Below are positions 1 to 64,000 of a stretch of DNA of 64,000 nucleotides, piece by piece. Origin of the DNA: Oscillatoria sp. FACHB-1407 (GTDB lineage: Bacteria; Cyanobacteriota; Cyanobacteriia; Elainellales; Elainellaceae); NCBI RefSeq assembly GCF_014697545.1, contig NZ_JACJSA010000003.1:434001-498000 (forward strand). The letters are read 5' to 3'. The stretch's first letter is position 1, and every line of letters starts with the position of its first letter. A program made the position numbers and the translations under genes. Below the pieces are notes generated by a model that saw only the letters and a program-made list of their open reading frames with translations, did not search any database and was not told the DNA's origin.

Positions 1-337
1 TAGCAAATAGACCGTAGCCATTTTCGTCAAAGAGAAATAGCTGGGTGTCTGGATACAGCGTCAATTTTTGATTGGCAGTTGTCGCCAGAAATAGCTCATC
101 CCAGGCGATATAAATCTTGTACAGATCTGCCCGCTGATTGATACTGCCAATAATGCTATCCAGCCGAATATTTCCTAACTCAGAAGTAACATCCATTGCT
201 GTGAGGGGGATGGCACCTGCCTCCCCAACACTATTTTCATAGAAGACAGCCGCCTGAGCCGATGTTTCAAACGGTAGATGCCAGAAGACTGTACCCGCCA
301 GGAGGAGTAAAGAGGCTTTTAATCGAAGAGTGTTCAT
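1..337 (-). CDS. Secreted PEP-CTERM-like protein, C-terminus cut by window edge
   Basis: An open frame of 112 codons starts at ATG 337-335 and is still open at the left edge. It begins with a signal peptide: basic MNTLRLK, then a hydrophobic stretch, then an Ala-rich cleavage region near residue 28-30. The mature part follows the same plan as the protein encoded at 1556-2512: AxFxE near the mature start, then ADLYKIYI, then the shared stretch TQLFLFDENGYGLL/F. The two are therefore tandem paralogues exported by Sec. The paralogue ends in a PEP-CTERM anchor, so this one may too, but its C-terminus lies outside the window. Function unknown. Confidence 0.75.
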   Translation of the reverse strand, partial: MNTLRLKASLLLLAGTVFWHLPFETSAQAAVFYENSVGEAGAIPLTAMDVTSELGNIRLDSIIGSINQRADLYKIYIAWDELFLATTANQKLTLYPDTQLFLFDENGYGLFA

Positions 338-819
338 CGCTATACATTTTGAATCAGCTTGCAGAGCTCTGGGCGTAACACCATGTCACCAACCGCGATC
401 GCATTGGTGGAGTTAAGGGGTCAACCCAGAAAAAATTCAATGAATGTAAATGCCGATTCGCGTTCTATCCAAACTGGATAAACGCCATCCCCGATGGTAG
501 GGAAATACCGAGGATTTAGAACAACCGATTAGTGCCGATGCTCAACAAGGGAGGGAACTGAGCTTGATGAAAGAAGTCAAGCGATTACAGTTAAGAGGAT
601 GTTGCGTTTGGGAACTGGCTTTGTTCGACGAGCCTAACTCGACCGAGGTTAGTTTAGATGCGTTTAACGAGGATGCGTTTAACTAAATAGTTGATTGAGT
701 GCCAGTTAGAAGCAAGCAAGCCACTACTGTATCGGCTAACTTCTAATATTTCAAGCTGGATCTACAAAACGGTGTGCCAGGAAAATCAAACTCGCTAGGC
801 TAGACCCTTGAGTTAGCCT

Positions 820-1003
820 GCGTTCGGGATAAGGATTTTGAGGGCTTCAACCGCAGTTACAGGAGCGAAACCGACCTGCGTCGGTTCAGCAACCTTTTGC
901 TTTACAGAAGTCTGCGAGGCAGACCTGGCTCCAGTAGGGTTCGACTGAGCTTACGCCGAAATCTGCAAATTGATTTGCCAGTGCTTAACCCGAATGACGT
1001 TTA
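820..1003 (+). repeat. Dispersed multi-hairpin repeat, family A copy 1
   Basis: A string of short imperfect palindromes: AACCGCAG region, ACCGACCTGCGTCGGT, GTCTGCGAGGCAGAC, and GCAAATTGATTTGC, ending GCTTAACCCGAATGACGTT. The same order of modules recurs at 1173-1352, 13269-13440 (inverted), 31128-31285 (inverted) and, as partial copies, at 32305-32400 and 51494-51537. No open frame runs through it. Confidence 0.75.
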
Positions 1004-1172
1004 GTTAAAGTCTAGAGAGTCAAGTCTTAATTACTTACCACCCATAGTAGGATTCCCATTCCCAAAGTTCATCAAGTTTTGATTTGGGTCTGTGAAGTTA
1101 CTGTGAAGTATTGCAGGGCGCAGATGGGTCTGCTCAACTCACCCATACAGTTTGCAAATTTATTCAAAAACA

Positions 1173-1352
1173 TAAATTAAATAACGCGAATTCGGGGTAA
1201 GGATTTCGGCGGTTTTAACCGCCGCTATGGGAGCAAAACCGACCTGCGTCGGTTCGTCAAGTCCTGCATTTTCCGGAGTCTGCGTCGGCGGACTTCGCTC
1301 TGATAGCGTTCCACTGAGCTCACGCCGAAGTCTGCGATTTCAATCGCCAAGC
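1173..1352 (+). repeat. Dispersed multi-hairpin repeat, family A copy 2
   Basis: Same module order as copy 1: GGCGGTTTTAACCGCC, then ACCGACCTGCGTCGGT, then GTCTGCGTCGGCGGAC, then GCGATTTCAATCGC. The 5' end (AAATTAAATAACGCGAATTCGG) matches the inverted end of the copy at 13269-13440. Several stems differ from copy 1 at both arms so that pairing is kept. Confidence 0.75.
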
Positions 1353-1385
1353 ATCCAAGATTTGTCAGGCAGTCGGCCCTAATGC

Positions 1386-1440
1386 TGGGAAAGCTTCCTG
1401 ACTCGCCTCCGCCCTATCAAATGTGGCTACGGCTGTAACA
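1386..1440 (+). repeat. Dispersed repeat, family C copy 1
   Basis: Core GGGAAAGCTTCCTGACTCGCC followed by CCGCCCTATCAAATGTGGCTACGG. The same core occurs inverted at 31371-31461 and direct at 46913-47012. This copy lacks the AGCTTAAGACAAGGACA extension that the other two share. Confidence 0.65.
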
Positions 1441-1555
1441 TAGGCAAATTCCGTGCTGTACGGGTTTGGCATTGCCAAACCCCTCCACAAAAACTGCGTT
1501 TTATTTAATTCATAATCCTAAATCCACGATCCTGAGCAGAGCCGTGCTGGTCAGA

Positions 1556-2512
1556 CTAGCGATCGCCCCCAGTTGATTTCTGCTTGAATAGCCGACTACC
1601 CAACACGAGTGCTAGCAAACCAGCTACAGCCGAAGGTTCTGGTACTGATACGGGTTCCGAGGGTTCGGGAGTTGGACTGGGAGAAGGAGTCACTGATGGC
1701 TCGGGCGTTGGCTGTTCCGTAGTTATCGTTGGGCTGGGAGATGGAACTGGAGCGGGTGTTGGTGTTAGAGATGGAGCCGGGGTAACACTCGGAGCCGGGG
1801 TTGGGCTAGGGCTAGGGCTAGGACTGGGAAGGGGAGGTGTGAGAGCAGGTTGGTTGGGGATGGGCGATCGCGCTGGTACATAGCGAGCACCATTCAGAGC
1901 AATCGTGTAAGTCCGCATTGGCAGCAATCGACTGGTAGCCGGTCCCTGCCAACCTGTCAGGGGTGCCTTAGCAGCATCCTCGGCTGTAAACAAGCCCCGT
2001 CGTGCATTGGGGAAGATGTATTGGTTAAATCCCCGCGTTGGATCTAAGCCGTAGCTGGAAATCCCTAAGTAGTAGATTCCGGAGTAGGGGAGTTGCCCTG
2101 CTCCTGCACGAATTGTGGAGCGACTGGAATTGGGATTATATCGGCTGCGATCGCTGGGTGAAGTGTCATCGTTGGCGAGTAGACCATAGCCATTTTCATC
2201 AAATAGAAAGAGCTGAGTGTCGAGATCCAGGGGGTTATTCCGATGCTCAGTAGTGGCTAAAAAATCTTGACTATTATCAATAAAAATCTGATACAGATCA
2301 GCCTGGTTGCCAAGGATACCATGAATGCCTACGAGTGGAGTGTCACCCGACATCGTGTTAACTTTCATCGCACTCCAAAGCAGGGAACCTGCGTCTCCTT
2401 TGTCACTCTCGTGAAACATAGCTGCACGAGCTGGGGCTTGCCAACCCGGTATAAAACAGCTTGCGCTGGTGATAGTGAGTGTCAGGATTCCTAACTTAAA
2501 TAAGGTATTCAT
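1556..2512 (-). CDS. Secreted Pro/Ser-rich protein with PEP-CTERM anchor
   Basis: 318 residues. Residues 1-31 are a signal peptide (basic N-terminus, hydrophobic core, Ala-rich end). A globular part of about 190 residues follows, containing TQLFLFDENGYGLLANDDT, a stretch typical of PPC/'DVUA0089-like' secreted proteins. Residues about 220-288 are a low-complexity linker of Pro, Ser and Thr with PTP/PSPSP units. The C-terminus carries the PEP-CTERM signature: VPEPSA, a hydrophobic helix and a basic end (FKQK). In this family the tail is processed by an exosortase and the protein goes to the outer surface or matrix. Tandem paralogue of the gene at 1-337. The ligand or role cannot be read from the sequence. 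Confidence 0.85.
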   Translation of the reverse strand: MNTLFKLGILTLTITSASCFIPGWQAPARAAMFHESDKGDAGSLLWSAMKVNTMSGDTPLVGIHGILGNQADLYQIFIDNSQDFLATTEHRNNPLDLDTQLFLFDENGYGLLANDDTSPSDRSRYNPNSSRSTIRAGAGQLPYSGIYYLGISSYGLDPTRGFNQYIFPNARRGLFTAEDAAKAPLTGWQGPATSRLLPMRTYTIALNGARYVPARSPIPNQPALTPPLPSPSPSPSPTPAPSVTPAPSLTPTPAPVPSPSPTITTEQPTPEPSVTPSPSPTPEPSEPVSVPEPSAVAGLLALVLGSRLFKQKSTGGDR

Positions 2513-3397
2513 GGCTAAGCATTCTAGAGAAATAGTGACGACAGAGTTAGCGATCGCACAAAAGGCTGACGCTCTGAAATAGAAGAATGGAGGTGATATG
2601 AATGATTGGATGAGTGCCTATTTCGGGGGGTTAGGGGAAAGTCTTCTACTGAGAGTTGGCTTTAACGAGAGAGCGAAGCATCTCAATGTAGAAACCGAAT
2701 AATGTTTAATTTGGCTTATAGAATCAGTCAGCTAGCACCAAGCATTGAGTACCGAGCGTTCAACCATCAATACGAAGCTCTGTAGCACCTAAAACTGATA
2801 GGAAACATTAGGACAATTCAGTAGAAACCCTCGGCTAAGATTTAGTTAATTGGACAATTTGAATACTCATCTATTAGTAATAATACGGTTTCAACTTGTA
2901 CTTCAAATAAACTTTCTATCGCTATCCTATAAATTTCTGGTTAAGAATACAGAAGCCATCATCCCGGCGAATCACCAGGAATGGTATAAAAGAAATTTTA
3001 TTTATATAGGATAAATCGTAAATATACGAACTCCAAGTATTCCTACCGAAACGACTAATGAATTGCGGGCAGTTTCAAGGTTCGTTGATTCGTTGTTCTC
3101 TCTATACGTGTTTCTCTCATCAAGGTTTTCTCACCGACCGTTAGGATCTGGATAACCAGTCCTCCGATAGCAACCGAGGGGTTGGTTAGGATGGGGTGCA
3201 GGGGTGAAACCCCTGGCTGATGGCGCAGCCCCCACACCCCCTTGCATTAACTGTCTCGATAGTTGCTATATCTGCCCCATAGATGGATCAGGATGAAATC
3301 TATAATTAAGTGGAGATGGGATAAGGAATCTTCATCTGAAGCTCATTCATCTCACCCATTTCAACACCAACCTGTAACCATCACCCGTACTGTCAAC
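2513..3397. other. Intergenic region upstream of miaB
   Basis: AT-rich region without a supported gene. It contains one copy of repeat family B at 3168-3270, directly upstream of miaB. A weak minus-strand open frame at 3055-3237 overlaps this repeat and is not considered a gene. Confidence 0.55.
3168..3270 (+). repeat. Dispersed GC-rich hairpin repeat, family B copy 1
   Basis: Contains GGGGTGCAGGGGTGAAACCCC, a hairpin AGGGGTGAAACCCCT, then GGCGCAGCCCCCACACCCCC, then TGCATTAACTGTCTCGATAGTTGC. The same ~100 bp unit with the same outer flanks (GGTTGGTTAGGA and TAACTGT..AGTTGCTATA) lies inverted at 21382-21483. A core-only copy lies at 50158-50212. Confidence 0.75.
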
Positions 3398-4750
3398 ATG
3401 GCCCACTCGTCTCGTCGTTATCACATCACTACATTTGGCTGCCAGATGAACAAAGCTGACTCTGAGCGGATGGCAGGCATCCTAGAAGGGATGGGGTTTG
3501 AGTGGTCAGAGGCTCCTGATGATGCCGACCTGATTTTGTACAACACCTGCACCATTCGCGATAACGCCGAGCAAAAGGTCTACTCCTACCTGGGGCGACA
3601 GGCAAAGCGGAAACACGAGCAACCCAACTTGACCCTCATTGTTGCGGGCTGTGTGGCACAGCAAGAAGGGGAAGCGTTGTTGCGGCGTGTGCCAGAAATC
3701 GACCTGGTTATGGGTCCACAACACGCCAACCGTTTGCAGGATCTCTTAGAGCAGGTGTTTAATGGCAATCAAATCGTTGCGACCGAGCCAGTCCATATTT
3801 TTGAGGACATTACCAAACCACGTCGGGATAGTCAGGTAACAGCCTGGGTCAACGTGATTTATGGCTGCAATGAGCGGTGTACCTATTGCGTCGTTCCCAA
3901 TGTGCGGGGTGTGGAACAGTCGCGCACACCAGAGGCGATTCGCGCCGAGATGGAGGAATTGGGAAGGCAGGGCTACAAAGAAATTACCCTATTGGGGCAA
4001 AACATTGATGCCTACGGTCGCGATCTTCCGGGCGTTACCGCTGAGGGACGGCACCAGCACACACTAACGGATTTGCTCTACTTTGTGCATGACGTGCCAG
4101 GGATTGAACGAATTCGCTTTGCCACCAGCCATCCCCGTTATTTCACAGAACGGTTGATTCGTGCCTGTGCAGAGTTGCCGAAGGTTTGTGAACACTTCCA
4201 CATTCCCTTTCAGTCGGGTGACAACACAGTGTTAAAGGCGATGAGTCGGGGCTATACCCACGAAAAATATCGCCGCATTATTGACACCATTCGTAGTTAT
4301 ATGCCCGACGCAGCGATCAGTGCTGATGCGATCGCGGGCTTTCCGGGTGAAACGGAGGAGCAGTTCCAAAATACCTTGAAGTTGGTGGAGGACATTGGCT
4401 TTGACCAACTCAATACGGCTGCCTATTCCCCTCGCCCTGGCACCCCGGCGGCACTGTGGGAGAACCAGCTTTCCGAAGAGGTGAAGAGCGATCGCCTGCA
4501 ACGGCTCAATCATTTAGTGGCGACCAAAGCAGCCGAGCGATCGCAGCGGTATGCGGGGCGCATCGAAGAGGTGCTGGTGGAAGACCAGAACCCTAAAGAC
4601 CCGACGCAGGTGATGGGGCGGACTCGGGGTAACCGCCTGACCTTCTTTGCGGGCGATATCACCACATTGAAGGGGCAGGTTGTTCCCGTCAAAATCACGG
4701 AAGTGCGGGCATTTAGCTTAACGGGGTCGGCTTTGGTTCCCGTTTGCTAG
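3398..4750 (+). CDS. miaB: tRNA-2-methylthio-N6-dimethylallyladenosine synthase MiaB
   Basis: Radical-SAM methylthiotransferase that adds the 2-methylthio group to i6A37 of tRNAs reading UNN codons. From the chosen start, the UPF0004 domain has its three cluster cysteines at C15, C51 and C85. The radical SAM motif CNERCTYC gives C157, C161 and C164. A TRAM domain forms the last ~65 residues. An upstream in-frame ATG at 3263 would add 45 residues that do not look like the family; starting at 3398 gives 450 residues, the usual length, with a conserved [13 protein letters not shown] start. The gene is followed 121 bp later by ddl on the same strand. Confidence 0.95.
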
Positions 4751-4871
4751 CCTCTCAGTCCTCAGCCCTCAACCCTCAGCCCTTTGCCTGATCAGAATTT
4801 GGAGACTTTAAGCAGAGCCTAGCGTAATCGGTGTGGTAGGCTAGCTGCGATGATTGTGGTGAGGCATACCC

Positions 4872-5987
4872 ATGACAAAACTGCGAGTTGGGCTGTTGTT
4901 TGGCGGGTGCTCTGGAGAGCATGAGGTTTCGATTCGGTCGGCACAGGCGATCGCTCAGGCTCTTAGCAACCCCCAGAACAGCGATCGCTATGAACTGATG
5001 CCCATTTACATTCAAAAAGATGGATGCTGGCGACCGGGCGACCTGGCACAACAGGTGCTCGCCGCCGGTACTCCCCCTGCCACTTTAACGGCAGAATCAT
5101 CACAGGCAACTGGGTCTGATCTAGCTCAAACTGAGGGACTGCAACCCCTCACCACAACTGCCGTGGAGCGATGGCAATCGCCAGCACAGGTAGCAGAAGT
5201 GGATGTCTGGTTTCCCATTTTGCATGGACCCAATGGTGAAGACGGGACGATTCAAGGGTTGCTGAAACTGATGCAAGTTCCGTTTGTTGGGGCTGGTGTG
5301 TTGGGATCAGCGATGGGCATGGATAAGCTTGCCATGAAGATGGCGTTTGCTCAGGCGGGTCTGCCACAGGTGAAGTATCAAGCGGTGAAGCGATCGCAAA
5401 TCTGGTCGAATCCCTGCGTTTTTCCCAAGCTGTGTGACCAAATTGAGGCGGAGTTGGGGTATCCCTGTTTTGTTAAACCTGCCAATCTCGGCTCCTCCGT
5501 CGGCATTGCCAAAGTCCGCAATCGTGCCCAACTGGAAGCGGCATTAGACAGTGCTGCCAGTTACGATCGCCGTCTGATTGTGGAGGCAGGAGTTCCCTCT
5601 CCCCGTGAAATTGAGTGTGCGGTGTTGGGCAACGACAACCTAAAAGCCTCTGTGGTGGGCGAAATCACTTACCAAAGTGACTTCTACGACTACGAAACCA
5701 AGTACACCGAGGGACTGGCGGATCTGCTGATCCCCGCTTCGATTCCGGAGGCGATCGCTCAGCAGGTGCAGGAGATGTCAATTCGGGCGTTTGAGGCGAT
5801 CGATGGCGCAGGCATTGCCAGAGTGGATTTCTTTTATGTAGAGTCCACAGGCGAGGTGTTTATCAACGAAATCAACACGATGCCAGGATTCACGGTGACC
5901 AGCATGTATCCCCGGCTCTGGGCAGCGAGTGGTATTTCTTTCGCAGAGTTGGTGCATCAATTGGTTCAGTTGGCATTAGAGCGGTAG
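4872..5987 (+). CDS. ddl: D-alanine--D-alanine ligase
   Basis: Cytoplasmic ATP-grasp enzyme that joins two D-Ala for peptidoglycan precursor synthesis. 371 residues, at the long end for the family. The N-terminal motif [17 protein letters not shown] binds the first D-Ala. [12 protein letters not shown] follows near residue 120, and the ATP-grasp part includes [17 protein letters not shown]. The C-terminal [15 protein letters not shown] holds the Mg2+ ligands and the D-Ala site. ATG 4872 directly precedes the conserved core, so the start is secure. Confidence 0.95.
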
Positions 5988-6135
5988 AGAGTGGGGAATG
6001 GGGAGTAGGGAATGGCGAGTGGCGCGATTTATCGCGCCTGTAGAGGGAATGGAGAATGGGCAGTGGCGCGATTTATCGTGGCTGTGAAGAGAGTAGAGAG
6101 TGGGGAGTGGGGAGTGGGAGCGAATAGCATTCGCC
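5986..6135. repeat. Heptad-like GGGGAGT repeats with embedded GCGAT palindromes (family D)
   Basis: Between ddl and the aminopeptidase gene: degenerate GGGAATGGGGAGTAGGGAAT-type short tandem repeats (STRR-like, common in filamentous cyanobacteria). They interrupt two palindromic units, GGCGCGATTTATCGCGCC at 6021-6038 and a diverged one starting near 6064. Related units occur at 13028-13195 and 19881-19961. Confidence 0.7.
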
Positions 6136-6275
6136 TGAGTGGGATTCAATGTGTCCAGTGCAAAATTCAGGCAGTGTAAATTAGGGATTAGGGGAAATTG
6201 CCGTTGCCCCATCCAACCTCCTGCTCGTAAAACCCAAAAATCCAAAATCTAAAACCCAAAATGGTGTAAGTTGTT

Positions 6276-7670
6276 ATGTCCCTTCAGAGCGATCGCTTGC
6301 AAACAAACTACTTGTTGGCAGACACGCTGCGCCAGCGACGCCAGCGACTTGCTGCCCTGGTGGATTTTCCGGTGATTCTCTGGTCAGGGGGGAGCAGTGC
6401 CCGCAACTATCCGGGAAATCCCTACCCGTTTCGTGCCAGCAGCCATTTCCTCTACTTTGCAGGGGTACCGCTTTACAACGCAGCCATCCGTCTGGAGCGG
6501 GGCAAGTTAGAGCTATTTATGGATGACCCAACTGCGGCTGATATTTTGTGGCATGGCGACAGTGCGCGGCGATCGCACATTGCAGTCCAGATTGGAGCCG
6601 ATGCTGACTATCCTCTCTCAGAACTGAAACATCGTACTGAAGGAGCCGCTACTGTTCCAGTGCAGGATGCAGCCACTCGCTTGCAACAAGCTGAATGGCT
6701 CAATCGTGAACTCGCCCCCACGCATCAGGCAGACGGGATTGATTTAGAGTTGGCAAAGGCGATCGTCACAGTACGCCTGACCCACGATCAGGCGGCTCTG
6801 GCAGAATTGCGTAAAGCCGCTGCGGTCAGCGTTCAGGCACACAAGGCAGGCATGGCAGCGACCTCCACTGCTACTCAGGAATCAGACATCCGAGCGGCAA
6901 TGGAAGGGGTGATTTTGGCGCGTAACATGACCTGCGCCTATACCAGCATTGTCACCGTTCACGGTGAGGTGTTGCACAACAACTACTATCATCATCCAGT
7001 GCGTCCGGGTGATTTGCTATTAGCCGATGTCGGGGCTGAAGCTGAGACGGGTTGGGCATCCGACATCACCCGCACCTGGGCAGTTTCTGGGCAATTTTCC
7101 TCAACGCAGCGCGACATTTACAATGTGGTGCTGGCTGCCCACGACCTGTGTATCGAGCAAGTGCAACCGGGAGTGGAATACCGCGATTTGCATTTGATGG
7201 CAGCAACGGTGATTGCCGCCGGATTGGTGGATTTAGGCATCCTCAAGGGTCATGCGGAAGATCTGGTGGCAATGGATGCCCATGCTTTATTCTTTCCACA
7301 TGGGATTGGACACCTGATCGGGCTGGATGTCCACGATATGGAAGACTTTTGGGATCTGGCAGGGTATGAACCGGGCAGGACTCGCAGCGATCGCTTCGGA
7401 TTAGGCTATCTGCGGCTCGATCGCCCCCTGCGCCCTGGGATGCTGTTCTCGATTGAGCCGGGGTTCTATCAAGTGCCTGCGATCTTGAATGATGGCGATC
7501 GCCGTGCTAAGTATGCTGACGTTGTAGATTGGGATCGCCTCGCTGCTTTTGCGGATGTACGGGGTATCCGGATTGAGGATGATGTGTTAGTGACGGATAC
7601 GGGGCACGAGGTGTTGACGGCGGATTTGCCAACAAAACCAGAGGCGATCGAGGCGTTGGTGAAACCCTAA
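6276..7670 (+). CDS. M24 family Xaa-Pro aminopeptidase (aminopeptidase P)
   Basis: 464 residues with the two-domain plan of aminopeptidase P: an N-terminal AMP_N domain (about 10-140, with RNYPGNPYPFRASSHFLYFAG) and a pita-bread catalytic domain (about 185-450). The dinuclear metal ligands are visible: Asp in LLLADVGAE and ASDITRTW, His in HGIGHLIGLDVHD, Glu in FSIEPGFY, and Glu in GIRIEDDVLVT. It removes N-terminal residues that precede proline and is cytoplasmic, as no signal peptide is present. Its 3' end overlaps the convergent CAP-domain gene by 4 bp. Confidence 0.9.
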   Translation: MSLQSDRLQTNYLLADTLRQRRQRLAALVDFPVILWSGGSSARNYPGNPYPFRASSHFLYFAGVPLYNAAIRLERGKLELFMDDPTAADILWHGDSARRSHIAVQIGADADYPLSELKHRTEGAATVPVQDAATRLQQAEWLNRELAPTHQADGIDLELAKAIVTVRLTHDQAALAELRKAAAVSVQAHKAGMAATSTATQESDIRAAMEGVILARNMTCAYTSIVTVHGEVLHNNYYHHPVRPGDLLLADVGAEAETGWASDITRTWAVSGQFSSTQRDIYNVVLAAHDLCIEQVQPGVEYRDLHLMAATVIAAGLVDLGILKGHAEDLVAMDAHALFFPHGIGHLIGLDVHDMEDFWDLAGYEPGRTRSDRFGLGYLRLDRPLRPGMLFSIEPGFYQVPAILNDGDRRAKYADVVDWDRLAAFADVRGIRIEDDVLVTDTGHEVLTADLPTKPEAIEALVKP

Positions 7671-8515
7671 TCTCGTGAAATGCCCTCTGGCACTCGTGGT
7701 GTGACTCGCACATCTGCCGGAGTTGCCATTGACTGTGCCCAATAGTGCCTATAGGTATAGCGACCCGTATCGCGACCCAGATAGAAATAACCCACGCCGA
7801 TCTCTTGTACCTGATAGGCAAGGAGATTGCGGCGATGTCCGCTGCTGTTGATCCATCCGCGCATGGCAGAGGCGGCTGAGGTGTGTCCGGCAGCCAGGTT
7901 TTCAGCGGCTTCTGAGTAGTCGTAGTCGGCTGCTCGCATCCGATCCCAGGGGGAGGAACCATCTGCCCCCGTGTGGCTGAAGTTATCTTGCACTGCCATC
8001 GCACGGGCATAGGTTTGAGCGGCGTTGGTCAGTTGGGTATTCAATGCCAGGGGTTGCAATCCGTTCTGCACCCGGTAGGCATTGGTTTTTAGCACTACAT
8101 CGTAGGTAGGGCTGATGCGATCGGTGGGGGTTGTAGTCAAGGTGAGCCGATAGACCGTGCTGCTCTCCGTTTTGGGAAACACGCGGATAAAGTAGGTGCC
8201 GCTGCCCAGCCCATCGATCGCGATCGATTCGGCGGCGTTACCCGATGCGCGTGAGCTAGCCACCACTTCCCCGACATCGACTGTGCCATCGCGATCGCGA
8301 TCTTGCACAATTTCCAGATCAGCATTGGCTCTCAACGCCCTGAGATCCAACTTTAAGCTGCTGCGACCCTTGAGGCGAAACCAATAGAAATCGGCTGGGT
8401 CAGTTCCGCCGATCGCGTCTTTGCGAATGACACCCGATCGCAGTGCCCTCGACTGTTGCAGGTTGTCTGCCCCTAAATCTCGTGCCATGGCTCCAGCACC
8501 GTTGACGTTAAACAA
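7667..8515 (-). CDS. CAP/SCP-domain protein with N-terminal PPC-like domain
   Basis: 282 residues. Residues ~15-130 resemble a bacterial pre-peptidase C-terminal (PPC) beta-sandwich: FYWFRLKGRSSLKLDL, a DRDRDGTVD calcium-type loop, and GTYFIRVFP. Residues ~140-275 are a CAP (SCP/PR-1) domain with NAYRVQNGLQPLALN, FSHTG, AAENLAAG and SSGHRRNLL; the His and Glu positions of the CAP cavity are kept. Such proteins are normally exported, but no signal peptide is visible after this start, so a non-classical route or an overlooked upstream start is possible. Divergent from the response-regulator gene at 8654. Confidence 0.8.
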   Translation of the reverse strand: MFNVNGAGAMARDLGADNLQQSRALRSGVIRKDAIGGTDPADFYWFRLKGRSSLKLDLRALRANADLEIVQDRDRDGTVDVGEVVASSRASGNAAESIAIDGLGSGTYFIRVFPKTESSTVYRLTLTTTPTDRISPTYDVVLKTNAYRVQNGLQPLALNTQLTNAAQTYARAMAVQDNFSHTGADGSSPWDRMRAADYDYSEAAENLAAGHTSAASAMRGWINSSGHRRNLLAYQVQEIGVGYFYLGRDTGRYTYRHYWAQSMATPADVRVTPRVPEGISRD

Positions 8516-8653
8516 ATGGAAGAAATCTACGCTTAAAAGTCTGCTTTAGAGTCAGCTTAGCTAGACTGAGTGGATAGATTGAGTTAAAAGACGCTCCTGT
8601 GTGGGATGGGTTCCACAAGCTGGGTGGATGCCTCCCTACTTCCTAAGCTTTTT

Positions 8654-10582
8654 ATGAAAATTCTGATTGTTGAAGACGACGCTCTGATTGCTAACGCTTT
8701 AACGGAGATTCTCTCTGACCAGACCTATGCTGTTGAGGTGGCGACGGATGGACAGACAGGGTGGGACTTGCTCGAAACCTACAGTTATGACCTGGTGCTG
8801 TTGGATGTGATGTTGCCCCAGTTAGACGGGATTAGTCTCTGTAAAAAACTGCGATCGCACCATTACACGATGCCTGTGTTGCTCTTGACCGGACGGGATA
8901 GCGGGCACGACAAAGCCGTAGGGTTAGATGCCGGGGCAGACGATTATGTGGTCAAACCCTTTGACCCTGAAGAGTTGGTAGCGCGTATTCGTGCGCTTTT
9001 ACGACGGGGTAGCACAGTTGCCAATCCCATTTTGGAATGGGGCGACTTGTGCCTTGATCCCACCTTGTGTGAGGTCACCTGGCAGGGCAAACCTGTTGCC
9101 CTGACCTCTAAGGAATATGCGTTGATGGAGCTGTTTTTGCGAAATCGTCGCCGCGTGTTTAGCTGCGGCATGATTTTAGAGCATCTCTGGGCGTATGACA
9201 CCATGCCGGGTGAGGAGGCAGTCCGCACCCATATCAAATGCCTCCGGCAAAAGTTTAAAGCGGCTGGAATTCCTACAGATCTGGTAGAAACGGTGTATGG
9301 CATTGGCTACAAACTCAAGGCAGAACCAGAAACGGCTCCTTTAGCGGATCTGTCTCCTGCAAACTCAAAGCAGCAAGCCAGTTCGCAGCTAACCCCTCCT
9401 GCGGAAGCACCCTACCAGCAGCATATGAAAACAGCGATCGCTGGCATTTGGGAGCGACACAAAGACCGGGTTAGTGAGCAAATTTCGGTGATTGAGCAGG
9501 CGGCGATCGCTCTGGCACACGGCAAGCCAGAACGGGAGTTGCATCAACAGGCTTACCAGGAGGCACACACGCTGGCAGGCAGTCTGGGAACCTTTGGCTT
9601 TATGCAGGGGTCGGAGTTAGCCCGGCAGATTGAAGGATTGCTCAAACCTGAGAAACGGCTCAAGCCTTCTAATATCAACACCTTGCAGAGTTTAGTAGAG
9701 CAACTGCGTCACGAGATTGATCCACCCGTTGTTTCTCCATCGGCTGCTTCAGAGTTGCCCGTGCTGTTAATCGTAGATAGGAATTCCGCTGCTACGAAAG
9801 ACCTGGTTAATGCTGCTAACAGTCAGGGATGGCGAACGCTGGTCAGCCACGATTTAGCCAGTACGCGATCGCACCTGACGCAACACACACCAGCGGCGGT
9901 GCTGGTTGACCCTACCTGTCTGCCAGATACTCCAGAGCGGTTAGAGTTTCTGCAAACCTTGAGCCACTCCAAGCCAGCCATTCCGATCCTGATCTACACC
10001 ACGCAGGACAGCTTGAGCGATCGCCTGCAATTTGCTCAAATGAAAGGCTGTACTTTTCTCCATAAGCCACTATCCGCGCAGACCATTCTCGATACGGTGC
10101 AACAACTGCGGCACCGCGAGACAACGATGGAGGCACGGTTAATGGCGGTGGATGATGATCCTAAAGTGCTGGCTCTGCTGCAAACATTGCTAGAACCCTG
10201 GGGATTGCATGTGACGACGCTGGATGATTCCCGTCGGTTTTGGGAGACACTGGAGCAAACGGCTCCCGATTTGCTGATTCTGGATGTCGAAATGCCTCAC
10301 GTCGGTGGAATTGAGCTGTGCCAGGTGGTTCGCAATGATGCCCAGTGGGGCGGGTTGCCCATCCTGTTTTTAACGGCGCACACCGATGCCGAGATTGTGA
10401 ATCGGGTGTTTGCAGCGGGTGCCGATGATTTTGTCAGTAAACCCATCGTCGGTCCAGAGTTAGTCGCCCGCATCATCAGCCGATTGGAGCGGATCAAACT
10501 GCTGCAAAACTTGCAAGCCTGCTGGCAATCTCAACGCCCAACCCTCCAATCTAATGACTTACAAATGAGGAACTCTGCATGA
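8654..10582 (+). CDS. Multidomain response regulator (REC-wHTH-Hpt-REC-REC)
   Basis: 642 residues from the ATG before KILIVEDD; an ATG 16 codons upstream is less likely. Domains in order: receiver 1 (~1-115, phospho-acceptor D51 in LVLLDVMLP); OmpR-type winged helix (~125-225, ending ETVYGIGYKLKAEP); Hpt (~265-350, with AHTLAGSLGTFGF, where His is the phosphotransfer residue); a receiver-like domain (~365-480) that keeps one Asp in VLVDP but has only part of the N-terminal acidic pocket; and receiver 3 (~500-620, LLILDVEMPH). It can bind DNA and pass phosphate internally. Its stop overlaps the start of the hybrid kinase by 4 bp (ATGA), so the two are co-translated partners. Confidence 0.88.
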   Translation: MKILIVEDDALIANALTEILSDQTYAVEVATDGQTGWDLLETYSYDLVLLDVMLPQLDGISLCKKLRSHHYTMPVLLLTGRDSGHDKAVGLDAGADDYVVKPFDPEELVARIRALLRRGSTVANPILEWGDLCLDPTLCEVTWQGKPVALTSKEYALMELFLRNRRRVFSCGMILEHLWAYDTMPGEEAVRTHIKCLRQKFKAAGIPTDLVETVYGIGYKLKAEPETAPLADLSPANSKQQASSQLTPPAEAPYQQHMKTAIAGIWERHKDRVSEQISVIEQAAIALAHGKPERELHQQAYQEAHTLAGSLGTFGFMQGSELARQIEGLLKPEKRLKPSNINTLQSLVEQLRHEIDPPVVSPSAASELPVLLIVDRNSAATKDLVNAANSQGWRTLVSHDLASTRSHLTQHTPAAVLVDPTCLPDTPERLEFLQTLSHSKPAIPILIYTTQDSLSDRLQFAQMKGCTFLHKPLSAQTILDTVQQLRHRETTMEARLMAVDDDPKVLALLQTLLEPWGLHVTTLDDSRRFWETLEQTAPDLLILDVEMPHVGGIELCQVVRNDAQWGGLPILFLTAHTDAEIVNRVFAAGADDFVSKPIVGPELVARIISRLERIKLLQNLQACWQSQRPTLQSNDLQMRNSA

Positions 10583-13035
10583 CGGCTGACGGTAACTTAG
10601 CCCAACTCCACGAGGAGCTTACCGCCCTTCGATCTCAGGTTGATCAATTGCAGCGATCGCAGGAGTTGTTTGGGGGCATTTTAGAGAGTAGCCACGATTG
10701 TCTCGCAGCAGTTGATTTAGAGTATCGGCTAATCGCCTTTAACCAGGCATATAAGCAGGAATTTGAATCGCGCTTTAACACAAGCCTTGAACTGGGCACC
10801 AACCTGATCGACATCCTGACTCAGCAGTCCGAATCTTTGCTGGAGTGGTGGCAACGAGCACTCCAGGGGGAAGAGTTCACCGTTACACAAGAGGTTCAGG
10901 GCGATCCTGCAAAACCTGATGGAGCAAACCATCAGCCCAAATCCTACGAGATCACCTTTAGCCCAATTTGCGATCAGCACAATCAAATTATTGGCGCACT
11001 GCATCGTGCTCACGACATCAGTTTGCGGAAACAAGCAGAAGCCGCACTCAAGAAAACGCGCAATGAACTGGAAATGCGTGTAGCCGAACGAACTGCCGAG
11101 TTGGTGAATGTGAACCGCCAATTACAGGCAGAATTGGACGACCGCACGCACATTGAAACGGCACTGCGTGAATCACAAGCTCGCTTTGCAGGCATCTTAG
11201 AAATTGCCAGTGATGCCATCATTGCGGTCGATGCTCAGCAATGCATCACCTTGTTTAACCAGGGAGCAGAAAAAATCTTTGGTTACACGGCATCAGAGGC
11301 GATCGGGCAATCCCTCGACATTCTACTGCCTAGCCGATTTGCCCACGCTCACCGTCACCACGTCAGCCAGTTTGGGCAGGCTCCGCACCAGGCTCGACGT
11401 ATGGGCGAACGCAGCGAGATCTATGGGCGACGCCGCGATGGCAGTGAGTTTCCAGCAGAAGCCTCGATCTCAAAACTGCAAATCGGTAATGAAATCGTTT
11501 TCACCGTGATCCTGCGCGATGTGAGCGAACGCAAGCAGGTTGAAAACGAACGCCGACAAGCGAAACAAGCCCTGGAGCGAGTTAGCCGTCAAAACGAGCT
11601 GATTCTTAACTCGGTGGGGGAAGGTTTGTGTGGATTGGATTTGCAGGGCAACATTACCTTCGCCAATCCTGCGGCGGCACGATTGTTGGGTTACCGGATT
11701 CAGGAGTTGCGATCGCAGCCGATTCACCTGATCCTGCCGCGCACCGTCACCGAAGATACCTCCTTTACCAGTTCCCGCATCTATGCCGCTTTGCAAACCG
11801 GATTGGTCTACCATGTCACCGACGAAGCATTTCAGCGGCGGGATGGCACTACTTTTCCGGTGGAATATATCAGTACCCCAATTCGAGAGCAGGGGGAGAT
11901 TATTGGAGCCGTGGTGACATTTCGGGATATTAGCGATCGCCTCGTAGTGGAGCGCATGAAGGACGAATTCATCTCCGTTGTGAGTCATGAACTGCGGACG
12001 CCGCTCACCTCTATTCACGGTTCCCTGGGAATGCTGGCTAGTGGGTTGTTGCCTGCCGACTCTGACAAGGGCAAACGCCTCTTGCAAATTGCGGTGGATA
12101 GTACCAATCGTCTCGTGCGTTTGATTAACGACATTCTCGATATTGAACGCATCGAGTCGGGTAAGGTGACGATGGAGAAAGCCATTTGCAATGTCGCGGA
12201 TTTGATGCGGGAGGCTGTCAATGTGGTGCAGGCGATCGCCGATAAGTTTGAGGTTAGTCTTGAAGTTGTGTCGTTGACGGCTCAAATTTGGGCAGACCCC
12301 GATCGCATCATTCAAACCCTGACCAACCTACTGAGCAACGCCATTAAATTCTCTCCTCAAGGTGGCACGGTTTGGCTCACTGCCGAGCGAACCGGGGAAG
12401 AGATCTGGATGACGGTGAAAGACCGGGGGCGAGGCATTCCCGCTGATAAGCTCGACACCATTTTTGAACGGTTTCAACAGGTGGATGCCTCTGACTCCCG
12501 GAACCACGATGGCACCGGATTGGGATTGGCAATCTGTCGCAGCATTGTCCAACAACATGCTGGACGGATTTGGGTTGAGAGTGTGTTGGGCGAAGGCAGC
12601 ACTTTCTATGTTGCGTTGCCTCCTCTAGAAGAGAACGCGATCGCGGCTGATTTCACGGTTGATAGTCCTCTCGTTCTGATTTGTGATGACGACGATGCGA
12701 CTCGCAATACCCTCAAACATTACCTGGAACCGCGAGGCTATCAAACCTTGATCACCCATTCTGGGAAGGATGCCATTGAACAGGCGATCGCTCATCATCC
12801 CAATGTCATCATCCTGGATCTGCTGATGCCGGGAATGAATGGATGGGATGTGATCAACACCCTCAAAGGTCGTCAGGACACCCAAAGTATCCCAATTATT
12901 ATTTGCAGTGTCTCCTCCCCTTCCCAGAGCAACTATCCCTCGCAAGGGTTTATCAGTTGGGTTAGCAAACCGATTGATGAGGTGTCGCTATTTCAATCGC
13001 TGCGACAGGCGTTGATGAAAGGGAATAGGGAATAG
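10579..13035 (+). CDS. Hybrid sensor histidine kinase (PAS-PAS-PAS-HisKA-HATPase-REC)
   Basis: 818 residues, soluble, with no membrane segment. It has three PAS domains (about 25-150, 205-325 and 335-455) joined by coiled-coil stretches rich in Glu, Arg and Gln. HisKA follows with the H-box VVSHELRTPLTS (~470). HATPase_c (~570-690) shows the N box NLLSNAIKFSPQGG, the G1 box DRGRGIP and the G2 box GTGLGLAICRSIV. A C-terminal receiver (~698-815) carries Asp in VIILDLLMPG. It likely senses a cytoplasmic signal through PAS ligands and feeds the Hpt/receiver modules of the overlapping regulator gene. The signal is unknown. Confidence 0.9.
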   Translation: MTADGNLAQLHEELTALRSQVDQLQRSQELFGGILESSHDCLAAVDLEYRLIAFNQAYKQEFESRFNTSLELGTNLIDILTQQSESLLEWWQRALQGEEFTVTQEVQGDPAKPDGANHQPKSYEITFSPICDQHNQIIGALHRAHDISLRKQAEAALKKTRNELEMRVAERTAELVNVNRQLQAELDDRTHIETALRESQARFAGILEIASDAIIAVDAQQCITLFNQGAEKIFGYTASEAIGQSLDILLPSRFAHAHRHHVSQFGQAPHQARRMGERSEIYGRRRDGSEFPAEASISKLQIGNEIVFTVILRDVSERKQVENERRQAKQALERVSRQNELILNSVGEGLCGLDLQGNITFANPAAARLLGYRIQELRSQPIHLILPRTVTEDTSFTSSRIYAALQTGLVYHVTDEAFQRRDGTTFPVEYISTPIREQGEIIGAVVTFRDISDRLVVERMKDEFISVVSHELRTPLTSIHGSLGMLASGLLPADSDKGKRLLQIAVDSTNRLVRLINDILDIERIESGKVTMEKAICNVADLMREAVNVVQAIADKFEVSLEVVSLTAQIWADPDRIIQTLTNLLSNAIKFSPQGGTVWLTAERTGEEIWMTVKDRGRGIPADKLDTIFERFQQVDASDSRNHDGTGLGLAICRSIVQQHAGRIWVESVLGEGSTFYVALPPLEENAIAADFTVDSPLVLICDDDDATRNTLKHYLEPRGYQTLITHSGKDAIEQAIAHHPNVIILDLLMPGMNGWDVINTLKGRQDTQSIPIIICSVSSPSQSNYPSQGFISWVSKPIDEVSLFQSLRQALMKGNRE

Positions 13036-13195
13036 GGTGTAGAGACGCGATTGATCGCGTCTGATAAGGGGAATGGGGTGTAGAGACGCGATTTACGTCT
13101 GATAAAAGGAATAGGGTGTAGAGGCGCGATTTACGTCTGATAAAGGGAATAGGGTGTAGAGGCGCGATTGATCGCGTCTGATAAAGGGAATGGGT
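13028..13195 (+). repeat. Tandem repeat of ~40 bp, four units (family D)
   Basis: Four head-to-tail units of the form GGGAATAGGGTGTAGAG + palindrome + TGATAA. Units 1 and 4 carry the full palindrome (GACGCGATTGATCGCGTC in unit 1). Units 2 and 3 have a shortened form (GCGATTTACGTC) that lost the 3' arm. The array begins at the stop codon of the hybrid kinase. Confidence 0.85.
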
Positions 13196-13268
13196 GTGGA
13201 AAACAGGCAGATGGTGAAATGGATTGATCAGTCGTGATTTGAGCCGTTAAAATTGCCTCAATCTTTAT

Positions 13269-13440
13269 TAACGTCAGTTCGGTTTAAGCCCCTGGCGAAT
13301 GAATTCGCGGCTACCGGAGCCAAGTCTGCCTTGCAGACTACCGAAAATTAGGGGTTAGACGAACCGACGCAGGTCGGCTTTGTCCCTATAACGGTGGTTT
13401 TAACCGCCAAAATCCTGATCCCGAATTCACGTTTTATTTA
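13269..13440 (-). repeat. Dispersed multi-hairpin repeat, family A copy 3 (inverted)
   Basis: Inverted copy: AACGTCAGTT, GGCGAATGAATTCGCGGCTA, GTCTGCCTTGCAGAC, GACGAACCGACGCAGGTCGG, GGTGGTTTTAACCGCC, then CCGAATTCACGTTTTATTTA. It matches the module order of the copies at 820-1003 and 1173-1352 read on the other strand. It lies between the hybrid kinase and the single receiver gene. Confidence 0.75.
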
Positions 13441-13507
13441 GTAGAGACTGTCGCTAGAGATCTAAGGGGGCAACCACGCCCCAGTCCTGATTCTCCACTC
13501 CCCGCCT

Positions 13508-13891
13508 ATGTCTGCTAAACGTATTTTGGTTGTTGACAATGAAGCCTACATCCGCGAAGTTGCTCAGATTTGTTTAGAGACAACCGCTGGATGGGAGGTT
13601 TTGACGGCTAACTCTGGGCAAGAAGGGATTGCGATCGCCCAAACGGATCAACCTGACGCCATTTTGCTGGACGTGATGATGCCCGATATGGATGGGTTGA
13701 CCACGTTTCAGCATTTGCAGGCAAACGCAGCTACGCAAAAGATTCCAGTGATTTTGTTGACCGCTAAAGTGCAAGCCTCCGATCGCCAGCGATATGGTGA
13801 ATTGGGCGTGACTGGGGCGATCGCCAAGCCCTTTGATCCGCTGCAACTGGCTCAGCAGGTTGCGACGACTTTGGGTTGGACCTTGACTTGA
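13508..13891 (+). CDS. Single-domain response regulator (CheY-like)
   Basis: 127 residues, only a receiver domain. Acidic pocket in ILVVDNEA (one Asp and one Glu), phospho-acceptor Asp in AILLDVMMPDMDG, conserved Thr/Lys in VILLTAK and AIAKPFDPLQL. There is no output domain, so it should act by protein-protein contact or as a phosphate relay. It follows the two-component pair with 470 bp of repeats between, and is convergent with recF at 7 bp distance. Confidence 0.9.
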   Translation: MSAKRILVVDNEAYIREVAQICLETTAGWEVLTANSGQEGIAIAQTDQPDAILLDVMMPDMDGLTTFQHLQANAATQKIPVILLTAKVQASDRQRYGELGVTGAIAKPFDPLQLAQQVATTLGWTLT

Positions 13892-13898
13892 AAATTGC

Positions 13899-15038
13899 CT
13901 ATAGCCATATCTGCCCCGCCTTGACCGTCAAAATCTGCGAAGACTTCAGCCATTGAGCATCAAACGACCCCAGGTGTGTCGTTGTAATCAGCGTTTGAAA
14001 TCGCTCCTGAATCGTATCGAGGAGTTTGTTTTGACGATTCAAATCCAGTTCCGCCAACACATCATCCAGCAACAACAGCGGCGGTTCGCCGACAACCGTT
14101 TCAATCAGCTTTAACTCCGCCAACTTTAATGCCAGCACAAGCGTCCGTTGTTGCCCTTGAGAGCCATACTGACGTGCCGGAGTTTGGTTGATGGTGAATT
14201 CAATCTCATCGCGATGTGGACCGACAAGCGATGTCCCCTGATGTTTCTCAGCGATCGCCCGTTGTTGAATCTTCTCCAAAAACGCCTGCTGAATGGCGGT
14301 GGGTTCATCGTCAGTCAGGGTCACATTCGGGATGTAGCGTACGTCCAAAATCTCCTGGCTATTGCTGATCGCTTGATGCCAGGTTTGGGCGATCGGGGCT
14401 AATCGTTGCAAGGCTCTGGCTCGTCGCCGCATTACACGAGTTCCGGCGATCGCCAACTGAGCATCCCAGACGGCTAATTGGCTGAGGTCAGTTGATGCAG
14501 CCTCTTCACTCAGATCAACCGTTTGTCCAAGCTGCCGCTGTCGCAACAGAGCGTTGCGCTGCCGCAAAATCATGTTGTACTGATGCAGGATTGAGGCATA
14601 GACAGGCTCCAGTTGAGTCAACACGCTGTCGAGCCAGTCGCGCCGTTGTCCGGGTCCACTGCGAACCAACTCCAGATCAAGACTGGAAAACTGCACCGCA
14701 TTCATCACCCCCAAGAAATCCAGTTGGCGTTTGAGGGATTGTTCATTCAGGGCAACCGTGCGTCGTCCTTGAGTCCGCAAAGTCAACGCCAAGTCCACAC
14801 TGCCGAGACTGCGTTCTAACGTGGCGTTGACCTGGGCGATCGCTCTGCCATCCAGGACGAGTTCGCGATCGCGTGTAGCCCGGTGCGATCGCAACGTCGC
14901 CAGCAACTCTACTGCTTCCAATAAATTGGACTTGCCCTGAGCATTCTCCCCAACCAGGATGGTCTTAGGAGCCACAAACTCCACCCGCTGATCCTGATAA
15001 TTGCGGAACTGGCGAAGGTGGAGCGAGTGGAGAAACAT
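13899..15038 (-). CDS. recF: DNA replication and repair protein RecF
   Basis: SMC-like ATPase that helps load RecA at ssDNA gaps together with RecO and RecR. 379 residues, normal length. N-terminal [14 protein letters not shown], Walker [18 protein letters not shown]-type signature [17 protein letters not shown], Walker [13 protein letters not shown]. It starts 21 bp after the stop of the P-type ATPase gene on the same strand, so the two may be co-transcribed. Confidence 0.95.
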
Positions 15039-15059
15039 GAGGCAAGGGAGGCGATGCTT

Positions 15060-17903
15060 TTAGCGTCGATTACGGAAAAACCAGCGGATAAAGAGTTTTT
15101 CCAGTTCAATCCAGAGGAACATCAAGAAACTGGCACCAATGCAAATCCACAACTCGGTTGCACTCAGCCAATGAGTTCCAAAGAAGTTACGGAGTGGCTC
15201 AACGTAAACCAGTAGCAATTGCAGCACCGTTGTCAAAGCGACCGCCGCAAAAACATAGGGATTGGAGAAGGGATTTATCTCGACGGTGAGCTGAGTATTA
15301 GAGCGAATTGCCATTGCGTGCCCCATTTGTGCCAGACACAACGTGGTGAATACCATAGTCTTCCACCGTTCTGGGTCACCCACATCTGACGCAACATTGG
15401 TTGTGTAGTTGTAAGACCAGACCATCAGGGCGATCGCAATAATCCCCAGGACAATCCCAATACGCACCATGTAAGAGCCTAGCCCACGGGCAAAAATGCT
15501 CTCTTTCGGATCATTCGGTGGACGTTGCATCACGTTTGGTTCGGCAGGCTCGACTGCCAATGCCAACGCAGGTAAACCATCCGTTACCAGGTTCATCCAC
15601 AGAATTTGTAGGGGCGTCAGCGGAACACCACCCCCAACGAGCAGCGGAGAGGCTGCAATGGTCAGCACTTCCCCAATATTGGAACCGAGAATGTATTTGA
15701 TGAAGCGACGGATGTTGGTGTAAACGACCCGACCTTCTTCCGTGGCAGCAACAATGGTCGCAAAGTTGTCATCCAACAACACCATGTCACTGGCTTCCTT
15801 ACTCACGTCGGTGCCCGTAATTCCCATGGCAATGCCGATGTCTGCCTGTTTCAAAGCTGGAGCATCGTTGACCCCGTCTCCGGTCATCGCTACGATTCTG
15901 CCGCGTCGTTGCAGAGCTTGCACAATTCGCAGCTTGTGTTCGGGTGCAACCCGTGCGTAGATACCGACTTGCTCAACTTGCTGTTCCATTTCTTCTGGGC
16001 TCAGCTTTTCCAGGTCACGACCTGTCAAGACGCGATCGCCCGGTTTAGAGATACCCAAATCTTCTGCGATCGCCTGAGCCGTCAGTTGGTGATCTCCCGT
16101 AATCATTACTGGGCGAATTCCGGCAGTCCGACAACGGGCAACCGCATCTCGCACTTCAGGACGGGGCGCATCCAGCATATCCACCAGACCCAGCCAGATC
16201 AGGTCACATTCCGTCGCTTCGTCAGAGCCTTCTGGCGGCAAAACGTCTAATGGCTTATAGGCAAACCCCAAAACCCGCAGTCCTTTTCCAGCAAGCTGGT
16301 TATTTTTCTCTAAAATCGCATCCCGTTGTCCCTGGGTTAGGGACTCTGTGCGATCGCCTATTTGGATAGCTTGACACCGTTCCAGAACAATTTCGGGTGA
16401 GCCTTTGGTAAACATCAGATAAGGCGAACCTGCTTGAGCAACAGGAATCAACCCCTTCACGACGTCTTGACCCACGTCACCCGAATTCACCATGACACTC
16501 ATCCGTTTCCGTTCTGATGAGAAGGGAAACTCTGCCACACGGGGTAACTTGTGGTCATAGTTATTGCGGTCGATTCCGGCTTTACCTGCCACGACAAGCA
16601 GTGCGCCTTCGGTGGGGTCACCCAAAATCATCCACTGACCATTTTCTTTTTGCAAAATCGAGTCATTACAGAGCGCACAGGCTGCCAGCAGTGACTTGAG
16701 TTCAGGTAAATCCTGGGGTTGAGCCTGTTGATCATGGATAAAAAACTGCCCTTCGGGAATGTAGCCCTCACCTGTGACTCGCAGCGATTGGGATGGAGGG
16801 TGAATCGACTGCACCACCATCTTGTTTTGCGTCAGCGTTCCCGTTTTATCAGAACAAATGGTTGTTACAGAACCCAACGTCTCCACCGCAGGCAACTTTC
16901 GAATCAACGCCTGCCGTCGCACCATGCGCTGAGTTCCGATCGCCAAGGTCACTGTGATAACGGCAGGCAACCCTTCAGGCACCACCGCAACCGCCATACT
17001 CAGTGACACTTCCAGCAACTCTCGAAATCTGCCTACCCCAGCCGCCAACAGACCAACGCCGACGACAACCGCGACTAGAGCTAATGCCCCTGTCACCAGC
17101 ACCTTGCTCAACTGATCCATGCGCTGTTGCAAGGGAGTCGGCTCTGACTCAACCGCTTGTAACATCGTGGCAATCTTGCCGAGTTCCGTCTTCATGCCCG
17201 TGTTGGTCACGAGTACAGTGCCCCGTCCCTGCACGACCTCAGTTCCCTGAAACACCAGGTTGATGCGATCGCCCAGAGGTGTGTCTTCTGGCAACTGGAG
17301 TTGAACCTGTTTGTTCACTGCCTGCGCTTCTCCCGTCAGAGCCGCTTCCCGAATTTGCAAATTCGCAGACTCTAACAAGCGTCCATCTGCTGAGACTTGA
17401 GAACCAGCTTCCAGCAGCATGACATCTCCTGGGACGAGTTCTTTAGAGTTGACCTCCAAAATCTTGCCGTCACGGGTTACCCGAACTCTGGGGGATGCCA
17501 AATTTTTCAATGCCGCCAGAGCCTTTTCGGCACGGCTCTCCTGAACAAAACCCAACAGACCATTTAAAAACACGATGGCGAGAATGGCGATCGTGTCTTT
17601 GAACGGAATGTCATTGGCTTTAACGGTTCCGGCTCGTAAGTCCAACAAGTCCATAATGCCTGAGATGATCGCCACCGCAATCAACATCAGCAACATGATG
17701 TTTTTGAACTGATCCAGCAGAATCATCCAAGTCGTGCGCCCACCCGATTCTTCCAACTCGTTGGGACCATATTGTTGCAGTCGCTCTGTGATCTGTTGAT
17801 TGGTTAAGCCCAACTCGCGATCGCTCTGAAGCTGTTCAACCGCTTTGTCGGGTGCCAGCGTATGCCAGGTCGGTGAAGTGTTTTGAGAAGAAACAGCAGT
17901 CAT
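15060..17903 (-). CDS. P2A-type (Ca2+-type) cation-transporting ATPase
   Basis: 947 residues in the plasma or thylakoid membrane. N-terminal cation ATPase domain (1-75), TM1-2, actuator domain with [12 protein letters not shown]3-4 with [13 protein letters not shown] domain with the phosphorylated Asp in [13 protein letters not shown] domain with FTKGSPE, hinge [22 protein letters not shown], and C-terminal TM5-10. NIGEVLTI in M5 and [12 protein letters not shown] in M6 match the ion ligands of SERCA/PacL-type Ca2+ pumps, so Ca2+ efflux is the best guess; Mn2+ or Na+ cannot be excluded. Confidence 0.9.
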
Positions 17904-18594
17904 GAATTTAGGGAGAACGTAAGGTAGACCAAAGGACTTGGAAGTTTAAGGATGTGCTTTATAGAGGTTTAAAGATGTGCTTTGTAAATGCAGTGCCTCA
18001 AGATCATAGAGCGAAAACTTGACTCATGGACACTATCTGAATTGATGAATTGAGTAAATCACAACATGAAGTCAAATCTCTGTCTCTGACGATCATTGCA
18101 ATTTATCAATAGGCTATCTGGCAATTTCATTAGGCAGGTGTACCAGAGGAAAAGCCATGACACAAAAGTGACATGACTTTCAAGTGGATGACAGCGTCGT
18201 TTCATTTGTTCTGTGCTGTTTGAAACCCCATTCCATCACTCTAAAACAGGTGAATTGCTCCTAGAAATGCCCTTGAGGAATAGCACAACCCAGGACCGTT
18301 AGCTGAGCGTTTTAATACAGGTAGATAAAATTTGGATTTGGTGATGCGCATGCGTGAATAGTGCTCATGGGCGAAGTTGAATCGATACAACCTGCGCCTC
18401 ATCCACCGTTCTCTCACCATCTTAAACGCGGCTCATCAGGAAATGGGTAATTTCTCGCAATTTCCTCGCTGAAATATAATAGAAATATAAAAACTGTAGC
18501 TTTTAATACATTTTCCTGGGCACCATAGAAGAATAACCGGGGATCACTAACCCTCTTCACATTACGATCGCACCCGGTCTAGAGGAGAAGAACT
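17904..18594. other. Intergenic regulatory region between P-ATPase and Glu dehydrogenase genes
   Basis: 691 bp between divergent genes with no open frame of interest. The right part holds a candidate NtcA site (18496-18509) and a strong ribosome binding site AGAGGAGAAG at 18581-18590, just before ATG 18595. Nothing recognisable was found in the left part. Confidence 0.55.
18496..18509 (+). promoter_or_regulatory. Candidate NtcA binding site upstream of Glu dehydrogenase gene
   Basis: GTA-GCTTTTAA-TAC is an exact GTAN8TAC, the NtcA consensus of cyanobacteria, located 85 bp before the ATG of a nitrogen-metabolism gene. No perfect TAN3T -10 box stands 22-24 bp downstream; the nearest sequences are TAGAAG at +16 and TAACCG at +24. 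The site may therefore be weak, or may act on another start. Confidence 0.45.
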
Positions 18595-19878
18595 ATGTCC
18601 TATTCATTGTTGTCTGATGCCAATCAACGCCTGGAGAAAGCTCTGCGCTACGTGTCCTTATCAGATGATGTGACTGAACGATTGCGCTATCCCAAAGCGA
18701 GCTTGAGCGTTTCCATTCCTGTACGCATGGATGATGGGTCGTTAAGAGTGTTTCAAGGGTATCGGGTGCGATATGACGATAGCCGGGGACCAACGAAAGG
18801 GGGCGTGCGGTTTCATCCCCATGTAACCCTGGACGAAGTGCAATCTCTGGCTTTCTGGATGACATTTAAATGTGCTGTTCTCAACTTGCCGTTTGGTGGC
18901 GCAAAAGGTGGCATCACACTAAACCCCAAAGAACTGTCAAAGTTTGAGTTAGAGCGGTTGAGTCGGGGATATGTGGATGCGATCGCGGACTTCATCGGAC
19001 CCGACATCGATATTCCCGCACCGGATGTCTACACCAACCCCATGATCATGGGCTGGATGATGGATCAATACAGCATTATTCAGCGAAAGATTATCCCCGC
19101 TGTGGTCACAGGTAAGCCCATTAGCATGGGTGGCAGTCTGGGGCGCGAAACCGCAACCGCTATGGGTGCGTTCTTTGTCATCCAAACTGCGATGACTCAT
19201 TTTAGTCAGTCCCCTGCTCAAACGACGGTCGCAATCCAGGGGTTTGGTAATGCCGGAGCCGTCCTCGCTGAGTTAATGTTTAGGGCAGGCTATCAAGTTG
19301 TTGCGGTGAGTGATTCTCAGGGGGGTGTGTATGCCAAACAAGGGCTAGACATTCCCAGTATTCGCCGCCTCAAAGATTCTAGCCGGGGTATCAGAGCAGT
19401 CTACTGTGAAGGTAGCGTTTGCAGCACAGTGGAACATGCCTCGATTACCAATGAAGAATTGCTGGAACTGGACGTAGATATCTTGATTCCTGCGGCTCTG
19501 GAGAATCAAATTACCGCTGAGAATGCCGATAAGATTCGAGCAAGGTACGTGTTTGAGGTTGCCAACGGACCCACGAACTCTGCTGCCGACGCGATCTTAG
19601 AAGCGAAAGGCATTCATGTCTTTCCTGATATTTTGGTCAACGCAGGTGGAGTCACTGTAAGCTATTACGAATGGGTACAAAACCGGAGTGGTTTCTATTG
19701 GTCATTGGATGAGGTCAACCGTCGCTTGGAGCAGAGCATGACCGCTGAGACTGAAAAGATTTGGGCGATCGCTCAAGAACTCTCCGTATCCCTCCGCACG
19801 GCTGCCTATGTCCATGCCCTCAACCGCCTAGGTGATGCGATTCAGGCAAAAGGCACTCAGGATTATTATGTGAGCTAA
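18595..19878 (+). CDS. gdhA: Glu/Leu/Phe/Val dehydrogenase family protein, probable glutamate dehydrogenase
   Basis: 427 residues. The N-terminal dimerisation/catalytic domain has GGVRFHPHVTLDEVQ, the Lys-containing PFGGAKGGI and PAPDVYTNPMIMGWMMDQY. The C-terminal Rossmann domain has VAIQGFGNAGAVLAE. After the second strand the sequence is VSDSQGG; an Asp there usually favours NAD over NADP. The role is reversible amination of 2-oxoglutarate. It has its own promoter region with a candidate NtcA site, fitting nitrogen control. The family also contains Leu and Phe dehydrogenases, so substrate is inferred from overall similarity. Confidence 0.88.
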   Translation: MSYSLLSDANQRLEKALRYVSLSDDVTERLRYPKASLSVSIPVRMDDGSLRVFQGYRVRYDDSRGPTKGGVRFHPHVTLDEVQSLAFWMTFKCAVLNLPFGGAKGGITLNPKELSKFELERLSRGYVDAIADFIGPDIDIPAPDVYTNPMIMGWMMDQYSIIQRKIIPAVVTGKPISMGGSLGRETATAMGAFFVIQTAMTHFSQSPAQTTVAIQGFGNAGAVLAELMFRAGYQVVAVSDSQGGVYAKQGLDIPSIRRLKDSSRGIRAVYCEGSVCSTVEHASITNEELLELDVDILIPAALENQITAENADKIRARYVFEVANGPTNSAADAILEAKGIHVFPDILVNAGGVTVSYYEWVQNRSGFYWSLDEVNRRLEQSMTAETEKIWAIAQELSVSLRTAAYVHALNRLGDAIQAKGTQDYYVS

Positions 19879-19880
19879 GA

Positions 19881-19961
19881 GGGAGTAGGGAATGGGGAAT
19901 GGGTAGAGGCACGATTTATCGTGTCTGTTAGTTAGGAGAGTAGGGAATGGAGAGTAGGGGA
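19881..19961 (+). repeat. STRR-like repeat with GCACGAT palindrome (family D)
   Basis: GGGAGTAGGGAATGGGGAAT-type short repeats around the palindrome AGGCACGATTTATCGTGTCT, immediately after the stop of the dehydrogenase gene. Relative to 6021-6038 and 13043-13060 both stem arms have changed (CG to A/T pairs) so that pairing is maintained. Confidence 0.65.
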
Positions 19962-20154
19962 TTAGGAATTAATGACCTCCTCTACCCCTCTGCCCTACTT
20001 CTCCTCTATGCTCTATCCGTTACCTTATTACCCGTTTTTCTCTTGCTCATTGTTTATCCCTTAGCCTTACTTCCCTCTTCTCTCTTCTTTTTTCCTTTTT
20101 CTCTCTCGCCTGATACCCTCATACTGTGGTCTTTCAAGAATTTTGGTGTGCAAC

Positions 20155-21027
20155 ATGGTGCAGAATCCTGCTGTCAATGTGGTTTCAGGCTCTAACTCTG
20201 AGTCTCCGGTAATCGACATTCAGCTTTTAGTTGTAGATATTGATGGCACGATCGCCGGAGAGTCAAACGAGATTCGTCCCGCTGTGATAGAAGCTATTCA
20301 TGCTGTACAAGCAAAGGGCATTCCAGTCGCGATCGCCACCGGACGAATGTATCGCTCTGCTCTGCGATTTTATGAGGCGGTTGGCTCTAAATTGCCCCTC
20401 ATGAGCTATCAAGGCGCATTGATCAAAGACCCTACCACTGGGCAATTACATCGTCATTGGGCTATCTCGAAACCCTATGCCCTCCAGTTGATTGACCACT
20501 TTGAGCAACCCGAAATGCGCTCTGAGTTGTCAATTCACTTATATATCAATGATCAGTTATATGTTCGTGAAATTACCCCTGAAACGGAGCTATATGCTGA
20601 GCGATCGCAGGTAGAAGCGATCGCCGTTGGAGATCTGCGTCAGGCACTCGACCATGAACCGACCAAGATTTTGGCACTGAGCCACAATACCGATCTGGTC
20701 GATCACCTGCTGACATCACTTCGGCAACGCTACACGCCTGCCGAGTTGTATTTCACCAAATCCGTAGCAACTTTTTTTGAAGCGACCAATCCCCTGGTTA
20801 ATAAGGGAACGGCAGTTCGCTATCTAGCAGAAGAGATGTTGGGGCTTCAGCCACACAACGTAATGACGATTGGCGATAACTTTAACGATGTAGAAATGCT
20901 GGAGTACGCCGGAATTGGAGTCGCTATGGGCAATGCCCCTACCGATGTACAGGCGATCGCTCAATGGATTGCTCCCAGTGTTGAAGCGGATGGAGTAGCC
21001 GTTGCGATCGAAAAGTTCTTGCTGTAA
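20155..21027 (+). CDS. Cof-type HAD-superfamily phosphatase
   Basis: About 290 residues. HAD motif I is LLVVDIDGTIAGESNEI (nucleophile Asp and acid/base Asp). Motif II lies in VAIATGRMYRSALRF, a Lys of motif III in TNPLVNKGTAVRYLAEE, and motif IV is TIGDNFNDVEMLEYAGIGVAMGNAP. A type IIB cap sits between motifs II and III (~95-200). Such enzymes act on small phosphorylated metabolites such as sugar phosphates or FMN. ATG 20155 is preferred; an in-frame TTG at 20143 would add four residues. No clear Shine-Dalgarno is seen. Confidence 0.88.
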   Translation: MVQNPAVNVVSGSNSESPVIDIQLLVVDIDGTIAGESNEIRPAVIEAIHAVQAKGIPVAIATGRMYRSALRFYEAVGSKLPLMSYQGALIKDPTTGQLHRHWAISKPYALQLIDHFEQPEMRSELSIHLYINDQLYVREITPETELYAERSQVEAIAVGDLRQALDHEPTKILALSHNTDLVDHLLTSLRQRYTPAELYFTKSVATFFEATNPLVNKGTAVRYLAEEMLGLQPHNVMTIGDNFNDVEMLEYAGIGVAMGNAPTDVQAIAQWIAPSVEADGVAVAIEKFLL

Positions 21028-21118
21028 CAACACCTAAGATAGACTTAAAGGTGATTTTGAGGCCCAATTCAGTTGCGCGTCTCAATCACAACCAAATTCT
21101 AAAAATCTAGAAATCAGA

Positions 21119-21223
21119 AAGGGCACCGACGACTGACCGTGTTTCGTCTCGATGCCCTTGCTGGTTCGCTCCTCACACTAGCAACAATTTAGCAGACTCA
21201 TTCAAGTTTGTCATCTACTTGAA
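21119..21223 (+). other. Hairpin - CTCCTCACAC - hairpin element (possible small RNA or terminator)
   Basis: Downstream of the HAD phosphatase gene. A long imperfect hairpin spans 21119-21159 (AAGGGCA..CGACGA / TCGTCTCG..TGCCCTT). GCTCCTCACAC follows at 21168-21178, then a 7-bp perfect hairpin TTCAAGT/ACTTGAA at 21201-21223. The core matches the conserved motif of the cyanobacterial sRNA Yfr1 (ACUCCUCACAC) in 10 of 11 positions, and the hairpin-core-hairpin layout is similar. No U-tract follows, and the spacing is larger than in known Yfr1. It may simply be a terminator. Confidence 0.25.
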
Positions 21224-21381
21224 GAAAATCTAACCAGTGCTATCTAAGTTGAGACGGAGCGAGGGTGGAGGAGGTTCCCTGACTAGATTCACGCTTTTAC
21301 GAATCACTCAAGATGGTCATAGCAATCCCAAATGGGGTGCGCCTCTTACAAACCGCTTATCTTACAACTCATTAGAACTGC

Positions 21382-21483
21382 TATAGCAACTGTCGAAACA
21401 GTTAATGCAAGGGAGTGTGGGGGCGCGCCCCCAGTCAGGGGTAGAACCCCTGCACCCCGTCCTAACCAACCCTTCGGTTGATA
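21382..21483 (-). repeat. Dispersed GC-rich hairpin repeat, family B copy 2 (inverted)
   Basis: Inverted match to 3168-3270 across the whole unit: TAGCAACTGTCGAAACAGTTA, GGGGGCGCGCCCCC, AGGGGTAGAACCCCT, GTCCTAACCAACCCTTCGGTTG. The 3' flank runs into an AT-rich stretch. The region 21484-21656 holds no recognised feature. Confidence 0.75.
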
Positions 21484-21656
21484 TATATTCCTCTTCTGCC
21501 TTCTCTTCGTAAACAAATCTCATACAGACCTCGTTTCCAGACTCCTACTTGGAAATGGAGTGATGGAGGCTCTGCCTCCATGAGTAGATTCCTAGCTAGA
21601 AGCTAGAAGGCTTTCGGGAAAATACTCTCCATCCCATCCAGAGTGATTAAAGAGGG

Positions 21657-22694
21657 TTAAAGCGAACAAGGTGCTATGACCTCCAGTCCCTCTTGCAGCA
21701 ATACCCGAAGCAACATCTGGGTCAATGCCACTAAGCCCAAACGTGCTTGGGTTAATTCCAGGTTGACCCTTGAGGTTTCTCCCCAGATGCGACAGGTGGC
21801 ATAAAACGTTTGAAATGCCAAACTCAACTCCTGAGCTAACTTGCAGATCATCTGCTGATTCAGATTGGGATGACTGAGACTAACATCGTTGAGATTGACA
21901 TTTGGGTTAATAGCGTCGATTACTCTATCTGCCAATACCATGTCTGCCAGACAATCTAGCGTGGTCACACATTGCGTTATCAAACGCTGTTCTGCCGGAT
22001 GGTGCAATCGTAGGCGATGTTCTATGTCAAGCCAAGGAAAAGGGTTAGGTGTTGTGATTTGGGGTGCAGTTGCTCCGAAGTCGATTGACTCGTTTTTTAA
22101 TGCAACAAATCCCTCTTGGTGTGCTAAATACAACAATGAACAACAACGAGCGTGGGTATACTGAATTATAAAAGAGTTCGTAAAATTACCGAACGATGAG
22201 TCGTCACTCGTGTGATCCTGAGCTAAGGTAGGGCAATCGCTTTCAGTGACTGAATCAAGCAATTGCTGCACCCAAAAAGCCGTACCAACTTCATTCAGTT
22301 GTAAGTAAATCCAACCAGACTCATTCACATTAACTGTAAAATTTTCCCAAACTCTCTCTAAAGGTAGGTGATAATTACACTGATTCGGGTTCTTATCGAG
22401 ATTGGCTATTCTTGTTTTAATTTCGTAGGCTAATGCCGTTATCGGTATTCCAAGCGACTTGGATAGCTTAGGGGCGATCGCAGATACATATTTAATGCGG
22501 TTTCCAGGTTTGACTAATTGAATAGGAATCACCTGAAGCGATAAATTAATTGTTTGTACTAAAGCATTCAATCCCTGATTCGTCTTCCCATCCTTCAACA
22601 AATCATTAATCAGTAACAAAATTGACTTCTGTAACTTTTGCAGTAAAAGAGAACGAAGGGCCAACGGTAGGATGATGGGTAAGATTGAATTCAC
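21657..22694 (-). CDS. ArgRS-like protein with N-terminal add-on and DALR anticodon-binding domain, no catalytic core
   Basis: 345 residues. The N-terminal ~120 residues resemble the tRNA-D-loop-binding domain of arginyl-tRNA synthetase: an APKLSKSLGIPITALAYEI helix, then ESGWIYLQLNEVGTAFWVQQ. The C-terminal ~200 residues resemble the ArgRS DALR helical bundle, with YTHARCCSLLYLA, PAEQRLITQCVTTLDC, and an end LTQARLGLVALTQMLLRVLL. The Rossmann catalytic domain (HIGH and KMSKS signatures) that should lie between is absent. It should bind tRNA or compete with ArgRS but cannot aminoacylate (inference). Divergent from the Crp/Fnr gene. Confidence 0.75.
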   Translation of the reverse strand: MNSILPIILPLALRSLLLQKLQKSILLLINDLLKDGKTNQGLNALVQTINLSLQVIPIQLVKPGNRIKYVSAIAPKLSKSLGIPITALAYEIKTRIANLDKNPNQCNYHLPLERVWENFTVNVNESGWIYLQLNEVGTAFWVQQLLDSVTESDCPTLAQDHTSDDSSFGNFTNSFIIQYTHARCCSLLYLAHQEGFVALKNESIDFGATAPQITTPNPFPWLDIEHRLRLHHPAEQRLITQCVTTLDCLADMVLADRVIDAINPNVNLNDVSLSHPNLNQQMICKLAQELSLAFQTFYATCRIWGETSRVNLELTQARLGLVALTQMLLRVLLQEGLEVIAPCSL

Positions 22695-22764
22695 AGGAAA
22701 ACCGCACCTGCGGACAGAAACTTTGTAGTTTAAATATTGCCTGTTCTGTCAGATTTCAGATAAA

Positions 22765-22783
22765 TTTCGTAGCCAATACGAAA
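22765..22783. promoter_or_regulatory. Perfect inverted repeat between divergent genes (candidate operator)
   Basis: TTTCGTA-GCCAA-TACGAAA, 7-bp arms with a 5-bp spacer. It lies 71 bp upstream of the ArgRS-like gene and 180 bp upstream of the Crp/Fnr-type regulator gene. It is not the classical TGTGA-N6-TCACA or the NtcA GTAN8TAC pattern. The adjacent regulator is an obvious candidate to bind it, but this is inference. Confidence 0.4.
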
Positions 22784-22964
22784 CTTTATGAGAAGAAAAT
22801 GAATCATACTTTTTGAAACGTAAACTTAACTCGTGTTTATCCTTATTCGTGTTGTGTAGCTTTAATCTAGCTCTCCTCGGCTAATTACTGAGTTTCGAGA
22901 GTTGAGCCAGTTACTAATAGCACGCAAATTCAGAGTTCAAGACCTCTACTGATTTTCAAAGCTC

Positions 22965-23675
22965 TTGCCTATGCACTCCGTATCCTCCTCCCAACCAGAA
23001 ACCGCTCGTCCTTTTCTGACCTGGCAACGTATTCTTGACTGGGCACAGGAACATTATCGTTGTCGTACCTTTGGCAAGGATGAAAAAATTCCCGCTCGAC
23101 CTGGATTGCTCTATCTGGTTCAACGGGGTGCTGTGCGTCTCGTTGGTGAAGCCCAGGTTAGCGCGACCACAGGGAATTCTCGCCTACCCCGAATCAACTC
23201 AGAAGAAGCATTTCTGGGGTTTGTGGGCGCAGGTCAGCCCTTTGAAATTGTGGCTCAATCACCCTTCACCTTGCAGAGTGTAGCCCATGTTGACCAAACT
23301 GCCGTTATTTGGCTCTATTGGCATGATCTGGATAACTGGCCTCACTTCCGTCGTGAAGTCTTAAACGCATTTCGCTATCAACACCAACGCAAATTATTAT
23401 GGTTGAGCACGTTAGGGCAACGCCGCACGATTGATCGCCTTTTGGGATTCCTCACTTTATTAATTGAGGAGTTTGGTGAACCTTGTGATGAGGGATATTA
23501 TCTGCCCTGGATCTTGACCCATGCTCAAATTGGTAGTGCGATCGGCTCTACACGAGTAACGGTCACTCGCCTAATGGGCAAATTGCGGCAACGGGGCTTG
23601 ATCCGTTCCTATGGAGACAATTTGCTATGCTTGCCTGCTGAATCTTCAGCTTTACAGCAAAAGCGATCCTCCTAA
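22965..23675 (+). CDS. Crp/Fnr-family transcriptional regulator
   Basis: 236 residues. An N-terminal cNMP-binding-like beta roll (~20-140) precedes a dimer helix and a C-terminal HTH_Crp (~165-225) with THAQIGSAIGSTRVTVTRLMGKL as recognition helix region. The Arg/Glu residues of a canonical cAMP pocket are not evident, so the effector is unknown. Divergent from the ArgRS-like gene across a 270-bp region that contains a perfect inverted repeat. Convergent with the binding-protein gene ending at 23680, with 4 bp between stop codons. Confidence 0.88.
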   Translation: MPMHSVSSSQPETARPFLTWQRILDWAQEHYRCRTFGKDEKIPARPGLLYLVQRGAVRLVGEAQVSATTGNSRLPRINSEEAFLGFVGAGQPFEIVAQSPFTLQSVAHVDQTAVIWLYWHDLDNWPHFRREVLNAFRYQHQRKLLWLSTLGQRRTIDRLLGFLTLLIEEFGEPCDEGYYLPWILTHAQIGSAIGSTRVTVTRLMGKLRQRGLIRSYGDNLLCLPAESSALQQKRSS

Positions 23676-23679
23676 ATGC

Positions 23680-24771
23680 CTATCGGATTCGCACAAATCC
23701 GGCTTCACTCAGTAATTGCTGTCCCTGATCGGTAAGCAACAGGTTGGCGTATGCTTCCCCTGCTTGCTGATCAGCTTGACCGTTTTGCTTCACGATGACA
23801 AAAAGTCGTCGGGTGATAGGGTATTCTCCACTTTGCAAGACTTCCGGGTTGATTTGATTGCGTTGGGCTGGGCACTGTGCCTCTGGAACGAGAGGCTGTT
23901 GATAAGGTGCAACCAGTTGGTCAATACTCCGTCCGATCGCCAATGGTTTGGTCGTACATTGACCAATGACTTCTGGTGCTGACGCATAATATAAGCCCCC
24001 CGGATTATTTGAAACCTCCCGTAATGCCTCCGTTGTAGTTCCAATCAGGCGAACTGAGTTGCCAAAGGGCTGTCCCCCCAAGATATTGTCTACAAAAAAT
24101 TCCACTGTGCCGCCTGCATTCATGGGGCGTGAATAGGGCACAACGGCTAGATTGGGTCCGCCAACCTGATTCCAGTTGGTGATGCGCCCCAAATAAATGC
24201 CTTGCAACTGTTCGATGGTTAACCCTGGAATATTTAAATCGGGGTGAACGGCGATCGCAATGCCCTCAAGTGCCACTGGAATCTCTTGCAGTGTAAATCC
24301 GCGTTGTTGAGCTTCCTGGTATTCTTCGGGTCTGAGCGATCGCGATGACTGAGAAAATGCCAGTTGATTGTCGAGCAACATCCGAATGCCTGTGCTAGAG
24401 CCTGGAACACCCGTTAGTGGGTCGGTATACCGCAACCGAAAATTAGGAAATACCGTTTGAATGATTGAATCCACTTCTCCCCGAATCGGTGCCCAGCTAG
24501 TGCTGCCTCCGTAGTTAAAAACTCCTGAAGGCACATTTTGGATAGCTGCGAAACTGGCGCCGGGTTGTCCGCTAGATGTTGCCTCAGAAGTAGCTGGTGA
24601 AGCTTGTCCGGTTTGGCTTACGCTTCCAGAAGGGGTGGGAGAACCAGATTGGGTCAAATTGCCCAAATTCAATCCTGATTGGCGAGTAAACCACCAAATG
24701 CCCGCGCCGATGAGTCCAACGGTGATCAGTAACGCCAGAATCAAGACCGGGGTTTCGTTTTTCTGAGCCAT
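23680..24771 (-). CDS. Membrane-anchored PstS-like substrate-binding protein
   Basis: 363 residues. An uncleaved-looking N-terminal helix (residues 10-30, preceded by MAQKNETP) is followed by a Ser/Thr/Gly/Gln-rich linker (35-75). A type II periplasmic binding domain follows, with features of phosphate-binding proteins: STSWAPIRGEVD, LAFSQSSRSLRPEE, LQGIYLGRITNWNQVGG, and AGGTVEFFVDNILGG. It lacks the lipobox of PstS and has no ABC permease genes nearby. The anchor is nearly the same as in the protein at 24990-26441, and the gene sits downstream of a Ser/Thr kinase, so a sensing role is plausible (inference). Confidence 0.82.
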   Translation of the reverse strand: MAQKNETPVLILALLITVGLIGAGIWWFTRQSGLNLGNLTQSGSPTPSGSVSQTGQASPATSEATSSGQPGASFAAIQNVPSGVFNYGGSTSWAPIRGEVDSIIQTVFPNFRLRYTDPLTGVPGSSTGIRMLLDNQLAFSQSSRSLRPEEYQEAQQRGFTLQEIPVALEGIAIAVHPDLNIPGLTIEQLQGIYLGRITNWNQVGGPNLAVVPYSRPMNAGGTVEFFVDNILGGQPFGNSVRLIGTTTEALREVSNNPGGLYYASAPEVIGQCTTKPLAIGRSIDQLVAPYQQPLVPEAQCPAQRNQINPEVLQSGEYPITRRLFVIVKQNGQADQQAGEAYANLLLTDQGQQLLSEAGFVRIR

Positions 24772-24828
24772 TGCTTATTCCTTATCGGTTATTCCTTTTT
24801 GGGCGTTGCTGATTGAGGATATGAAATC

Positions 24829-24887
24829 GCGAGCAAGATGCTCGCATTCCCTTGTGATGATCCCGATAGGGTGAGCGTCTCGCTCAC
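24829..24887. repeat. Two short palindromes between binding-protein genes
   Basis: GCGAGCAAGATGCTCGC (24829-24845) and GTGAGCGTCTCGCTCAC (24871-24887), each a 7-bp stem with a 3-nt loop. They occupy the 218-bp spacer between the two binding-protein genes. They may stabilise or attenuate the transcript within an operon (inference). Confidence 0.55.
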
Positions 24888-24989
24888 GTTGGGAATTTAC
24901 GTATCATTTGTCATTTCAGCAACGCCCCTTTTTGCTGTAGCAACAGCACAGACCTATTGACTCCTGCTTTCAGGCATGATGCCAATTCC

Positions 24990-26441
24990 TCAAGGCACGG
25001 GAACGAAATCATAACCATACCCGGAGCGGGTTCCTGGTTGGATTGTGACGAGTTGCATTGGCTGATTGCGATCGCCCGATGGTAAAAATCGGATCGTTCC
25101 CGTAGCTCCCTCCACCTCAAATATGTCACTGTTGAGAGCATTTTTAATCGCCTCACGCTCTCGACCTGCTTGCATTCCTTGGATCAACACCTGCACCGCA
25201 TCGTATGCCATTGCTGTGCGCCAATTCACATCGCCACCCCATAACTCTCGAGCCGTTTTGACAAACGAAGATTGGGGATTTGACAGCAACACCCAGGGCA
25301 CAGCAACCACCATGCCTTCGGCTGCCGCACCGCCAACTTCTAACGTTTTGGGATTGTAAAGACTGTCGCCGCCCAACACGGCGAGCTGATTCTGGTTCTG
25401 TCCCACGACTTGCAGGGCTGGGTCTAACGTTGCAGTATTTGCCAGCATGACCAACACCTCCGCCCCCTGTTGATTGGCTTGTGCCAGGGTTGCTGCGGCA
25501 TTAAAGTTGGGACTTGCCAAATCAAACTCATTTAAGACTTGTCCGCCATCTGTTGCCAGTGCCGTTGCAAATTCATTTTTAAGAGAATTACTGTAGGCAC
25601 TTTCAGAGTTGAAATAAACGACAGCTCGACTACGTTGCATGGCATTGAGCATGTGGCGAGAAAGTGCCGTTGCGGTGAAGCGATCGCTCGGTACGGTGCG
25701 AAAAATGTAATCTCCCAGTTCCGAGATGGTGGTTGAGGTACTGGTGGGTGACACCATCACCAGCCCATTTGCCTGATAAACGGCTGCGGCAGCCAGTGTA
25801 GCATCACTGCCAAAATGCCCGACCACTCCTAAAACTCCACTGTTAACCAAACCTGTGGCGATTTGCTCGACCGTGTCTGGCTCGGCAGCATCATTGACAA
25901 TCACGACCTTTAACAGAGTGCCTTTGATTCCTCCAACGCGGTTAATCTCGTTTTGGGCCTGAGCCACTCCCCGCAAAATCTCCAAAGATGGGTTCAACGA
26001 GTCATCAATGGGGACGACGACAGCGATCGCGGTCATATCGACACGAGAGCCGCTTCCATTTGTTGTCCACTGCAACTCTGCGCGGGCGTTGTTGAGATAA
26101 ATCAACGCTTCGGGGTCGTTGGGGTTTGCCTCCAACGAGGCTTCAAAATTGGCGATCGCCTCTTCAAAGCGCATATTGGTCATCGCCTCTGCCCCAGCCT
26201 GTTTTGCAACGGATGCTCCCTCTGAGACTAAAATTCGCTGTCCACCGCTACCACGCTCTTGCACCGCAGAGTTGCCGTTTACGCCGGGTATACCTGACGA
26301 ATTGCCGGGAGAATTGATGCCAACTGGGGTGCCACCTCTGGAATTGAATTGCGTCCACAACCACCAGCCACCCGCACCCAGTAGGGCAAGCGTGATCAGC
26401 AAAGAGGCAATGACAGCTGGCGTATCATTCTTTTGAGACAT
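24990..26441 (-). CDS. Membrane-anchored TPR + Leu/Ile/Val-binding-like protein
   Basis: 483 residues. N-terminal anchor helix (10-31) after MSQKNDTP, Gly/Asn-rich linker, one or two TPR units (~85-120, FEEAIANFEASLEANPNDPE), then a type I periplasmic binding fold (~135-475) with VVPIDDSLNPSLEILRGVAQ, GVVGHFGSDATLAAA, MVSPTSTSTT and GEVLVM-type strands. This is the fold of branched-chain amino acid binding proteins. No permease genes are present. The gene starts 8 bp after the kinase stop; the ribosome binding site AGGAAGG overlaps that stop region, so the two are one operon. Confidence 0.82.
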   Translation of the reverse strand: MSQKNDTPAVIASLLITLALLGAGGWWLWTQFNSRGGTPVGINSPGNSSGIPGVNGNSAVQERGSGGQRILVSEGASVAKQAGAEAMTNMRFEEAIANFEASLEANPNDPEALIYLNNARAELQWTTNGSGSRVDMTAIAVVVPIDDSLNPSLEILRGVAQAQNEINRVGGIKGTLLKVVIVNDAAEPDTVEQIATGLVNSGVLGVVGHFGSDATLAAAAVYQANGLVMVSPTSTSTTISELGDYIFRTVPSDRFTATALSRHMLNAMQRSRAVVYFNSESAYSNSLKNEFATALATDGGQVLNEFDLASPNFNAAATLAQANQQGAEVLVMLANTATLDPALQVVGQNQNQLAVLGGDSLYNPKTLEVGGAAAEGMVVAVPWVLLSNPQSSFVKTARELWGGDVNWRTAMAYDAVQVLIQGMQAGREREAIKNALNSDIFEVEGATGTIRFLPSGDRNQPMQLVTIQPGTRSGYGYDFVPVP

Positions 26442-26449
26442 AGACCTTC

Positions 26450-28015
26450 CTAAAACAAACCGGATAGCAGCTTGTAAACCAGGCGAAAGACTAATGTGGC
26501 TGCTACGGCTACCAATCCGGCTAAGACCGATATAAGCAACAGGGTTCTAATTGGGTTGCCGATCGCCTGCAAAATCCAAAAATCTCGCAACGGTGGTAAG
26601 AGGATGATAATCCCGACTGTCAGCACCGCAAGAATCAGCAAATCAACCTTCTCGATCACATGATTCCACTGAGCCAGTACTAACACGCCCAGCAACAGTA
26701 GCCAAAAGCCAGCACTGAGGAACGTGGTGCCCAAAAGGCTAATCAGGGCGATCGCTAATAGGCTACCTTCAAATCCTGTAAATGCCGCCCCAACGATACT
26801 TTCCATGAGAGAAAAGCCCCGCTTTGGAGCCGCCAATGGAGCTGGAGTTGCTGCTTGAATTGGAGCCGCAGGCGGTGGAGGAGCCGCAACTGGGGGTGCG
26901 GGAGGAGCAGTCTTAATCGCCGGAGCCTGTACTGGACGTTTTGGTAGCCGTGCTGGTGTTGAGCTGGGTGGAGGGGGGGCTGCCATCACCGGATTGGACA
27001 CGGCTGCTGGATTGGGGGGAGGCTGGGCTGGGCGTGGGGGTAATCCAGGTGGAGCCGCCGCAGATCCCTGCAACGCTTCTAAGACCTCCTCTGCTGATTG
27101 GAACCGTTGACTGGGAGTTGCCAACAACATGCGGTCGAGCACTGTTTTCAGGCGATCGCTCACCCGCCCATAAGAACTCCAATTCCACCCATTACTATAG
27201 GGGTCATACAATTCATTGGGTTGCTTCCCAGTCAACAACGTAATGCACGTTACCCCCAGGGCATAGAGATCCGTCGCTGGGTAGACAACATTTCCCGCCA
27301 TTTGCTCTGGTGGCGCAAATCCCATCGAATAAATTCCCGTCGAGGCTTTTCCGGCTTCTGCCGCTGATGCCTGGGTGACTTGCTTAACTGCCCCAAAGTC
27401 CAACAGATAGAGGCGTCCATCGCGTCGCCGCATAATATTGGATGGTTTGATGTCCCGGTGAATTGAGCCGTGTTCGTGGACAAACTGCAACACTTTCAGA
27501 ATTTCTATCAGGACTTCCCGAATAGCTGCTTCAGAAAATGGCCCGTTTTGCGCTAGTTCCTCTTCGAGATTCTGCCCATCAATAAATTCCTGGACTAAAT
27601 AAAAGAAACGGTCAGCCTGACCACCTGAACTCCTGGGTACATCTAACTCAAAAAACGCGAGTAGATCAGGAATCTGGGGATGGGTGTTTCCCAACTCCTC
27701 CAGAACGGCTCCCTCTCGTTCAAATAGATTTTGGGCAACCTGTAACTGGGTTGGGGTGAGATCACCAGAGGGTTGAAACTGCTTCACAACACATTGCCGC
27801 ATGGCAGGAGTGTAGCGATCGCGTGCCAAAAATGCAGCCCCAAACCCCCCTTTGCCCAAGAGTCTCTGGGTAATGTAACGCCCCACCAGGATCAGCGGCA
27901 TACCACAACCCATGCAATACTTCTGCTGTACCGTCTTTAAGGTGGCACTATTGTCCAAATCGGCAAAGTAGTTAACAGGTCTGGGGCAGCCTGGACGAGT
28001 GCAATAAACTTCCAT
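26450..28015 (-). CDS. Membrane Ser/Thr protein kinase with zinc-ribbon N-terminus
   Basis: 521 residues. The N-terminal 45 residues hold four Cys (CTRPGC.. and YCMGCGM), a zinc-ribbon pattern usual in cyanobacterial Hanks kinases. Kinase domain ~48-310: Gly loop GKGGFGAAF, Lys in CVVKQF, catalytic HRDIKPSNIM, DFG in LLDFGAV, activation-loop end MGFAPPEQM. A Pro/Ala-rich linker (~320-395) leads to about five hydrophobic segments at the C-terminus. It heads an operon with two anchored binding-protein-like genes, which may be its sensors or partners (inference). Confidence 0.9.
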   Translation of the reverse strand: MEVYCTRPGCPRPVNYFADLDNSATLKTVQQKYCMGCGMPLILVGRYITQRLLGKGGFGAAFLARDRYTPAMRQCVVKQFQPSGDLTPTQLQVAQNLFEREGAVLEELGNTHPQIPDLLAFFELDVPRSSGGQADRFFYLVQEFIDGQNLEEELAQNGPFSEAAIREVLIEILKVLQFVHEHGSIHRDIKPSNIMRRRDGRLYLLDFGAVKQVTQASAAEAGKASTGIYSMGFAPPEQMAGNVVYPATDLYALGVTCITLLTGKQPNELYDPYSNGWNWSSYGRVSDRLKTVLDRMLLATPSQRFQSAEEVLEALQGSAAAPPGLPPRPAQPPPNPAAVSNPVMAAPPPPSSTPARLPKRPVQAPAIKTAPPAPPVAAPPPPAAPIQAATPAPLAAPKRGFSLMESIVGAAFTGFEGSLLAIALISLLGTTFLSAGFWLLLLGVLVLAQWNHVIEKVDLLILAVLTVGIIILLPPLRDFWILQAIGNPIRTLLLISVLAGLVAVAATLVFRLVYKLLSGLF

Positions 28016-28188
28016 AAACGAGGAACGATAAGCAGTTCATGATGTTACTTATACAACGGCTTCCAATGCATACAGTGGCTTTCAGTGCATAAATTCAGCC
28101 ATGCTTCAACCTCTAAAGTACCAATTTCACCGCTCCTCCCAGCAAAGCAACCGTTAAATTTCCAAATTGAACCGTATTCACACCACAT

Positions 28189-29178
28189 CTACAACGACAA
28201 AGGCTCTGTTGGCTCAGCAGAATGCCGTTCCTCAGCCACATCCAGTTGTAAAGGTTTATGGGTTGAAAATTGCGGCAAAATCTCATCCATAAAGGCAGAG
28301 GCGGCTTTTGAGCGATAGCGGTTGGGGTTGATGATAACTGACAACATGCGATTGACAACGACACCATCAATCTTGGCACGGTGCAACACCCCCATCTGCA
28401 ATTCTTTTTCGATCGCCGAAATCGACACAAACGCAGCACCCAATCCTGCCTGGACTGCGTTCTTAATTGCTTCAATAGAGTTCAACTCCATCTCAATCTT
28501 TAACCGTCGTGTTTCAATCCCACAGCGACTCAAAACCTGATCAATCACCTTACGGATCGTGGACTGTGAATCCAGCGCGATGAATTGCAGTTTGTAAAGA
28601 TCATCTTTTTGCACCGTATTAATTCGGGCGAGTGAATGCAAAACGGGCAAAATGAGTGCGAGTTCGTCTTCCGCGTAGGGAATAATTTCTAAAGAGTCTT
28701 GTAATTCAGGAGGAATTTCACCACCAATAATGGCTAAATCAATTTGTCCATTTGCCACGCTCCAAGCCGTACGGCGGGTTGAATGGACGTGAAGCTGCAC
28801 TGCTACATCGGGATAATGTTGCCGAAATAGCCCGATCATTCGAGGTAGCAGGTAAGTACCAGTAGTCTGACTGGCACCGATAATCAGGGTACCGCCTTGA
28901 AGATTTTGTAAGTCTTCAATCGCTCGACAGGTTTCTTCACATAATGTAAGAATTCGGTCGCCATAACTCAGCAGTAAGTGCCCCGCCTCAGTCAACTGTG
29001 CTCGCCGACCCCCTCGATCAAACAACGGAACATCCAGTTGTCGCTCCAGATTTTGTACTTGGAGACTAACGGCAGGTTGGGAAACATAGAGGCTATCAGC
29101 AGCACGCTTAAAACTTCCCTCGGCGGCGATCGCCTTGAGAATCCGTAACTGATCAAGAGTAAAAGGAAGATCAGACAT
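28189..29178 (-). CDS. rbcR: LysR-type regulator RbcR (Ycf30)
   Basis: 329 residues. N-terminal HTH_1 (~6-65) [20 protein letters not shown] and [18 protein letters not shown], then a periplasmic-binding-like effector domain (~95-300) with [17 protein letters not shown] and [16 protein letters not shown]. These stretches match my memory of the cyanobacterial/plastid RbcR (Ycf30) group, which controls rubisco and carbon-concentrating genes in response to carbon metabolites. The C-terminal ~20 residues are an acidic extension. Divergently oriented from the ferredoxin/V4R cluster. Confidence 0.85.
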
Positions 29179-29530
29179 GAGTGCTAAACCTGAGAAACAG
29201 AAAAACCCTAAGGTTTCAATTCATTAAGAAACAATCCGGGACGGGCAAGGAATTCTTGAAAAAACTAGAAAGGTCAGGTTTCCAGAGTAGCGGCTTGAAA
29301 GAATTGTGAAGTCTTACACCCCTTGATTCTCCTAATTCCGTTCTGTTAGCCAAGCCCATTGACTCAACACAACACGAATAGAATTTAAGTAAATTGAACT
29401 ACGGAGAATCATAATCAATCAATGGATTCTAGGTCGATGGAAACTTTACAACACTCAACTTGCCAACTCTGCACCGTATTTCTGGCACCCGTCTTGCTGA
29501 AGTAAGCAATTATTAGTATTAGAGCATCTT
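29179..29530. other. Divergent promoter region between rbcR and the Pap-like cluster
   Basis: 352 bp, AT-rich, no open frame. It must contain the promoters for rbcR and for the gene at 29531. AATTATTAGTATTAG lies 10-25 bp before the ATG at 29531 and resembles a LysR T-N11-A type half-site array, but this is too weak to call. Confidence 0.4.
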
Positions 29531-30484
29531 ATGAAGCGGGAGGTTGTTCAGGATTTTTTGAATTTACCAGGGATTGCAGGAATTGCCCTGATGGATGGGC
29601 GATCGCGCCCCTATTTTTGTGGTGTTGACCAGGCTCTCAACTTTCAACAAAAGGAAGCATTAGCCCAAGGCATCCAGCAGGTCGTTGAAACAACCCCTGA
29701 TGGGTTTGAATTTTTTGAGTTTCAGTTCACCGAGCATCAGGTTTACATCTATAAATTAGACCACGGCATCATTCTTCTTGTGCTGACCAGTAGCAATCTA
29801 ATGTTCCAAACATATGCTAAAGCGATTGAGCAACTGAAAGCCGAGCTTCATGAAGATGCCAGCAACGCGATCGCTACATTTCGCTTGTTAGCCGGAAACA
29901 TTACTCTATCTAATCAAGCTTACTGGAAACAGCGATCCGACGTATCGTCTTCTACCCTATCAGGTCTGTCATCCAACTCGTCCGGCACAAACACAAAAGT
30001 CTCGGTTCAAACTCAAAATGGTTCCCACAGCACTCCAATTGCGGCTACCCCTCATCCCTCCAGCCAAAACTTGACTCAGTATGTTGCATCTGCCAACCCA
30101 CTGACACAACCACACGTCAATCACTCTGCTGTAGACGCTCACGTTAACTTGAAAGAGTTGCTCGTAGCTCTCAACCACCTGAGTCAATTTACAACCCAAT
30201 ATTTGGGAACGACTGTCATTACCAACTATTGGAAGTCAACCCGTCCAGACATTGAGTGGCTTAACAATTTTCAGATTGACCGTTCTGCCCATTTCACGTT
30301 CACCAACCCTCCCTCGGCTAATTCCACTCAGACCATCAGTTCAAAAGAACATGAGTATTTGCAGCAATGGATTTCAGCCTTTGTTGCCCGCTGCTCTAAA
30401 GTCATCCGTGATTTCCCAATCATTATTGAACAAAGAGCATTGGACGATCGCCAAAAGAATTTGTTGCTAAAAAACAACCCTTAA
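29531..30484 (+). CDS. Conserved cyanobacterial hypothetical protein (Pap-like cluster)
   Basis: 317 residues, not assigned to a named family. N-terminal ~120 residues look like a small alpha/beta domain of the roadblock/profilin type: FLNLPGIAGIALMDGRSRPYF, then EFQFTEHQVYIYKLDHGIILLVL. The middle (~140-205) is a Ser/Thr/Gln-rich linker. The C-terminal ~110 residues are helical with YLGTTVITNYWKSTRP and a basic end. No membrane segment. It is followed 27 bp later by the ferredoxin gene, so they are probably co-transcribed. Confidence 0.75.
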   Translation: MKREVVQDFLNLPGIAGIALMDGRSRPYFCGVDQALNFQQKEALAQGIQQVVETTPDGFEFFEFQFTEHQVYIYKLDHGIILLVLTSSNLMFQTYAKAIEQLKAELHEDASNAIATFRLLAGNITLSNQAYWKQRSDVSSSTLSGLSSNSSGTNTKVSVQTQNGSHSTPIAATPHPSSQNLTQYVASANPLTQPHVNHSAVDAHVNLKELLVALNHLSQFTTQYLGTTVITNYWKSTRPDIEWLNNFQIDRSAHFTFTNPPSANSTQTISSKEHEYLQQWISAFVARCSKVIRDFPIIIEQRALDDRQKNLLLKNNP

Positions 30485-30511
30485 TCTTAATCTTTCTGGA
30501 GTAATCCCCCA

Positions 30512-30997
30512 ATGGCTAAAACTGTCAGATTAGAACCCATCGCTCAAGAAACCTCTGTCGAAACGAACGGCAATTTGTTATCTGTTCTGATTAACAAAGA
30601 CCTGGATGTATTGAGAGAGTGCGGCGGACGGGGCATGTGTGCCACCTGCCATGTGTATGTGGTTGAAGGCATGGAAGGGCTTTCTCCCATTAATCGTCGC
30701 GAACAGCGCACGCTAGAAGTCATTACATCTTGTAAGACAAACTCTCGGTTAGCCTGTCAGGCACGTGTTTTAGCCAATGGTGTGGTGGTTGAGCTTCCTC
30801 CAGGGATGTACATCAACTCACTGCAAGATATTGAGGCGTTAATTGGACGGCGAGCAGACCAGAACCTCCTCCACCCCATTACTGGTCAGGTCCTCGTCGA
30901 AGAGGGCAAATTAATTACTCGCTCGGTACTCAAGCAGCTTGAAAACACGCCTACTTTCAAGGTTGGCGAATTTTTCTCGCACAGTGTTGATGCTTAG
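30512..30997 (+). CDS. [2Fe-2S] ferredoxin with conserved C-terminal extension
   Basis: 161 residues. Fold of an adrenodoxin/isc-type ferredoxin: cluster cysteines in ECGGRGMCATCHVYV (three) and a fourth in RLACQARV. The plant-type CxxxxCxxC spacing is kept. Residues ~112-161 are an extension (GRRADQNLLHPITGQVLVEEG) not found in ordinary ferredoxins. In Synechocystis a similar ferredoxin (slr0148) sits with V4R and phycobilisome-like genes in the cluster implicated in photosystem II assembly. Here the cluster is split by 690 bp of repeats. Confidence 0.88.
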   Translation: MAKTVRLEPIAQETSVETNGNLLSVLINKDLDVLRECGGRGMCATCHVYVVEGMEGLSPINRREQRTLEVITSCKTNSRLACQARVLANGVVVELPPGMYINSLQDIEALIGRRADQNLLHPITGQVLVEEGKLITRSVLKQLENTPTFKVGEFFSHSVDA

Positions 30998-31127
30998 GAT
31001 TGTGGATTTAATAGATCCGCAAACTGTACGGGCGGGTTTAGCAGACTAATCTCTGCCCTGCAATGGATTTGACGACACAACCCGCCCCTACGAAATATCG
31101 AACTTATTTAATTCCCATTCCTTAGAT

Positions 31128-31285
31128 AACGTCAGTTCAACTGAAGAGCCTGGCGAATGAATTCGCGGCTACCGGAGCCAAGTCTGCCTTGTATGTTGAG
31201 AGAAGGTGGCAGACTACCGCAAATCAAGGGTTAGACGAACCGACGTAGGTCGGTTTTGTTCCTACAGCTGTGAAACTCCCGTCCG
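31128..31285 (-). repeat. Dispersed multi-hairpin repeat, family A copy 4 (inverted)
   Basis: AACGTCAGTT, GGCGAATGAATTCGCGGCTA, then GTCTGCC..GGCAGAC whose loop is expanded by about 16 nt (TATGTTGAGAGAAGGT) relative to the copy at 13269-13440, then GACGAACCGACGTAGGTCGG. The loop insertion leaves the stem intact. Confidence 0.75.
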
Positions 31286-31324
31286 CAGGTAAAGCTCCCG
31301 CACGACCCGAATAATACGTTAATC

Positions 31325-31359
31325 AAGGGGCGATCGCAGAATAGGTGCGATCGCCCCTT
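31325..31359. terminator. Strong hairpin with HIP1-containing stem
   Basis: Arms AAGGGGCGATCGCA and TGCGATCGCCCCTT pair perfectly over 14 bp around a 7-nt loop. GTTGTGTTG follows, so a U-tract is only partial. It lies 330 bp after the ferredoxin stop and could terminate its transcript or protect its 3' end. Each arm contains GCGATCGC. Confidence 0.5.
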
Positions 31360-31370
31360 GTTGTGTTGCC

Positions 31371-31461
31371 TGTTATAGCCGTAGCCACATTCAATGCGGC
31401 AGAGGCGAGTCAGGAAGCCTTCCCAGAATCCGTGTTTGAGCCATTGTCCTTGTCTTAAGCT
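31371..31461 (-). repeat. Dispersed repeat, family C copy 2 (inverted)
   Basis: Inverted match to 46913-47012, including the outer part AGCTTAAGACAAGGACA and the core GGGAAGGCTTCCTGACTCGCC. The end GCCGTAGCCACATTCAATGC corresponds to ATGTGGCTACGGC in the copy at 1386-1440. Confidence 0.65.
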
Positions 31462-31688
31462 GGCTGACCCAAGCGATAAAACCGGAAGAGTTGAGAATGA
31501 GTAGGACTGTTTGATGAATGCCTTACAAATAAGAGAGATTAAAATACGTAAATTTGAGATTAAAAAGCGTAAACTTTACGTTTTCTAAACTTGATGGGTT
31601 ATTTCCGGAAAAACACCTGGACTCAAACAGGGAATTTGAAATTGCATGTAGCTTCTTAAAGAAAATTAATATTAAGGATTGTGAAGTT

Positions 31689-32210
31689 ATGATGGAGGGC
31701 ATACTATCTTCAGTTTCTCTTCACAATTCTGTCATGTTGAGCCAAGCTAACCGCCTTAGTTCCCAAATTGATGGTCGATACGCCGATGACATTGAATTGC
31801 AATTCATCAGCGAGTACATTCAATCCTTTCGTCTCAGACTACAAACCTACGAAAAACTGCAAGCTGCTGAAGCTGAAATTGTTCAGCAGGTTTACGACAA
31901 AATGCAGGTGCTCAATCCAGGTCTGTTTGCCCCTGGTAACACCGACCTCAGCAGTAAGTGGAAGCGCGATACAATCCGAACGTTGCGATATTCTGCGACT
32001 GCGATGCTGGTCAATGACCCGGAAACGTTGCAAGAGCGGTTTCTATCTTGGTTTCAAACCATCATGCGATCCTTTGGAGCGCAGCAAAGTTGTAATACGA
32101 CCTACGAAATTATGCAGGAAGTTGTAAAGCAACACCTCACAACCGCTCAAGCAAACTTGTTCTGCCCAATCCTGGCACTCAACCAACGCTACTTAGGTGC
32201 CGAGGTATAG
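31689..32210 (+). CDS. Phycobilisome-fold protein lacking the chromophore cysteine
   Basis: 173 residues from the paired ATGs at 31689/31692, with AAGGA 11-14 nt upstream; a TTG at 31554 would add 45 residues unlike the family. The length and helical pattern match the phycobilisome protein (globin-like) family: LSQANRLSSQIDGRYADD, a KRDTIRTLRYSATAML helix where phycobiliproteins have CLRD...YYLR, and LQERFLSWF. The bilin-binding Cys at that site is replaced by Trp/Lys. It is therefore likely a non-pigmented relative used as a binding partner. Similar genes occur in the Synechocystis slr0144-slr0152 cluster. Confidence 0.75.
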   Translation: MMEGILSSVSLHNSVMLSQANRLSSQIDGRYADDIELQFISEYIQSFRLRLQTYEKLQAAEAEIVQQVYDKMQVLNPGLFAPGNTDLSSKWKRDTIRTLRYSATAMLVNDPETLQERFLSWFQTIMRSFGAQQSCNTTYEIMQEVVKQHLTTAQANLFCPILALNQRYLGAEV

Positions 32211-33127
32211 GGCAAACATTCATGAGAAGTATTGGAAGGTTGGGGGTCGCCATAGCCTCCAACCTTGCAGTGATGAACTTGAGTTTGGGATAGCCTCGTT
32301 CTGATAGCTGCGAATTGATGTGCCAGGCTGCTTAACCTGAATTGACGGTTCTTTACTAGCCTGCGAGTGATTCACCAGGCTCTTAACTCAAATCGATGTT
32401 GATTAGAAAGTCAATTCCTATTGTGTGAATTTTTTCTTAGAAGGGCTAAGACTTTTCCGGTTAATGACTTTAGTGCAAGAAAAGTTTACTGAGCCAGGAC
32501 GGACTTTGATAGTGTGTCGTAAATGATTGATTTACAATCAGCGGAAGGATTGTTGATAGTCAATATTTTGACTTGATCAGGTTGCAGTGATGCAACGGTT
32601 GACTCGAAATAGTTGACTTCACCTTTCCCAACTCACCATTAATTATCAAATCAACTTTTACTCATCCTGAGACTAGTAGCCAAAGCATGGAAAAAATGGA
32701 TTAGCTCCGCCAGATTTGAACCTTTGTCACAGTCTAGAGCGATCGCCCATTAACTGTTCCTCCGCAACTGCTGGATCTCGATGATGAAAGTACGGTATCT
32801 GCTAACCCACTTTATAAATGGCTCTCTGGGCAGGTCTAATGTTGCCCCTTACGTGTTAGATCCACGGATTCACAGGGAATATTCAAACTAAGGCCGTTTG
32901 TGAAGTCTAATTAAAACTCAAGTTTCAGCTTCAGTACTGCATCAATCAGTTGCATCTCCTCAATAAAATATCCTCAACTCATCTTCAAATGCCAGGTTTA
33001 GCATCGCCACAGCTTCATCAAAATTTGTAACTTTGACGTAAGCATACGTAATCTTCTTCACATAGCTCACTCCCGTCCTAAAACTGCCAATTCTTCCTAT
33101 CCATTCACAATTTGTCAAGAGAGCAAT
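32211..33127. other. Long intergenic region upstream of the V4R operon
   Basis: 917 bp. The left part holds a partial, doubled family A repeat (32305-32400). The rest is AT-rich with no recognised gene. It should contain the promoter of the four-gene V4R operon starting at 33128. A weak minus-strand frame (32960-33253) crosses the start of that operon and is not supported. Confidence 0.5.
32305..32400 (+). repeat. Dispersed repeat, family A copy 5 (two 3' ends in tandem)
   Basis: Two successive copies of the terminal module only: TAGCTGCGAATTGATGTGCCAG..GCTTAACCTGAATTGACG, then TAGCCTGCGAGTGATTCACCAGG..CTTAACTCAAATCGATG. This shows that the 3' hairpin module can duplicate on its own. Confidence 0.6.
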
Positions 33128-33805
33128 ATGGTGACTGCAACCCAAAACTCTATCCAACTCAAGCACCCCAAAAAACACAATCACTATGGTTTCCGTGATT
33201 TCTTCCACTTCGATGCTGACAAAGGAACCATCGTTGATTGGAACGGCGCACACAATCTCCTCACCACAGAAGATTTCATCATTGGTCTGGTAGAAGGCTT
33301 AGAAGAAGAAGTGGGGGATGCAGCTGCCGCCACCATGTATACCATTGGGTGCGAATGGGGTAAAAAAGACGCCTTCTTTTTCGAGAAGTGGTTTGAAAAA
33401 GAATTCGATCGCAACATCCGTCAAACTAACTTGCTGTTTTTGCTCGAAACCTGGTGGTGGCCCTTCACCTCTCAAGGCTGGGGACGCTGGGAAGTCGATA
33501 TGGGCGATCGCAAGCAAGGGTTTATGTTTATCAACATCTTTGACTCAGCCGTGGCGCGCACGTTAGGCGATGTCGGTAAGCCCGTCTGCTTTATCTATGC
33601 TGGCTTGTTTGCTGGTTTCTTTACAGAATTGGTGAAAAAGCAGTTGGGTTGCATTGAGATTCAATGCTACTCGATGGGTGAAACCTACTGTAAGTTTTTG
33701 CTGGGTGGACAAGACCGGATTGACGCAGCTGCTTTCTGGCAAAATGAAGGCGCAACTGCCCGTGATATCGAAAAACGTCTGCGTGCCGGGGAGTTGTTGA
33801 GATGA
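33128..33805 (+). CDS. V4R-domain protein (Slr0144-like)
   Basis: 225 residues. The V4R (4-vinyl-reductase-like) domain spans ~85-200: GLEEEVGDAAAATMYTIGCEWG, W-rich LLETWWWPFTSQGWGRWEVD, and the typical end GCIEIQCYSMGETYCKFLLGG with two Cys around a conserved Gly. V4R proteins bind small hydrophobic ligands such as bilins or porphyrins. First gene of a tight operon; its stop overlaps the next start by 4 bp. In Synechocystis the corresponding cluster is linked to photosystem II assembly. Confidence 0.85.
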   Translation: MVTATQNSIQLKHPKKHNHYGFRDFFHFDADKGTIVDWNGAHNLLTTEDFIIGLVEGLEEEVGDAAAATMYTIGCEWGKKDAFFFEKWFEKEFDRNIRQTNLLFLLETWWWPFTSQGWGRWEVDMGDRKQGFMFINIFDSAVARTLGDVGKPVCFIYAGLFAGFFTELVKKQLGCIEIQCYSMGETYCKFLLGGQDRIDAAAFWQNEGATARDIEKRLRAGELLR

Positions 33806-34125
33806 GCACTATGACTTTGGCACATACGAACGGAAATGGTTCTGCTGCCCGCGCTGCTGCTGAAACCTGGTTGACGATGACAGCCCGTGAGTTCTTTTCA
33901 GGGATTAACTGGGAAAACAACCCTCCTGAAGTGCAAGAGCTCAAGCTCACTGCGGCACAAGAAGACGGAGCACCTGCCAATTTGTTGTTGCTGAGTGTGA
34001 GCCAGTTTTTTGCAGCAGTGAACTGGGATGGGATGGCGATCGCTCCAACGCCTGCCCCGTCCACCCCTGAGCCATCCGGAAAGGCAACCGATTTCACGCT
34101 AGAGGATTTCTCTGACCTGTTCTAG
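33802..34125 (+). CDS. Small protein with two FFxxxNW motifs (Slr0145-like)
   Basis: 107 residues. Two copies of a short motif: MTAREFFSGINWENNPP (~26-42) and SVSQFFAAVNWDGMA (~65-79), separated by a polar linker. A Pro-rich stretch and the acidic-aromatic end FTLEDFSDLF follow. No fold is recognised. The repeated FF..(I/V)NW units look like short linear binding motifs for the neighbouring V4R or phycobilisome-like proteins (inference). The ATG overlaps the V4R stop, so translation is coupled. Confidence 0.75.
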   Translation: MSTMTLAHTNGNGSAARAAAETWLTMTAREFFSGINWENNPPEVQELKLTAAQEDGAPANLLLLSVSQFFAAVNWDGMAIAPTPAPSTPEPSGKATDFTLEDFSDLF

Positions 34126-34208
34126 CTCACGCTATTCGCCTTCTGCCTATTCCAACTCGTGGGCACGCAACCTACCACCTTCTATTCCTTATCCAGCCAT
34201 TTAGACCT

Positions 34209-34700
34209 ATGCACCCACAAATCGAAAGTATCTTTGACGAGGCTGAGAATCGCTATCTCAAACCCGAAGAGCTGAGCACTCTGGGACAGTATGTTGATTC
34301 TCTACCGGAACGGCTCGAAACCTACCGCATTATTCGCGATCGCGAGCTCGACATCATGCAAGCTGTCGCTGATCAACTGCAAATTGAACTGCCTAACGAA
34401 AAAGTAGAAGTGCTTGAGCGGAGCATCAAAAATGCACTACTCACCTTACGCTATTGCGCGATGGGCATGTTGTTAAACGACGAAGCTCTCGTGAAGGAAC
34501 GTCTGATCAGTTGGTTGAGCCAAACCATCAAGGTTTATAACACTCAAGTAGTTGACTCAACCCTTCATCGGTTATTAAACCAGCAACTCAGTCAAGTGCT
34601 CACCCCCAAACAGGTAATGCTGATCAATACCACGCTAAACTCGGCGCAAGACGCACTGTTGGGGCAGGAAACGCTGACTGCCTCTGCATTGGGGTGGTAA
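34209..34700 (+). CDS. Phycobilisome-fold protein lacking the chromophore cysteine (Slr0146-like)
   Basis: 163 residues. Phycobilisome-protein pattern: IFDEAENRYLKPEELSTLGQYVDS, then LERSIKNALLTLRYCAMGML aligned with CLRDxxYYLRL of phycobiliproteins, and LISWLSQTIKVYN. The bilin Cys is absent at the expected site; the only Cys, in LRYCAMG, is one helix turn or more further on. Paralogous to the protein at 31689-32210. It lies 83 bp after the FFxxxNW gene and 63 bp before the second V4R gene. Confidence 0.78.
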   Translation: MHPQIESIFDEAENRYLKPEELSTLGQYVDSLPERLETYRIIRDRELDIMQAVADQLQIELPNEKVEVLERSIKNALLTLRYCAMGMLLNDEALVKERLISWLSQTIKVYNTQVVDSTLHRLLNQQLSQVLTPKQVMLINTTLNSAQDALLGQETLTASALGW

Positions 34701-34763
34701 ATCAGGGGTCATTCAACAATTCTCATCACTTCTAATCCAATCTTTATCCTGGGTTCATGCGCT

Positions 34764-35417
34764 ATGATTTCCGTTGCTGACTTACTCACAAATAATCGCG
34801 TTCCTGGTAATTATTTTGCGACTGATGCCTATGTCCGGGGTGATCTGGAAATGGGCTTGCTCGAAAATCGTCAGGGCGATCGCCTCTTAGCCCTTCCAGA
34901 AACCTTCATTCAAGCGATCTATGCTGGCTTAGAGCAAGAAACTGGACAAGCGTCTCGGTTGGTGTTGTTTAACTGTGGTCGCTGGTGGGGTAAAAGCTTT
35001 TACACCCGCTTTGCAGAGCAGATTGGCGATTACTACGATGTGGCTATCTCTGAAATGCCCATGGTTGAGTTTCTTCAGGCTCTCCAACAGTGCTGGATCA
35101 CACATGGTTGGGGAAAAATTGACCTGGATCAAACCTATCAACACTCTGGCTTTTTAGTGGTCAAGGTGTGGAATTCTCCCTTTGCAAAACTGGCTCCCCA
35201 AAAGGATCAACCCGTCTGCCACTTAGAGGCAGGGGCGTTGGCTGCTTTCTTCAGCCAGCTTTCGGGTCGAGAGCTACATTGTGTTCAAACCACCTGTGAA
35301 TCGATGGGGGCAGACTGTAATCGGTTTGTTTTAGGCTTACCAAAACGGTTAGAACCCGCAGAAACCATGGTGACTAATCTCGACCATGAGAGCATCATGC
35401 AACAGCTCTGCAATTAA
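34764..35417 (+). CDS. V4R-domain protein (Slr0147-like)
   Basis: 217 residues, paralogue of the protein at 33128-33805. Shared features: GLEQETGQASRLVLFNCGRWWG, LQQCWITHGWGKIDLD, GALAAFFSQLSGRELHCVQT and the closing TCESMGADCNRFVLG with two Cys. The N-terminal ~40 residues (DLLTNNRVPGNYFATDAYVRGD) differ from the first copy. Likely ligand binding, possibly tetrapyrrole. Last gene of the tight group; the SpkG-like kinase gene follows after 176 bp. Confidence 0.84.
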   Translation: MISVADLLTNNRVPGNYFATDAYVRGDLEMGLLENRQGDRLLALPETFIQAIYAGLEQETGQASRLVLFNCGRWWGKSFYTRFAEQIGDYYDVAISEMPMVEFLQALQQCWITHGWGKIDLDQTYQHSGFLVVKVWNSPFAKLAPQKDQPVCHLEAGALAAFFSQLSGRELHCVQTTCESMGADCNRFVLGLPKRLEPAETMVTNLDHESIMQQLCN

Positions 35418-35593
35418 TTAGAATTGGTAAGTGGGGCTAGACGTTAGATAACCGTTTCTGGTTACTGGTCAATAGCCAATTCCGAATGACGAATGAGCCA
35501 TGACGAATGACTGTTTTATGTAGCATGACTCGTGCTCAATTGCTTAGATAGTATTACTCACTGTCGTTCATCGAGTGGAAATCTACCGTTGTT

Positions 35594-37555
35594 GTGTCAA
35601 GTCCACTGGGAACCGAGCTAAAACGCTCAAAATATCGCCTCTTGGGGCTGGTTGGGCAAGGGCAATTTGGGCGAGTATTCTGTGCGGCTCATCGGCGCAC
35701 AGGTCGTCTGGTTGCACTCAAAAACCTGGAACATCAGCGGTTTCCAACGCACAAGTTTTTACGTGAACTCCGCATTTTGTTGAGCTTGCAGCATCCTAAC
35801 ATTGTGACCTGCTATGCCTTAGAGCATACCCGCACAGGTCGCTATTTGGTGATGGACTATTGTGAGGGAGGTACCCTCCGCAGTCTGATTGATGGGGATT
35901 GCCAACTCAGCGTTAATCAGGCGTTTGAACTAACGAGCGACATTTTAGCTGGGTTAGATCACGCCCATAGTCGTGGCATTGTCCATTGCGATATCAAGCC
36001 TGACAATATTCTGCTGAACGTCTTGCCGACAGGTTGGGCTGCTCGAATCTCTGATTTTGGCATTGCTCGCCTGACGCAGGATCTGGCTGGGCATGAAGGA
36101 TTGGGAAATACGGGGTCACCCGCTTACATGGCTCCAGAACGCTTTTATGGGCAATACTCCCAATCCTCTGATTTGTATGCTGTGGGAGTGTTGTTGTTTG
36201 AGTTGTTGGCTGGATATCGCCCGTTTACAGGCACTCCGGCTGAACTGATGTCTGGGCATTTGAACCAACCCCTCAAACTGCCAGAGTCGATTCCGGAGGT
36301 ATGGCATCCGATTCTGACGACGGCTCTGCAAAAGTTGCCTGCTCGCCGCTTTCGGTCTGCGTCTGATATGTTGGTTGCGCTGCGAACGGTGGGAGCGATC
36401 GCCGGATATAGCACCTGGAGCAAGTCATCCCCGATTTCGTTGCCGTTGTTGCAACCCCTAACAGTGGTGGAGCCACAGCCCTATGTCGCTCATCAGGCGC
36501 GATCGCTGAGTCAGGCGGTGAATCACGTTGCCCTCGTTGTGGCTAACACGAGTGCTGAAGCGAATGCAGTTGCTAAGGTGGGTACTAGCCCGGAAGTTGC
36601 TAAGACCCCCCTGTATTATGCAGGCGATCGACAATTAACGTGTTACGCCGATATCAATGCGGTGTTTCATACCGACACGGATGAGCCTGTGTCACCGACT
36701 GCTGTCGTAGAGCTTCCAGCGACCATTCAACAGCTTATTCCTACGGCGAAGGGATGTTTTGCGGTGAGTCAGACGGCGATCACCCTGGTTCCAGCACGCG
36801 CTTCAGTCGCACCAACGGTAGTCGCTACTTCCGAACAATTTTGCCTTGCAGCAGTGGAGGCACATGGAGATTGGCTGGCAACGGTATCTCTGTTTGATGG
36901 TGGGCGGGGGCAACTGAGCCTGACGGGGCTGGAACAAACGGGGCAATTAACCCAAAGCGAAGCTCCACGGAGAGCACACCGAGGCTTAGCCCCTGACCCA
37001 ATTCTGTTGTTGAACCGGGAGAAAGCCCAGCAGTGGTTGCGATTGCTGGCACTGGATGCTCGTCACATTGCTGTAGTTGCGCGGGTAAGTACCGATGAAA
37101 ACCTTTCGCGCCGCCGCATTCCTTCTACAGTTAGTACTGTTGTTGAAGTCTGGACTCGGCGCGGAAAACGATTGGGGACGTTAAGTGTGCCGTTGTGTTT
37201 GACTCAAATTTGTCCGACGGTGACTCCCTATCGCATCATGGCAGTCGATCAGTACGATCCACATGCGTTAGTCATCCTTGATCTCAAGCCATTTCGAGTG
37301 CTGCGATTTGGTGTAGAGATTGCACCTGTATTTTTGGAGTCCACCTCGTGGGGCTATATCCTCACCGATGCAACAGGGCAGATTGTTGTAATAGACAAGT
37401 ACGGGCAGCGTCTTGGACGTATTGATGGACCGCAGCATCCGACCGCGATCGCCGCTGTCAATACTCATGAGTTGTTGGTAACAACATGGGATGGGCAGAC
37501 AGGAGCTTCCTATCTTATTGATCTATGTGAGTCAGGCATGGATTTGCTCTTTTGA
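35594..37555 (+). CDS. spkG: Ser/Thr protein kinase, SpkG-like
   Basis: 653 residues, GTG start. Kinase domain ~10-270: GQGQFGRVF, Lys in LVALKNLEH, HCDIKPDNILL (Cys replaces the Arg of HRD), DFG in ISDFGIAR, and APE in AYMAPERFY. HCD instead of HRD marks an RD-minus kinase, so activation-loop phosphorylation may not be needed. Residues ~300-653 form a beta-rich C-terminal domain without a clear family, possibly a beta-propeller sensor (LVTTWDGQTGASYLIDL). Position next to V4R/ferredoxin genes matches spkG (slr0152) of Synechocystis. Confidence 0.82.
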   Translation: MSSPLGTELKRSKYRLLGLVGQGQFGRVFCAAHRRTGRLVALKNLEHQRFPTHKFLRELRILLSLQHPNIVTCYALEHTRTGRYLVMDYCEGGTLRSLIDGDCQLSVNQAFELTSDILAGLDHAHSRGIVHCDIKPDNILLNVLPTGWAARISDFGIARLTQDLAGHEGLGNTGSPAYMAPERFYGQYSQSSDLYAVGVLLFELLAGYRPFTGTPAELMSGHLNQPLKLPESIPEVWHPILTTALQKLPARRFRSASDMLVALRTVGAIAGYSTWSKSSPISLPLLQPLTVVEPQPYVAHQARSLSQAVNHVALVVANTSAEANAVAKVGTSPEVAKTPLYYAGDRQLTCYADINAVFHTDTDEPVSPTAVVELPATIQQLIPTAKGCFAVSQTAITLVPARASVAPTVVATSEQFCLAAVEAHGDWLATVSLFDGGRGQLSLTGLEQTGQLTQSEAPRRAHRGLAPDPILLLNREKAQQWLRLLALDARHIAVVARVSTDENLSRRRIPSTVSTVVEVWTRRGKRLGTLSVPLCLTQICPTVTPYRIMAVDQYDPHALVILDLKPFRVLRFGVEIAPVFLESTSWGYILTDATGQIVVIDKYGQRLGRIDGPQHPTAIAAVNTHELLVTTWDGQTGASYLIDLCESGMDLLF

Positions 37556-37640
37556 CCGTGGAGCACCCCTATGCGTTGAACCCCGAAAGACAGTATCTTA
37601 AGGGTTCTAGTAGGTACTGGCTCTCTATTGTTTATCTCCC

Positions 37641-38351
37641 ATGTATCAATGGCTTACTGACAGTCACGTCATTATGTTTGGGCTACTCGTTGGGTTTGCG
37701 ATCGCCCACAGTGGGTTAGCCGCTTTGCGTCCTAGAGCTGAGAAGTTGATCGGAGCACGACTGTATCGGGTCTTTTTTGCGCTAGTCAGTTTGCCACTGG
37801 CAACGGTTCTCATCATCTATTTCATTAACCATCGCTATGATGGGGTGCAGCTATGGAATATGCAGGGAATACCAGGAATTGAACCGTTTATTTGGGTGCT
37901 CTCTGCGATTTCATTTGTGTTTCTTTACCCGGCGACCTTTAATTTGCTGGAGATCGCAGCGGTTCAAAAACCGCAAGTTCACCTGTATGAATCGGGGATT
38001 ATTCGCATTACCCGTCATCCTCAAATGGTGGGGCAAATTATCTGGTGTATTGCCCATACGCTTTGGCTGGGGACGACATTTATGGTGGTGACATCCGCCG
38101 GGCTGATTTTACATCACTTGTTTGGTGTGTGGCATGGCGATCGCCGCTTATTGGCTCGCTATGGGGAATCCTTTGAAATCTTAAAATCTCGTACCTCGGT
38201 GATTCCTTTCTTGGCTGTTCTGCAAAAGCGGCAAACCCTTGATCTTAAAGAGTTTCTGCGTCCTGCCTATGCCGGAATTGTTGGTTTTGTTCTCTTGCTT
38301 TGGTGGGCACATCCTCTTTTGATCCGCGCAACAAGTAACGTGGGCTGGTAG
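37641..38351 (+). CDS. NnrU-family membrane protein, probable 15-cis-zeta-carotene isomerase (Z-ISO)
   Basis: 236 residues with about six hydrophobic helices. NnrU signature: VGFAIAHSGLAALRP near the N-terminus, RLYRVFFALVSLP, RITRHPQMVGQIIWCIAHTLWLG, and LILHHLFGVWHGDRRL. The His residues in these helices could ligate heme b, as described for plant Z-ISO. In oxygenic phototrophs NnrU proteins of this type isomerise 9,15,9'-tri-cis-zeta-carotene in carotenoid synthesis. The older name refers to denitrification, which fits a cyanobacterium poorly. Confidence 0.8.
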   Translation: MYQWLTDSHVIMFGLLVGFAIAHSGLAALRPRAEKLIGARLYRVFFALVSLPLATVLIIYFINHRYDGVQLWNMQGIPGIEPFIWVLSAISFVFLYPATFNLLEIAAVQKPQVHLYESGIIRITRHPQMVGQIIWCIAHTLWLGTTFMVVTSAGLILHHLFGVWHGDRRLLARYGESFEILKSRTSVIPFLAVLQKRQTLDLKEFLRPAYAGIVGFVLLLWWAHPLLIRATSNVGW

Positions 38352-38393
38352 GATGATCCCAAAGGAAATTTGAATAAAAACTTTAGAGGGATC

Positions 38394-38753
38394 ATGGTGT
38401 TAACTGTGAATGAAAAAACTTTTACCAAAGAAGTTTTGGGATCACCGATTCCAGTTTTGGTTAATTTTTGGGCACCATGGTGTGGCTTGTGTTACGTTGT
38501 GAATCCCTTGTTGCTAAAAATACAAGAAGACTGGGGCGATCGCGTTAAGCTAGTTAGCGTCAATGCAGATGAAAACTTCAAGCTATCCAATACGTATCGC
38601 CTAACAACCCTCCCAACCGTGATGTTGTTCAAAGGGGGGACGGTGCATCAACGGCTCGACAAATTTCACAGCCGAGAAGATTTGCGGTTAGCGTCTGAAA
38701 CGCTTGCGGCGGCTTTAGAAGATCTCAAGATTCAATACAGCTACTCTGCCTGA
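38394..38753 (+). CDS. Thioredoxin-family protein with atypical CGLC active site
   Basis: About 119 residues from ATG 38394, preceded by AGAGGG with a 3-nt gap; a TTG 8 codons upstream is less likely. Thioredoxin fold: PVLVNFWAPWCGLC near residue 30, a cis-Pro loop in TTLPTVMLFKGG, and the C-terminal helix. The active site is WCGLC instead of WCGPC, which should change the redox potential or pKa. Its 3' end overlaps the convergent recJ gene by 13 bp. Confidence 0.88.
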   Translation: MVLTVNEKTFTKEVLGSPIPVLVNFWAPWCGLCYVVNPLLLKIQEDWGDRVKLVSVNADENFKLSNTYRLTTLPTVMLFKGGTVHQRLDKFHSREDLRLASETLAAALEDLKIQYSYSA

Positions 38754-41089
38754 CCGACGATTGCTTCAATCGCAGGAAGTGGCACTTCATAAAAATAGTG
38801 GCGGCGGAACTGTTCTTCGGAAATGGCAGCGAGGAATGGCTCCGCCGCTTGTGTTGGGTTTACGCCGGTTGGCTCGCCACGCCACCGCAACCGAAATCCG
38901 ATGTCTGATGAGGTGATCTCAAAGCCCAGTGCCTGTAGGCTCTGGAAGCCCAATTGGAGGGTGCGATCGCCAACTCCCAGTTTCTCAAGCAACTGTGTCC
39001 GAGTCACCGTCTGATCGGTTCGCACCAAATATTTCGCCAGTCCTACCAGGCGTTGCCAAATTTCGGTTGGTGGCTCAGTTGTAGGAGGAGGATAGGCGAT
39101 CGCTAATTGGCGTCCTTCGCGCACCGCTCTACGAAACCAGAGCCGCAACTCGTCCCAACTGTCGGGGCAATGAGTCATGGCAAGGGCTTCTGTGTCCGGC
39201 ATGGGGTCAGTCGTCTTGCGCCAATCCAGAAGCCCATGGGTGGGCTGTACCGTTGCCAGAGAAGTGTGATTGGTTCGCGAACGGACGGCTATTAAGCGGA
39301 TTTCATAGCGTTTGTGATAAGTGTTGAAGTCGAGTTCAGCGATCGCGTCACAGCGTCCCTGCGGAATCTCATCTCGGTAATGCTCCCACCACACCCCTGG
39401 AAAGCGATCGGCAGTCGAGTCATCCCGCAGATCAAACTCCGTCTTGATATACCTCACCTTGCGCCCACGCCAGTCTTTGATGTTAGCGTTTCTAACGTTT
39501 TCAAACCAGCAATCGCGAATGAGCAGCTTAGGGACGGGGTTACCAATGCCGCAGGGTTCTAACAGCTTTAATTCGCGAAACAAGTCTTTGCCCAACTCCG
39601 CGACGGTGACGACCAGATCTGCTTGAAGCATACCGCCCGGTTTAGTCCCTGTGGCAAACTGCTGCTCCCGTAGTTGTCGGTTAATGGCCTCCGTAAACAC
39701 GGGAATATGCTCGATGGGCAAGCTTAAACCTGCGGCAAAGGGATGTCCACCAAAGGTGTGTAGTAAGTGCTCCTGCGCCTTGACCAACTGATACAGATCG
39801 ATTTGGTTGACGGAACGCGCTGAACCTCTTGCCAGTGGAGGTGTATCTGTCATTTGAGCGGCAGGTTGGGCAAACAGAGCCTCGGTGCTGAGCAAAATGG
39901 TAGGGCGACCATATTCCTGAGCAATTTGCCCTGCTACTAATCCCAACACCCCAATGCTCCACTGTGGGTCACTCAAGACGATGACACTCACTGTTGACAG
40001 ATCCAGGTTTTCCAGGTGTGTCCTCACCTGCTGGGCAACCTCTTTTTGCAAAGCCTTGCGCTGAGTATTGGCGGTTTCTGTGTCGTCTGCCAGTTGACGG
40101 CATCGCTCTGAATTTCGACTGGTCAACAGTTCCACTGCAAAGTGCGCATCGCCATAGATACGGCTAATGGCATTGATGCGTGGACCCAGACCAAAGGAGA
40201 TATCAGTGGGGCGATCGCCACTGCGTTTACACAGTTCCAGTAATCGGGCAATTCCAGGACGTATTGAGGTAGTTGAGTCTTGGTGCTGGCGCAACTGCTC
40301 AATACCCTGTTGTGCCAGGTAGCGGCAGTCTCCCTTGAGTTCAACCAGATCAGCAATCAGCCCGATCGCCACCAAGTCCAGCAGATGTTCGAGGGGGGCT
40401 TGCGGGACATCGGGCAAGGCAGTGTAGAGTGCCTCAATCAGCTTGTAGGCAACTGCAACCCCCGACAGATGGGCAAGAGGATGGTTTGAAGGGAGGGCGC
40501 GTGGGTTGAGAATTGCCGTAACGTTGGGGCGTACTGGTGACAAAGTGTGATGGTCGGTGACAATCACTTCCATGCCCAATGTTTGAGCATAGTCAATCTC
40601 TCGCAGGTTGGTGCTACCCGTGTCACAGGTAACGATGAGTTGGCACCCTTTAGCTGCCAGCAGGTCTAACCCCTTAATCGATAGTCCATGCGACTCTAGC
40701 AAGCGATTGGGCACGTAGTAGAGCAATTGTTTGTCTTTGGAAAAGAACTGCCCTAACCCATCCCACAGCACAGCTGTAGCGGTGATGCCATCGGCGTCAA
40801 AGTCACCCCAAATCGCAACGGTTTCCTGCTGATGATAGGCCTGTTGGAGTCGAGCGATCGCCCACTCCATCTCGTCCCCAAAGGCAAAGGGAGAGGTTGG
40901 CAGATAGTGCTTGGCATCCAGAAACCCCGCTATCTCCTGAGCATGGCACAAACCCCGCTGCCATAGAAGTTGAGCAAGATACTGCCCAGGCACTCCTGTC
41001 AGGCGTTGCAGGGTTTGCAGAAAATCATCTGGAATGTCAAACACCGAATGGATTTGCCACTCCGGCGAAGGTCGAGTGATCACAGGCAA
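38741..41089 (-). CDS. recJ: Single-stranded-DNA-specific exonuclease RecJ
   Basis: 782 residues; longer than E. coli RecJ (577) as is usual in cyanobacteria. DHH domain: IWGDFDADGITATAVLWDG, CDTGS, VTDHHTLSP. DHHA1 domain: GGHPFAAGLSLPIE. An OB-fold follows (~560-640), then a C-terminal ~140-residue extension ending in a winged-helix-like part (RTDQTVTRTQLLEKLGVGDRTLQ). 5'-3' ssDNA exonuclease in recombination and mismatch repair. Followed upstream by the HlyD gene on the same strand, with only 11 bp between. Confidence 0.93.
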   Translation of the reverse strand: MPVITRPSPEWQIHSVFDIPDDFLQTLQRLTGVPGQYLAQLLWQRGLCHAQEIAGFLDAKHYLPTSPFAFGDEMEWAIARLQQAYHQQETVAIWGDFDADGITATAVLWDGLGQFFSKDKQLLYYVPNRLLESHGLSIKGLDLLAAKGCQLIVTCDTGSTNLREIDYAQTLGMEVIVTDHHTLSPVRPNVTAILNPRALPSNHPLAHLSGVAVAYKLIEALYTALPDVPQAPLEHLLDLVAIGLIADLVELKGDCRYLAQQGIEQLRQHQDSTTSIRPGIARLLELCKRSGDRPTDISFGLGPRINAISRIYGDAHFAVELLTSRNSERCRQLADDTETANTQRKALQKEVAQQVRTHLENLDLSTVSVIVLSDPQWSIGVLGLVAGQIAQEYGRPTILLSTEALFAQPAAQMTDTPPLARGSARSVNQIDLYQLVKAQEHLLHTFGGHPFAAGLSLPIEHIPVFTEAINRQLREQQFATGTKPGGMLQADLVVTVAELGKDLFRELKLLEPCGIGNPVPKLLIRDCWFENVRNANIKDWRGRKVRYIKTEFDLRDDSTADRFPGVWWEHYRDEIPQGRCDAIAELDFNTYHKRYEIRLIAVRSRTNHTSLATVQPTHGLLDWRKTTDPMPDTEALAMTHCPDSWDELRLWFRRAVREGRQLAIAYPPPTTEPPTEIWQRLVGLAKYLVRTDQTVTRTQLLEKLGVGDRTLQLGFQSLQALGFEITSSDIGFRLRWRGEPTGVNPTQAAEPFLAAISEEQFRRHYFYEVPLPAIEAIVGQAE

Positions 41090-41100
41090 CGAGTACCGAA

Positions 41101-42699
41101 CTAGCGCACAGTCTTGAGACTTTCAATCCGACGGCTAAACAAATCGGTGAAGATGCTCAATACGGTGCGATCGCGCGTAATGATATTAGCCGTGACGGAC
41201 ATCCCCGATTGCAGTTGCACATCTTGAGCGTCGCGCCCTTCACCAACTCTAAGGAATTGCTGCTCAAGCGTGATCTGCGCTGGGAAGCGGTAGTAGGGGT
41301 TGATCTGGTCGGGCGGTAGTGCATCAGAACCGATGTTCGTTACCGTGCCTTTGACATCGCCAAACTCGCTAAAGGGGAAAGAGTCAATGCGGACATCCAC
41401 GGGCATCCCTTCCCGCACAAAACCAATGTCCTGGTTGGTGATATAAACCTCAGCCACCAGAGCATCGGTAGGTACGATTTTGAGAATTGGCTCACTGGTG
41501 TTGGCGACAAATCCGGTTCCTTTGGCTTGCAGATCAAACACCGTGCCATTGACCGGAGCACGCAATTCCTGATAGCGCAGGGTTAATTCGGTTTCGCTCA
41601 ATTGGCTGTCAATTTCTGCCAATCGCTTCTCATTCTCAACGATCGCCTTGTTTAACTGACTGTCGATCTCGGCTAACCGCTTCTCATTTTCTGAGAGGCG
41701 AGCTAAGACGTTGTTTTGTGAAAGAGCCACGGTGTTTTGATATTTCTCACCTGCCTGGGCGATCGCAAACTGGAGTCGCTGCTGTTCCTGCGTGAGGCGA
41801 TCAACTTCGGCTTGACCATTCATCACTTCCTGCTGTTGCCGCAGGTATTGAATCCGGGCTAAGCCACCCTCTTCGACGAGTGGACGAATGTCTGCAATAA
41901 TGCCCTGGTCAATTTCGAGCGTAGCCCGCGCCGTCGAAAGCTGCACCTGAGTCTGGCTCAGTTGCCGTTGCAGTTGGGACACCTCCAGTCGTGCTGCTGC
42001 GGCGGCAGATTGAGTTTCCAACAATCCGGACTGGAGCCGTGCCTGTTGCTCTGGGGTCAGACCTGCGCCATTTGAAGAACCCGTGAGTTGAGCGCGAAAA
42101 ATCTGATTTTCGGCGATTAGAGTCGCTCGATTGGAGGTTAACGCCAGCATTTCCGGGGGCAGTGTTAAACCTGCTCCTTCTGGGACGGGGGCATTCACAC
42201 CGCTTAACTGGCTGCGATAGAAGTTGTTTTCCTGGAGGAGGGAACTACGGATTTGTTGCAACGAGCGTTGTTGCGCTGCTGCCGCCGTCGTGTCAAAGCG
42301 GATGAGCACATCCCCCTCTTTGACTTGCTGCCCATCCTCAACCAGAATCTCTTCAATCACACCCCCCACGGGAGCCTGCACCTCCTGCACGCGATCCTGG
42401 GGTTCTAACTTGCCAGTAGCGGGCACGGCTTCCTCAATTCGAGCAAAATACGCCCACCCCAACACGAATATCGTCACTCCAACGATGCCGTATACGATTG
42501 AGCGTGACCATAGCGACGTTTGCTGGAGGATGACGGGTTGGTCAAATGCCTCTGCCCGGACTAGCTTATTCGACGCCATGGAGGGAGCCGAATCTTCGGT
42601 TGCGGCATCGTTCACGGTTGTCAACGCACCTACCCGGATGGGCTTGGTTCCGTTGCCGTTACCTCCATTTTGTCCGTTGGATGCAGGAAGATTGTTCAT
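41101..42699 (-). CDS. HlyD-family periplasmic adaptor of a type I secretion system
   Basis: 532 residues. One N-terminal TM (~68-88, SIVYGIVGVTIFVLGWAYFA), a lipoyl half-motif (VGGVIEEILVEDGQQVKEGDVL), a long coiled coil (~150-370) with two near-identical VENEKRLAEIDSQL units, a second lipoyl half (ELRAPVNGTVFDLQAKGTGFV) and a beta-barrel/MPD end. It bridges the inner-membrane ABC exporter to an outer-membrane TolC-like channel. No TolC gene is in the window. Last gene of the operon 46520-41101. Confidence 0.92.
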   Translation of the reverse strand: MNNLPASNGQNGGNGNGTKPIRVGALTTVNDAATEDSAPSMASNKLVRAEAFDQPVILQQTSLWSRSIVYGIVGVTIFVLGWAYFARIEEAVPATGKLEPQDRVQEVQAPVGGVIEEILVEDGQQVKEGDVLIRFDTTAAAAQQRSLQQIRSSLLQENNFYRSQLSGVNAPVPEGAGLTLPPEMLALTSNRATLIAENQIFRAQLTGSSNGAGLTPEQQARLQSGLLETQSAAAAARLEVSQLQRQLSQTQVQLSTARATLEIDQGIIADIRPLVEEGGLARIQYLRQQQEVMNGQAEVDRLTQEQQRLQFAIAQAGEKYQNTVALSQNNVLARLSENEKRLAEIDSQLNKAIVENEKRLAEIDSQLSETELTLRYQELRAPVNGTVFDLQAKGTGFVANTSEPILKIVPTDALVAEVYITNQDIGFVREGMPVDVRIDSFPFSEFGDVKGTVTNIGSDALPPDQINPYYRFPAQITLEQQFLRVGEGRDAQDVQLQSGMSVTANIITRDRTVLSIFTDLFSRRIESLKTVR

Positions 42700-42795
42700 A
42701 GAAATCCAAGTTTGATTGAGTAGGCGTGAGCGTGTGAACGAATGTTCGGATAACGAGACGTGAATAGATTACAGATGCGATGGTTCAGATAGGTT

Positions 42796-45774
42796 CTACA
42801 TCTGGGATTCCTGTTGCTGGTATAGACAGAAATAACGTCCCTTGAGTGCCATCAGCTCATCGTGGGTGCCGAGTTCGACCACGGAGCCTTTATCCATCAA
42901 AACGATCTGGTCGGCATTGCGAATGGTGCTCAAACGGTGGGTGATGAAGAAGACCGTGCGATCGCGAAATGCTTCTGCCAGATTGAGACACACCCGACGT
43001 TCTGAATCATAGTCTAGCGCACTCGTCGCTTCGTCTAAGATCAGCAGTCCGGGGTTTTGAAGCACAGTCCGGGCGATCGCAATCCGTTGGCGTTGTCCCC
43101 CAGAGAGAGCCGAACCGCGTTCTCCAACCCGTGTGTTGTAACCGTTGGGCAAGCCCATGATGAAGTCATGAGCCGCAGCGATTTCGGCGGCGCGAATAAT
43201 GTCATCCGACGAGGCATCCGGGCAGTTTAGAGCAATATTCTCTTGAACTGAGCCTTCAAACAACAGCGTATCCTGGGGCACAATCCCGATTTGCTGACGC
43301 AACGAATAGAGTTCGACCTTACTAATGTCATACCCGTCGATCAGAATTCGCCCAGATTCCAGGTCATACAAGCGAGGTAGCAACTTCATCAACGTACTCT
43401 TACCGGAACCACTCTGCCCCACAATGCCGACAAACTTGCCTGCTGGGAACTCCAGACTGACGTTGTTGAGTTGCAAAGGACCCGTCGTGCCAAAGCGGAA
43501 CGAGACGCTGTCGTACTTCACTGTTCCTTGAATGCTGGGCATTGGAATGTTGTAGCGATCGACCTCGTCGGCTTCGGGTGCTGCATCCACAATGTCGCTA
43601 AGTCGTTCAATCGACAGCCCGACCTCCTGGAAGTTTTGCCACAACTGCGCCAATCGCAACAGAGGACTGGTGACATAGCCAGCAATGATCCGGAAGGCGA
43701 TCAACTGCCCCAGCGTCATGTTGCCCTTGAGTACCAGGTAGGCACCGACCCATAGCACCAGTAAGCCCGACAGTTGGTTTAAGAAGTTACTGGTGGAGCT
43801 AGCCGTGGTCGAGGTTAAGACAGTCTGGAAACCTGCGCTGACATAGCGGGCATAGCGTTGTTGCCACTGCCAGCGGGCGCGTAGTTCCATGTTCTGAGCT
43901 TTGACGGTTTGAATTCCAGATACGACCTCTACCAGATAGGACTGGGTTTCGGCGTTGCGCTCAGCCTTGACCCGTAACTGGTTACGAATCAGGGGAGAGG
44001 CGATCGCCGCCAGCAGGACAAAGAAAGGAATCGTCACCAACGACACCAGGGTCAAAATCCAGCTATAGATGAACATGACCACGATGTAGATGACCGAGAA
44101 TACGGCATCTAACACCACCGTCAACGCTGTCCCAGTGAGAAATTGGCGAATATTTTCTAGCTCGTTAATCCGAGTTGCCAGTTCACCGACGGGTCGCCGC
44201 TCAAAATAACGGAGAGGCAGGCGTAACAGGTGATCGATGATCTCCGAACCCAACGACATATCAATGCGGTTGGTGGTATCGACAAACAGATACGTTCGCA
44301 AACTGGTCAGAATCGCCTCAAAGATCGCCAGCACCAGCAGGAATACCCCCAACACCTGGAGGGTGTCCACGCTTTCCTGGACGATGACCTTATCAATGAT
44401 CACCTGAATCATCAGAGGGTTCGCCAGGGCAAACAATTGAACGAAGAACGAGGCAATGAATACCTCCCACAGCACCCGTTGATGCTTCTTGATGACGGGC
44501 AGGAACCACTCTAAGCCAAAGCGTTTTTGGGGAGTTTGCTGGGTCGGCTTGAGCAGCAGCACCTCGCCCTGTTCGCCCCAGGTTTCTGCAAACTCCGCCG
44601 GCTTGCGCCGAATGATGCCCATATCCGGCACCGCGATCACCAGTTCCCGCTCACTGACTTCATATAGCAGCACGACAGTATCCTGCCACTTCAGTAGAAC
44701 GGGTGCTTCTAATCGCCCGATTGCACTTCCAGGCACCATGACTAACTGAGCATTTAAGCCCATCAATTCTGAAACGGCACCGCACAGTTCCAGTGACATG
44801 CTACCTGTGCGCTGAGTCTGGCTCACCAGAATACGCTGGACTACATCTCGGCGGAAGGGAATGTTGAGATGCTGACAGAGCATTTGAAAACAGGCTAACG
44901 CTCCGTCGATCGCCCCCGTTCCTCGGACAAAGGGATACTTTGCTGATGTGGATTTACTGCTGCTGGTTGGGCGAATGCTAGGATCTGCTTCTACAGGGCG
45001 ATCGGGCGCATAGGGAATATCAACCTCAGCAGGGGAAGCTGTGAGCACTGGCTCCTCTGTCACCATTGCCGCAGGTTGCAGAATGGTCTTCGGAATGCCG
45101 ATGACCCGAGCGGGTTCTGACCCGATGACGTTTAGTTGGTTGACTTGCTCGACTCTAATAGAGCTACCCACCTCATACTGATCGATCGCCCCACCACCAC
45201 TGACGAGCCAGAACCGATGAGACTCCAACGAGCTTGTGGGGGTGTTGCCCGGTGATAGGTTACAGATTACGGCTTCTGTCTGCGCTTGTAGTGCCAGATC
45301 TTTGAGTACCACATCTCCGATCGCCTGCCGATGGATTTCTGCCCCTAATAGATCAAAGACTTCAATCAACGAGGTTTCGCTGCGAAACGCCGCTGCCATT
45401 TGAGGCTCTCGCTCTAGCAACGCCAAAAAATCGGTAGCAGAGAGCACGAGACAAATCGTTTCCACAGAGGCGATCGCCGTTTCACAGGGCACCCCCCGCA
45501 CTAGTCCGACCCACCCTAAGACGGAGCCTGGTCGCGCCAGTTCTAACGTCACGGGTCGCTGAGTCCGGGGGTCATATCCTAAGAGACGGGCTTGCCCCTC
45601 GTAAATAATATTGAGTTGGGCGGGCATTTTGTCGCGTACCAGCATTGCCTGACCCATTCGATAGCGCAGCATTTGCAACTGGTCTGCTAGGGCTGTGAGC
45701 GCACTCTCAGACAGGAGATCAAACGGTGGCACTGTAGCCAGAAATTCTAAGACAGAGGTTTTGGTATAAGTCAT
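42796..45774 (-). CDS. Type I secretion ABC exporter with cNMP-binding and degenerate C39 domains
   Basis: 992 residues. Domains: cNMP-binding-like (~10-135), linker, C39-peptidase-like (~285-410), six-TM ABC domain (~430-710) and nucleotide-binding domain (~745-985). The NBD shows VGQSGSGKSTLMKLLPRLY, LSGGQRQRIAIAR, LLILDEATSALD and an ITHRLSTI switch. At the C39 site the sequence is AIDGALACFQML where active peptidases have DCG, so the nucleophile Cys is Gly and the domain is a CLD (as in HlyB), binding substrate rather than cutting it. The combination is known from HetC-type cyanobacterial exporters. Confidence 0.9.
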   Translation of the reverse strand: MTYTKTSVLEFLATVPPFDLLSESALTALADQLQMLRYRMGQAMLVRDKMPAQLNIIYEGQARLLGYDPRTQRPVTLELARPGSVLGWVGLVRGVPCETAIASVETICLVLSATDFLALLEREPQMAAAFRSETSLIEVFDLLGAEIHRQAIGDVVLKDLALQAQTEAVICNLSPGNTPTSSLESHRFWLVSGGGAIDQYEVGSSIRVEQVNQLNVIGSEPARVIGIPKTILQPAAMVTEEPVLTASPAEVDIPYAPDRPVEADPSIRPTSSSKSTSAKYPFVRGTGAIDGALACFQMLCQHLNIPFRRDVVQRILVSQTQRTGSMSLELCGAVSELMGLNAQLVMVPGSAIGRLEAPVLLKWQDTVVLLYEVSERELVIAVPDMGIIRRKPAEFAETWGEQGEVLLLKPTQQTPQKRFGLEWFLPVIKKHQRVLWEVFIASFFVQLFALANPLMIQVIIDKVIVQESVDTLQVLGVFLLVLAIFEAILTSLRTYLFVDTTNRIDMSLGSEIIDHLLRLPLRYFERRPVGELATRINELENIRQFLTGTALTVVLDAVFSVIYIVVMFIYSWILTLVSLVTIPFFVLLAAIASPLIRNQLRVKAERNAETQSYLVEVVSGIQTVKAQNMELRARWQWQQRYARYVSAGFQTVLTSTTASSTSNFLNQLSGLLVLWVGAYLVLKGNMTLGQLIAFRIIAGYVTSPLLRLAQLWQNFQEVGLSIERLSDIVDAAPEADEVDRYNIPMPSIQGTVKYDSVSFRFGTTGPLQLNNVSLEFPAGKFVGIVGQSGSGKSTLMKLLPRLYDLESGRILIDGYDISKVELYSLRQQIGIVPQDTLLFEGSVQENIALNCPDASSDDIIRAAEIAAAHDFIMGLPNGYNTRVGERGSALSGGQRQRIAIARTVLQNPGLLILDEATSALDYDSERRVCLNLAEAFRDRTVFFITHRLSTIRNADQIVLMDKGSVVELGTHDELMALKGRYFCLYQQQESQM

Positions 45775-46520
45775 GGGGCAGTCGAAGCTGAATTGTCGGA
45801 AGAAACGAGATTAATTTGGCTTAACTGTTCTTGAAGCCAGTTATTAAAGAGTTCATTCAGAAGCCGTCGTCGCATTGCATCGTCCAACTGAGCGGGAATA
45901 AACCGTTCCAGGCGTACAATCACGAGCCATTCACCGACACGAGTGGGTGCCCAAAGCTGACCGGGCTGACTAATGGAAAGCATTTGCGCCAGAGTGGGAT
46001 GGGGGACGCTCAACTCCACCGGCCCGATCAATCCATCCGTTTGAGCCTCTGGTCCCTGGGAGTAGGTGCGAGCTAGCTCTGCAAAAGATTGTTCCCCCTC
46101 TAGAACGCGAAAGTATACTTCTTGAGCAATTCCTAAATCTTGAGTGCGAATCAACGAATAGATGACGCGATCGAGTTGTCCTTTGCGGTTGAGGAAGTAG
46201 GATTCGAGCTTTGGACCCCAGGTAGCCAGCTTAAACTTCTCGATTTTGACCTCACGCATGGCTCGTGCTTCGAGCTGAGAAACGTTCATGCCGTGTTGTT
46301 GTAACCAGGCTCGGCGGCTCTCTTCGGATGCTAAGCCATGCTGAGTATAAAACTGCTGACAAGCCGCGTCTTTTTCTTCGGAGGTGCACTCAATTGGGGC
46401 GATCGCCTGATCGATCAGGATCTCCTGTAGCAATTGAGGCAGCATCTGATAGCTCGCTAGTAGCGGGATAACCTCTTCTGCTAGGATCTGGCGATTTCCA
46501 ACCTGTAAAACAACAGTCAT
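45771..46520 (-). CDS. Peptidylprolyl isomerase (SurA/PpiC-like)
   Basis: 249 residues. N-terminal SurA-like helical part (~10-125, QMLPQLLQEILIDQAI), then a parvulin-type PPIase domain (~130-220): IAQEVYFRVLEGEQSFAELARTYS, GLIGPVELSVPHPTLAQML, GEWLVIVRLERF. No signal peptide, so it is cytoplasmic or membrane-associated. Its stop overlaps the exporter start by 4 bp (ATGA), so they are co-translated. It may keep the secretion substrate export-competent (inference). Confidence 0.85.
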   Translation of the reverse strand: MTVVLQVGNRQILAEEVIPLLASYQMLPQLLQEILIDQAIAPIECTSEEKDAACQQFYTQHGLASEESRRAWLQQHGMNVSQLEARAMREVKIEKFKLATWGPKLESYFLNRKGQLDRVIYSLIRTQDLGIAQEVYFRVLEGEQSFAELARTYSQGPEAQTDGLIGPVELSVPHPTLAQMLSISQPGQLWAPTRVGEWLVIVRLERFIPAQLDDAMRRRLLNELFNNWLQEQLSQINLVSSDNSASTAP

Positions 46521-46912
46521 TTAGGCTAATCTCTTGCACGTTAATAAACGACCTACTTCTTCTACCTTCAACTTCGATGAGCCGATTCCACTATATTTTT
46601 TATCTCATTTGAAGATTAAGGTGAAGACGGACTTCTCCAGTATCATCGGTACAACACGGTATCCCAGAATGACACTGCTATTTCTTAAGGGTAGACACAC
46701 CAAGGGGACGACCCCTAATGATCGCCCACTTTAGGTTAACCTTCTCTGGATGTCAGTGTCTTGATGGAGTTGAGAATAGTAACGGAATGTTACATCTACC
46801 CCAGGTAGAGACAAAGCCATTAAAATGGCATTTTCGGATAACGTCTCATGGGAGTAAAAGGAAATAGGGAGTAGGGAAGCCAATTCCCCAGGAATAATTA
46901 GCTTTGGTTAGA

Positions 46913-47012
46913 AAGCTTAAGACAAGGACATTAGTTCAAACACTAGTCAAACCCTGATTTTGGGAAGGCTTTCTGACTTGCCTCCGCCGCATCAAATGTG
47001 GCTGTGGTTATA
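46913..47012 (+). repeat. Dispersed repeat, family C copy 3
   Basis: AGCTTAAGACAAGGACA, a spacer, then GGGAAGGCTTTCTGACTTGCC and CCGCATCAAATGTGGCTGTGG. Same order as the inverted copy at 31371-31461. The CATC..GATG-like part CGCATCAAATGTGG forms a small hairpin. Confidence 0.65.
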
Positions 47013-47190
47013 CGTTAGTAATCTGTGCTCACCTTCAAAACACTCTGAAGTTACGAGCCTGAGTTACGAGCCTGGGCTTTCCCGATTGCCGCTGCTACGA
47101 GTTGACTAATGTCGGTTACGTTTAACCGGTTGCGTTTATAAGGTACAACGCAGCAATTCGCGGTATCAAAACGCGAGAAATTTGGAGTAA

Positions 47191-47239
47191 CCCTACATAT
47201 ATCCCTACATATATATAGGTTGCCGTACGTATATACGTA
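47191..47239. repeat. AT-rich palindrome block
   Basis: Direct repeat CCCTACATAT at 47191-47200 and 47203-47212. The second copy starts the inverted repeat CCTACATATATATAGG. It is followed by the perfect 14-bp palindrome TACGTATATACGTA at 47226-47239. Unlike the GC-rich hairpin repeats elsewhere, this block is not repeated in the window. It could extrude a cruciform or bind a dimeric protein. Confidence 0.55.
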
Positions 47240-47577
47240 TGTAAGTGCATCCAGTTTCTGATTTTGCATCTATATTGCTGTAATTTGAGGCGATTGAACC
47301 ATTGCTTTACAGCAGCCCTGTTCATCGGTTCAGACATTTTTTGTAGTGAATCAAACACTTTGGAAGGGATGAAGAGCCTCAGGAATGAGGAAACATCCTC
47401 CTAAAGGTACAAAGCTGAATTGTCGGCTTTAAACATATCTTGATCATGTCAATTACTTTACTTTTCTATCCATTGACAGATTAAGAAATGGTTGGCTCTA
47501 CCTCTATAGGATGCTACTAAAACCCAAGAGTGCTGTAGTAGACTCTAGTCAAGTCAGGCAACCTGTTTGGCACGTTA

Positions 47578-47721
47578 ATGAGAAGCAAGAGGCAAGACGT
47601 TAACATTCGTTTGCATTTGGCGATCCAGCCTGAGCTTTTTGTAAAGATCGACACCTTATTTGAAGGTGTTGATCCAGCTCTAGATCTCGACATCATCACT
47701 TTATTTCCCCTCAAGAATTAA
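47578..47721 (+). CDS. Possible small protein of 47 residues
   Basis: ATG 47578 to TAA 47719-47721. The product is MRSKRQDVNIRLHL, then AIQPELFVKIDTLF, then EGVDPALDLDIITLF and PLKN. It has a basic start, alternating hydrophobic and acidic residues and a plausible strand/helix pattern, unlike random translation. No clear Shine-Dalgarno is seen upstream. The family is unknown to me. Alternatively the frame is fortuitous. Confidence 0.3.
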   Translation: MRSKRQDVNIRLHLAIQPELFVKIDTLFEGVDPALDLDIITLFPLKN

Positions 47722-48081
47722 AGTTCTTTCTACCGTAGCCTTTGGACTGATTTTGTAGTTCAGGCGACCACGAAAACACAGTTATGGGCTAGGTTGAAGG
47801 GACTCCGGGGTGTTTTACAGGTGCGATCGCAACCTTCAAAATCGGTCTATGGTGTCTTACGGTCTATCCCTTTAAATGCGATCGATATAGATGAGATCTA
47901 TCTTTTCTCTCCAATTACTTGAATCTATTGGATCAACCGAGTAAAGTTATCAAAACTATCGCGTCTCTGCCTCTAAAAACTAATTAACAGAACCTAATGA
48001 ATGCTCTCAAAGATTTTCATAACATTTTTTTCAATTTTTGATATTGACAAAACCGATCATAGCTAGGATAACCATCTTCAT

Positions 48082-49326
48082 ATGACAGCAATATTCAATC
48101 ATCACTCTGAGCAAGCAATGGATAACTCTACGATGGAAGCCCCCGATACCTTGCAGTTTGAAACTGCTTTCGAGGATGAATTTTTTAATACTCTTGATTC
48201 AAAGGAATTAGATAGCGATGACGTTGAGGACGTTCCTATCGATATCATCGAAGATGTCATAAAAGACGCTGAGCCTGAGGCAGAGGAGCCCTTATCTGGG
48301 TTTGCGGCGGACGATGAAGCCGATGAAGATGTAGAAGCGGTCATGGCTGAGCATTTTCCGGGATATCGTAAAACGATTTCCGATGATGCGGTCGGGGCTT
48401 TTTTCAAAGAGATGGCGCGATACCCGCTGTTAAAACCCGATGAAGAGATCGAGTTGGCTCGTCGGGTGAAGTTTTTGATTGAAATTGAGGAGTTGCGCGA
48501 TCGCCTGCGGACAGAGTTAGGCTACAACCCCTCTAAAGCGGAGGTTGCCGCTGCACTTGAACTCAACGAACGGCAACTCGAACATCGGCTCTATCGTAGC
48601 CGCATGGCAAAACGCAAAATGATCCGCTCCAACCTGCGCTTGGTTGTGTCGATTGCCAAGCGATATCTCAATCGGGGCGTGCCTTTTCTAGATCTGATTC
48701 AAGAGGGAGCCTTAGGACTGAACCGGGCAACCGAAAAATTTGATCCTGACAAGGGCTACAAGTTCTCAACCTATGCCTACTGGTGGATTCGTCAGGGCAT
48801 CACACGGACGATCGCCAATGATGCTCGTACGATTCGTCTTCCGATTCATATTGTTGAAAAGCTCAACAAACTGAAGAAGTCTCACCGGGAACTGCGGAAA
48901 GAACTAAACCGTAACCCAACCGAGGCAGAGTTGGCGGCTGCCCTCGATCTCACCCCGGATCAACTCCGCAACTTGCAACAAGTACGGCGGCGATCGCTCT
49001 CCCTCAATCACCGGGTTGGTAAAGGAGAAGACACCGAACTAATGGAGTTGTTGGAGGACAACAGCACCCTCTCTCCGGAAGCGCAAATGAGTGAAACCAT
49101 GATGCGCCAGGAAATTCACAGCATTTTGGGTGATGTGCTGACAGAGCGAGAAAAAGATATCATCTCGCTGCGCTACGGGTTAACCACTGGGGAACCTCAT
49201 ACCTTAGAAGAGGTGGGCGGTTTGTTTAACCTCTCACGCGAACGGGTTCGTCAGATCCAGACGAAAGCAATGCGGAAGTTGCGGCGTCCTCAGGTAGCAG
49301 CACGGCTCAAGAGTTGGTTGCGATAG
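48082..49326 (+). CDS. sigC: Group 2 RNA polymerase sigma factor, SigC-like
   Basis: 414 residues. Acidic N-terminal ~95 residues, then region 1.2 (DAVGAFFKEMARYPLLKPDEE), region 2 (IRSNLRLVVSIAKRYLNRG, LDLIQEGALGLNRATEKFD, YKFSTYAYWWIRQGITR), region 3 (RTIRLPIHIVEKLNKLKK) and region 4 (LTEREKDIISLRYGL, TLEEVGGLFNLSRERVRQI). It belongs to the RpoD-like group 2 factors, non-essential alternatives to SigA. The FFKEMARYPLL motif and region 4 wording fit SigC as I remember it. Control probably lies in the long upstream region. Confidence 0.85.
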   Translation: MTAIFNHHSEQAMDNSTMEAPDTLQFETAFEDEFFNTLDSKELDSDDVEDVPIDIIEDVIKDAEPEAEEPLSGFAADDEADEDVEAVMAEHFPGYRKTISDDAVGAFFKEMARYPLLKPDEEIELARRVKFLIEIEELRDRLRTELGYNPSKAEVAAALELNERQLEHRLYRSRMAKRKMIRSNLRLVVSIAKRYLNRGVPFLDLIQEGALGLNRATEKFDPDKGYKFSTYAYWWIRQGITRTIANDARTIRLPIHIVEKLNKLKKSHRELRKELNRNPTEAELAAALDLTPDQLRNLQQVRRRSLSLNHRVGKGEDTELMELLEDNSTLSPEAQMSETMMRQEIHSILGDVLTEREKDIISLRYGLTTGEPHTLEEVGGLFNLSRERVRQIQTKAMRKLRRPQVAARLKSWLR

Positions 49327-49588
49327 GGGGCAGCGTTAATCAGGTTAACAGCCTGAGAAATCCATTTGCATACCTTGGCGCGAGTCCAGGCAACCTCTGT
49401 TAGAACGAAGTTTGTCTTTGCAGGTCATAGGAGATCAACGGCTTGTCCGATGTAGACTATGCGGCTCAAAGTTGGTGCTGGTCTGCTTAGGCGGGTTTTT
49501 CGTGGGAGCTATTAGGTTTAACGGTCAAAACCGAACGACTTCCCCGGTTTGACATGATACTGTCAGAGCAGTACTACCTTTGGTTCCT

Positions 49589-50104
49589 ATGCCAGATTCT
49601 GCAACTTCTTTGACCTCAACCCTGACGATTCGCCCTGCTACATCTGCCGATGCCGAAGTTCTGTTCCATTTGATTCAGGCGTTAGCGGAGTATGAAAAGT
49701 TATCCCATGCAGTGACTGGCAACGCTGCACTGTTAGCCACTGATTTGTCGGGCGATCGCCCCGCCTGTGAGGCGATTTTGGCAGAGCATGAGGGCAACCC
49801 CATCGGTTTTGCGTTGTTCTTTTCTAACTACTCTACATTCCTCACCAAGCCTGGTATTTATCTCGAAGATTTATTTGTGCTGCCAGAGTATCGAGGACAG
49901 GGGGTTGGCAAAGCCCTGTTGGCTCATCTGGCAAAACTGGCGCAAGCACGAGACTGTGGGCGATTGGAGTGGAGCGTGTTGGATTGGAATGAACCTGCGA
50001 TCGCTTTTTATCGACGGATTGGAGCCACGCTGATGGAGGAGTGGCGCATTTGCCGAGTAACGGGAGAAGCGATCGCCGTTCTAGCCAGTCAATCGGAGAC
50101 TTAG
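49589..50104 (+). CDS. GNAT-family N-acetyltransferase (SAT-like)
   Basis: About 171 residues. GNAT fold: LTIRPATSADAEVLFHLIQALAEYEKLS, GFALFFSNYSTFLTKPGIYLEDLFV, and the acetyl-CoA loop LPEYRGQGVGKALLAHLA (Q/RxxGxG/A). The motif YLEDLFV and the C-terminal LDWNEPAIAFYRRIGA are typical of the spermidine/thialysine acetyltransferase subgroup. ATG 49589 is preferred over a TTG three codons upstream. Substrate uncertain. Confidence 0.88.
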   Translation: MPDSATSLTSTLTIRPATSADAEVLFHLIQALAEYEKLSHAVTGNAALLATDLSGDRPACEAILAEHEGNPIGFALFFSNYSTFLTKPGIYLEDLFVLPEYRGQGVGKALLAHLAKLAQARDCGRLEWSVLDWNEPAIAFYRRIGATLMEEWRICRVTGEAIAVLASQSET

Positions 50105-50157
50105 CGGTTTAGCTCCCTGCTTGCTTAGTACAACTCGTCGTAAATAAGGGTGGGAAT

Positions 50158-50212
50158 TTGGGGTGCAGGGGTGGAACCCCTAGCTGGGGGCGCAGCCCCC
50201 ACACCCCCCTGG
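50158..50212 (+). repeat. Dispersed GC-rich hairpin repeat, family B copy 3 (core only)
   Basis: GGGGTGCAGGGGTGGAACCCC, AGCTGGGGGCGCAGCCCCC, ACACCCCCCTGG. Two hairpins (AGGGGTGGAACCCCT and GGGGGCGCAGCCCCC) as at 3168-3270 and 21382-21483, but without the outer TAACTGT..AGTTGC flanks. Located in the 296-bp gap after the GNAT gene. Confidence 0.7.
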
Positions 50213-50400
50213 TTTTATTTCCAAACCCTATCTATGAATAGCAGTACTTAGGAGTGTGATAGTCGTGGTTTAAGTTGCGTTTCAAAAAAACGGGGATTTC
50301 AGGGTGCCCTCATCCTGTTGAAAAATCTTCACTGCTGAGCTTGGAGCAGGGCGATAAAATCAAGACATAAACCCAGGTCATTCTTAATAAGGTTAATCGC

Positions 50401-50610
50401 ATGAAAACCATTTGGGTCAACGAACAAATTGATCCCTCTGGGATTATCTACTCCTGTATTGCCTCCTGCAATGAAAATGAAGCGAAAGAGTGCCATACTT
50501 CATTTCAACAAAATCTGACCCCAGCCCAAAAAGCAGCGGGTTGGATTGCTCGGCTTCGCACCGTTGAATCATGGGACTTAGTGCCTGCCAACGCACTGAA
50601 GCTCGATTAG
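50401..50610 (+). CDS. Small conserved cyanobacterial protein (69 residues)
   Basis: 69 residues: MKTIWVNEQIDPSGIIYSC, two further Cys (ASCNENEAKECH), a helical middle QQNLTPAQKAAGWIARLR and VESWDLVPANALKLD. Three Cys (CIASC..C) could form a metal or disulphide site. AAGG stands 8-11 nt before the ATG. The balanced composition and position suggest a real gene; I know of no function. Convergent with the membrane-protein gene ending at 50692. Confidence 0.65.
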   Translation: MKTIWVNEQIDPSGIIYSCIASCNENEAKECHTSFQQNLTPAQKAAGWIARLRTVESWDLVPANALKLD

Positions 50611-50691
50611 GGTTGCGATGTGGGCGAGCTTTGGGCAAAATGCCCTGGCTACATTTAGAGCATCTCGCCCCAGTCCTTGATCGCTGCCCCA

Positions 50692-51378
50692 TTAGCGGTG
50701 GCGGCGATAGCGAATATCCATAATCTCGGCTAGACCCGCATCTTCCCAGTCGAGCGGTGTGCTTTCATCTGCGGGAACAACTGTCACTACAGGTTGCTCT
50801 GGCTCAGGAGGCTCGTAGATTGGGGTCACTACTGTCATCGCAGGCAAAGCAGCCATTGTTGGAGAGGCAGCAGGTAAGGGAAGCGGCAAAGCTAAGTCGC
50901 TAGATTGCTCAGCCAGAGGCAGAGATTCTGCTGCTGTGTTGGATTGAGGCGATCGCGACTCTCGACGAACCTGCTTAAAGCGTTGAGAAATGAGCAAGGA
51001 GCCTGCAATACAACTCAGGGTAATCGTTCCCAGTGCCCATGCGGGCAACGTTCTGGAACTAACATCGGTGGAAACATTAGGCTGAGGGCTATCCGGGCTA
51101 TCAGGATTGACCCGTGACAACTCAGGGCTCATCAGACTGGTGACCGCAATTCCGGTGATTAGCAACAACAGCACCCAAATACCGCTCCAAAAAACCAGTG
51201 GGTGCTCCCAGAGCAAGCGAAACCATGCCAATACATTAACCGTGTCTGGAGTAGAATACTCACTCCAGGGATCATCTACCGTTGTTGATGGCAACGGAGA
51301 TGCCTGACCTATTCGTGCCTCATCGTTAAGTGCTTCACCCTCAGCAGATGGCGGTTGAAGCCTCTGATCGCGATCCAT
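50692..51378 (-). CDS. Membrane protein of unknown function, two TM helices
   Basis: 228 residues. A charged N-terminal ~45 residues, a TM at ~57-82 (PLVFWSGIWVLLLLITGIAV), a Pro/Ser/Asn-rich loop, a second TM at ~113-135 (ALGTITLSCIAGSLLI), then a Pro-, Ser- and Val-rich cytoplasmic tail ending DWEDAGLAEIMDIRYRRHR. No enzyme motif or family recognised. Confidence 0.7.
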   Translation of the reverse strand: MDRDQRLQPPSAEGEALNDEARIGQASPLPSTTVDDPWSEYSTPDTVNVLAWFRLLWEHPLVFWSGIWVLLLLITGIAVTSLMSPELSRVNPDSPDSPQPNVSTDVSSRTLPAWALGTITLSCIAGSLLISQRFKQVRRESRSPQSNTAAESLPLAEQSSDLALPLPLPAASPTMAALPAMTVVTPIYEPPEPEQPVVTVVPADESTPLDWEDAGLAEIMDIRYRRHR

Positions 51379-51852
51379 AAGCTCTACGGGAGCGATGAAT
51401 AGAAGATTTGATTTGTATTCTAGAACATTTGTTCGGAAGCTCCCACTTTTTTGGATTGATTACAAGATTTCCCCAGAACAGAGTCGTACTGTTAACGTCA
51501 TGGATTAAGCACCTGGCGAATCAATTCGCGGCTACAGCTCTATTTCTATGGGATTACCACGGACTCTTATGTGAAGTAAAAGTGAAGAGTCGGATAGGTA
51601 TATGTAGTTGGCATCAAGTTCTTTCAAGGCACTGAGATGAAAAGGAATAGGGGTGCCAGTACTCCTGTCCGTATTGCAGACCTCTGTGCCCCATTTTAAT
51701 AGCGGTACCAGTTCTGACAATTTGGTATACCAGTAATTTCACGTAAGTACTCCTACGGAGCTGCAAACTGGGAAACTTACCGTTCATATTGAGAAGTTTG
51801 CAGGCTTATAACAGGTTTATTGGGAAGATGTTGATTAGTGGGATGGTTGATG
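51379..51852. other. Intergenic region with a repeat fragment
   Basis: 474 bp. It contains a truncated family A repeat at 51494-51537; the rest is AT-rich and no gene or known signal was seen. Confidence 0.5.
51494..51537 (-). repeat. Dispersed repeat, family A copy 6 (terminal module)
   Basis: AACGTCATGGATTAAGCACC, then TGGCGAATCAATTCGCGGCTA. Only the end module of the family A element is present, with the hairpin GCGAATCAATTCGC; the remaining modules are missing. Confidence 0.6.
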
Positions 51853-52104
51853 ATGCCATTTGTCGTTAAGGAAGAGGCAGTACGGACGTTTAATTTCTAT
51901 CTCAACGGCTCAGTCCGGCAGGGCATGGTTTGTCAAAACAAACTCTACAAACTCGTATCTTCGTTTGAGCCAGATGATTGCCCCAGAGCCTATGCTTTGG
52001 GCTGGAGTCTGGGATGTGGTGGAACACCAGCTGTTATTACCCTGACCGAACAAGGTTATGGGGTTTGGGTCGATCTGCGATCGCACGCTCAATCCAGTTT
52101 TTAA
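51853..52104 (+). CDS. Small conserved protein (83 residues)
   Basis: Begins MPFVVKEEAVRTFNFYLNGS; a GTG 5 codons upstream and an ATG one codon upstream are alternatives. Middle: VCQNKLYKLVSSFEPDDCPRA, then YALGWSLGCGGTPAVITLTE and GYGVWVDLRSHAQ. It reads like a compact single domain with three Cys. No family recognised. Convergent with the TetR gene, with 6 bp between the stops. Confidence 0.6.
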   Translation: MPFVVKEEAVRTFNFYLNGSVRQGMVCQNKLYKLVSSFEPDDCPRAYALGWSLGCGGTPAVITLTEQGYGVWVDLRSHAQSSF

Positions 52105-52110
52105 GCCAGA

Positions 52111-52731
52111 TCAGGCATTCCCTTCCACTAAAACGCCATTGAGAAAAATATCGGCAATCCCTTCTGCCATCTCTTGCATTTCTTGCGGTGAGGAATGTTC
52201 AGCCATCACGGTATCGCGGCTAAACCCGGCCACTGTAAACATCCCTAAAAATACTTGAGCCACAATGCGCGGGTTCATGCGGCGGTAGATGCCCTGATCC
52301 ATCGCCGTTTGAAAGAAAGCTTCTGCGACATCGGTCATTTTGGCGATCACCTCTGCCTGAATGCGATCGCGCAGATCTGGGTGAAACTGAGCTTCCATAA
52401 AGCACACCCGTAGCATATCGGCATTGCGGTGTAGATTTAGCATCCGCTTTCGCATAACCTGAGCGATCGCCTTATAGCTACCCATCTCGCTCAATTCCGT
52501 AAGCAGATCCGTTAAAATTTCAATCCACCCCTGAGTTGCCACTTCCACGAGAATTGCTTTTTTGTTTTCAAAGTGGCGAAACAAAGTGCCCTCAGCGACT
52601 CCAGCTGCTTCGGCAAGATCGCGAGTTGTCGTGCCGTCGTAGCCTCGACGCGCAAATAACCGCTGTGCTGCCTGAAGGATTCGAGTGCGAGTCTCTACTT
52701 CAGGTTGGGATGGACGTTGAAAAATCTGCAT
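52111..52731 (-). CDS. TetR-family transcriptional regulator
   Basis: 206 residues. TetR_N HTH at ~15-62: RILQAAQRLFARRGYDGTTT, DLAEAAGVAEGTLFRHFENK. The C-terminal ligand domain (~80-200) is all-helical and not specific. Usually a repressor of its own or neighbouring genes. The nearest genes are the small protein at 51853 and the TIR island; no clear operator palindrome was found upstream. Confidence 0.9.
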   Translation of the reverse strand: MQIFQRPSQPEVETRTRILQAAQRLFARRGYDGTTTRDLAEAAGVAEGTLFRHFENKKAILVEVATQGWIEILTDLLTELSEMGSYKAIAQVMRKRMLNLHRNADMLRVCFMEAQFHPDLRDRIQAEVIAKMTDVAEAFFQTAMDQGIYRRMNPRIVAQVFLGMFTVAGFSRDTVMAEHSSPQEMQEMAEGIADIFLNGVLVEGNA

Positions 52732-52952
52732 AGCGGTAGTTCAGTGTTACAGACATCTGCACGATCATTGTCGATCGCTGAACTGGAACCCGGACAAAAG
52801 GTTCATACAACCTTACGTTTATTTAGGAAAGTAGATTAAGAGGAAGGGAGAAGAAAAAGTGAAAAAGTGAAAACAGATAGATATCTCTCGTCTGTCACTC
52901 TCGCCGCAGACAAAGTTCAAATGCCCCATCCCCTTGTCACTCCATGACCGTG

Positions 52953-54320
52953 TTACTCCTCCTCATTGAGCGGACGAGTGACTCGCAAGATTAGCGCACT
53001 CAATCCCAGGAACCACAGCAACGTAATTAGATAAGCGAATGACATCAACTCGCGGATTGATCGCTTGAGGTTAACCACATAATCTGCGTGAACATCCAAC
53101 CCCATTGCTCCGACAATTTGTCCGGTAGAGTTGCGAATAGGGGCAAACGCAGCAAACTGAGCACCTCGCTGATCACGAGTGACAAAGGTGGTGAGACTGA
53201 GTTGAAACAACCCCTGGTAGACCGCTGTGTCAGGTTGGTCAACGATAAATGATTGTCGAAACACGGTTGCTTTTTCAGGTTCGAGCGTCCGCAATACGTC
53301 TCCCACAATCAAGATCTCACCGGGGCGAGTCCCAGCGGTGTAGCTGTAGGGGTTGGCATAGGGAACTAGCGTATGCACGCGATAGAGCCAATCCTGATGT
53401 TTTTGATAAAGGGGATTACTGACAGGCTCGGTTTGTCCAGGAGGGAGAGGAGTACGGGCGAGGGTGGCAAAGTCGTTTCCATTTACGCCGGCAACCGTTG
53501 CATTTAATGCCTGCACCATCTCAGCTTTGATGCGAGTGACGGTCGTTTCCCAGAGGTAGTAGTAGAACCAGTAAAATCCCAGAGTAACGATCGCCATATT
53601 GACGACAACCGTTGTCACCATCACAATCCACTTGGCACGCTGTCGGGCTCGATAAAAAGCAGCTTTGGCAGCTTGACTGGCGTGAATATAGCGAGTTTGA
53701 ATTTCGGTTGGTTTAGGGTCTTGGTTGATGCTGGCGACTAACCACTGTTCCGCATCTTTGAGGTCGCTGCCTCGGAGCAAATAACTGTTGTTTTCAGTTT
53801 TGAGTTGCCACTCGATCGCTCGCACGAGTAGGCGGGTATGCATGTGAATGTAGTCAACATCTGTGTCGATCGCCCGTACCAGTTCGTCAAAGGCGTGATC
53901 AAAATCATCTGTTTCGCGAAAAAACAGCCAATTGTGTTTACTAATTTGTGGATGAACCTGTTGAGGGTCAAAACCTTCACGTCGCACAATCGGCAAAAAA
54001 CGTTTGTGGCAATGAGCCGCATAGTCAATTTCATCGCGACAGACCGCCGAGGCAACCGAGTCAGGGCTAATCACAAAAATAAATGTATTGGCAGACTCAA
54101 TGCCCCGTTGAATGGCTTGCCACCATTCTTCCCCTTTGTAAATGTCAGTCCAATCAACCCACGGATCTCGCCCAATCCGCTTAAATGCCTCACTTAACAC
54201 TTCGACAAAAGCTTTGTCTTTGCGTGAATAGGAAATGAACACATCATTTCCGGGTGTATGAGTCTCATTGGGTTGCAAACGAGTATTCACAGCAACAATA
54301 GACGGCTTCTTCTCAAGCAT
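52953..54320 (-). CDS. TIR-domain membrane protein with extracytoplasmic sensor-like domain
   Basis: 455 residues. TIR domain (~25-155): DVFISYSRKDKAFVEVLSEAF, DWTDIYKGEEWWQAI, FIFVISPDSVASAVCRDEIDYA; the Glu in VCRDEIDYA is at the catalytic position of NAD-cleaving TIRs. Residues ~160-215 form a module also present in the neighbouring TIR-WD40 protein (HTRLLVRAIEW.., SYLLRGSDLKDAEQWL). TM1 at ~230-255, an outside domain of ~150 residues resembling a Cache/PAS sensor (FAAFAPIRNSTGQIVGAMGLDVHADYV), TM2 (~425-447), and a short RVTRPLNEEE tail. Likely a receptor whose TIR output faces the cytoplasm (inference). Confidence 0.82.
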   Translation of the reverse strand: MLEKKPSIVAVNTRLQPNETHTPGNDVFISYSRKDKAFVEVLSEAFKRIGRDPWVDWTDIYKGEEWWQAIQRGIESANTFIFVISPDSVASAVCRDEIDYAAHCHKRFLPIVRREGFDPQQVHPQISKHNWLFFRETDDFDHAFDELVRAIDTDVDYIHMHTRLLVRAIEWQLKTENNSYLLRGSDLKDAEQWLVASINQDPKPTEIQTRYIHASQAAKAAFYRARQRAKWIVMVTTVVVNMAIVTLGFYWFYYYLWETTVTRIKAEMVQALNATVAGVNGNDFATLARTPLPPGQTEPVSNPLYQKHQDWLYRVHTLVPYANPYSYTAGTRPGEILIVGDVLRTLEPEKATVFRQSFIVDQPDTAVYQGLFQLSLTTFVTRDQRGAQFAAFAPIRNSTGQIVGAMGLDVHADYVVNLKRSIRELMSFAYLITLLWFLGLSALILRVTRPLNEEE

Positions 54321-54438
54321 GATCGATGCCCCCGATAGCAGTGATTATTTGCTTGTAATTACTCTAAACGACATGTCTTGAAACGATGAAGGATAAAGGA
54401 TGAAGGATAAACATCAAACTGTTTCCAGCCTTTAGCCT

Positions 54439-57210
54439 TTAGCTTTCAGCCTGCAAAAATTTACAGGTGTTTTGAGCACCTGCGATCGCCTCCAACTCTA
54501 ACGCGCTCAATGTAGTCAGGCTGGACAAAAATTGATAGCCCTGAAATTGTTCACAGGCGATCGCCAACCATCGTTCCACTATCATGTCGTGCCACAGGTG
54601 AAGGGTACCATCCTCTGTTCCGGTGACAATTAGGTGCCCATTTGGATGAAAAGCGACAGCAGAGACAACCCCATTGTTCTGCCGGAAGGGTTCACCCAGG
54701 GGATTGCCGTTATTATCCCAAAGTCGCAAGGTACCATCCTCGCTCGTGCTGGCGATCGTCCTGCCATCGGGGCTGTAGGTGACAGCCGCGACGAAGCCCT
54801 CATGTCCCTGAAACGGGCTGCCCAGCGGTCTTGCTGTCTCAACATCCCACTGGCGCAAAATGCCTTCTCCTCCAGCACTGATGAGCACGTTTTTCAACGG
54901 ATTGAAGGCAACCGCTGCAACCCCAAACTCGTGTCCTTGAAGCGTGGTCAGATGACGTCCTTGCAAATCCCAAAAGCGAACGGTTGAGTCCTTGCTGGCA
55001 CTGGCAATGCGATCGCCATTAGAACTAAAGGTGACCGATTGGACGCTACTGCTATGCCCTTCAAACGGTTGCCCAATGGGTTGCCGATCTGCTACGTTCC
55101 ACAGTCGAATGGTGCGATCGTCCTCTCCTCCACCGCTGACGATCGTCTCACCATCGGGGCTAAAAGCAACCGATTGAATCGCGTCATTGTGACCCTTCAA
55201 AGGTTGACCAATCTGTCGGCGTTGTTGGACATCCCACAGTCGCAGCAATTTGTCATTACCACCGCTAACCAGCATTGTCCCTGTTGAATTGAAGGCGATC
55301 GCGTTCACTCCATCTGCATGGGCTTGCAAGGGTGAACTGATGGGCTTTCCTTGCGTATCCCAAAAGCGAATCGTGCCATCGGCACTAGCACTGGCGAAGG
55401 TTTGATCATGGGAGTTAAAGGCGATGGACTGAATGACGTTATTGTGGGCTGAGATGACTTCACTCGCTAGATGATTTTCCACATTCCACAGTCGTATGGT
55501 GCGATCGGTACTGCTGCTGATCAGCGTGTCACCCTCTGGGGTAAACACAGCCCGCAAGACAAATCCCTCATGTCCACGAATGGGTTCACGAATTAAATTT
55601 CCCTGCAAATCCCACAGGCGAATGGTGCGATCGGGGCTAGCACTGGCAATTGTCTGTCCAGATGGGCTGAAGGTAACGGATCGAACGACATTTTCGTGCC
55701 CGACAAAGGGGAGGTCGATCGGGTTGCCCTGCAAATCCCAGAGTCGCACTGTATAATCTAAACCTCCACTCACAACGTGTTGCCCATCGGGGCTAAAAGC
55801 AACGGATAACACCCCTCCATCATGACCCTGCAAAGGGTTTGCCAGGAGTTGACCCTCCAAGCTCCAGAGACGAATCGTACCATCAGTACTGGCACTGGCG
55901 ATCGCCTGACCATCGGGGCTACTGGCAACGTCATACACGGCATCAGTATGTCCTTCAAAAGGTTGACCAATTGCCTGTCCTGATGCGTCCCACAGTCGCA
56001 CCTTGCCATCATCACCACCGCTGACAATACGATCGCCACTAAATGCTAGTGCATTAACCGCGCCCTGATGCGCTTGAATCGATTCACCAATGCGATTGCC
56101 CATTGTCGTCCACCGAGTGATCGCACCATTGGCATCACCCGTTACTATCATCCTTCCATCAGCACTCCAGACGATCGCGTAGATTGGCACATCAAGGGCT
56201 GAGACAGGGTTGCCAAGAGGTTGACCCGTTTGCAAATCCCAAAATCGCAGAACGCCTTTTTCGTCAGCACTAACGAGTTTTCTACCGTCAGGGCTGTAGG
56301 CGATCGCATACACTTCTCCCTCATGCCCCAACAATCGGTTCTTTTCGTGGTTACCCTGAATGGCACTGAGTAAACTCGATCGCACTTCGTTCAATCCCTC
56401 CTGAGAATCATCGCTCAGGCTGATGCCGATGGTGTGGAGTGCCAGCACCAATCCATTGACCGGCTTGACCTCCATCAATGTGTTCACACGAGCTACTTTT
56501 TCTCGTAGCTCTGCCTCTGCTCGGTGTCCCTCAGCCCGATGATATTGCCAGAGTGCAACCAGGGTTGACGTGGCGGTAATAGCTAACCCCAAAGAGATGC
56601 CACCCACCGTTAGCCGTTCTCGACGCAACACTTTGTGACTCGTGCGGACAAATTCGATCTGCAATGGAGCGGGTTGTGGGTCTTTAGCCTCCGACGCAGC
56701 CAACCACTGCTCTGCCTTCCGCAGGTCGCTGCCCCGTAGCAAATAGCTGGAGTCTTGCCCATGTTCTTTCCAGTCCTTCGCCCGCACCAGCAATCGCGTG
56801 TGAAAGATAACGTGTTCTAAGTCAGTATTAAGGGCTGCGATCAACTTAGCCAGCGATTCATCAAAAGACTCTGCCTCTTTGAAAAAGATCCAATTGATGG
56901 ATGCTAAGGCTGGATGTACCTGTTCGTACTGCACATCCCGGTAGACGATTGGCAGCAATCGCTTGCTACTGGCGATCGCCAGCTCTAACTCAATATTGCA
57001 CTCGCGAGAGGCAATCCAGTCAGGGCTGAGCACAAAGACCACAGCATTGGCTTCTTCAATTCCAGTCGAAATTTCAGCTCGCCAATCAACACTCGGAGGA
57101 ATGTCTTCCCAATCAATCCACACATCTTTGCCCTGTCCCACCAGGACGCTGTGAAGCTTGTTGGCAAATTCCTTATCTCGACGACAGTAGGAGATAAATA
57201 CGTCTGTCAT
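54439..57210 (-). CDS. TIR - TM - 14x WD40 protein
   Basis: 923 residues from ATG 57210 (MTDVFISYCRRDKEF); a GTG at 57255 would add 15 residues. TIR domain (~1-135) with WIDWEDIPPSVDWRAEI and SPDWIASRECNIELELAIASS, where Glu is at the NADase position. The shared module HTRLLVRAKDW.., SYLLRGSDLRKAEQWL follows (~140-200), then a TM (~220-240) and a helical stretch. From ~305 there are 14 WD40 repeats (GHxxxV...SPDGxxIASxSxDGTIRLWD), enough for two seven-blade propellers. A C-terminal ~45-residue tail (RWLAIACEQF.. CKFLQ) is typical of cyanobacterial WD40 proteins. Last gene of a minus-strand group starting at 58193. Confidence 0.88.
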   Translation of the reverse strand: MTDVFISYCRRDKEFANKLHSVLVGQGKDVWIDWEDIPPSVDWRAEISTGIEEANAVVFVLSPDWIASRECNIELELAIASSKRLLPIVYRDVQYEQVHPALASINWIFFKEAESFDESLAKLIAALNTDLEHVIFHTRLLVRAKDWKEHGQDSSYLLRGSDLRKAEQWLAASEAKDPQPAPLQIEFVRTSHKVLRRERLTVGGISLGLAITATSTLVALWQYHRAEGHRAEAELREKVARVNTLMEVKPVNGLVLALHTIGISLSDDSQEGLNEVRSSLLSAIQGNHEKNRLLGHEGEVYAIAYSPDGRKLVSADEKGVLRFWDLQTGQPLGNPVSALDVPIYAIVWSADGRMIVTGDANGAITRWTTMGNRIGESIQAHQGAVNALAFSGDRIVSGGDDGKVRLWDASGQAIGQPFEGHTDAVYDVASSPDGQAIASASTDGTIRLWSLEGQLLANPLQGHDGGVLSVAFSPDGQHVVSGGLDYTVRLWDLQGNPIDLPFVGHENVVRSVTFSPSGQTIASASPDRTIRLWDLQGNLIREPIRGHEGFVLRAVFTPEGDTLISSSTDRTIRLWNVENHLASEVISAHNNVIQSIAFNSHDQTFASASADGTIRFWDTQGKPISSPLQAHADGVNAIAFNSTGTMLVSGGNDKLLRLWDVQQRRQIGQPLKGHNDAIQSVAFSPDGETIVSGGGEDDRTIRLWNVADRQPIGQPFEGHSSSVQSVTFSSNGDRIASASKDSTVRFWDLQGRHLTTLQGHEFGVAAVAFNPLKNVLISAGGEGILRQWDVETARPLGSPFQGHEGFVAAVTYSPDGRTIASTSEDGTLRLWDNNGNPLGEPFRQNNGVVSAVAFHPNGHLIVTGTEDGTLHLWHDMIVERWLAIACEQFQGYQFLSSLTTLSALELEAIAGAQNTCKFLQAES

Positions 57211-57276
57211 GCTTACCCCAACTGGTAGTAGTTGAATGGCAACGAAAACTGGCACCTATTGACTGAGTGTACAGAG

Positions 57277-57543
57277 TTAACTCTGGCGATCGCCCTGAGG
57301 TGAACGGCGTGGTAACGGAGGTAACGGAGAACCAGACGGAGTCGGAGAAGGTGAGTTGCATGGACCACGAGTGCCATCTGGGCGACGACAGGGAGGTGTC
57401 TGAATCCCTTTCGGTTCACTAGATGTCACGAAAGCCATTGCCATCGCTTTGGCTGTGGTGTGAATTAATGGAAATATTGCGCTGACAATCAGCACTAGCC
57501 CCAGAGACAGACCCGCAATTTTATGTGTTTTTGTCTGCATCAC
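57277..57543 (-). CDS. Small Pro-rich exported protein
   Basis: 88 residues. N-terminal basic segment and hydrophobic helix (~8-30, GLSLGLVLIVSAIFPLIH) followed by a Pro/Arg/Ser-rich tail with PCRRPDGTRGPC (Cys pair) and PSPTPSGSPLPPLPRR. Overlaps the stop of the upstream gene by 4 bp (ATGA), and the TIR-WD40 ATG is 66 bp downstream. Probably secreted or membrane-anchored. No family recognised. The coupling to both neighbours supports it as real. Confidence 0.6.
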   Translation of the reverse strand: MMQTKTHKIAGLSLGLVLIVSAIFPLIHTTAKAMAMAFVTSSEPKGIQTPPCRRPDGTRGPCNSPSPTPSGSPLPPLPRRSPQGDRQS

Positions 57544-58193
57544 TGACCACCCTCACTAAAAACAATGCCGTCACCCTCGCAGACATTAACATTAAACTGC
57601 TCTATGACATCTTCGTCATCAAACACGGCTTTAAAGTCATATTCACACTCCTCAGAATTAATAGGAATGTCAGCCGAGCTTCCAGGCAGAATGACCTGCT
57701 CTCCCAATAAATCTTCACGCCAGCGGTCATCACTGGCAGGTGTGAAATAAAACTCTACAAGTTCAACGCTGGTTTGATTGATGACATTCAAGGTCCTATC
57801 ATTGTCGCCGTAATAGCTGTAAGTCCCCCCATTAATACAAAGGTCAACGTAGGGGTCTACAATCTCTTGTCCATTATCAAACACGCCCAGCACATCATAG
57901 AAACAGCTGTCGCTGCTATCAATGACAATCTCTAATTTTTGCTCTCGCTCCAGCACACGCTCACCTAATCGATCCTCGCCCCAATAGTCATCAGTTGAGG
58001 GAGAAATATAAAACTCTTGTAGCGTGTGCTCCGTAAAGTTTTCTACTTCAAAGCGTATGGTATCGGTCGAAGATGTATCTTGAGCCAGAGCAGGTCTCCC
58101 TCCAAGAGAGAAGAACGTTGCATCGCCCCAACTGAAAATCGGTAACGTCACGGCAGCCATAATGAAGACTGAGTGACTCAGGTTTTTGAGCAT
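57540..58193 (-). CDS. Secreted protein with two copies of a ~75-residue domain
   Basis: 217 residues. Signal peptide (1-~36, ending PALA-Q). Two tandem domains: residues ~42-120 (VENFTEHTLQEFYISPSTDD, YWGEDRLGERVL, CFYDVLGVFDNG) and ~127-215 (NQTSVELVEFYFTPASDDRW, LLGEQVILPGSS, CEYDFKAVFDDE). Each has two Cys, likely a disulphide. A good ribosome binding site (AGGAGAA) precedes the ATG. The same domain type appears singly in secreted proteins of other bacteria with no defined role. First gene of the TIR operon. Confidence 0.75.
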   Translation of the reverse strand: MLKNLSHSVFIMAAVTLPIFSWGDATFFSLGGRPALAQDTSSTDTIRFEVENFTEHTLQEFYISPSTDDYWGEDRLGERVLEREQKLEIVIDSSDSCFYDVLGVFDNGQEIVDPYVDLCINGGTYSYYGDNDRTLNVINQTSVELVEFYFTPASDDRWREDLLGEQVILPGSSADIPINSEECEYDFKAVFDDEDVIEQFNVNVCEGDGIVFSEGGQ

Positions 58194-58425
58194 AGTAGTT
58201 CTCCTGGAAGACAGGTAGATTGACCTGATGGTATAGCCAAACTGATAGTTGTCTCGGTATTTTGACGGTTACTTAAGTATTTGATGTCTAGCCTCTACCA
58301 ATTTATGCAAAAGGGTGGGTGGAGGAGGAGATGGGTGATGGGGTGATGGGATGGTTAATTATTTGGTCATTGGTCATTAGTCCCTGGTTATTAGTACTGC
58401 TACTTCCTACTCCCTACTCCCCCTT

Positions 58426-59652
58426 CTACTGCGGTGAACCCAGGTTTAACAACTGCCCACACAAGCCCAATACACCCCCCGCAATGACTAACCAGGCAGA
58501 GTTGACCTTGTAATAAAACAGTGCGATCGCCCCTATCACTACAATTCCAATCGTCCACCAATCGATGATTGCTGCTTGACCGAGTTGCCAGGTGACAACC
58601 GCCATCAACCCCAACGAGGCCGCATTCACTCCATCTAAAAAGCCGCTTGCCCAAGGAGATTGGCGCAATTTAGGCACCCAGGGGTTGATGATCGCCACCA
58701 GCACAAATGCTGGGAGAAAAATACCGATCGTGCCTGCGATCGCCCCGACATTGCCCGCCAATAGATAGCCCACAAACGTAGCGGTCGTGAATACGGGACC
58801 AGGGGTCAACTGTCCCACCGCGATCGCGTCCAGGAGTTGTTGGGAGGTGAGCCATTGCGTCCGCTCCACCAGTTCTCGTTGCAAAAACGCCAGCAACACG
58901 TAGCCACTACCGTAGAGCACCGACCCAATTTTGAGGAAAAACAGAAATACCTGAATCCAGTTAGGCGATGGCGACGTGCCAGCCCCACCCCCTACCTGAG
59001 CCAGCAGACTGGGAATGGGCAACATCAGGGCAGAGGTGGTCGTGCTGCCAGCACGCCCCCAGGTTCTAATCAGCATGACAGCGACTCCAGCCAACACCAG
59101 CAGCAAGATTTCGTCTACTCCCAGGAAAAAGGCAACAATAACCGCCAGACCTGCCAGGATAGTTGGGAGATCCTTCGCAGCGGATTTACCTAATTTCCAG
59201 AGAGCCTGGAGCACAACCGCAATAATGATGGGCTTGATGCCATAGAGGAGCCATCCCAGCTCTGGCAACGCTTGATAACGGGCATAGAGGGCAGCGATGA
59301 TCCACACAATCACCATGGCGGGCAGGATAAAGCAGGAACCTGCGATCGCCAATCCCCATAGCCCTGCCCGCTCATAACCGATGTGAATCGCTAACTCGGT
59401 CGAGTTTGGACCTGGAATTAAGTTTGTCACCCCCAGCAGATCCAGCAATTTTTCCTCGGTGAACCACTTGCGCCGTTTGACAAACTCATCGTTCATCATG
59501 GCGATATGGGCAGCCGGACCACCAAACGCGATCGCCCCTAGCCGAAAAAAGCCAATTGCCAGTTCTCGGAGTCGTTGTTGTTTCTGATGAGGTTCCAACG
59601 TCTCATAGCGAGGAGACTCTTGCACTTCGGTATTGTCAATTTCGTGGGACAT
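58426..59652 (-). CDS. chrA: Chromate efflux transporter ChrA
   Basis: 408 residues, bidomain CHR transporter with about 10-12 TM helices. First half: AIGFFRLGAIAFGGPAAHIAMM and NLIPGPNSTELAIHIGYERAG. Second half: FLKIGSVLYGSGYVLLAFLQ and AVGQLTPGPVFTTATFVGYL, an internal repeat of the first. This matches the ChrA/CHR family, which exports chromate. Chromate is the known substrate of the family; another anion cannot be excluded. Confidence 0.92.
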   Translation of the reverse strand: MSHEIDNTEVQESPRYETLEPHQKQQRLRELAIGFFRLGAIAFGGPAAHIAMMNDEFVKRRKWFTEEKLLDLLGVTNLIPGPNSTELAIHIGYERAGLWGLAIAGSCFILPAMVIVWIIAALYARYQALPELGWLLYGIKPIIIAVVLQALWKLGKSAAKDLPTILAGLAVIVAFFLGVDEILLLVLAGVAVMLIRTWGRAGSTTTSALMLPIPSLLAQVGGGAGTSPSPNWIQVFLFFLKIGSVLYGSGYVLLAFLQRELVERTQWLTSQQLLDAIAVGQLTPGPVFTTATFVGYLLAGNVGAIAGTIGIFLPAFVLVAIINPWVPKLRQSPWASGFLDGVNAASLGLMAVVTWQLGQAAIIDWWTIGIVVIGAIALFYYKVNSAWLVIAGGVLGLCGQLLNLGSPQ

Positions 59653-59866
59653 AACTCAACGAATGCGATCGCTCAGATTTACATCCCAACTCTTTCACGT
59701 TTTTTAACTGGATTCAATTAACAACGGGTTAACCCAGGCAGTGCCCCTTTCCTACGGCAGAAGCGAATTCAAATGCAATTGTGATATTCCTGACACAGTA
59801 TTAAGCAATCTGGTGTTCTGCCACATTGTCCTTTGAATGATTGACAGCGAGTTGGGAGGATATCGT

Positions 59867-62317
59867 ATGGTGTGGATACCGTTGAGCGATCATCCCATTG
59901 GGGAAGCCGCTTCACACCGCCTGAGCCAGTTGCCGCTGGTGTTAGCAGGACCAATGTTGCGGCGCACGGAACCAGGGGCGGTGACAGTTTGGGTCGCACT
60001 CAAACACGCCTGTGAGGTGACCTTGCAGGTCTATGCCACTCAGGAGCAGGGACATGAACTCGATCGAGTGCTGCTTGCGGGTACTCGTGAGACGATCGCC
60101 ATTGGGCAGCATTTGCATATCGTTGCAGTGACTGCCACCCCGGTGGCAAGTAACATCCTGACGCCCGATCGCCTGTATGCCTACAATCTCAGGTTTAGTC
60201 CTCTGGAGTCAGCCGCTCAAGAAGATGACCTCCGCTTAGATTGCACTCTGCTAGAGGCACTTCAGATGCCGTTTGGCTCCGAGGAGCCTGAACATTCCAT
60301 CAGCTACTTTCAACATCGGTTACCAACCTTTGCCCTCCCTCCGTCTGATCTCAACCATCTGAAAATTGTGCATGGCTCCTGTCGCAAACCCCATGGCAGT
60401 GGGCCGGATGCCTTACCTCTGCTGGATTACCTGCTGGAGCGCAATAGCCATGACCCCAACACCCGCCCCCATCAGCTTTTTCTCACGGGTGATCAGATCT
60501 ATGGGGATGATGTGGGTGACCCCTGGTTGTGGCTGTTAACCGATATTGGCGATGCGTTGTTGGGTTGGCAGGAACCGTTGCCCGTTGAGAAGGGACGTGT
60601 GCTAATGGCGAAACACTGTTCACCAGGACAGCGTAGCCAATTGGTTGAAATCAAGGCGGGGTTTACGGCTGGGCTGCGAAATCACCCAGAATATGCAAAG
60701 AGCCATCTACTGAGCTTTGGGGAATATTGTGCCGCCTATTTGTTAGCGTGGTCGCCAGTATTGCATCCAGCGAGGATTCCCGATGAGCCACCGCATGGTC
60801 TAGTGGGGCGATCGTGGCGACGAGAAGCAAGTGCCATCCGAAAATTCAAACAACAGCTCTGGCGAGTGCGTCGGGCATTAGCCAACACGCCTACCTATAC
60901 GGTGTTTGATGATCATGACATTAGCGATGATTGGTATCTCAATCAAGCCTGGTGTTTGCGCGTGCTGGGTAAACCGTTGGGCAGACGAGTCGTGCAAAAC
61001 GGGCTACAAGCCTATGCTCTCTTTCAAGCGTGGGGCAACACACCAGAGCAATTTGCTGGGGGGCGATCGGGCGAGGTGTTAGTGCGGGCGATCGCCCACT
61101 GGTCAGCCTCTCAAGGACGAGATACTGTGGCGGATCAGACCATCGCCGCACTGGTCGGGTTGCCACCAACCAATCCCTACACCGGGTTGCCCCAGTTTCA
61201 ACGAGACGGAGAGGCATTAATTCTCGACCGTGACCCTCGTGCCCTCGATTGGCACTACACCGTACGGGGCGATCGCCACGAAGTGGTCGTGTTAGATACG
61301 CGAACCTGGCGCGGCTATCCTGCGGATGAATCGCCTAAAGCACCTCCCATGTTGCTGAGTCCGACTGCCTTTAAGCGGCAACTGCAAACTCCACTGCAAG
61401 AGGGTGACACGCTGAACCAATCGGGCAATTCTCACGTTGATCTGACGCTGGTCGTTGCACCAACCAATCTCGTTCACATGCGGGCGATCGATTGGGTGCA
61501 ACAGTGGGATCTCAAGCAAGGAAACGTGTATCAGAACGATGTGGGCGATGCCTGGAACCTGCACAAAGGTGCGTTTGCAGCGTTACTGGAGGTCTTATTT
61601 CAGTGGCGCGATCGCGTTGTGGTGCTCTCAGGTGACATCCACTATGGCTATGCCATCCAACTCAACTATGGGTCACGGTCATCTGCTCCCACAGGTCAAC
61701 CCACGGCAATAGCAACCCCGCAGGTCTTGGCGCAACTCACCTCCAGTGCCTTCAAAAACGCCGAGTGGAAAACGCAAATTATTCACACCAGGATTAAAGC
61801 GATCGCCCCGGAACCTCCCCAATATTGGATTGGCTGGCAATCTTCCCAGTTGAAGCACCTGCCCAATGCTACGGTTGCCCAACAAATTCACGCCAGGTGG
61901 GGCAACTCCAAAAAAGCCTGGATGGCTGCCATTCATCAGCCTGCCAATCCACCAGACTGGTACTACTGCCTCACCTGGATCAAACGTCAACCCGCTCAAT
62001 CAGTGCTGCGGGTGCTGCCATCGACCGTGACTCAACGGGGATGGCTGCATCGGTGCATCCGGGTGATCACCTGGTTATGGCGCAACCGTTGGCTTCAGGA
62101 GGGCAATGAGGTCGTTGGACTCAACAATTTAGGAGAGGTGCGGTTCCACTGGTCTGAGGTTGAGCCTAAAACCGTGATTCAAGATCTGTATTGGCGTGCC
62201 CCCTGGCAACCCCAACAGGTCATTTCCAGTCGATTTGAAGTGCCCCTGACGGCTGACCCAGATGAATCAGTCGCTGCACCTCACTCATCCTCCATTGCCG
62301 AGGGGGCGGTGACGTAG
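59867..62317 (+). CDS. PhoD-like phosphatase/metallophosphoesterase
   Basis: 816 residues from ATG 59867, chosen because GGGAGGA lies 6 nt upstream; an ATG 10 codons earlier has no such signal. N-terminal fibronectin-like domain of the PhoD family (~25-120, AGPMLRRTEPGAVTVWVAL). The catalytic domain has IVHGSCRKPHG, LFLTGDQIYGDDVGDP, FDDHDISDDWYL and VVLSGDIHYGYA, the metal-binding blocks. No Tat signal peptide is visible, unusual for PhoD phosphatases, so it may be cytoplasmic. The 3' end overlaps the convergent diguanylate-cyclase gene by 37 bp. Confidence 0.85.
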   Translation: MVWIPLSDHPIGEAASHRLSQLPLVLAGPMLRRTEPGAVTVWVALKHACEVTLQVYATQEQGHELDRVLLAGTRETIAIGQHLHIVAVTATPVASNILTPDRLYAYNLRFSPLESAAQEDDLRLDCTLLEALQMPFGSEEPEHSISYFQHRLPTFALPPSDLNHLKIVHGSCRKPHGSGPDALPLLDYLLERNSHDPNTRPHQLFLTGDQIYGDDVGDPWLWLLTDIGDALLGWQEPLPVEKGRVLMAKHCSPGQRSQLVEIKAGFTAGLRNHPEYAKSHLLSFGEYCAAYLLAWSPVLHPARIPDEPPHGLVGRSWRREASAIRKFKQQLWRVRRALANTPTYTVFDDHDISDDWYLNQAWCLRVLGKPLGRRVVQNGLQAYALFQAWGNTPEQFAGGRSGEVLVRAIAHWSASQGRDTVADQTIAALVGLPPTNPYTGLPQFQRDGEALILDRDPRALDWHYTVRGDRHEVVVLDTRTWRGYPADESPKAPPMLLSPTAFKRQLQTPLQEGDTLNQSGNSHVDLTLVVAPTNLVHMRAIDWVQQWDLKQGNVYQNDVGDAWNLHKGAFAALLEVLFQWRDRVVVLSGDIHYGYAIQLNYGSRSSAPTGQPTAIATPQVLAQLTSSAFKNAEWKTQIIHTRIKAIAPEPPQYWIGWQSSQLKHLPNATVAQQIHARWGNSKKAWMAAIHQPANPPDWYYCLTWIKRQPAQSVLRVLPSTVTQRGWLHRCIRVITWLWRNRWLQEGNEVVGLNNLGEVRFHWSEVEPKTVIQDLYWRAPWQPQQVISSRFEVPLTADPDESVAAPHSSSIAEGAVT

Positions 62318-64000
62318 TAGAGATTGCGCCCATTGGTTTTGGCGCGATATAAGGCTTGATCGGCAGCGGCGATCAAACGCTGAGGCGTTTGTTGCAGGGT
62401 GGGAATGGTGCTACAAATGCCGAGGCTAATCGTGACGTATGAACTGATGCCCGAAGCGGCGTGAGGAATGGCAAGTTGGGCGATCGCCTGTTGGATCTGC
62501 TCCGCCATGTAGATTGCTCCTTCGATGGCTGTATTGGGTAGAACGATGGCAAACTCCTCACCCCCATAACGCGCCACAAAATCTGCCGGACGTTTGGCGG
62601 TTTGAGCGATCGCCAGGGCAATTTGTTGTAAGCAAATGTCTCCCGCTTGATGACCGTAGTAGTCGTTGTAGTTCTTGAAGTAGTCAATATCACACAGCAA
62701 CAGCGATATCGCTACCTGATCGCGTTTTAGACGGTGCCATTCTTGTTGTAGATAGGCATCAAAATAGCGACGATTTGCCACCTGGGTGAGGCTGTCCATC
62801 ATGGCTAACCGTTGCAATTCCTGGTTAGTTGTCTGCAACGTTTGATATTGCTCTGATTGTTGAATGGCGATCGCTACGTGTTGTGACAACTGCTTCAGCA
62901 CGTCAACTTGGCTACGTAGCCACTGACGCGGCGCAGAGCAGTGTTGCACTGCAATCAGCCCCCACACCTGGTCGCCCTGCACGATCGGCACGACCAAATT
63001 GGCTCGGACTTGCAACTGAACCAATAGCTCGACATAACAGGGGGCAAGGGCTGCTCTTTGAATGTCGGGAATATTTTGAATATGTCCCTGAATGTAGGCA
63101 TGGATGCAACGATCCAGGCGGACGCACTCATCGACAATGACCTGACCTGCCAGGGACATCCACCCCTCGCCAACGGACTCTGCAATCACCGTGCCCTTAT
63201 AGTGGTCGTCAAAGCGATAGATCAGCACTCGATCGGTCTGAAATAGACGACGAATTTCTGCAACTGCCGTGTTGAGCGTGTCATTTAGGTCGAGCGATCG
63301 CCGAATCTGTTGGGTCATCTCAATCATCAATCGCTCCTGCCCTGCTTCTTGTCGCCGAGATTCTAGAGCCTCTGTACGATGACTGGCATCTTGCAGTACC
63401 AACACGCTGCCAATCGTGCTGCCCTCTTCATCGACGATGGGAGATGCCGAAGCACAGACCAGGTGTTCTGAGCCATCCCGCCGCAATAGGACACAGTTGT
63501 CGAACAACAGGACACGAGTCTGAGTTTGCATCGCTGCAAAGAGTGGATTGGCGATCGCCTCATCCGTGACACCGTTTTTGAACTGGAGAATCTGTGTGGC
63601 AGACTGACCCAACACCTCACCAATTTGCCAACCCGTCAATGCTTCAGCAGTGGAGTTCATAAAGGTGATACGCCCCATTCGATCCGTTGTGATCGTTGCA
63701 TCGCCAATGCTGCTCAGGGTTGTCTTCAACCAATACTGGGCGATCGCCAACTCCCGCTCAACTTGATGACGGCGGAGCGCAGTCTCAATCGTGACTTGTA
63801 ATTCCAACCGATTAAAGGGTTTTAACAAATAACCAAAGGGGGCAGCCACGAGTGCCTGCTTGAGCGTTTGATCATCAGCATGAGCCGTGAGATAAACGAC
63901 TGGAATTTTAAATTGATCCCAAATGGCTTTCGCTGCCTCAATTCCATCCATCGCTCCACGCAAGCGGATGTCCATTAATACGAGGTCAGGTTGAGTTTCA
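62281..64000 (-). CDS. REC-PAS-GAF-GGDEF diguanylate cyclase, N-terminus cut by window edge
   Basis: At least 572 codons; the frame continues to 64000, where PDLVLMDIRLRGAMDG shows the middle of a receiver domain with phospho-acceptor Asp. Then a PAS domain (WLKTTLSSIGDATITTD, TAEALTGWQIGEVLGQS), a GAF domain of the phytochrome-like type (DTLNTAVAEIRRLFQTDRVLIYRF..GWMSLAGQ), and a C-terminal GGDEF domain with RYGGEEFAIVLP (active-site GGEEF). The GGEEF site predicts c-di-GMP synthesis gated by phosphorylation and a GAF ligand. The GAF has no obvious bilin-binding Cys at the usual CxHxxY site. Confidence 0.9.
   Translation of the reverse strand, partial: ETQPDLVLMDIRLRGAMDGIEAAKAIWDQFKIPVVYLTAHADDQTLKQALVAAPFGYLLKPFNRLELQVTIETALRRHQVERELAIAQYWLKTTLSSIGDATITTDRMGRITFMNSTAEALTGWQIGEVLGQSATQILQFKNGVTDEAIANPLFAAMQTQTRVLLFDNCVLLRRDGSEHLVCASASPIVDEEGSTIGSVLVLQDASHRTEALESRRQEAGQERLMIEMTQQIRRSLDLNDTLNTAVAEIRRLFQTDRVLIYRFDDHYKGTVIAESVGEGWMSLAGQVIVDECVRLDRCIHAYIQGHIQNIPDIQRAALAPCYVELLVQLQVRANLVVPIVQGDQVWGLIAVQHCSAPRQWLRSQVDVLKQLSQHVAIAIQQSEQYQTLQTTNQELQRLAMMDSLTQVANRRYFDAYLQQEWHRLKRDQVAISLLLCDIDYFKNYNDYYGHQAGDICLQQIALAIAQTAKRPADFVARYGGEEFAIVLPNTAIEGAIYMAEQIQQAIAQLAIPHAASGISSYVTISLGICSTIPTLQQTPQRLIAAADQALYRAKTNGRNLYYVTAPSAMEDE

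What the first reader, a model, noticed from the sequence alone, without database searches (positions are those of the whole stretch)
52953..58193. Operon-like island of two membrane TIR proteins plus two exported proteins
Two TIR proteins in a row on the minus strand, one with 14 WD40 repeats, one with an extracytoplasmic Cache-like domain and a second TM. Both keep the Glu at the NADase position (VCRDEIDYA, ECNIELELA) and both share a ~55-residue juxtamembrane module (HTRLLVRA..W.., SYLLRGSDL..AEQWL, DPxP). Upstream and translationally coupled by a 4-bp overlap are a secreted two-domain protein and a small Pro-rich exported protein. This looks like a signalling or defence module with an outside sensor part. 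Inference: the exported proteins or the outside domain sense a signal and the TIR domains respond by NAD cleavage.
Basis: partly seen in the sequence, partly recalled or inferred. Interest (0 to 1): 0.7.

Follow-up and report, generated by a model that had tools for sequence, protein, structure and literature searches.

The report
Bacterial membrane TIR receptors, swappable sensors
Two neighbouring cyanobacterial genes make membrane proteins that appear to carry a sensor outside the cell and a TIR enzyme, the kind that destroys the cofactor NAD, inside it, and they belong to a larger bacterial family in which the same inner part is joined to different outer sensors, rather like Toll-like receptors built back to front.

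Summary
In detail: two minus-strand TIR genes (A, 52953-54320; B, 54439-57210), each TIR / ~70-residue module / membrane helix / outer domain, preceded by two exported-looking proteins (D, C). The operon reading does not hold as a unit: D's relatives show no TIR gene nearby (0 of 29 loci, ~1.5 kb flanks) and C has no clear relative. What is conserved is the receptor. A has near-full-length relatives in 11 of 387 other genomes of its class, ending 9-28 residues after the second membrane helix, without HAMP or kinase. Its outer domain models as a single Cache domain (Z 13.5 to DcuS). The module occurs 23 times in this genome, each behind a TIR. In 101 TIR+module proteins, mostly from Cyanobacteria and Chloroflexi, a membrane helix follows the module in 94, charges put TIR inside, and the catalytic-site Glu is kept in 108 of 108 TIR domains covering it. 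Outer parts include WD40 propellers, Cache, dCache, CHASE2 and IMS; the tree needs two separate Cache origins. Best reading: one-protein transmembrane receptors whose outer sensor gates a cytoplasmic TIR NADase through the first membrane helix. NAD cleavage, ligands and role (defence or stress) are inferred.

The parts
52953..54320 (-). Gene A: TIR - module - TM1 - single Cache - TM2, 455 aa; ends 10 residues after TM2
53859..54251 (-). TIR domain of A (residues 24-154)
   Evidence: Pfam TIR_2 2.3e-26; VIA Z 19.1 to SPARTA TIR-APAZ, 18.6 SARM1, 16.5 AbTir
54030..54032 (-). Glu97 of A, at the position of the catalytic TIR glutamate
   Evidence: invariant in the 12 rows of A1; Glu in 108 of 108 TIR domains covering the column
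53655..53870 (-). TIR-linked juxtamembrane module of A (residues 151-222), helical in the model
   Evidence: no NCBIfam match, Pfam matches weak and inconsistent (best E 0.0011)
53574..53630 (-). TM1 of A (about residues 231-249), inside one long predicted helix 206-277
53049..53567 (-). Predicted extracytoplasmic single Cache domain of A (residues 252-424)
   Evidence: AF2 pLDDT 89.3, pTM 0.85; VIA Z 13.5 DcuS, 13.4 WalK, 13.1 CitA; 29% identity to the sensor of own histidine kinase L021
52986..53048 (-). TM2 of A (about residues 425-445); no HAMP follows
54439..57210 (-). Gene B: TIR - module - TM - WD40 repeats, 923 aa (GTG at 57255 is an alternative start)
56989..56991 (-). Glu of ECNIELELA in B, equivalent of Glu97 of A
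56617..56832 (-). Module of B
56551..56607 (-). Single TM helix of B (hydropathy 1.74)
54592..56358 (-). About 14 WD40 repeats of B, predicted as two seven-bladed propellers outside the membrane (inference); two tail Cys follow
57277..57543 (-). ORF C: small Pro-rich protein with a signal-peptide-like N-terminus; probably incidental
57540..58193 (-). ORF D: exported-looking protein with two copies of an unnamed ~90-residue domain; probably incidental
58426..59652 (-). Chromate transporter gene upstream; a relative lies directly before the TIR-Cache gene in another family (L212, L216, same genus g101)

Best explanation
A and B are members of a family of one-protein transmembrane receptors. The cytoplasmic N-terminal part (TIR enzyme plus a TIR-specific helical module) is constant, a membrane helix follows at once, and the C-terminal part is a swappable extracytoplasmic sensor: a Cache domain in A, about 14 WD40 repeats in B, and CHASE2, dCache or IMS in relatives. 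In A a small molecule would bind the Cache domain; the change would pass back through TM1, which is one continuous helix with the end of the module in the model, and reorganise the TIR domains of a dimer or cluster so that they cleave NAD+. This inverts the usual receptor, whose output sits behind the last membrane helix. Shown computationally: architecture, conservation, topology signals, Cache fold, repeated sensor exchange. Inferred: ligand, oligomerisation, NAD cleavage and the biological role (NAD depletion or an ADP-ribose signal under stress or attack). The exported-looking proteins C and D are probably bystanders.
For: TIR and Glu: Pfam, VIA Z 19.1 SPARTA, 18.6 SARM1, 16.5 AbTir, Glu in 108 of 108 domains covering the column (5 of 113 aligned pieces do not reach it). 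Module: 23 matches at E below 1e-15 in this genome, equal to 11 single plus 4x3 tandem TIR copies. Membrane helix within 40 residues after the module in 94 of 101 proteins; net charge higher before it than after in 85 of 94, equal in 9, lower in 0. Outer domain types: CHASE2 E 6e-54 to 6e-63 in five proteins; in L016 dCache_1 E 1.3e-9 (38.4 bits, below its 45-bit cut-off) and MCP-like_PDC_1 E 4e-6 (just above its cut-off); ARC6-like IMS E 1e-18 in L144; single Cache in A by fold. WD40 side: Cys number even in 58 of 68, exactly two in 34, none in 8. Stand-alone conservation: near-full-length relatives in 11 of 387 other genomes, ending 9-28 residues after TM2, and no neighbour gene common to all loci. 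Sensor exchange: the Cache label needs two changes, forced by strongly supported branches.
Against: No ligand, no NADase assay, no localisation. The TM helix is a hydropathy call and WD40 propellers outside the membrane are unusual; B could be a membrane-anchored or cytoplasmic protein, and L014 is a TIR-module-WD40 protein without the helix. NACHT-type fusions (L010 by Pfam; L152 and L174 by likeness) lack the helix directly after the module. Pfam's Cache models stay below threshold on A (dCache_1 E 0.041), and only single members of the 12 touch any Cache model. Non-enzymatic TIRs such as MyD88 also give Z about 17. Charge and Cys counts come from related sequences and are not independent trials; 10 of 68 have odd Cys numbers and 8 of the 58 even ones have none. 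The 79 loci were found with a TIR-Cache profile and capped at the best 80, so class proportions are biased. Classes rest on home-made profiles and partly on my eye.
Confidence: 0.68

Rival explanations
1. The four genes are one defence or signalling operon: D and C sense something outside and activate A and B.
For: Same strand, overlapping D/C, short gaps; D and C look exported (by eye); a TIR-propeller then TIR-Cache order recurs in L194.
Against: No A or B match at 29 loci with D relatives; C has no clear relative; TIR-Cache genes of other cyanobacterial genera were found without TIR-WD40 or D nearby; in g101 chrA lies directly before the TIR-Cache gene, which suggests that D-C-B was inserted here (inference).
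Confidence: 0.12
2. A and B are non-enzymatic scaffolds: the TIR domains serve only for homotypic contacts, as in MyD88, and pass a signal to other TIR proteins.
For: TIR domains often act by assembly; the genome has at least 15 TIR-module proteins, four with three TIRs in tandem, and MyD88 and IL-1RAcP TIR structures also match A at Z about 17.
Against: Glu at the catalytic position in 108 of 108 domains covering it, tandem copies included; the best structural matches are enzymatic SPARTA and SARM1 TIRs, though Z differences of 1-2 are small.
Confidence: 0.15
3. Thoeris-like signalling: the TIR part makes a diffusible NAD-derived messenger for a separate effector coded elsewhere.
For: PADLOC matches to ThsB profiles on the TIR part (best E 4.7e-8 on A, 9.1e-8 on B); NCBIfam ThcB4 E 1.5e-9 on B's TIR, far below its cut-off (37 of 220 bits).
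Against: No neighbour common to the TIR-Cache loci; only the TIR part matches. A distant effector gene was not searched for.
Confidence: 0.25

Closest known systems
Metacaspase-TM-CHASE2 and EACC2-caspase proteins (PMC3501461, PMC8195603; passages seen)
   Same: Death-type enzyme at the cytoplasmic N-terminus, then one TM, an extracellular CHASE2 sensor and three TMs (one Trichodesmium protein in PMC3501461); variable C-terminal sensors with EACC2-caspase (PMC8195603)
   Different: The enzyme is a caspase, not TIR; no TIR-specific module; the passages seen do not mention TIR with Cache or CHASE2
Toll-like and IL-1 receptors (TIR survey PMC7075850, passages seen)
   Same: Outer sensor, a membrane helix, cytoplasmic TIR
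   Different: There TIR is C-terminal with LRR or Ig ectodomains; here TIR is N-terminal, the outer parts are Cache, CHASE2, WD40 and others, and the catalytic-site Glu was present in every domain examined that covers it
Cache histidine kinases (own L021; DcuS, CitA, WalK folds)
   Same: TM-Cache-TM sensor unit, 29% identity to L021 over 260 positions
   Different: In the kinase the output follows TM2 and HAMP; A stops after TM2 and has its output before TM1
SPARTA, SARM1, AbTir TIR NADases
   Same: TIR fold, VIA Z 16.5-19.1, and the Glu position
   Different: No APAZ/Argonaute, ARM or SAM partner in the protein; membrane-bound with its own sensor
Bacterial TIR proteins with transmembrane regions, and TIR-NBD-WD40 proteins (review PMC9153377, passages seen)
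   Same: The review mentions TIR proteins with short extra parts such as transmembrane regions, in a group that includes prokaryotes, and N-terminal TIR with C-terminal WD40
   Different: Those WD40 proteins have a central nucleotide-binding domain; a sensor-bearing transmembrane TIR family is not described in the passages seen

Membership tests
Catalytic TIR domain (NADase) | TIR fold | tested here: met
   Pfam TIR_2 E 2.3e-26; VIA Z 19.1
Catalytic TIR domain (NADase) | Glu at the catalytic C-x-x-E position | tested here: met
   108 of 108 domains covering it; A's Glu97 pairs with a Glu of chain 7uwg (that this Glu is catalytic in AbTir is recalled)
Catalytic TIR domain (NADase) | NAD+ cleavage | not testable with these tools
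   needs an assay
Single Cache sensor | PAS-like fold with a long N-terminal helix between two TMs | tested here: met
Single Cache sensor | Curated Cache HMM above threshold | tested here: not met
   dCache_1 13.8 of 45 bits, E 0.041 on A; other Cache models touch one member each of 12 (best E 0.0078)
Toll-like receptor | Ectodomain N-terminal (LRR), TIR C-terminal | tested here: not met
   order is reversed; no LRR match on A (B's list was cut at 25 of 68 families)
Thoeris | TIR gene beside a ThsA-type effector | tested here: inconclusive
   none among the neighbours scanned in the window and no gene common to 11 loci, but ThsA was not searched for by name, nor at a distance
Membrane receptor family proposed here | TIR + module + TM directly after | tested here: met
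   94 of 101 family proteins, A and B included
Membrane receptor family proposed here | TIR inside, sensor outside | tested here: inconclusive
   charge bias 85 of 94, Cys parity 58 of 68, domain types; no experiment

The most novel reading that the evidence does not exclude
Cyanobacteria, Chloroflexi and Verrucomicrobia carry a modular class of transmembrane TIR NADase receptors, wired backwards (output before the first membrane helix), whose outer sensors (Cache, dCache, CHASE2, IMS, WD40 propellers) are exchanged in evolution; they would be a bacterial counterpart of Toll-like receptors that ties chosen outside signals directly to NAD+ cleavage.
Probability: 0.6. Interest if true: 0.8.

Novelty: new variant of a known kind. 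Interest (0 to 1): 0.62.

Why it matters
Bacterial TIR enzymes are mostly studied as answers to phage inside the cell. A receptor that couples an ordinary small-molecule sensor outside the cell to a TIR NADase would link environmental sensing to NAD-based arrest or death, give a bacterial parallel to Toll-like receptors, and offer a simple comparison (TIR-Cache versus a Cache histidine kinase with a related sensor) for testing how a TIR is switched on through a membrane.

Tried and rejected
The operon with exported sensors was tested by neighbourhood and is unsupported. In one search my script translated C in a wrong frame, so C was not tested there; C was tested. Truncation of A (a lost HAMP-kinase part) was rejected because 11 near-full-length relatives end at about the same place. 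A defence-island setting: ten neighbour proteins that I chose from eight TIR-Cache loci gave SecA, UvrC, FBPase-glpX, QueG, an amidotransferase, a D-isomer dehydrogenase, a methyltransferase, UPF0182 and DUF2887, and one no hit at E 1e-10; no formal enrichment test was made. Phage carriage: 3 related loci in viral contigs, matching mainly the TIR part. Module outside TIR proteins: two weak partial matches in this genome (E 0.006 and 0.008, 24-32 positions) were not followed up; the module was found in 28 of 60 genomes including this one, but I did not check each copy for a TIR. A recalled likeness of the module to a region of nSTAND-WD40 proteins was not tested. In 199 genomes of L194's class the Cache profile hit 14, and of the 18 places only L194's own was on a TIR protein. 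Structure search with the whole A model listed only TIR chains in the rows shown, so the Cache was modelled alone. A first WD40 profile failed for want of input and was redone. One search scored at most four candidates per genome, so its counts are lower bounds.

Literature: TIR with Cache domain, CHASE2 or dCache gave 0 papers in the held open-access library for three term sets and 2 for TIR+CHASE2+bacterial, whose passages describe caspases with CHASE2. A 2026 preprint on TIR-like NADases (PMC13174449) was seen as a listing only. Most subscription papers are not held.

Full report
What is there. Four minus-strand ORFs lie at 52953-58193 in an 8.13-Mb genome that I take to be cyanobacterial, because genomes of its family match cyanobacterial records (for example, the G016 contig of 421,817 bases and the FACHB-471 contig of the same length). 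In transcription order they are D (57540-58193), C (57277-57543), B (54439-57210) and A (52953-54320). Upstream lies a chromate transporter gene (58426-59652), downstream a TetR-type gene (52111-52731). D and C overlap by 4 nt (GTG start) or 1 nt (ATG start); the C-B gap is 66 nt and the B-A gap 118 nt (and ORF coordinates). Promoter- and terminator-like matches are no more frequent than in shuffled sequence, so co-transcription is untested.

Protein A. TIR_2 matches residues 27-148, E 2.3e-26. The full model (24 rows, mean pLDDT 89.0, pTM 0.55) has helices 155-173 and 184-199 after the TIR domain, then one helix from 206 to 277 that contains TM1, a mixed domain, and a helix 412-448 that contains TM2. 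Its TIR part resembles SPARTA TIR (8i87, Z 19.1, rmsd 1.8, 129 aligned), SARM1 (6o0u, Z 18.6, rmsd 1.8, 127 aligned) and AbTir (7uxu, Z 16.5, rmsd 2.1, 127 aligned); non-enzymatic TIRs such as MyD88 (7beq) also reach 17.3. The outer domain modelled alone (14 rows, pLDDT 89.3, pTM 0.85) resembles the DcuS (3by8, Z 13.5, rmsd 2.5, 131 aligned), WalK (13.4) and CitA (13.1) sensor domains. Curated Cache profiles do not reach threshold. The same sensor unit sits in a histidine kinase of this genome (L021), where HAMP, HisKA and HATPase follow TM2. In A the chain stops about 10 residues after TM2.

Conservation of A. Of 388 genomes of the class (own included) 14 had a match at E 1e-85 or better, with at most four candidates scored per genome. 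Eleven of the 13 others have near-full-length alignments; G284 and G206 align only over the TIR part. G288, one of the 11, has a second copy that aligns to residue 346. The 11 are 45-51% identical to A and end 9-28 residues after the hydropathy-defined TM2. Among 11 loci (window and L194 included) no neighbour gene is common to all. Shared by some are a CHASE2 cyclase or kinase gene (L133, L214, L215), FecR (L214, L215), chrA (window and L212) and an unnamed large protein (L078, L081). In g101 (L212, L216) chrA lies directly before the TIR-Cache gene, which suggests that D-C-B was inserted between them in the window (inference).

The family. A profile of 17 modules finds 23 copies at E below 1e-15 in this genome, equal to 11 single plus four triple-TIR proteins. 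A search of genome contigs (84,980 species) with A1 found 276 related stretches and kept the best 80, giving 79 loci; by record titles 63 are cyanobacterial, 13 Chloroflexi, 2 Verrucomicrobia and 1 a Bacteroidetes MAG, which may be misbinned. These loci give 86 proteins with TIR and module; with the 15 own ones that is 101. Five further ORFs have a TIR without the module, and none has the module without a TIR; the loci were found through the TIR part, so this is not a free test. Within 40 residues after the module 94 of 101 have a hydrophobic helix. The 7 exceptions are two short contig-cut ORFs, L202, L014 and three NACHT-type fusions (L010 by Pfam, L152 and L174 by likeness). Net charge is higher before the helix in 85 of 94, equal in 9, lower in 0. 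Classes: WD40 65, Cache 11, CHASE2 8, other 15, cut 2. Of the 15 'other', I counted by eye four as WD40, three as NACHT, one as IMS and one as dCache for the tree. L194 was in the alignment behind the Cache profile, so its label was also checked by direct comparison (21% identity, E 3e-10).

Topology of the WD40 members. Of 68 WD40 proteins with a helix, the outer part has an even number of Cys in 58 (none in 8 of these), exactly two in 34, often about 21 residues apart near the C-terminus; 10 have odd numbers; B has two, 38 and 8 residues from its end. This fits a disulfide outside the cytoplasm, but the sequences are related and some are cut by contig ends, so it is a hint and not a test. 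Several Chloroflexi members end in what looks by eye like an SH3-type wall-binding domain (not confirmed by a profile, and the Pfam list for L188 was cut at 25 of 50 rows).

Sensor exchange. In a tree of 100 TIR-module sequences (quick method; 27 of 97 inner branches strongly supported, 39 weak) the Cache label needs two changes, both forced by supported branches. Ten cyanobacterial TIR-Cache proteins form one group (99), and the Anaerolineales protein L194 pairs with its own neighbour, a TIR-propeller protein, at 70% identity (100). CHASE2 needs four changes, at least two forced. So the inner part stays and the outer part is exchanged.

Mechanism. Shown: constant inner part, helix, exchangeable outer part, conserved Glu. 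Inferred: that the outer ligand acts through TM1 on TIR assembly, that the product is NAD+ cleavage, and that the outcome is arrest, death or an ADP-ribose signal. The absence of a shared neighbour favours a protein that works alone or through an unlinked partner.

Known context. Passages of PMC3501461 describe a metacaspase-TM-CHASE2 protein with the same topology, and of PMC8195603 caspase-EACC2 proteins with variable C-terminal sensors including CHASE2. Passages of PMC9153377 mention TIR proteins with transmembrane regions, in a group that includes prokaryotes, and TIR-NBD-WD40 proteins. PMC7159879, PMC7075850, PMC7517822 and PMC10907252 were also seen as passages only. None of these passages describes TIR with Cache or CHASE2, and term searches for that combination found no such paper in the held library. 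The principle of a receptor-gated death enzyme is therefore known; the TIR version with its own module and sensor exchange appears to be a new variant.

Noticed in passing
L016:8503-11589(-), L017:4190-8338(-), L018:563-5020(-), L019:8617-11793(+): Four own-genome proteins carry three TIR-module units in tandem before the membrane helix, with dCache, WD40, WD40 and CHASE2 outside; all their TIR copies that cover the site keep the Glu.
   Followed up: partly
window 57540-58193; L049-L077: D belongs to an exported-looking family found in 22 of 98 genomes (own included), mostly single-domain proteins of about 115-150 aa; D has no Pfam or NCBIfam match.
   Followed up: partly
window 58426-59652; L212, L216: A chromate transporter gene lies beside or near the TIR-Cache gene in two families.
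   Followed up: partly
L231-L238, L240, L241, L244, L247: Genomes of L194's class have short TM-Cache-TM proteins with a HAMP-like helical tail and no evident output domain (by eye).
   Followed up: no
L012:8068-18640(+): Three TIR-WD40 genes in direct tandem in the own genome.
   Followed up: no
L010:7036-9888(+), L152, L174: TIR-module fused to NACHT (Pfam for L010 only), without a membrane helix directly after the module.
   Followed up: no
L181:6040-7530(+): TIR-module protein whose C-terminal part looks by eye like several membrane stretches and has no Pfam match outside TIR.
   Followed up: no
L133:2274-4190(-), L214:1851-3761(-), L215:4110-6410(+): CHASE2 cyclase or histidine kinase genes next to or near TIR-Cache genes, with FecR genes in two loci.
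   Followed up: partly
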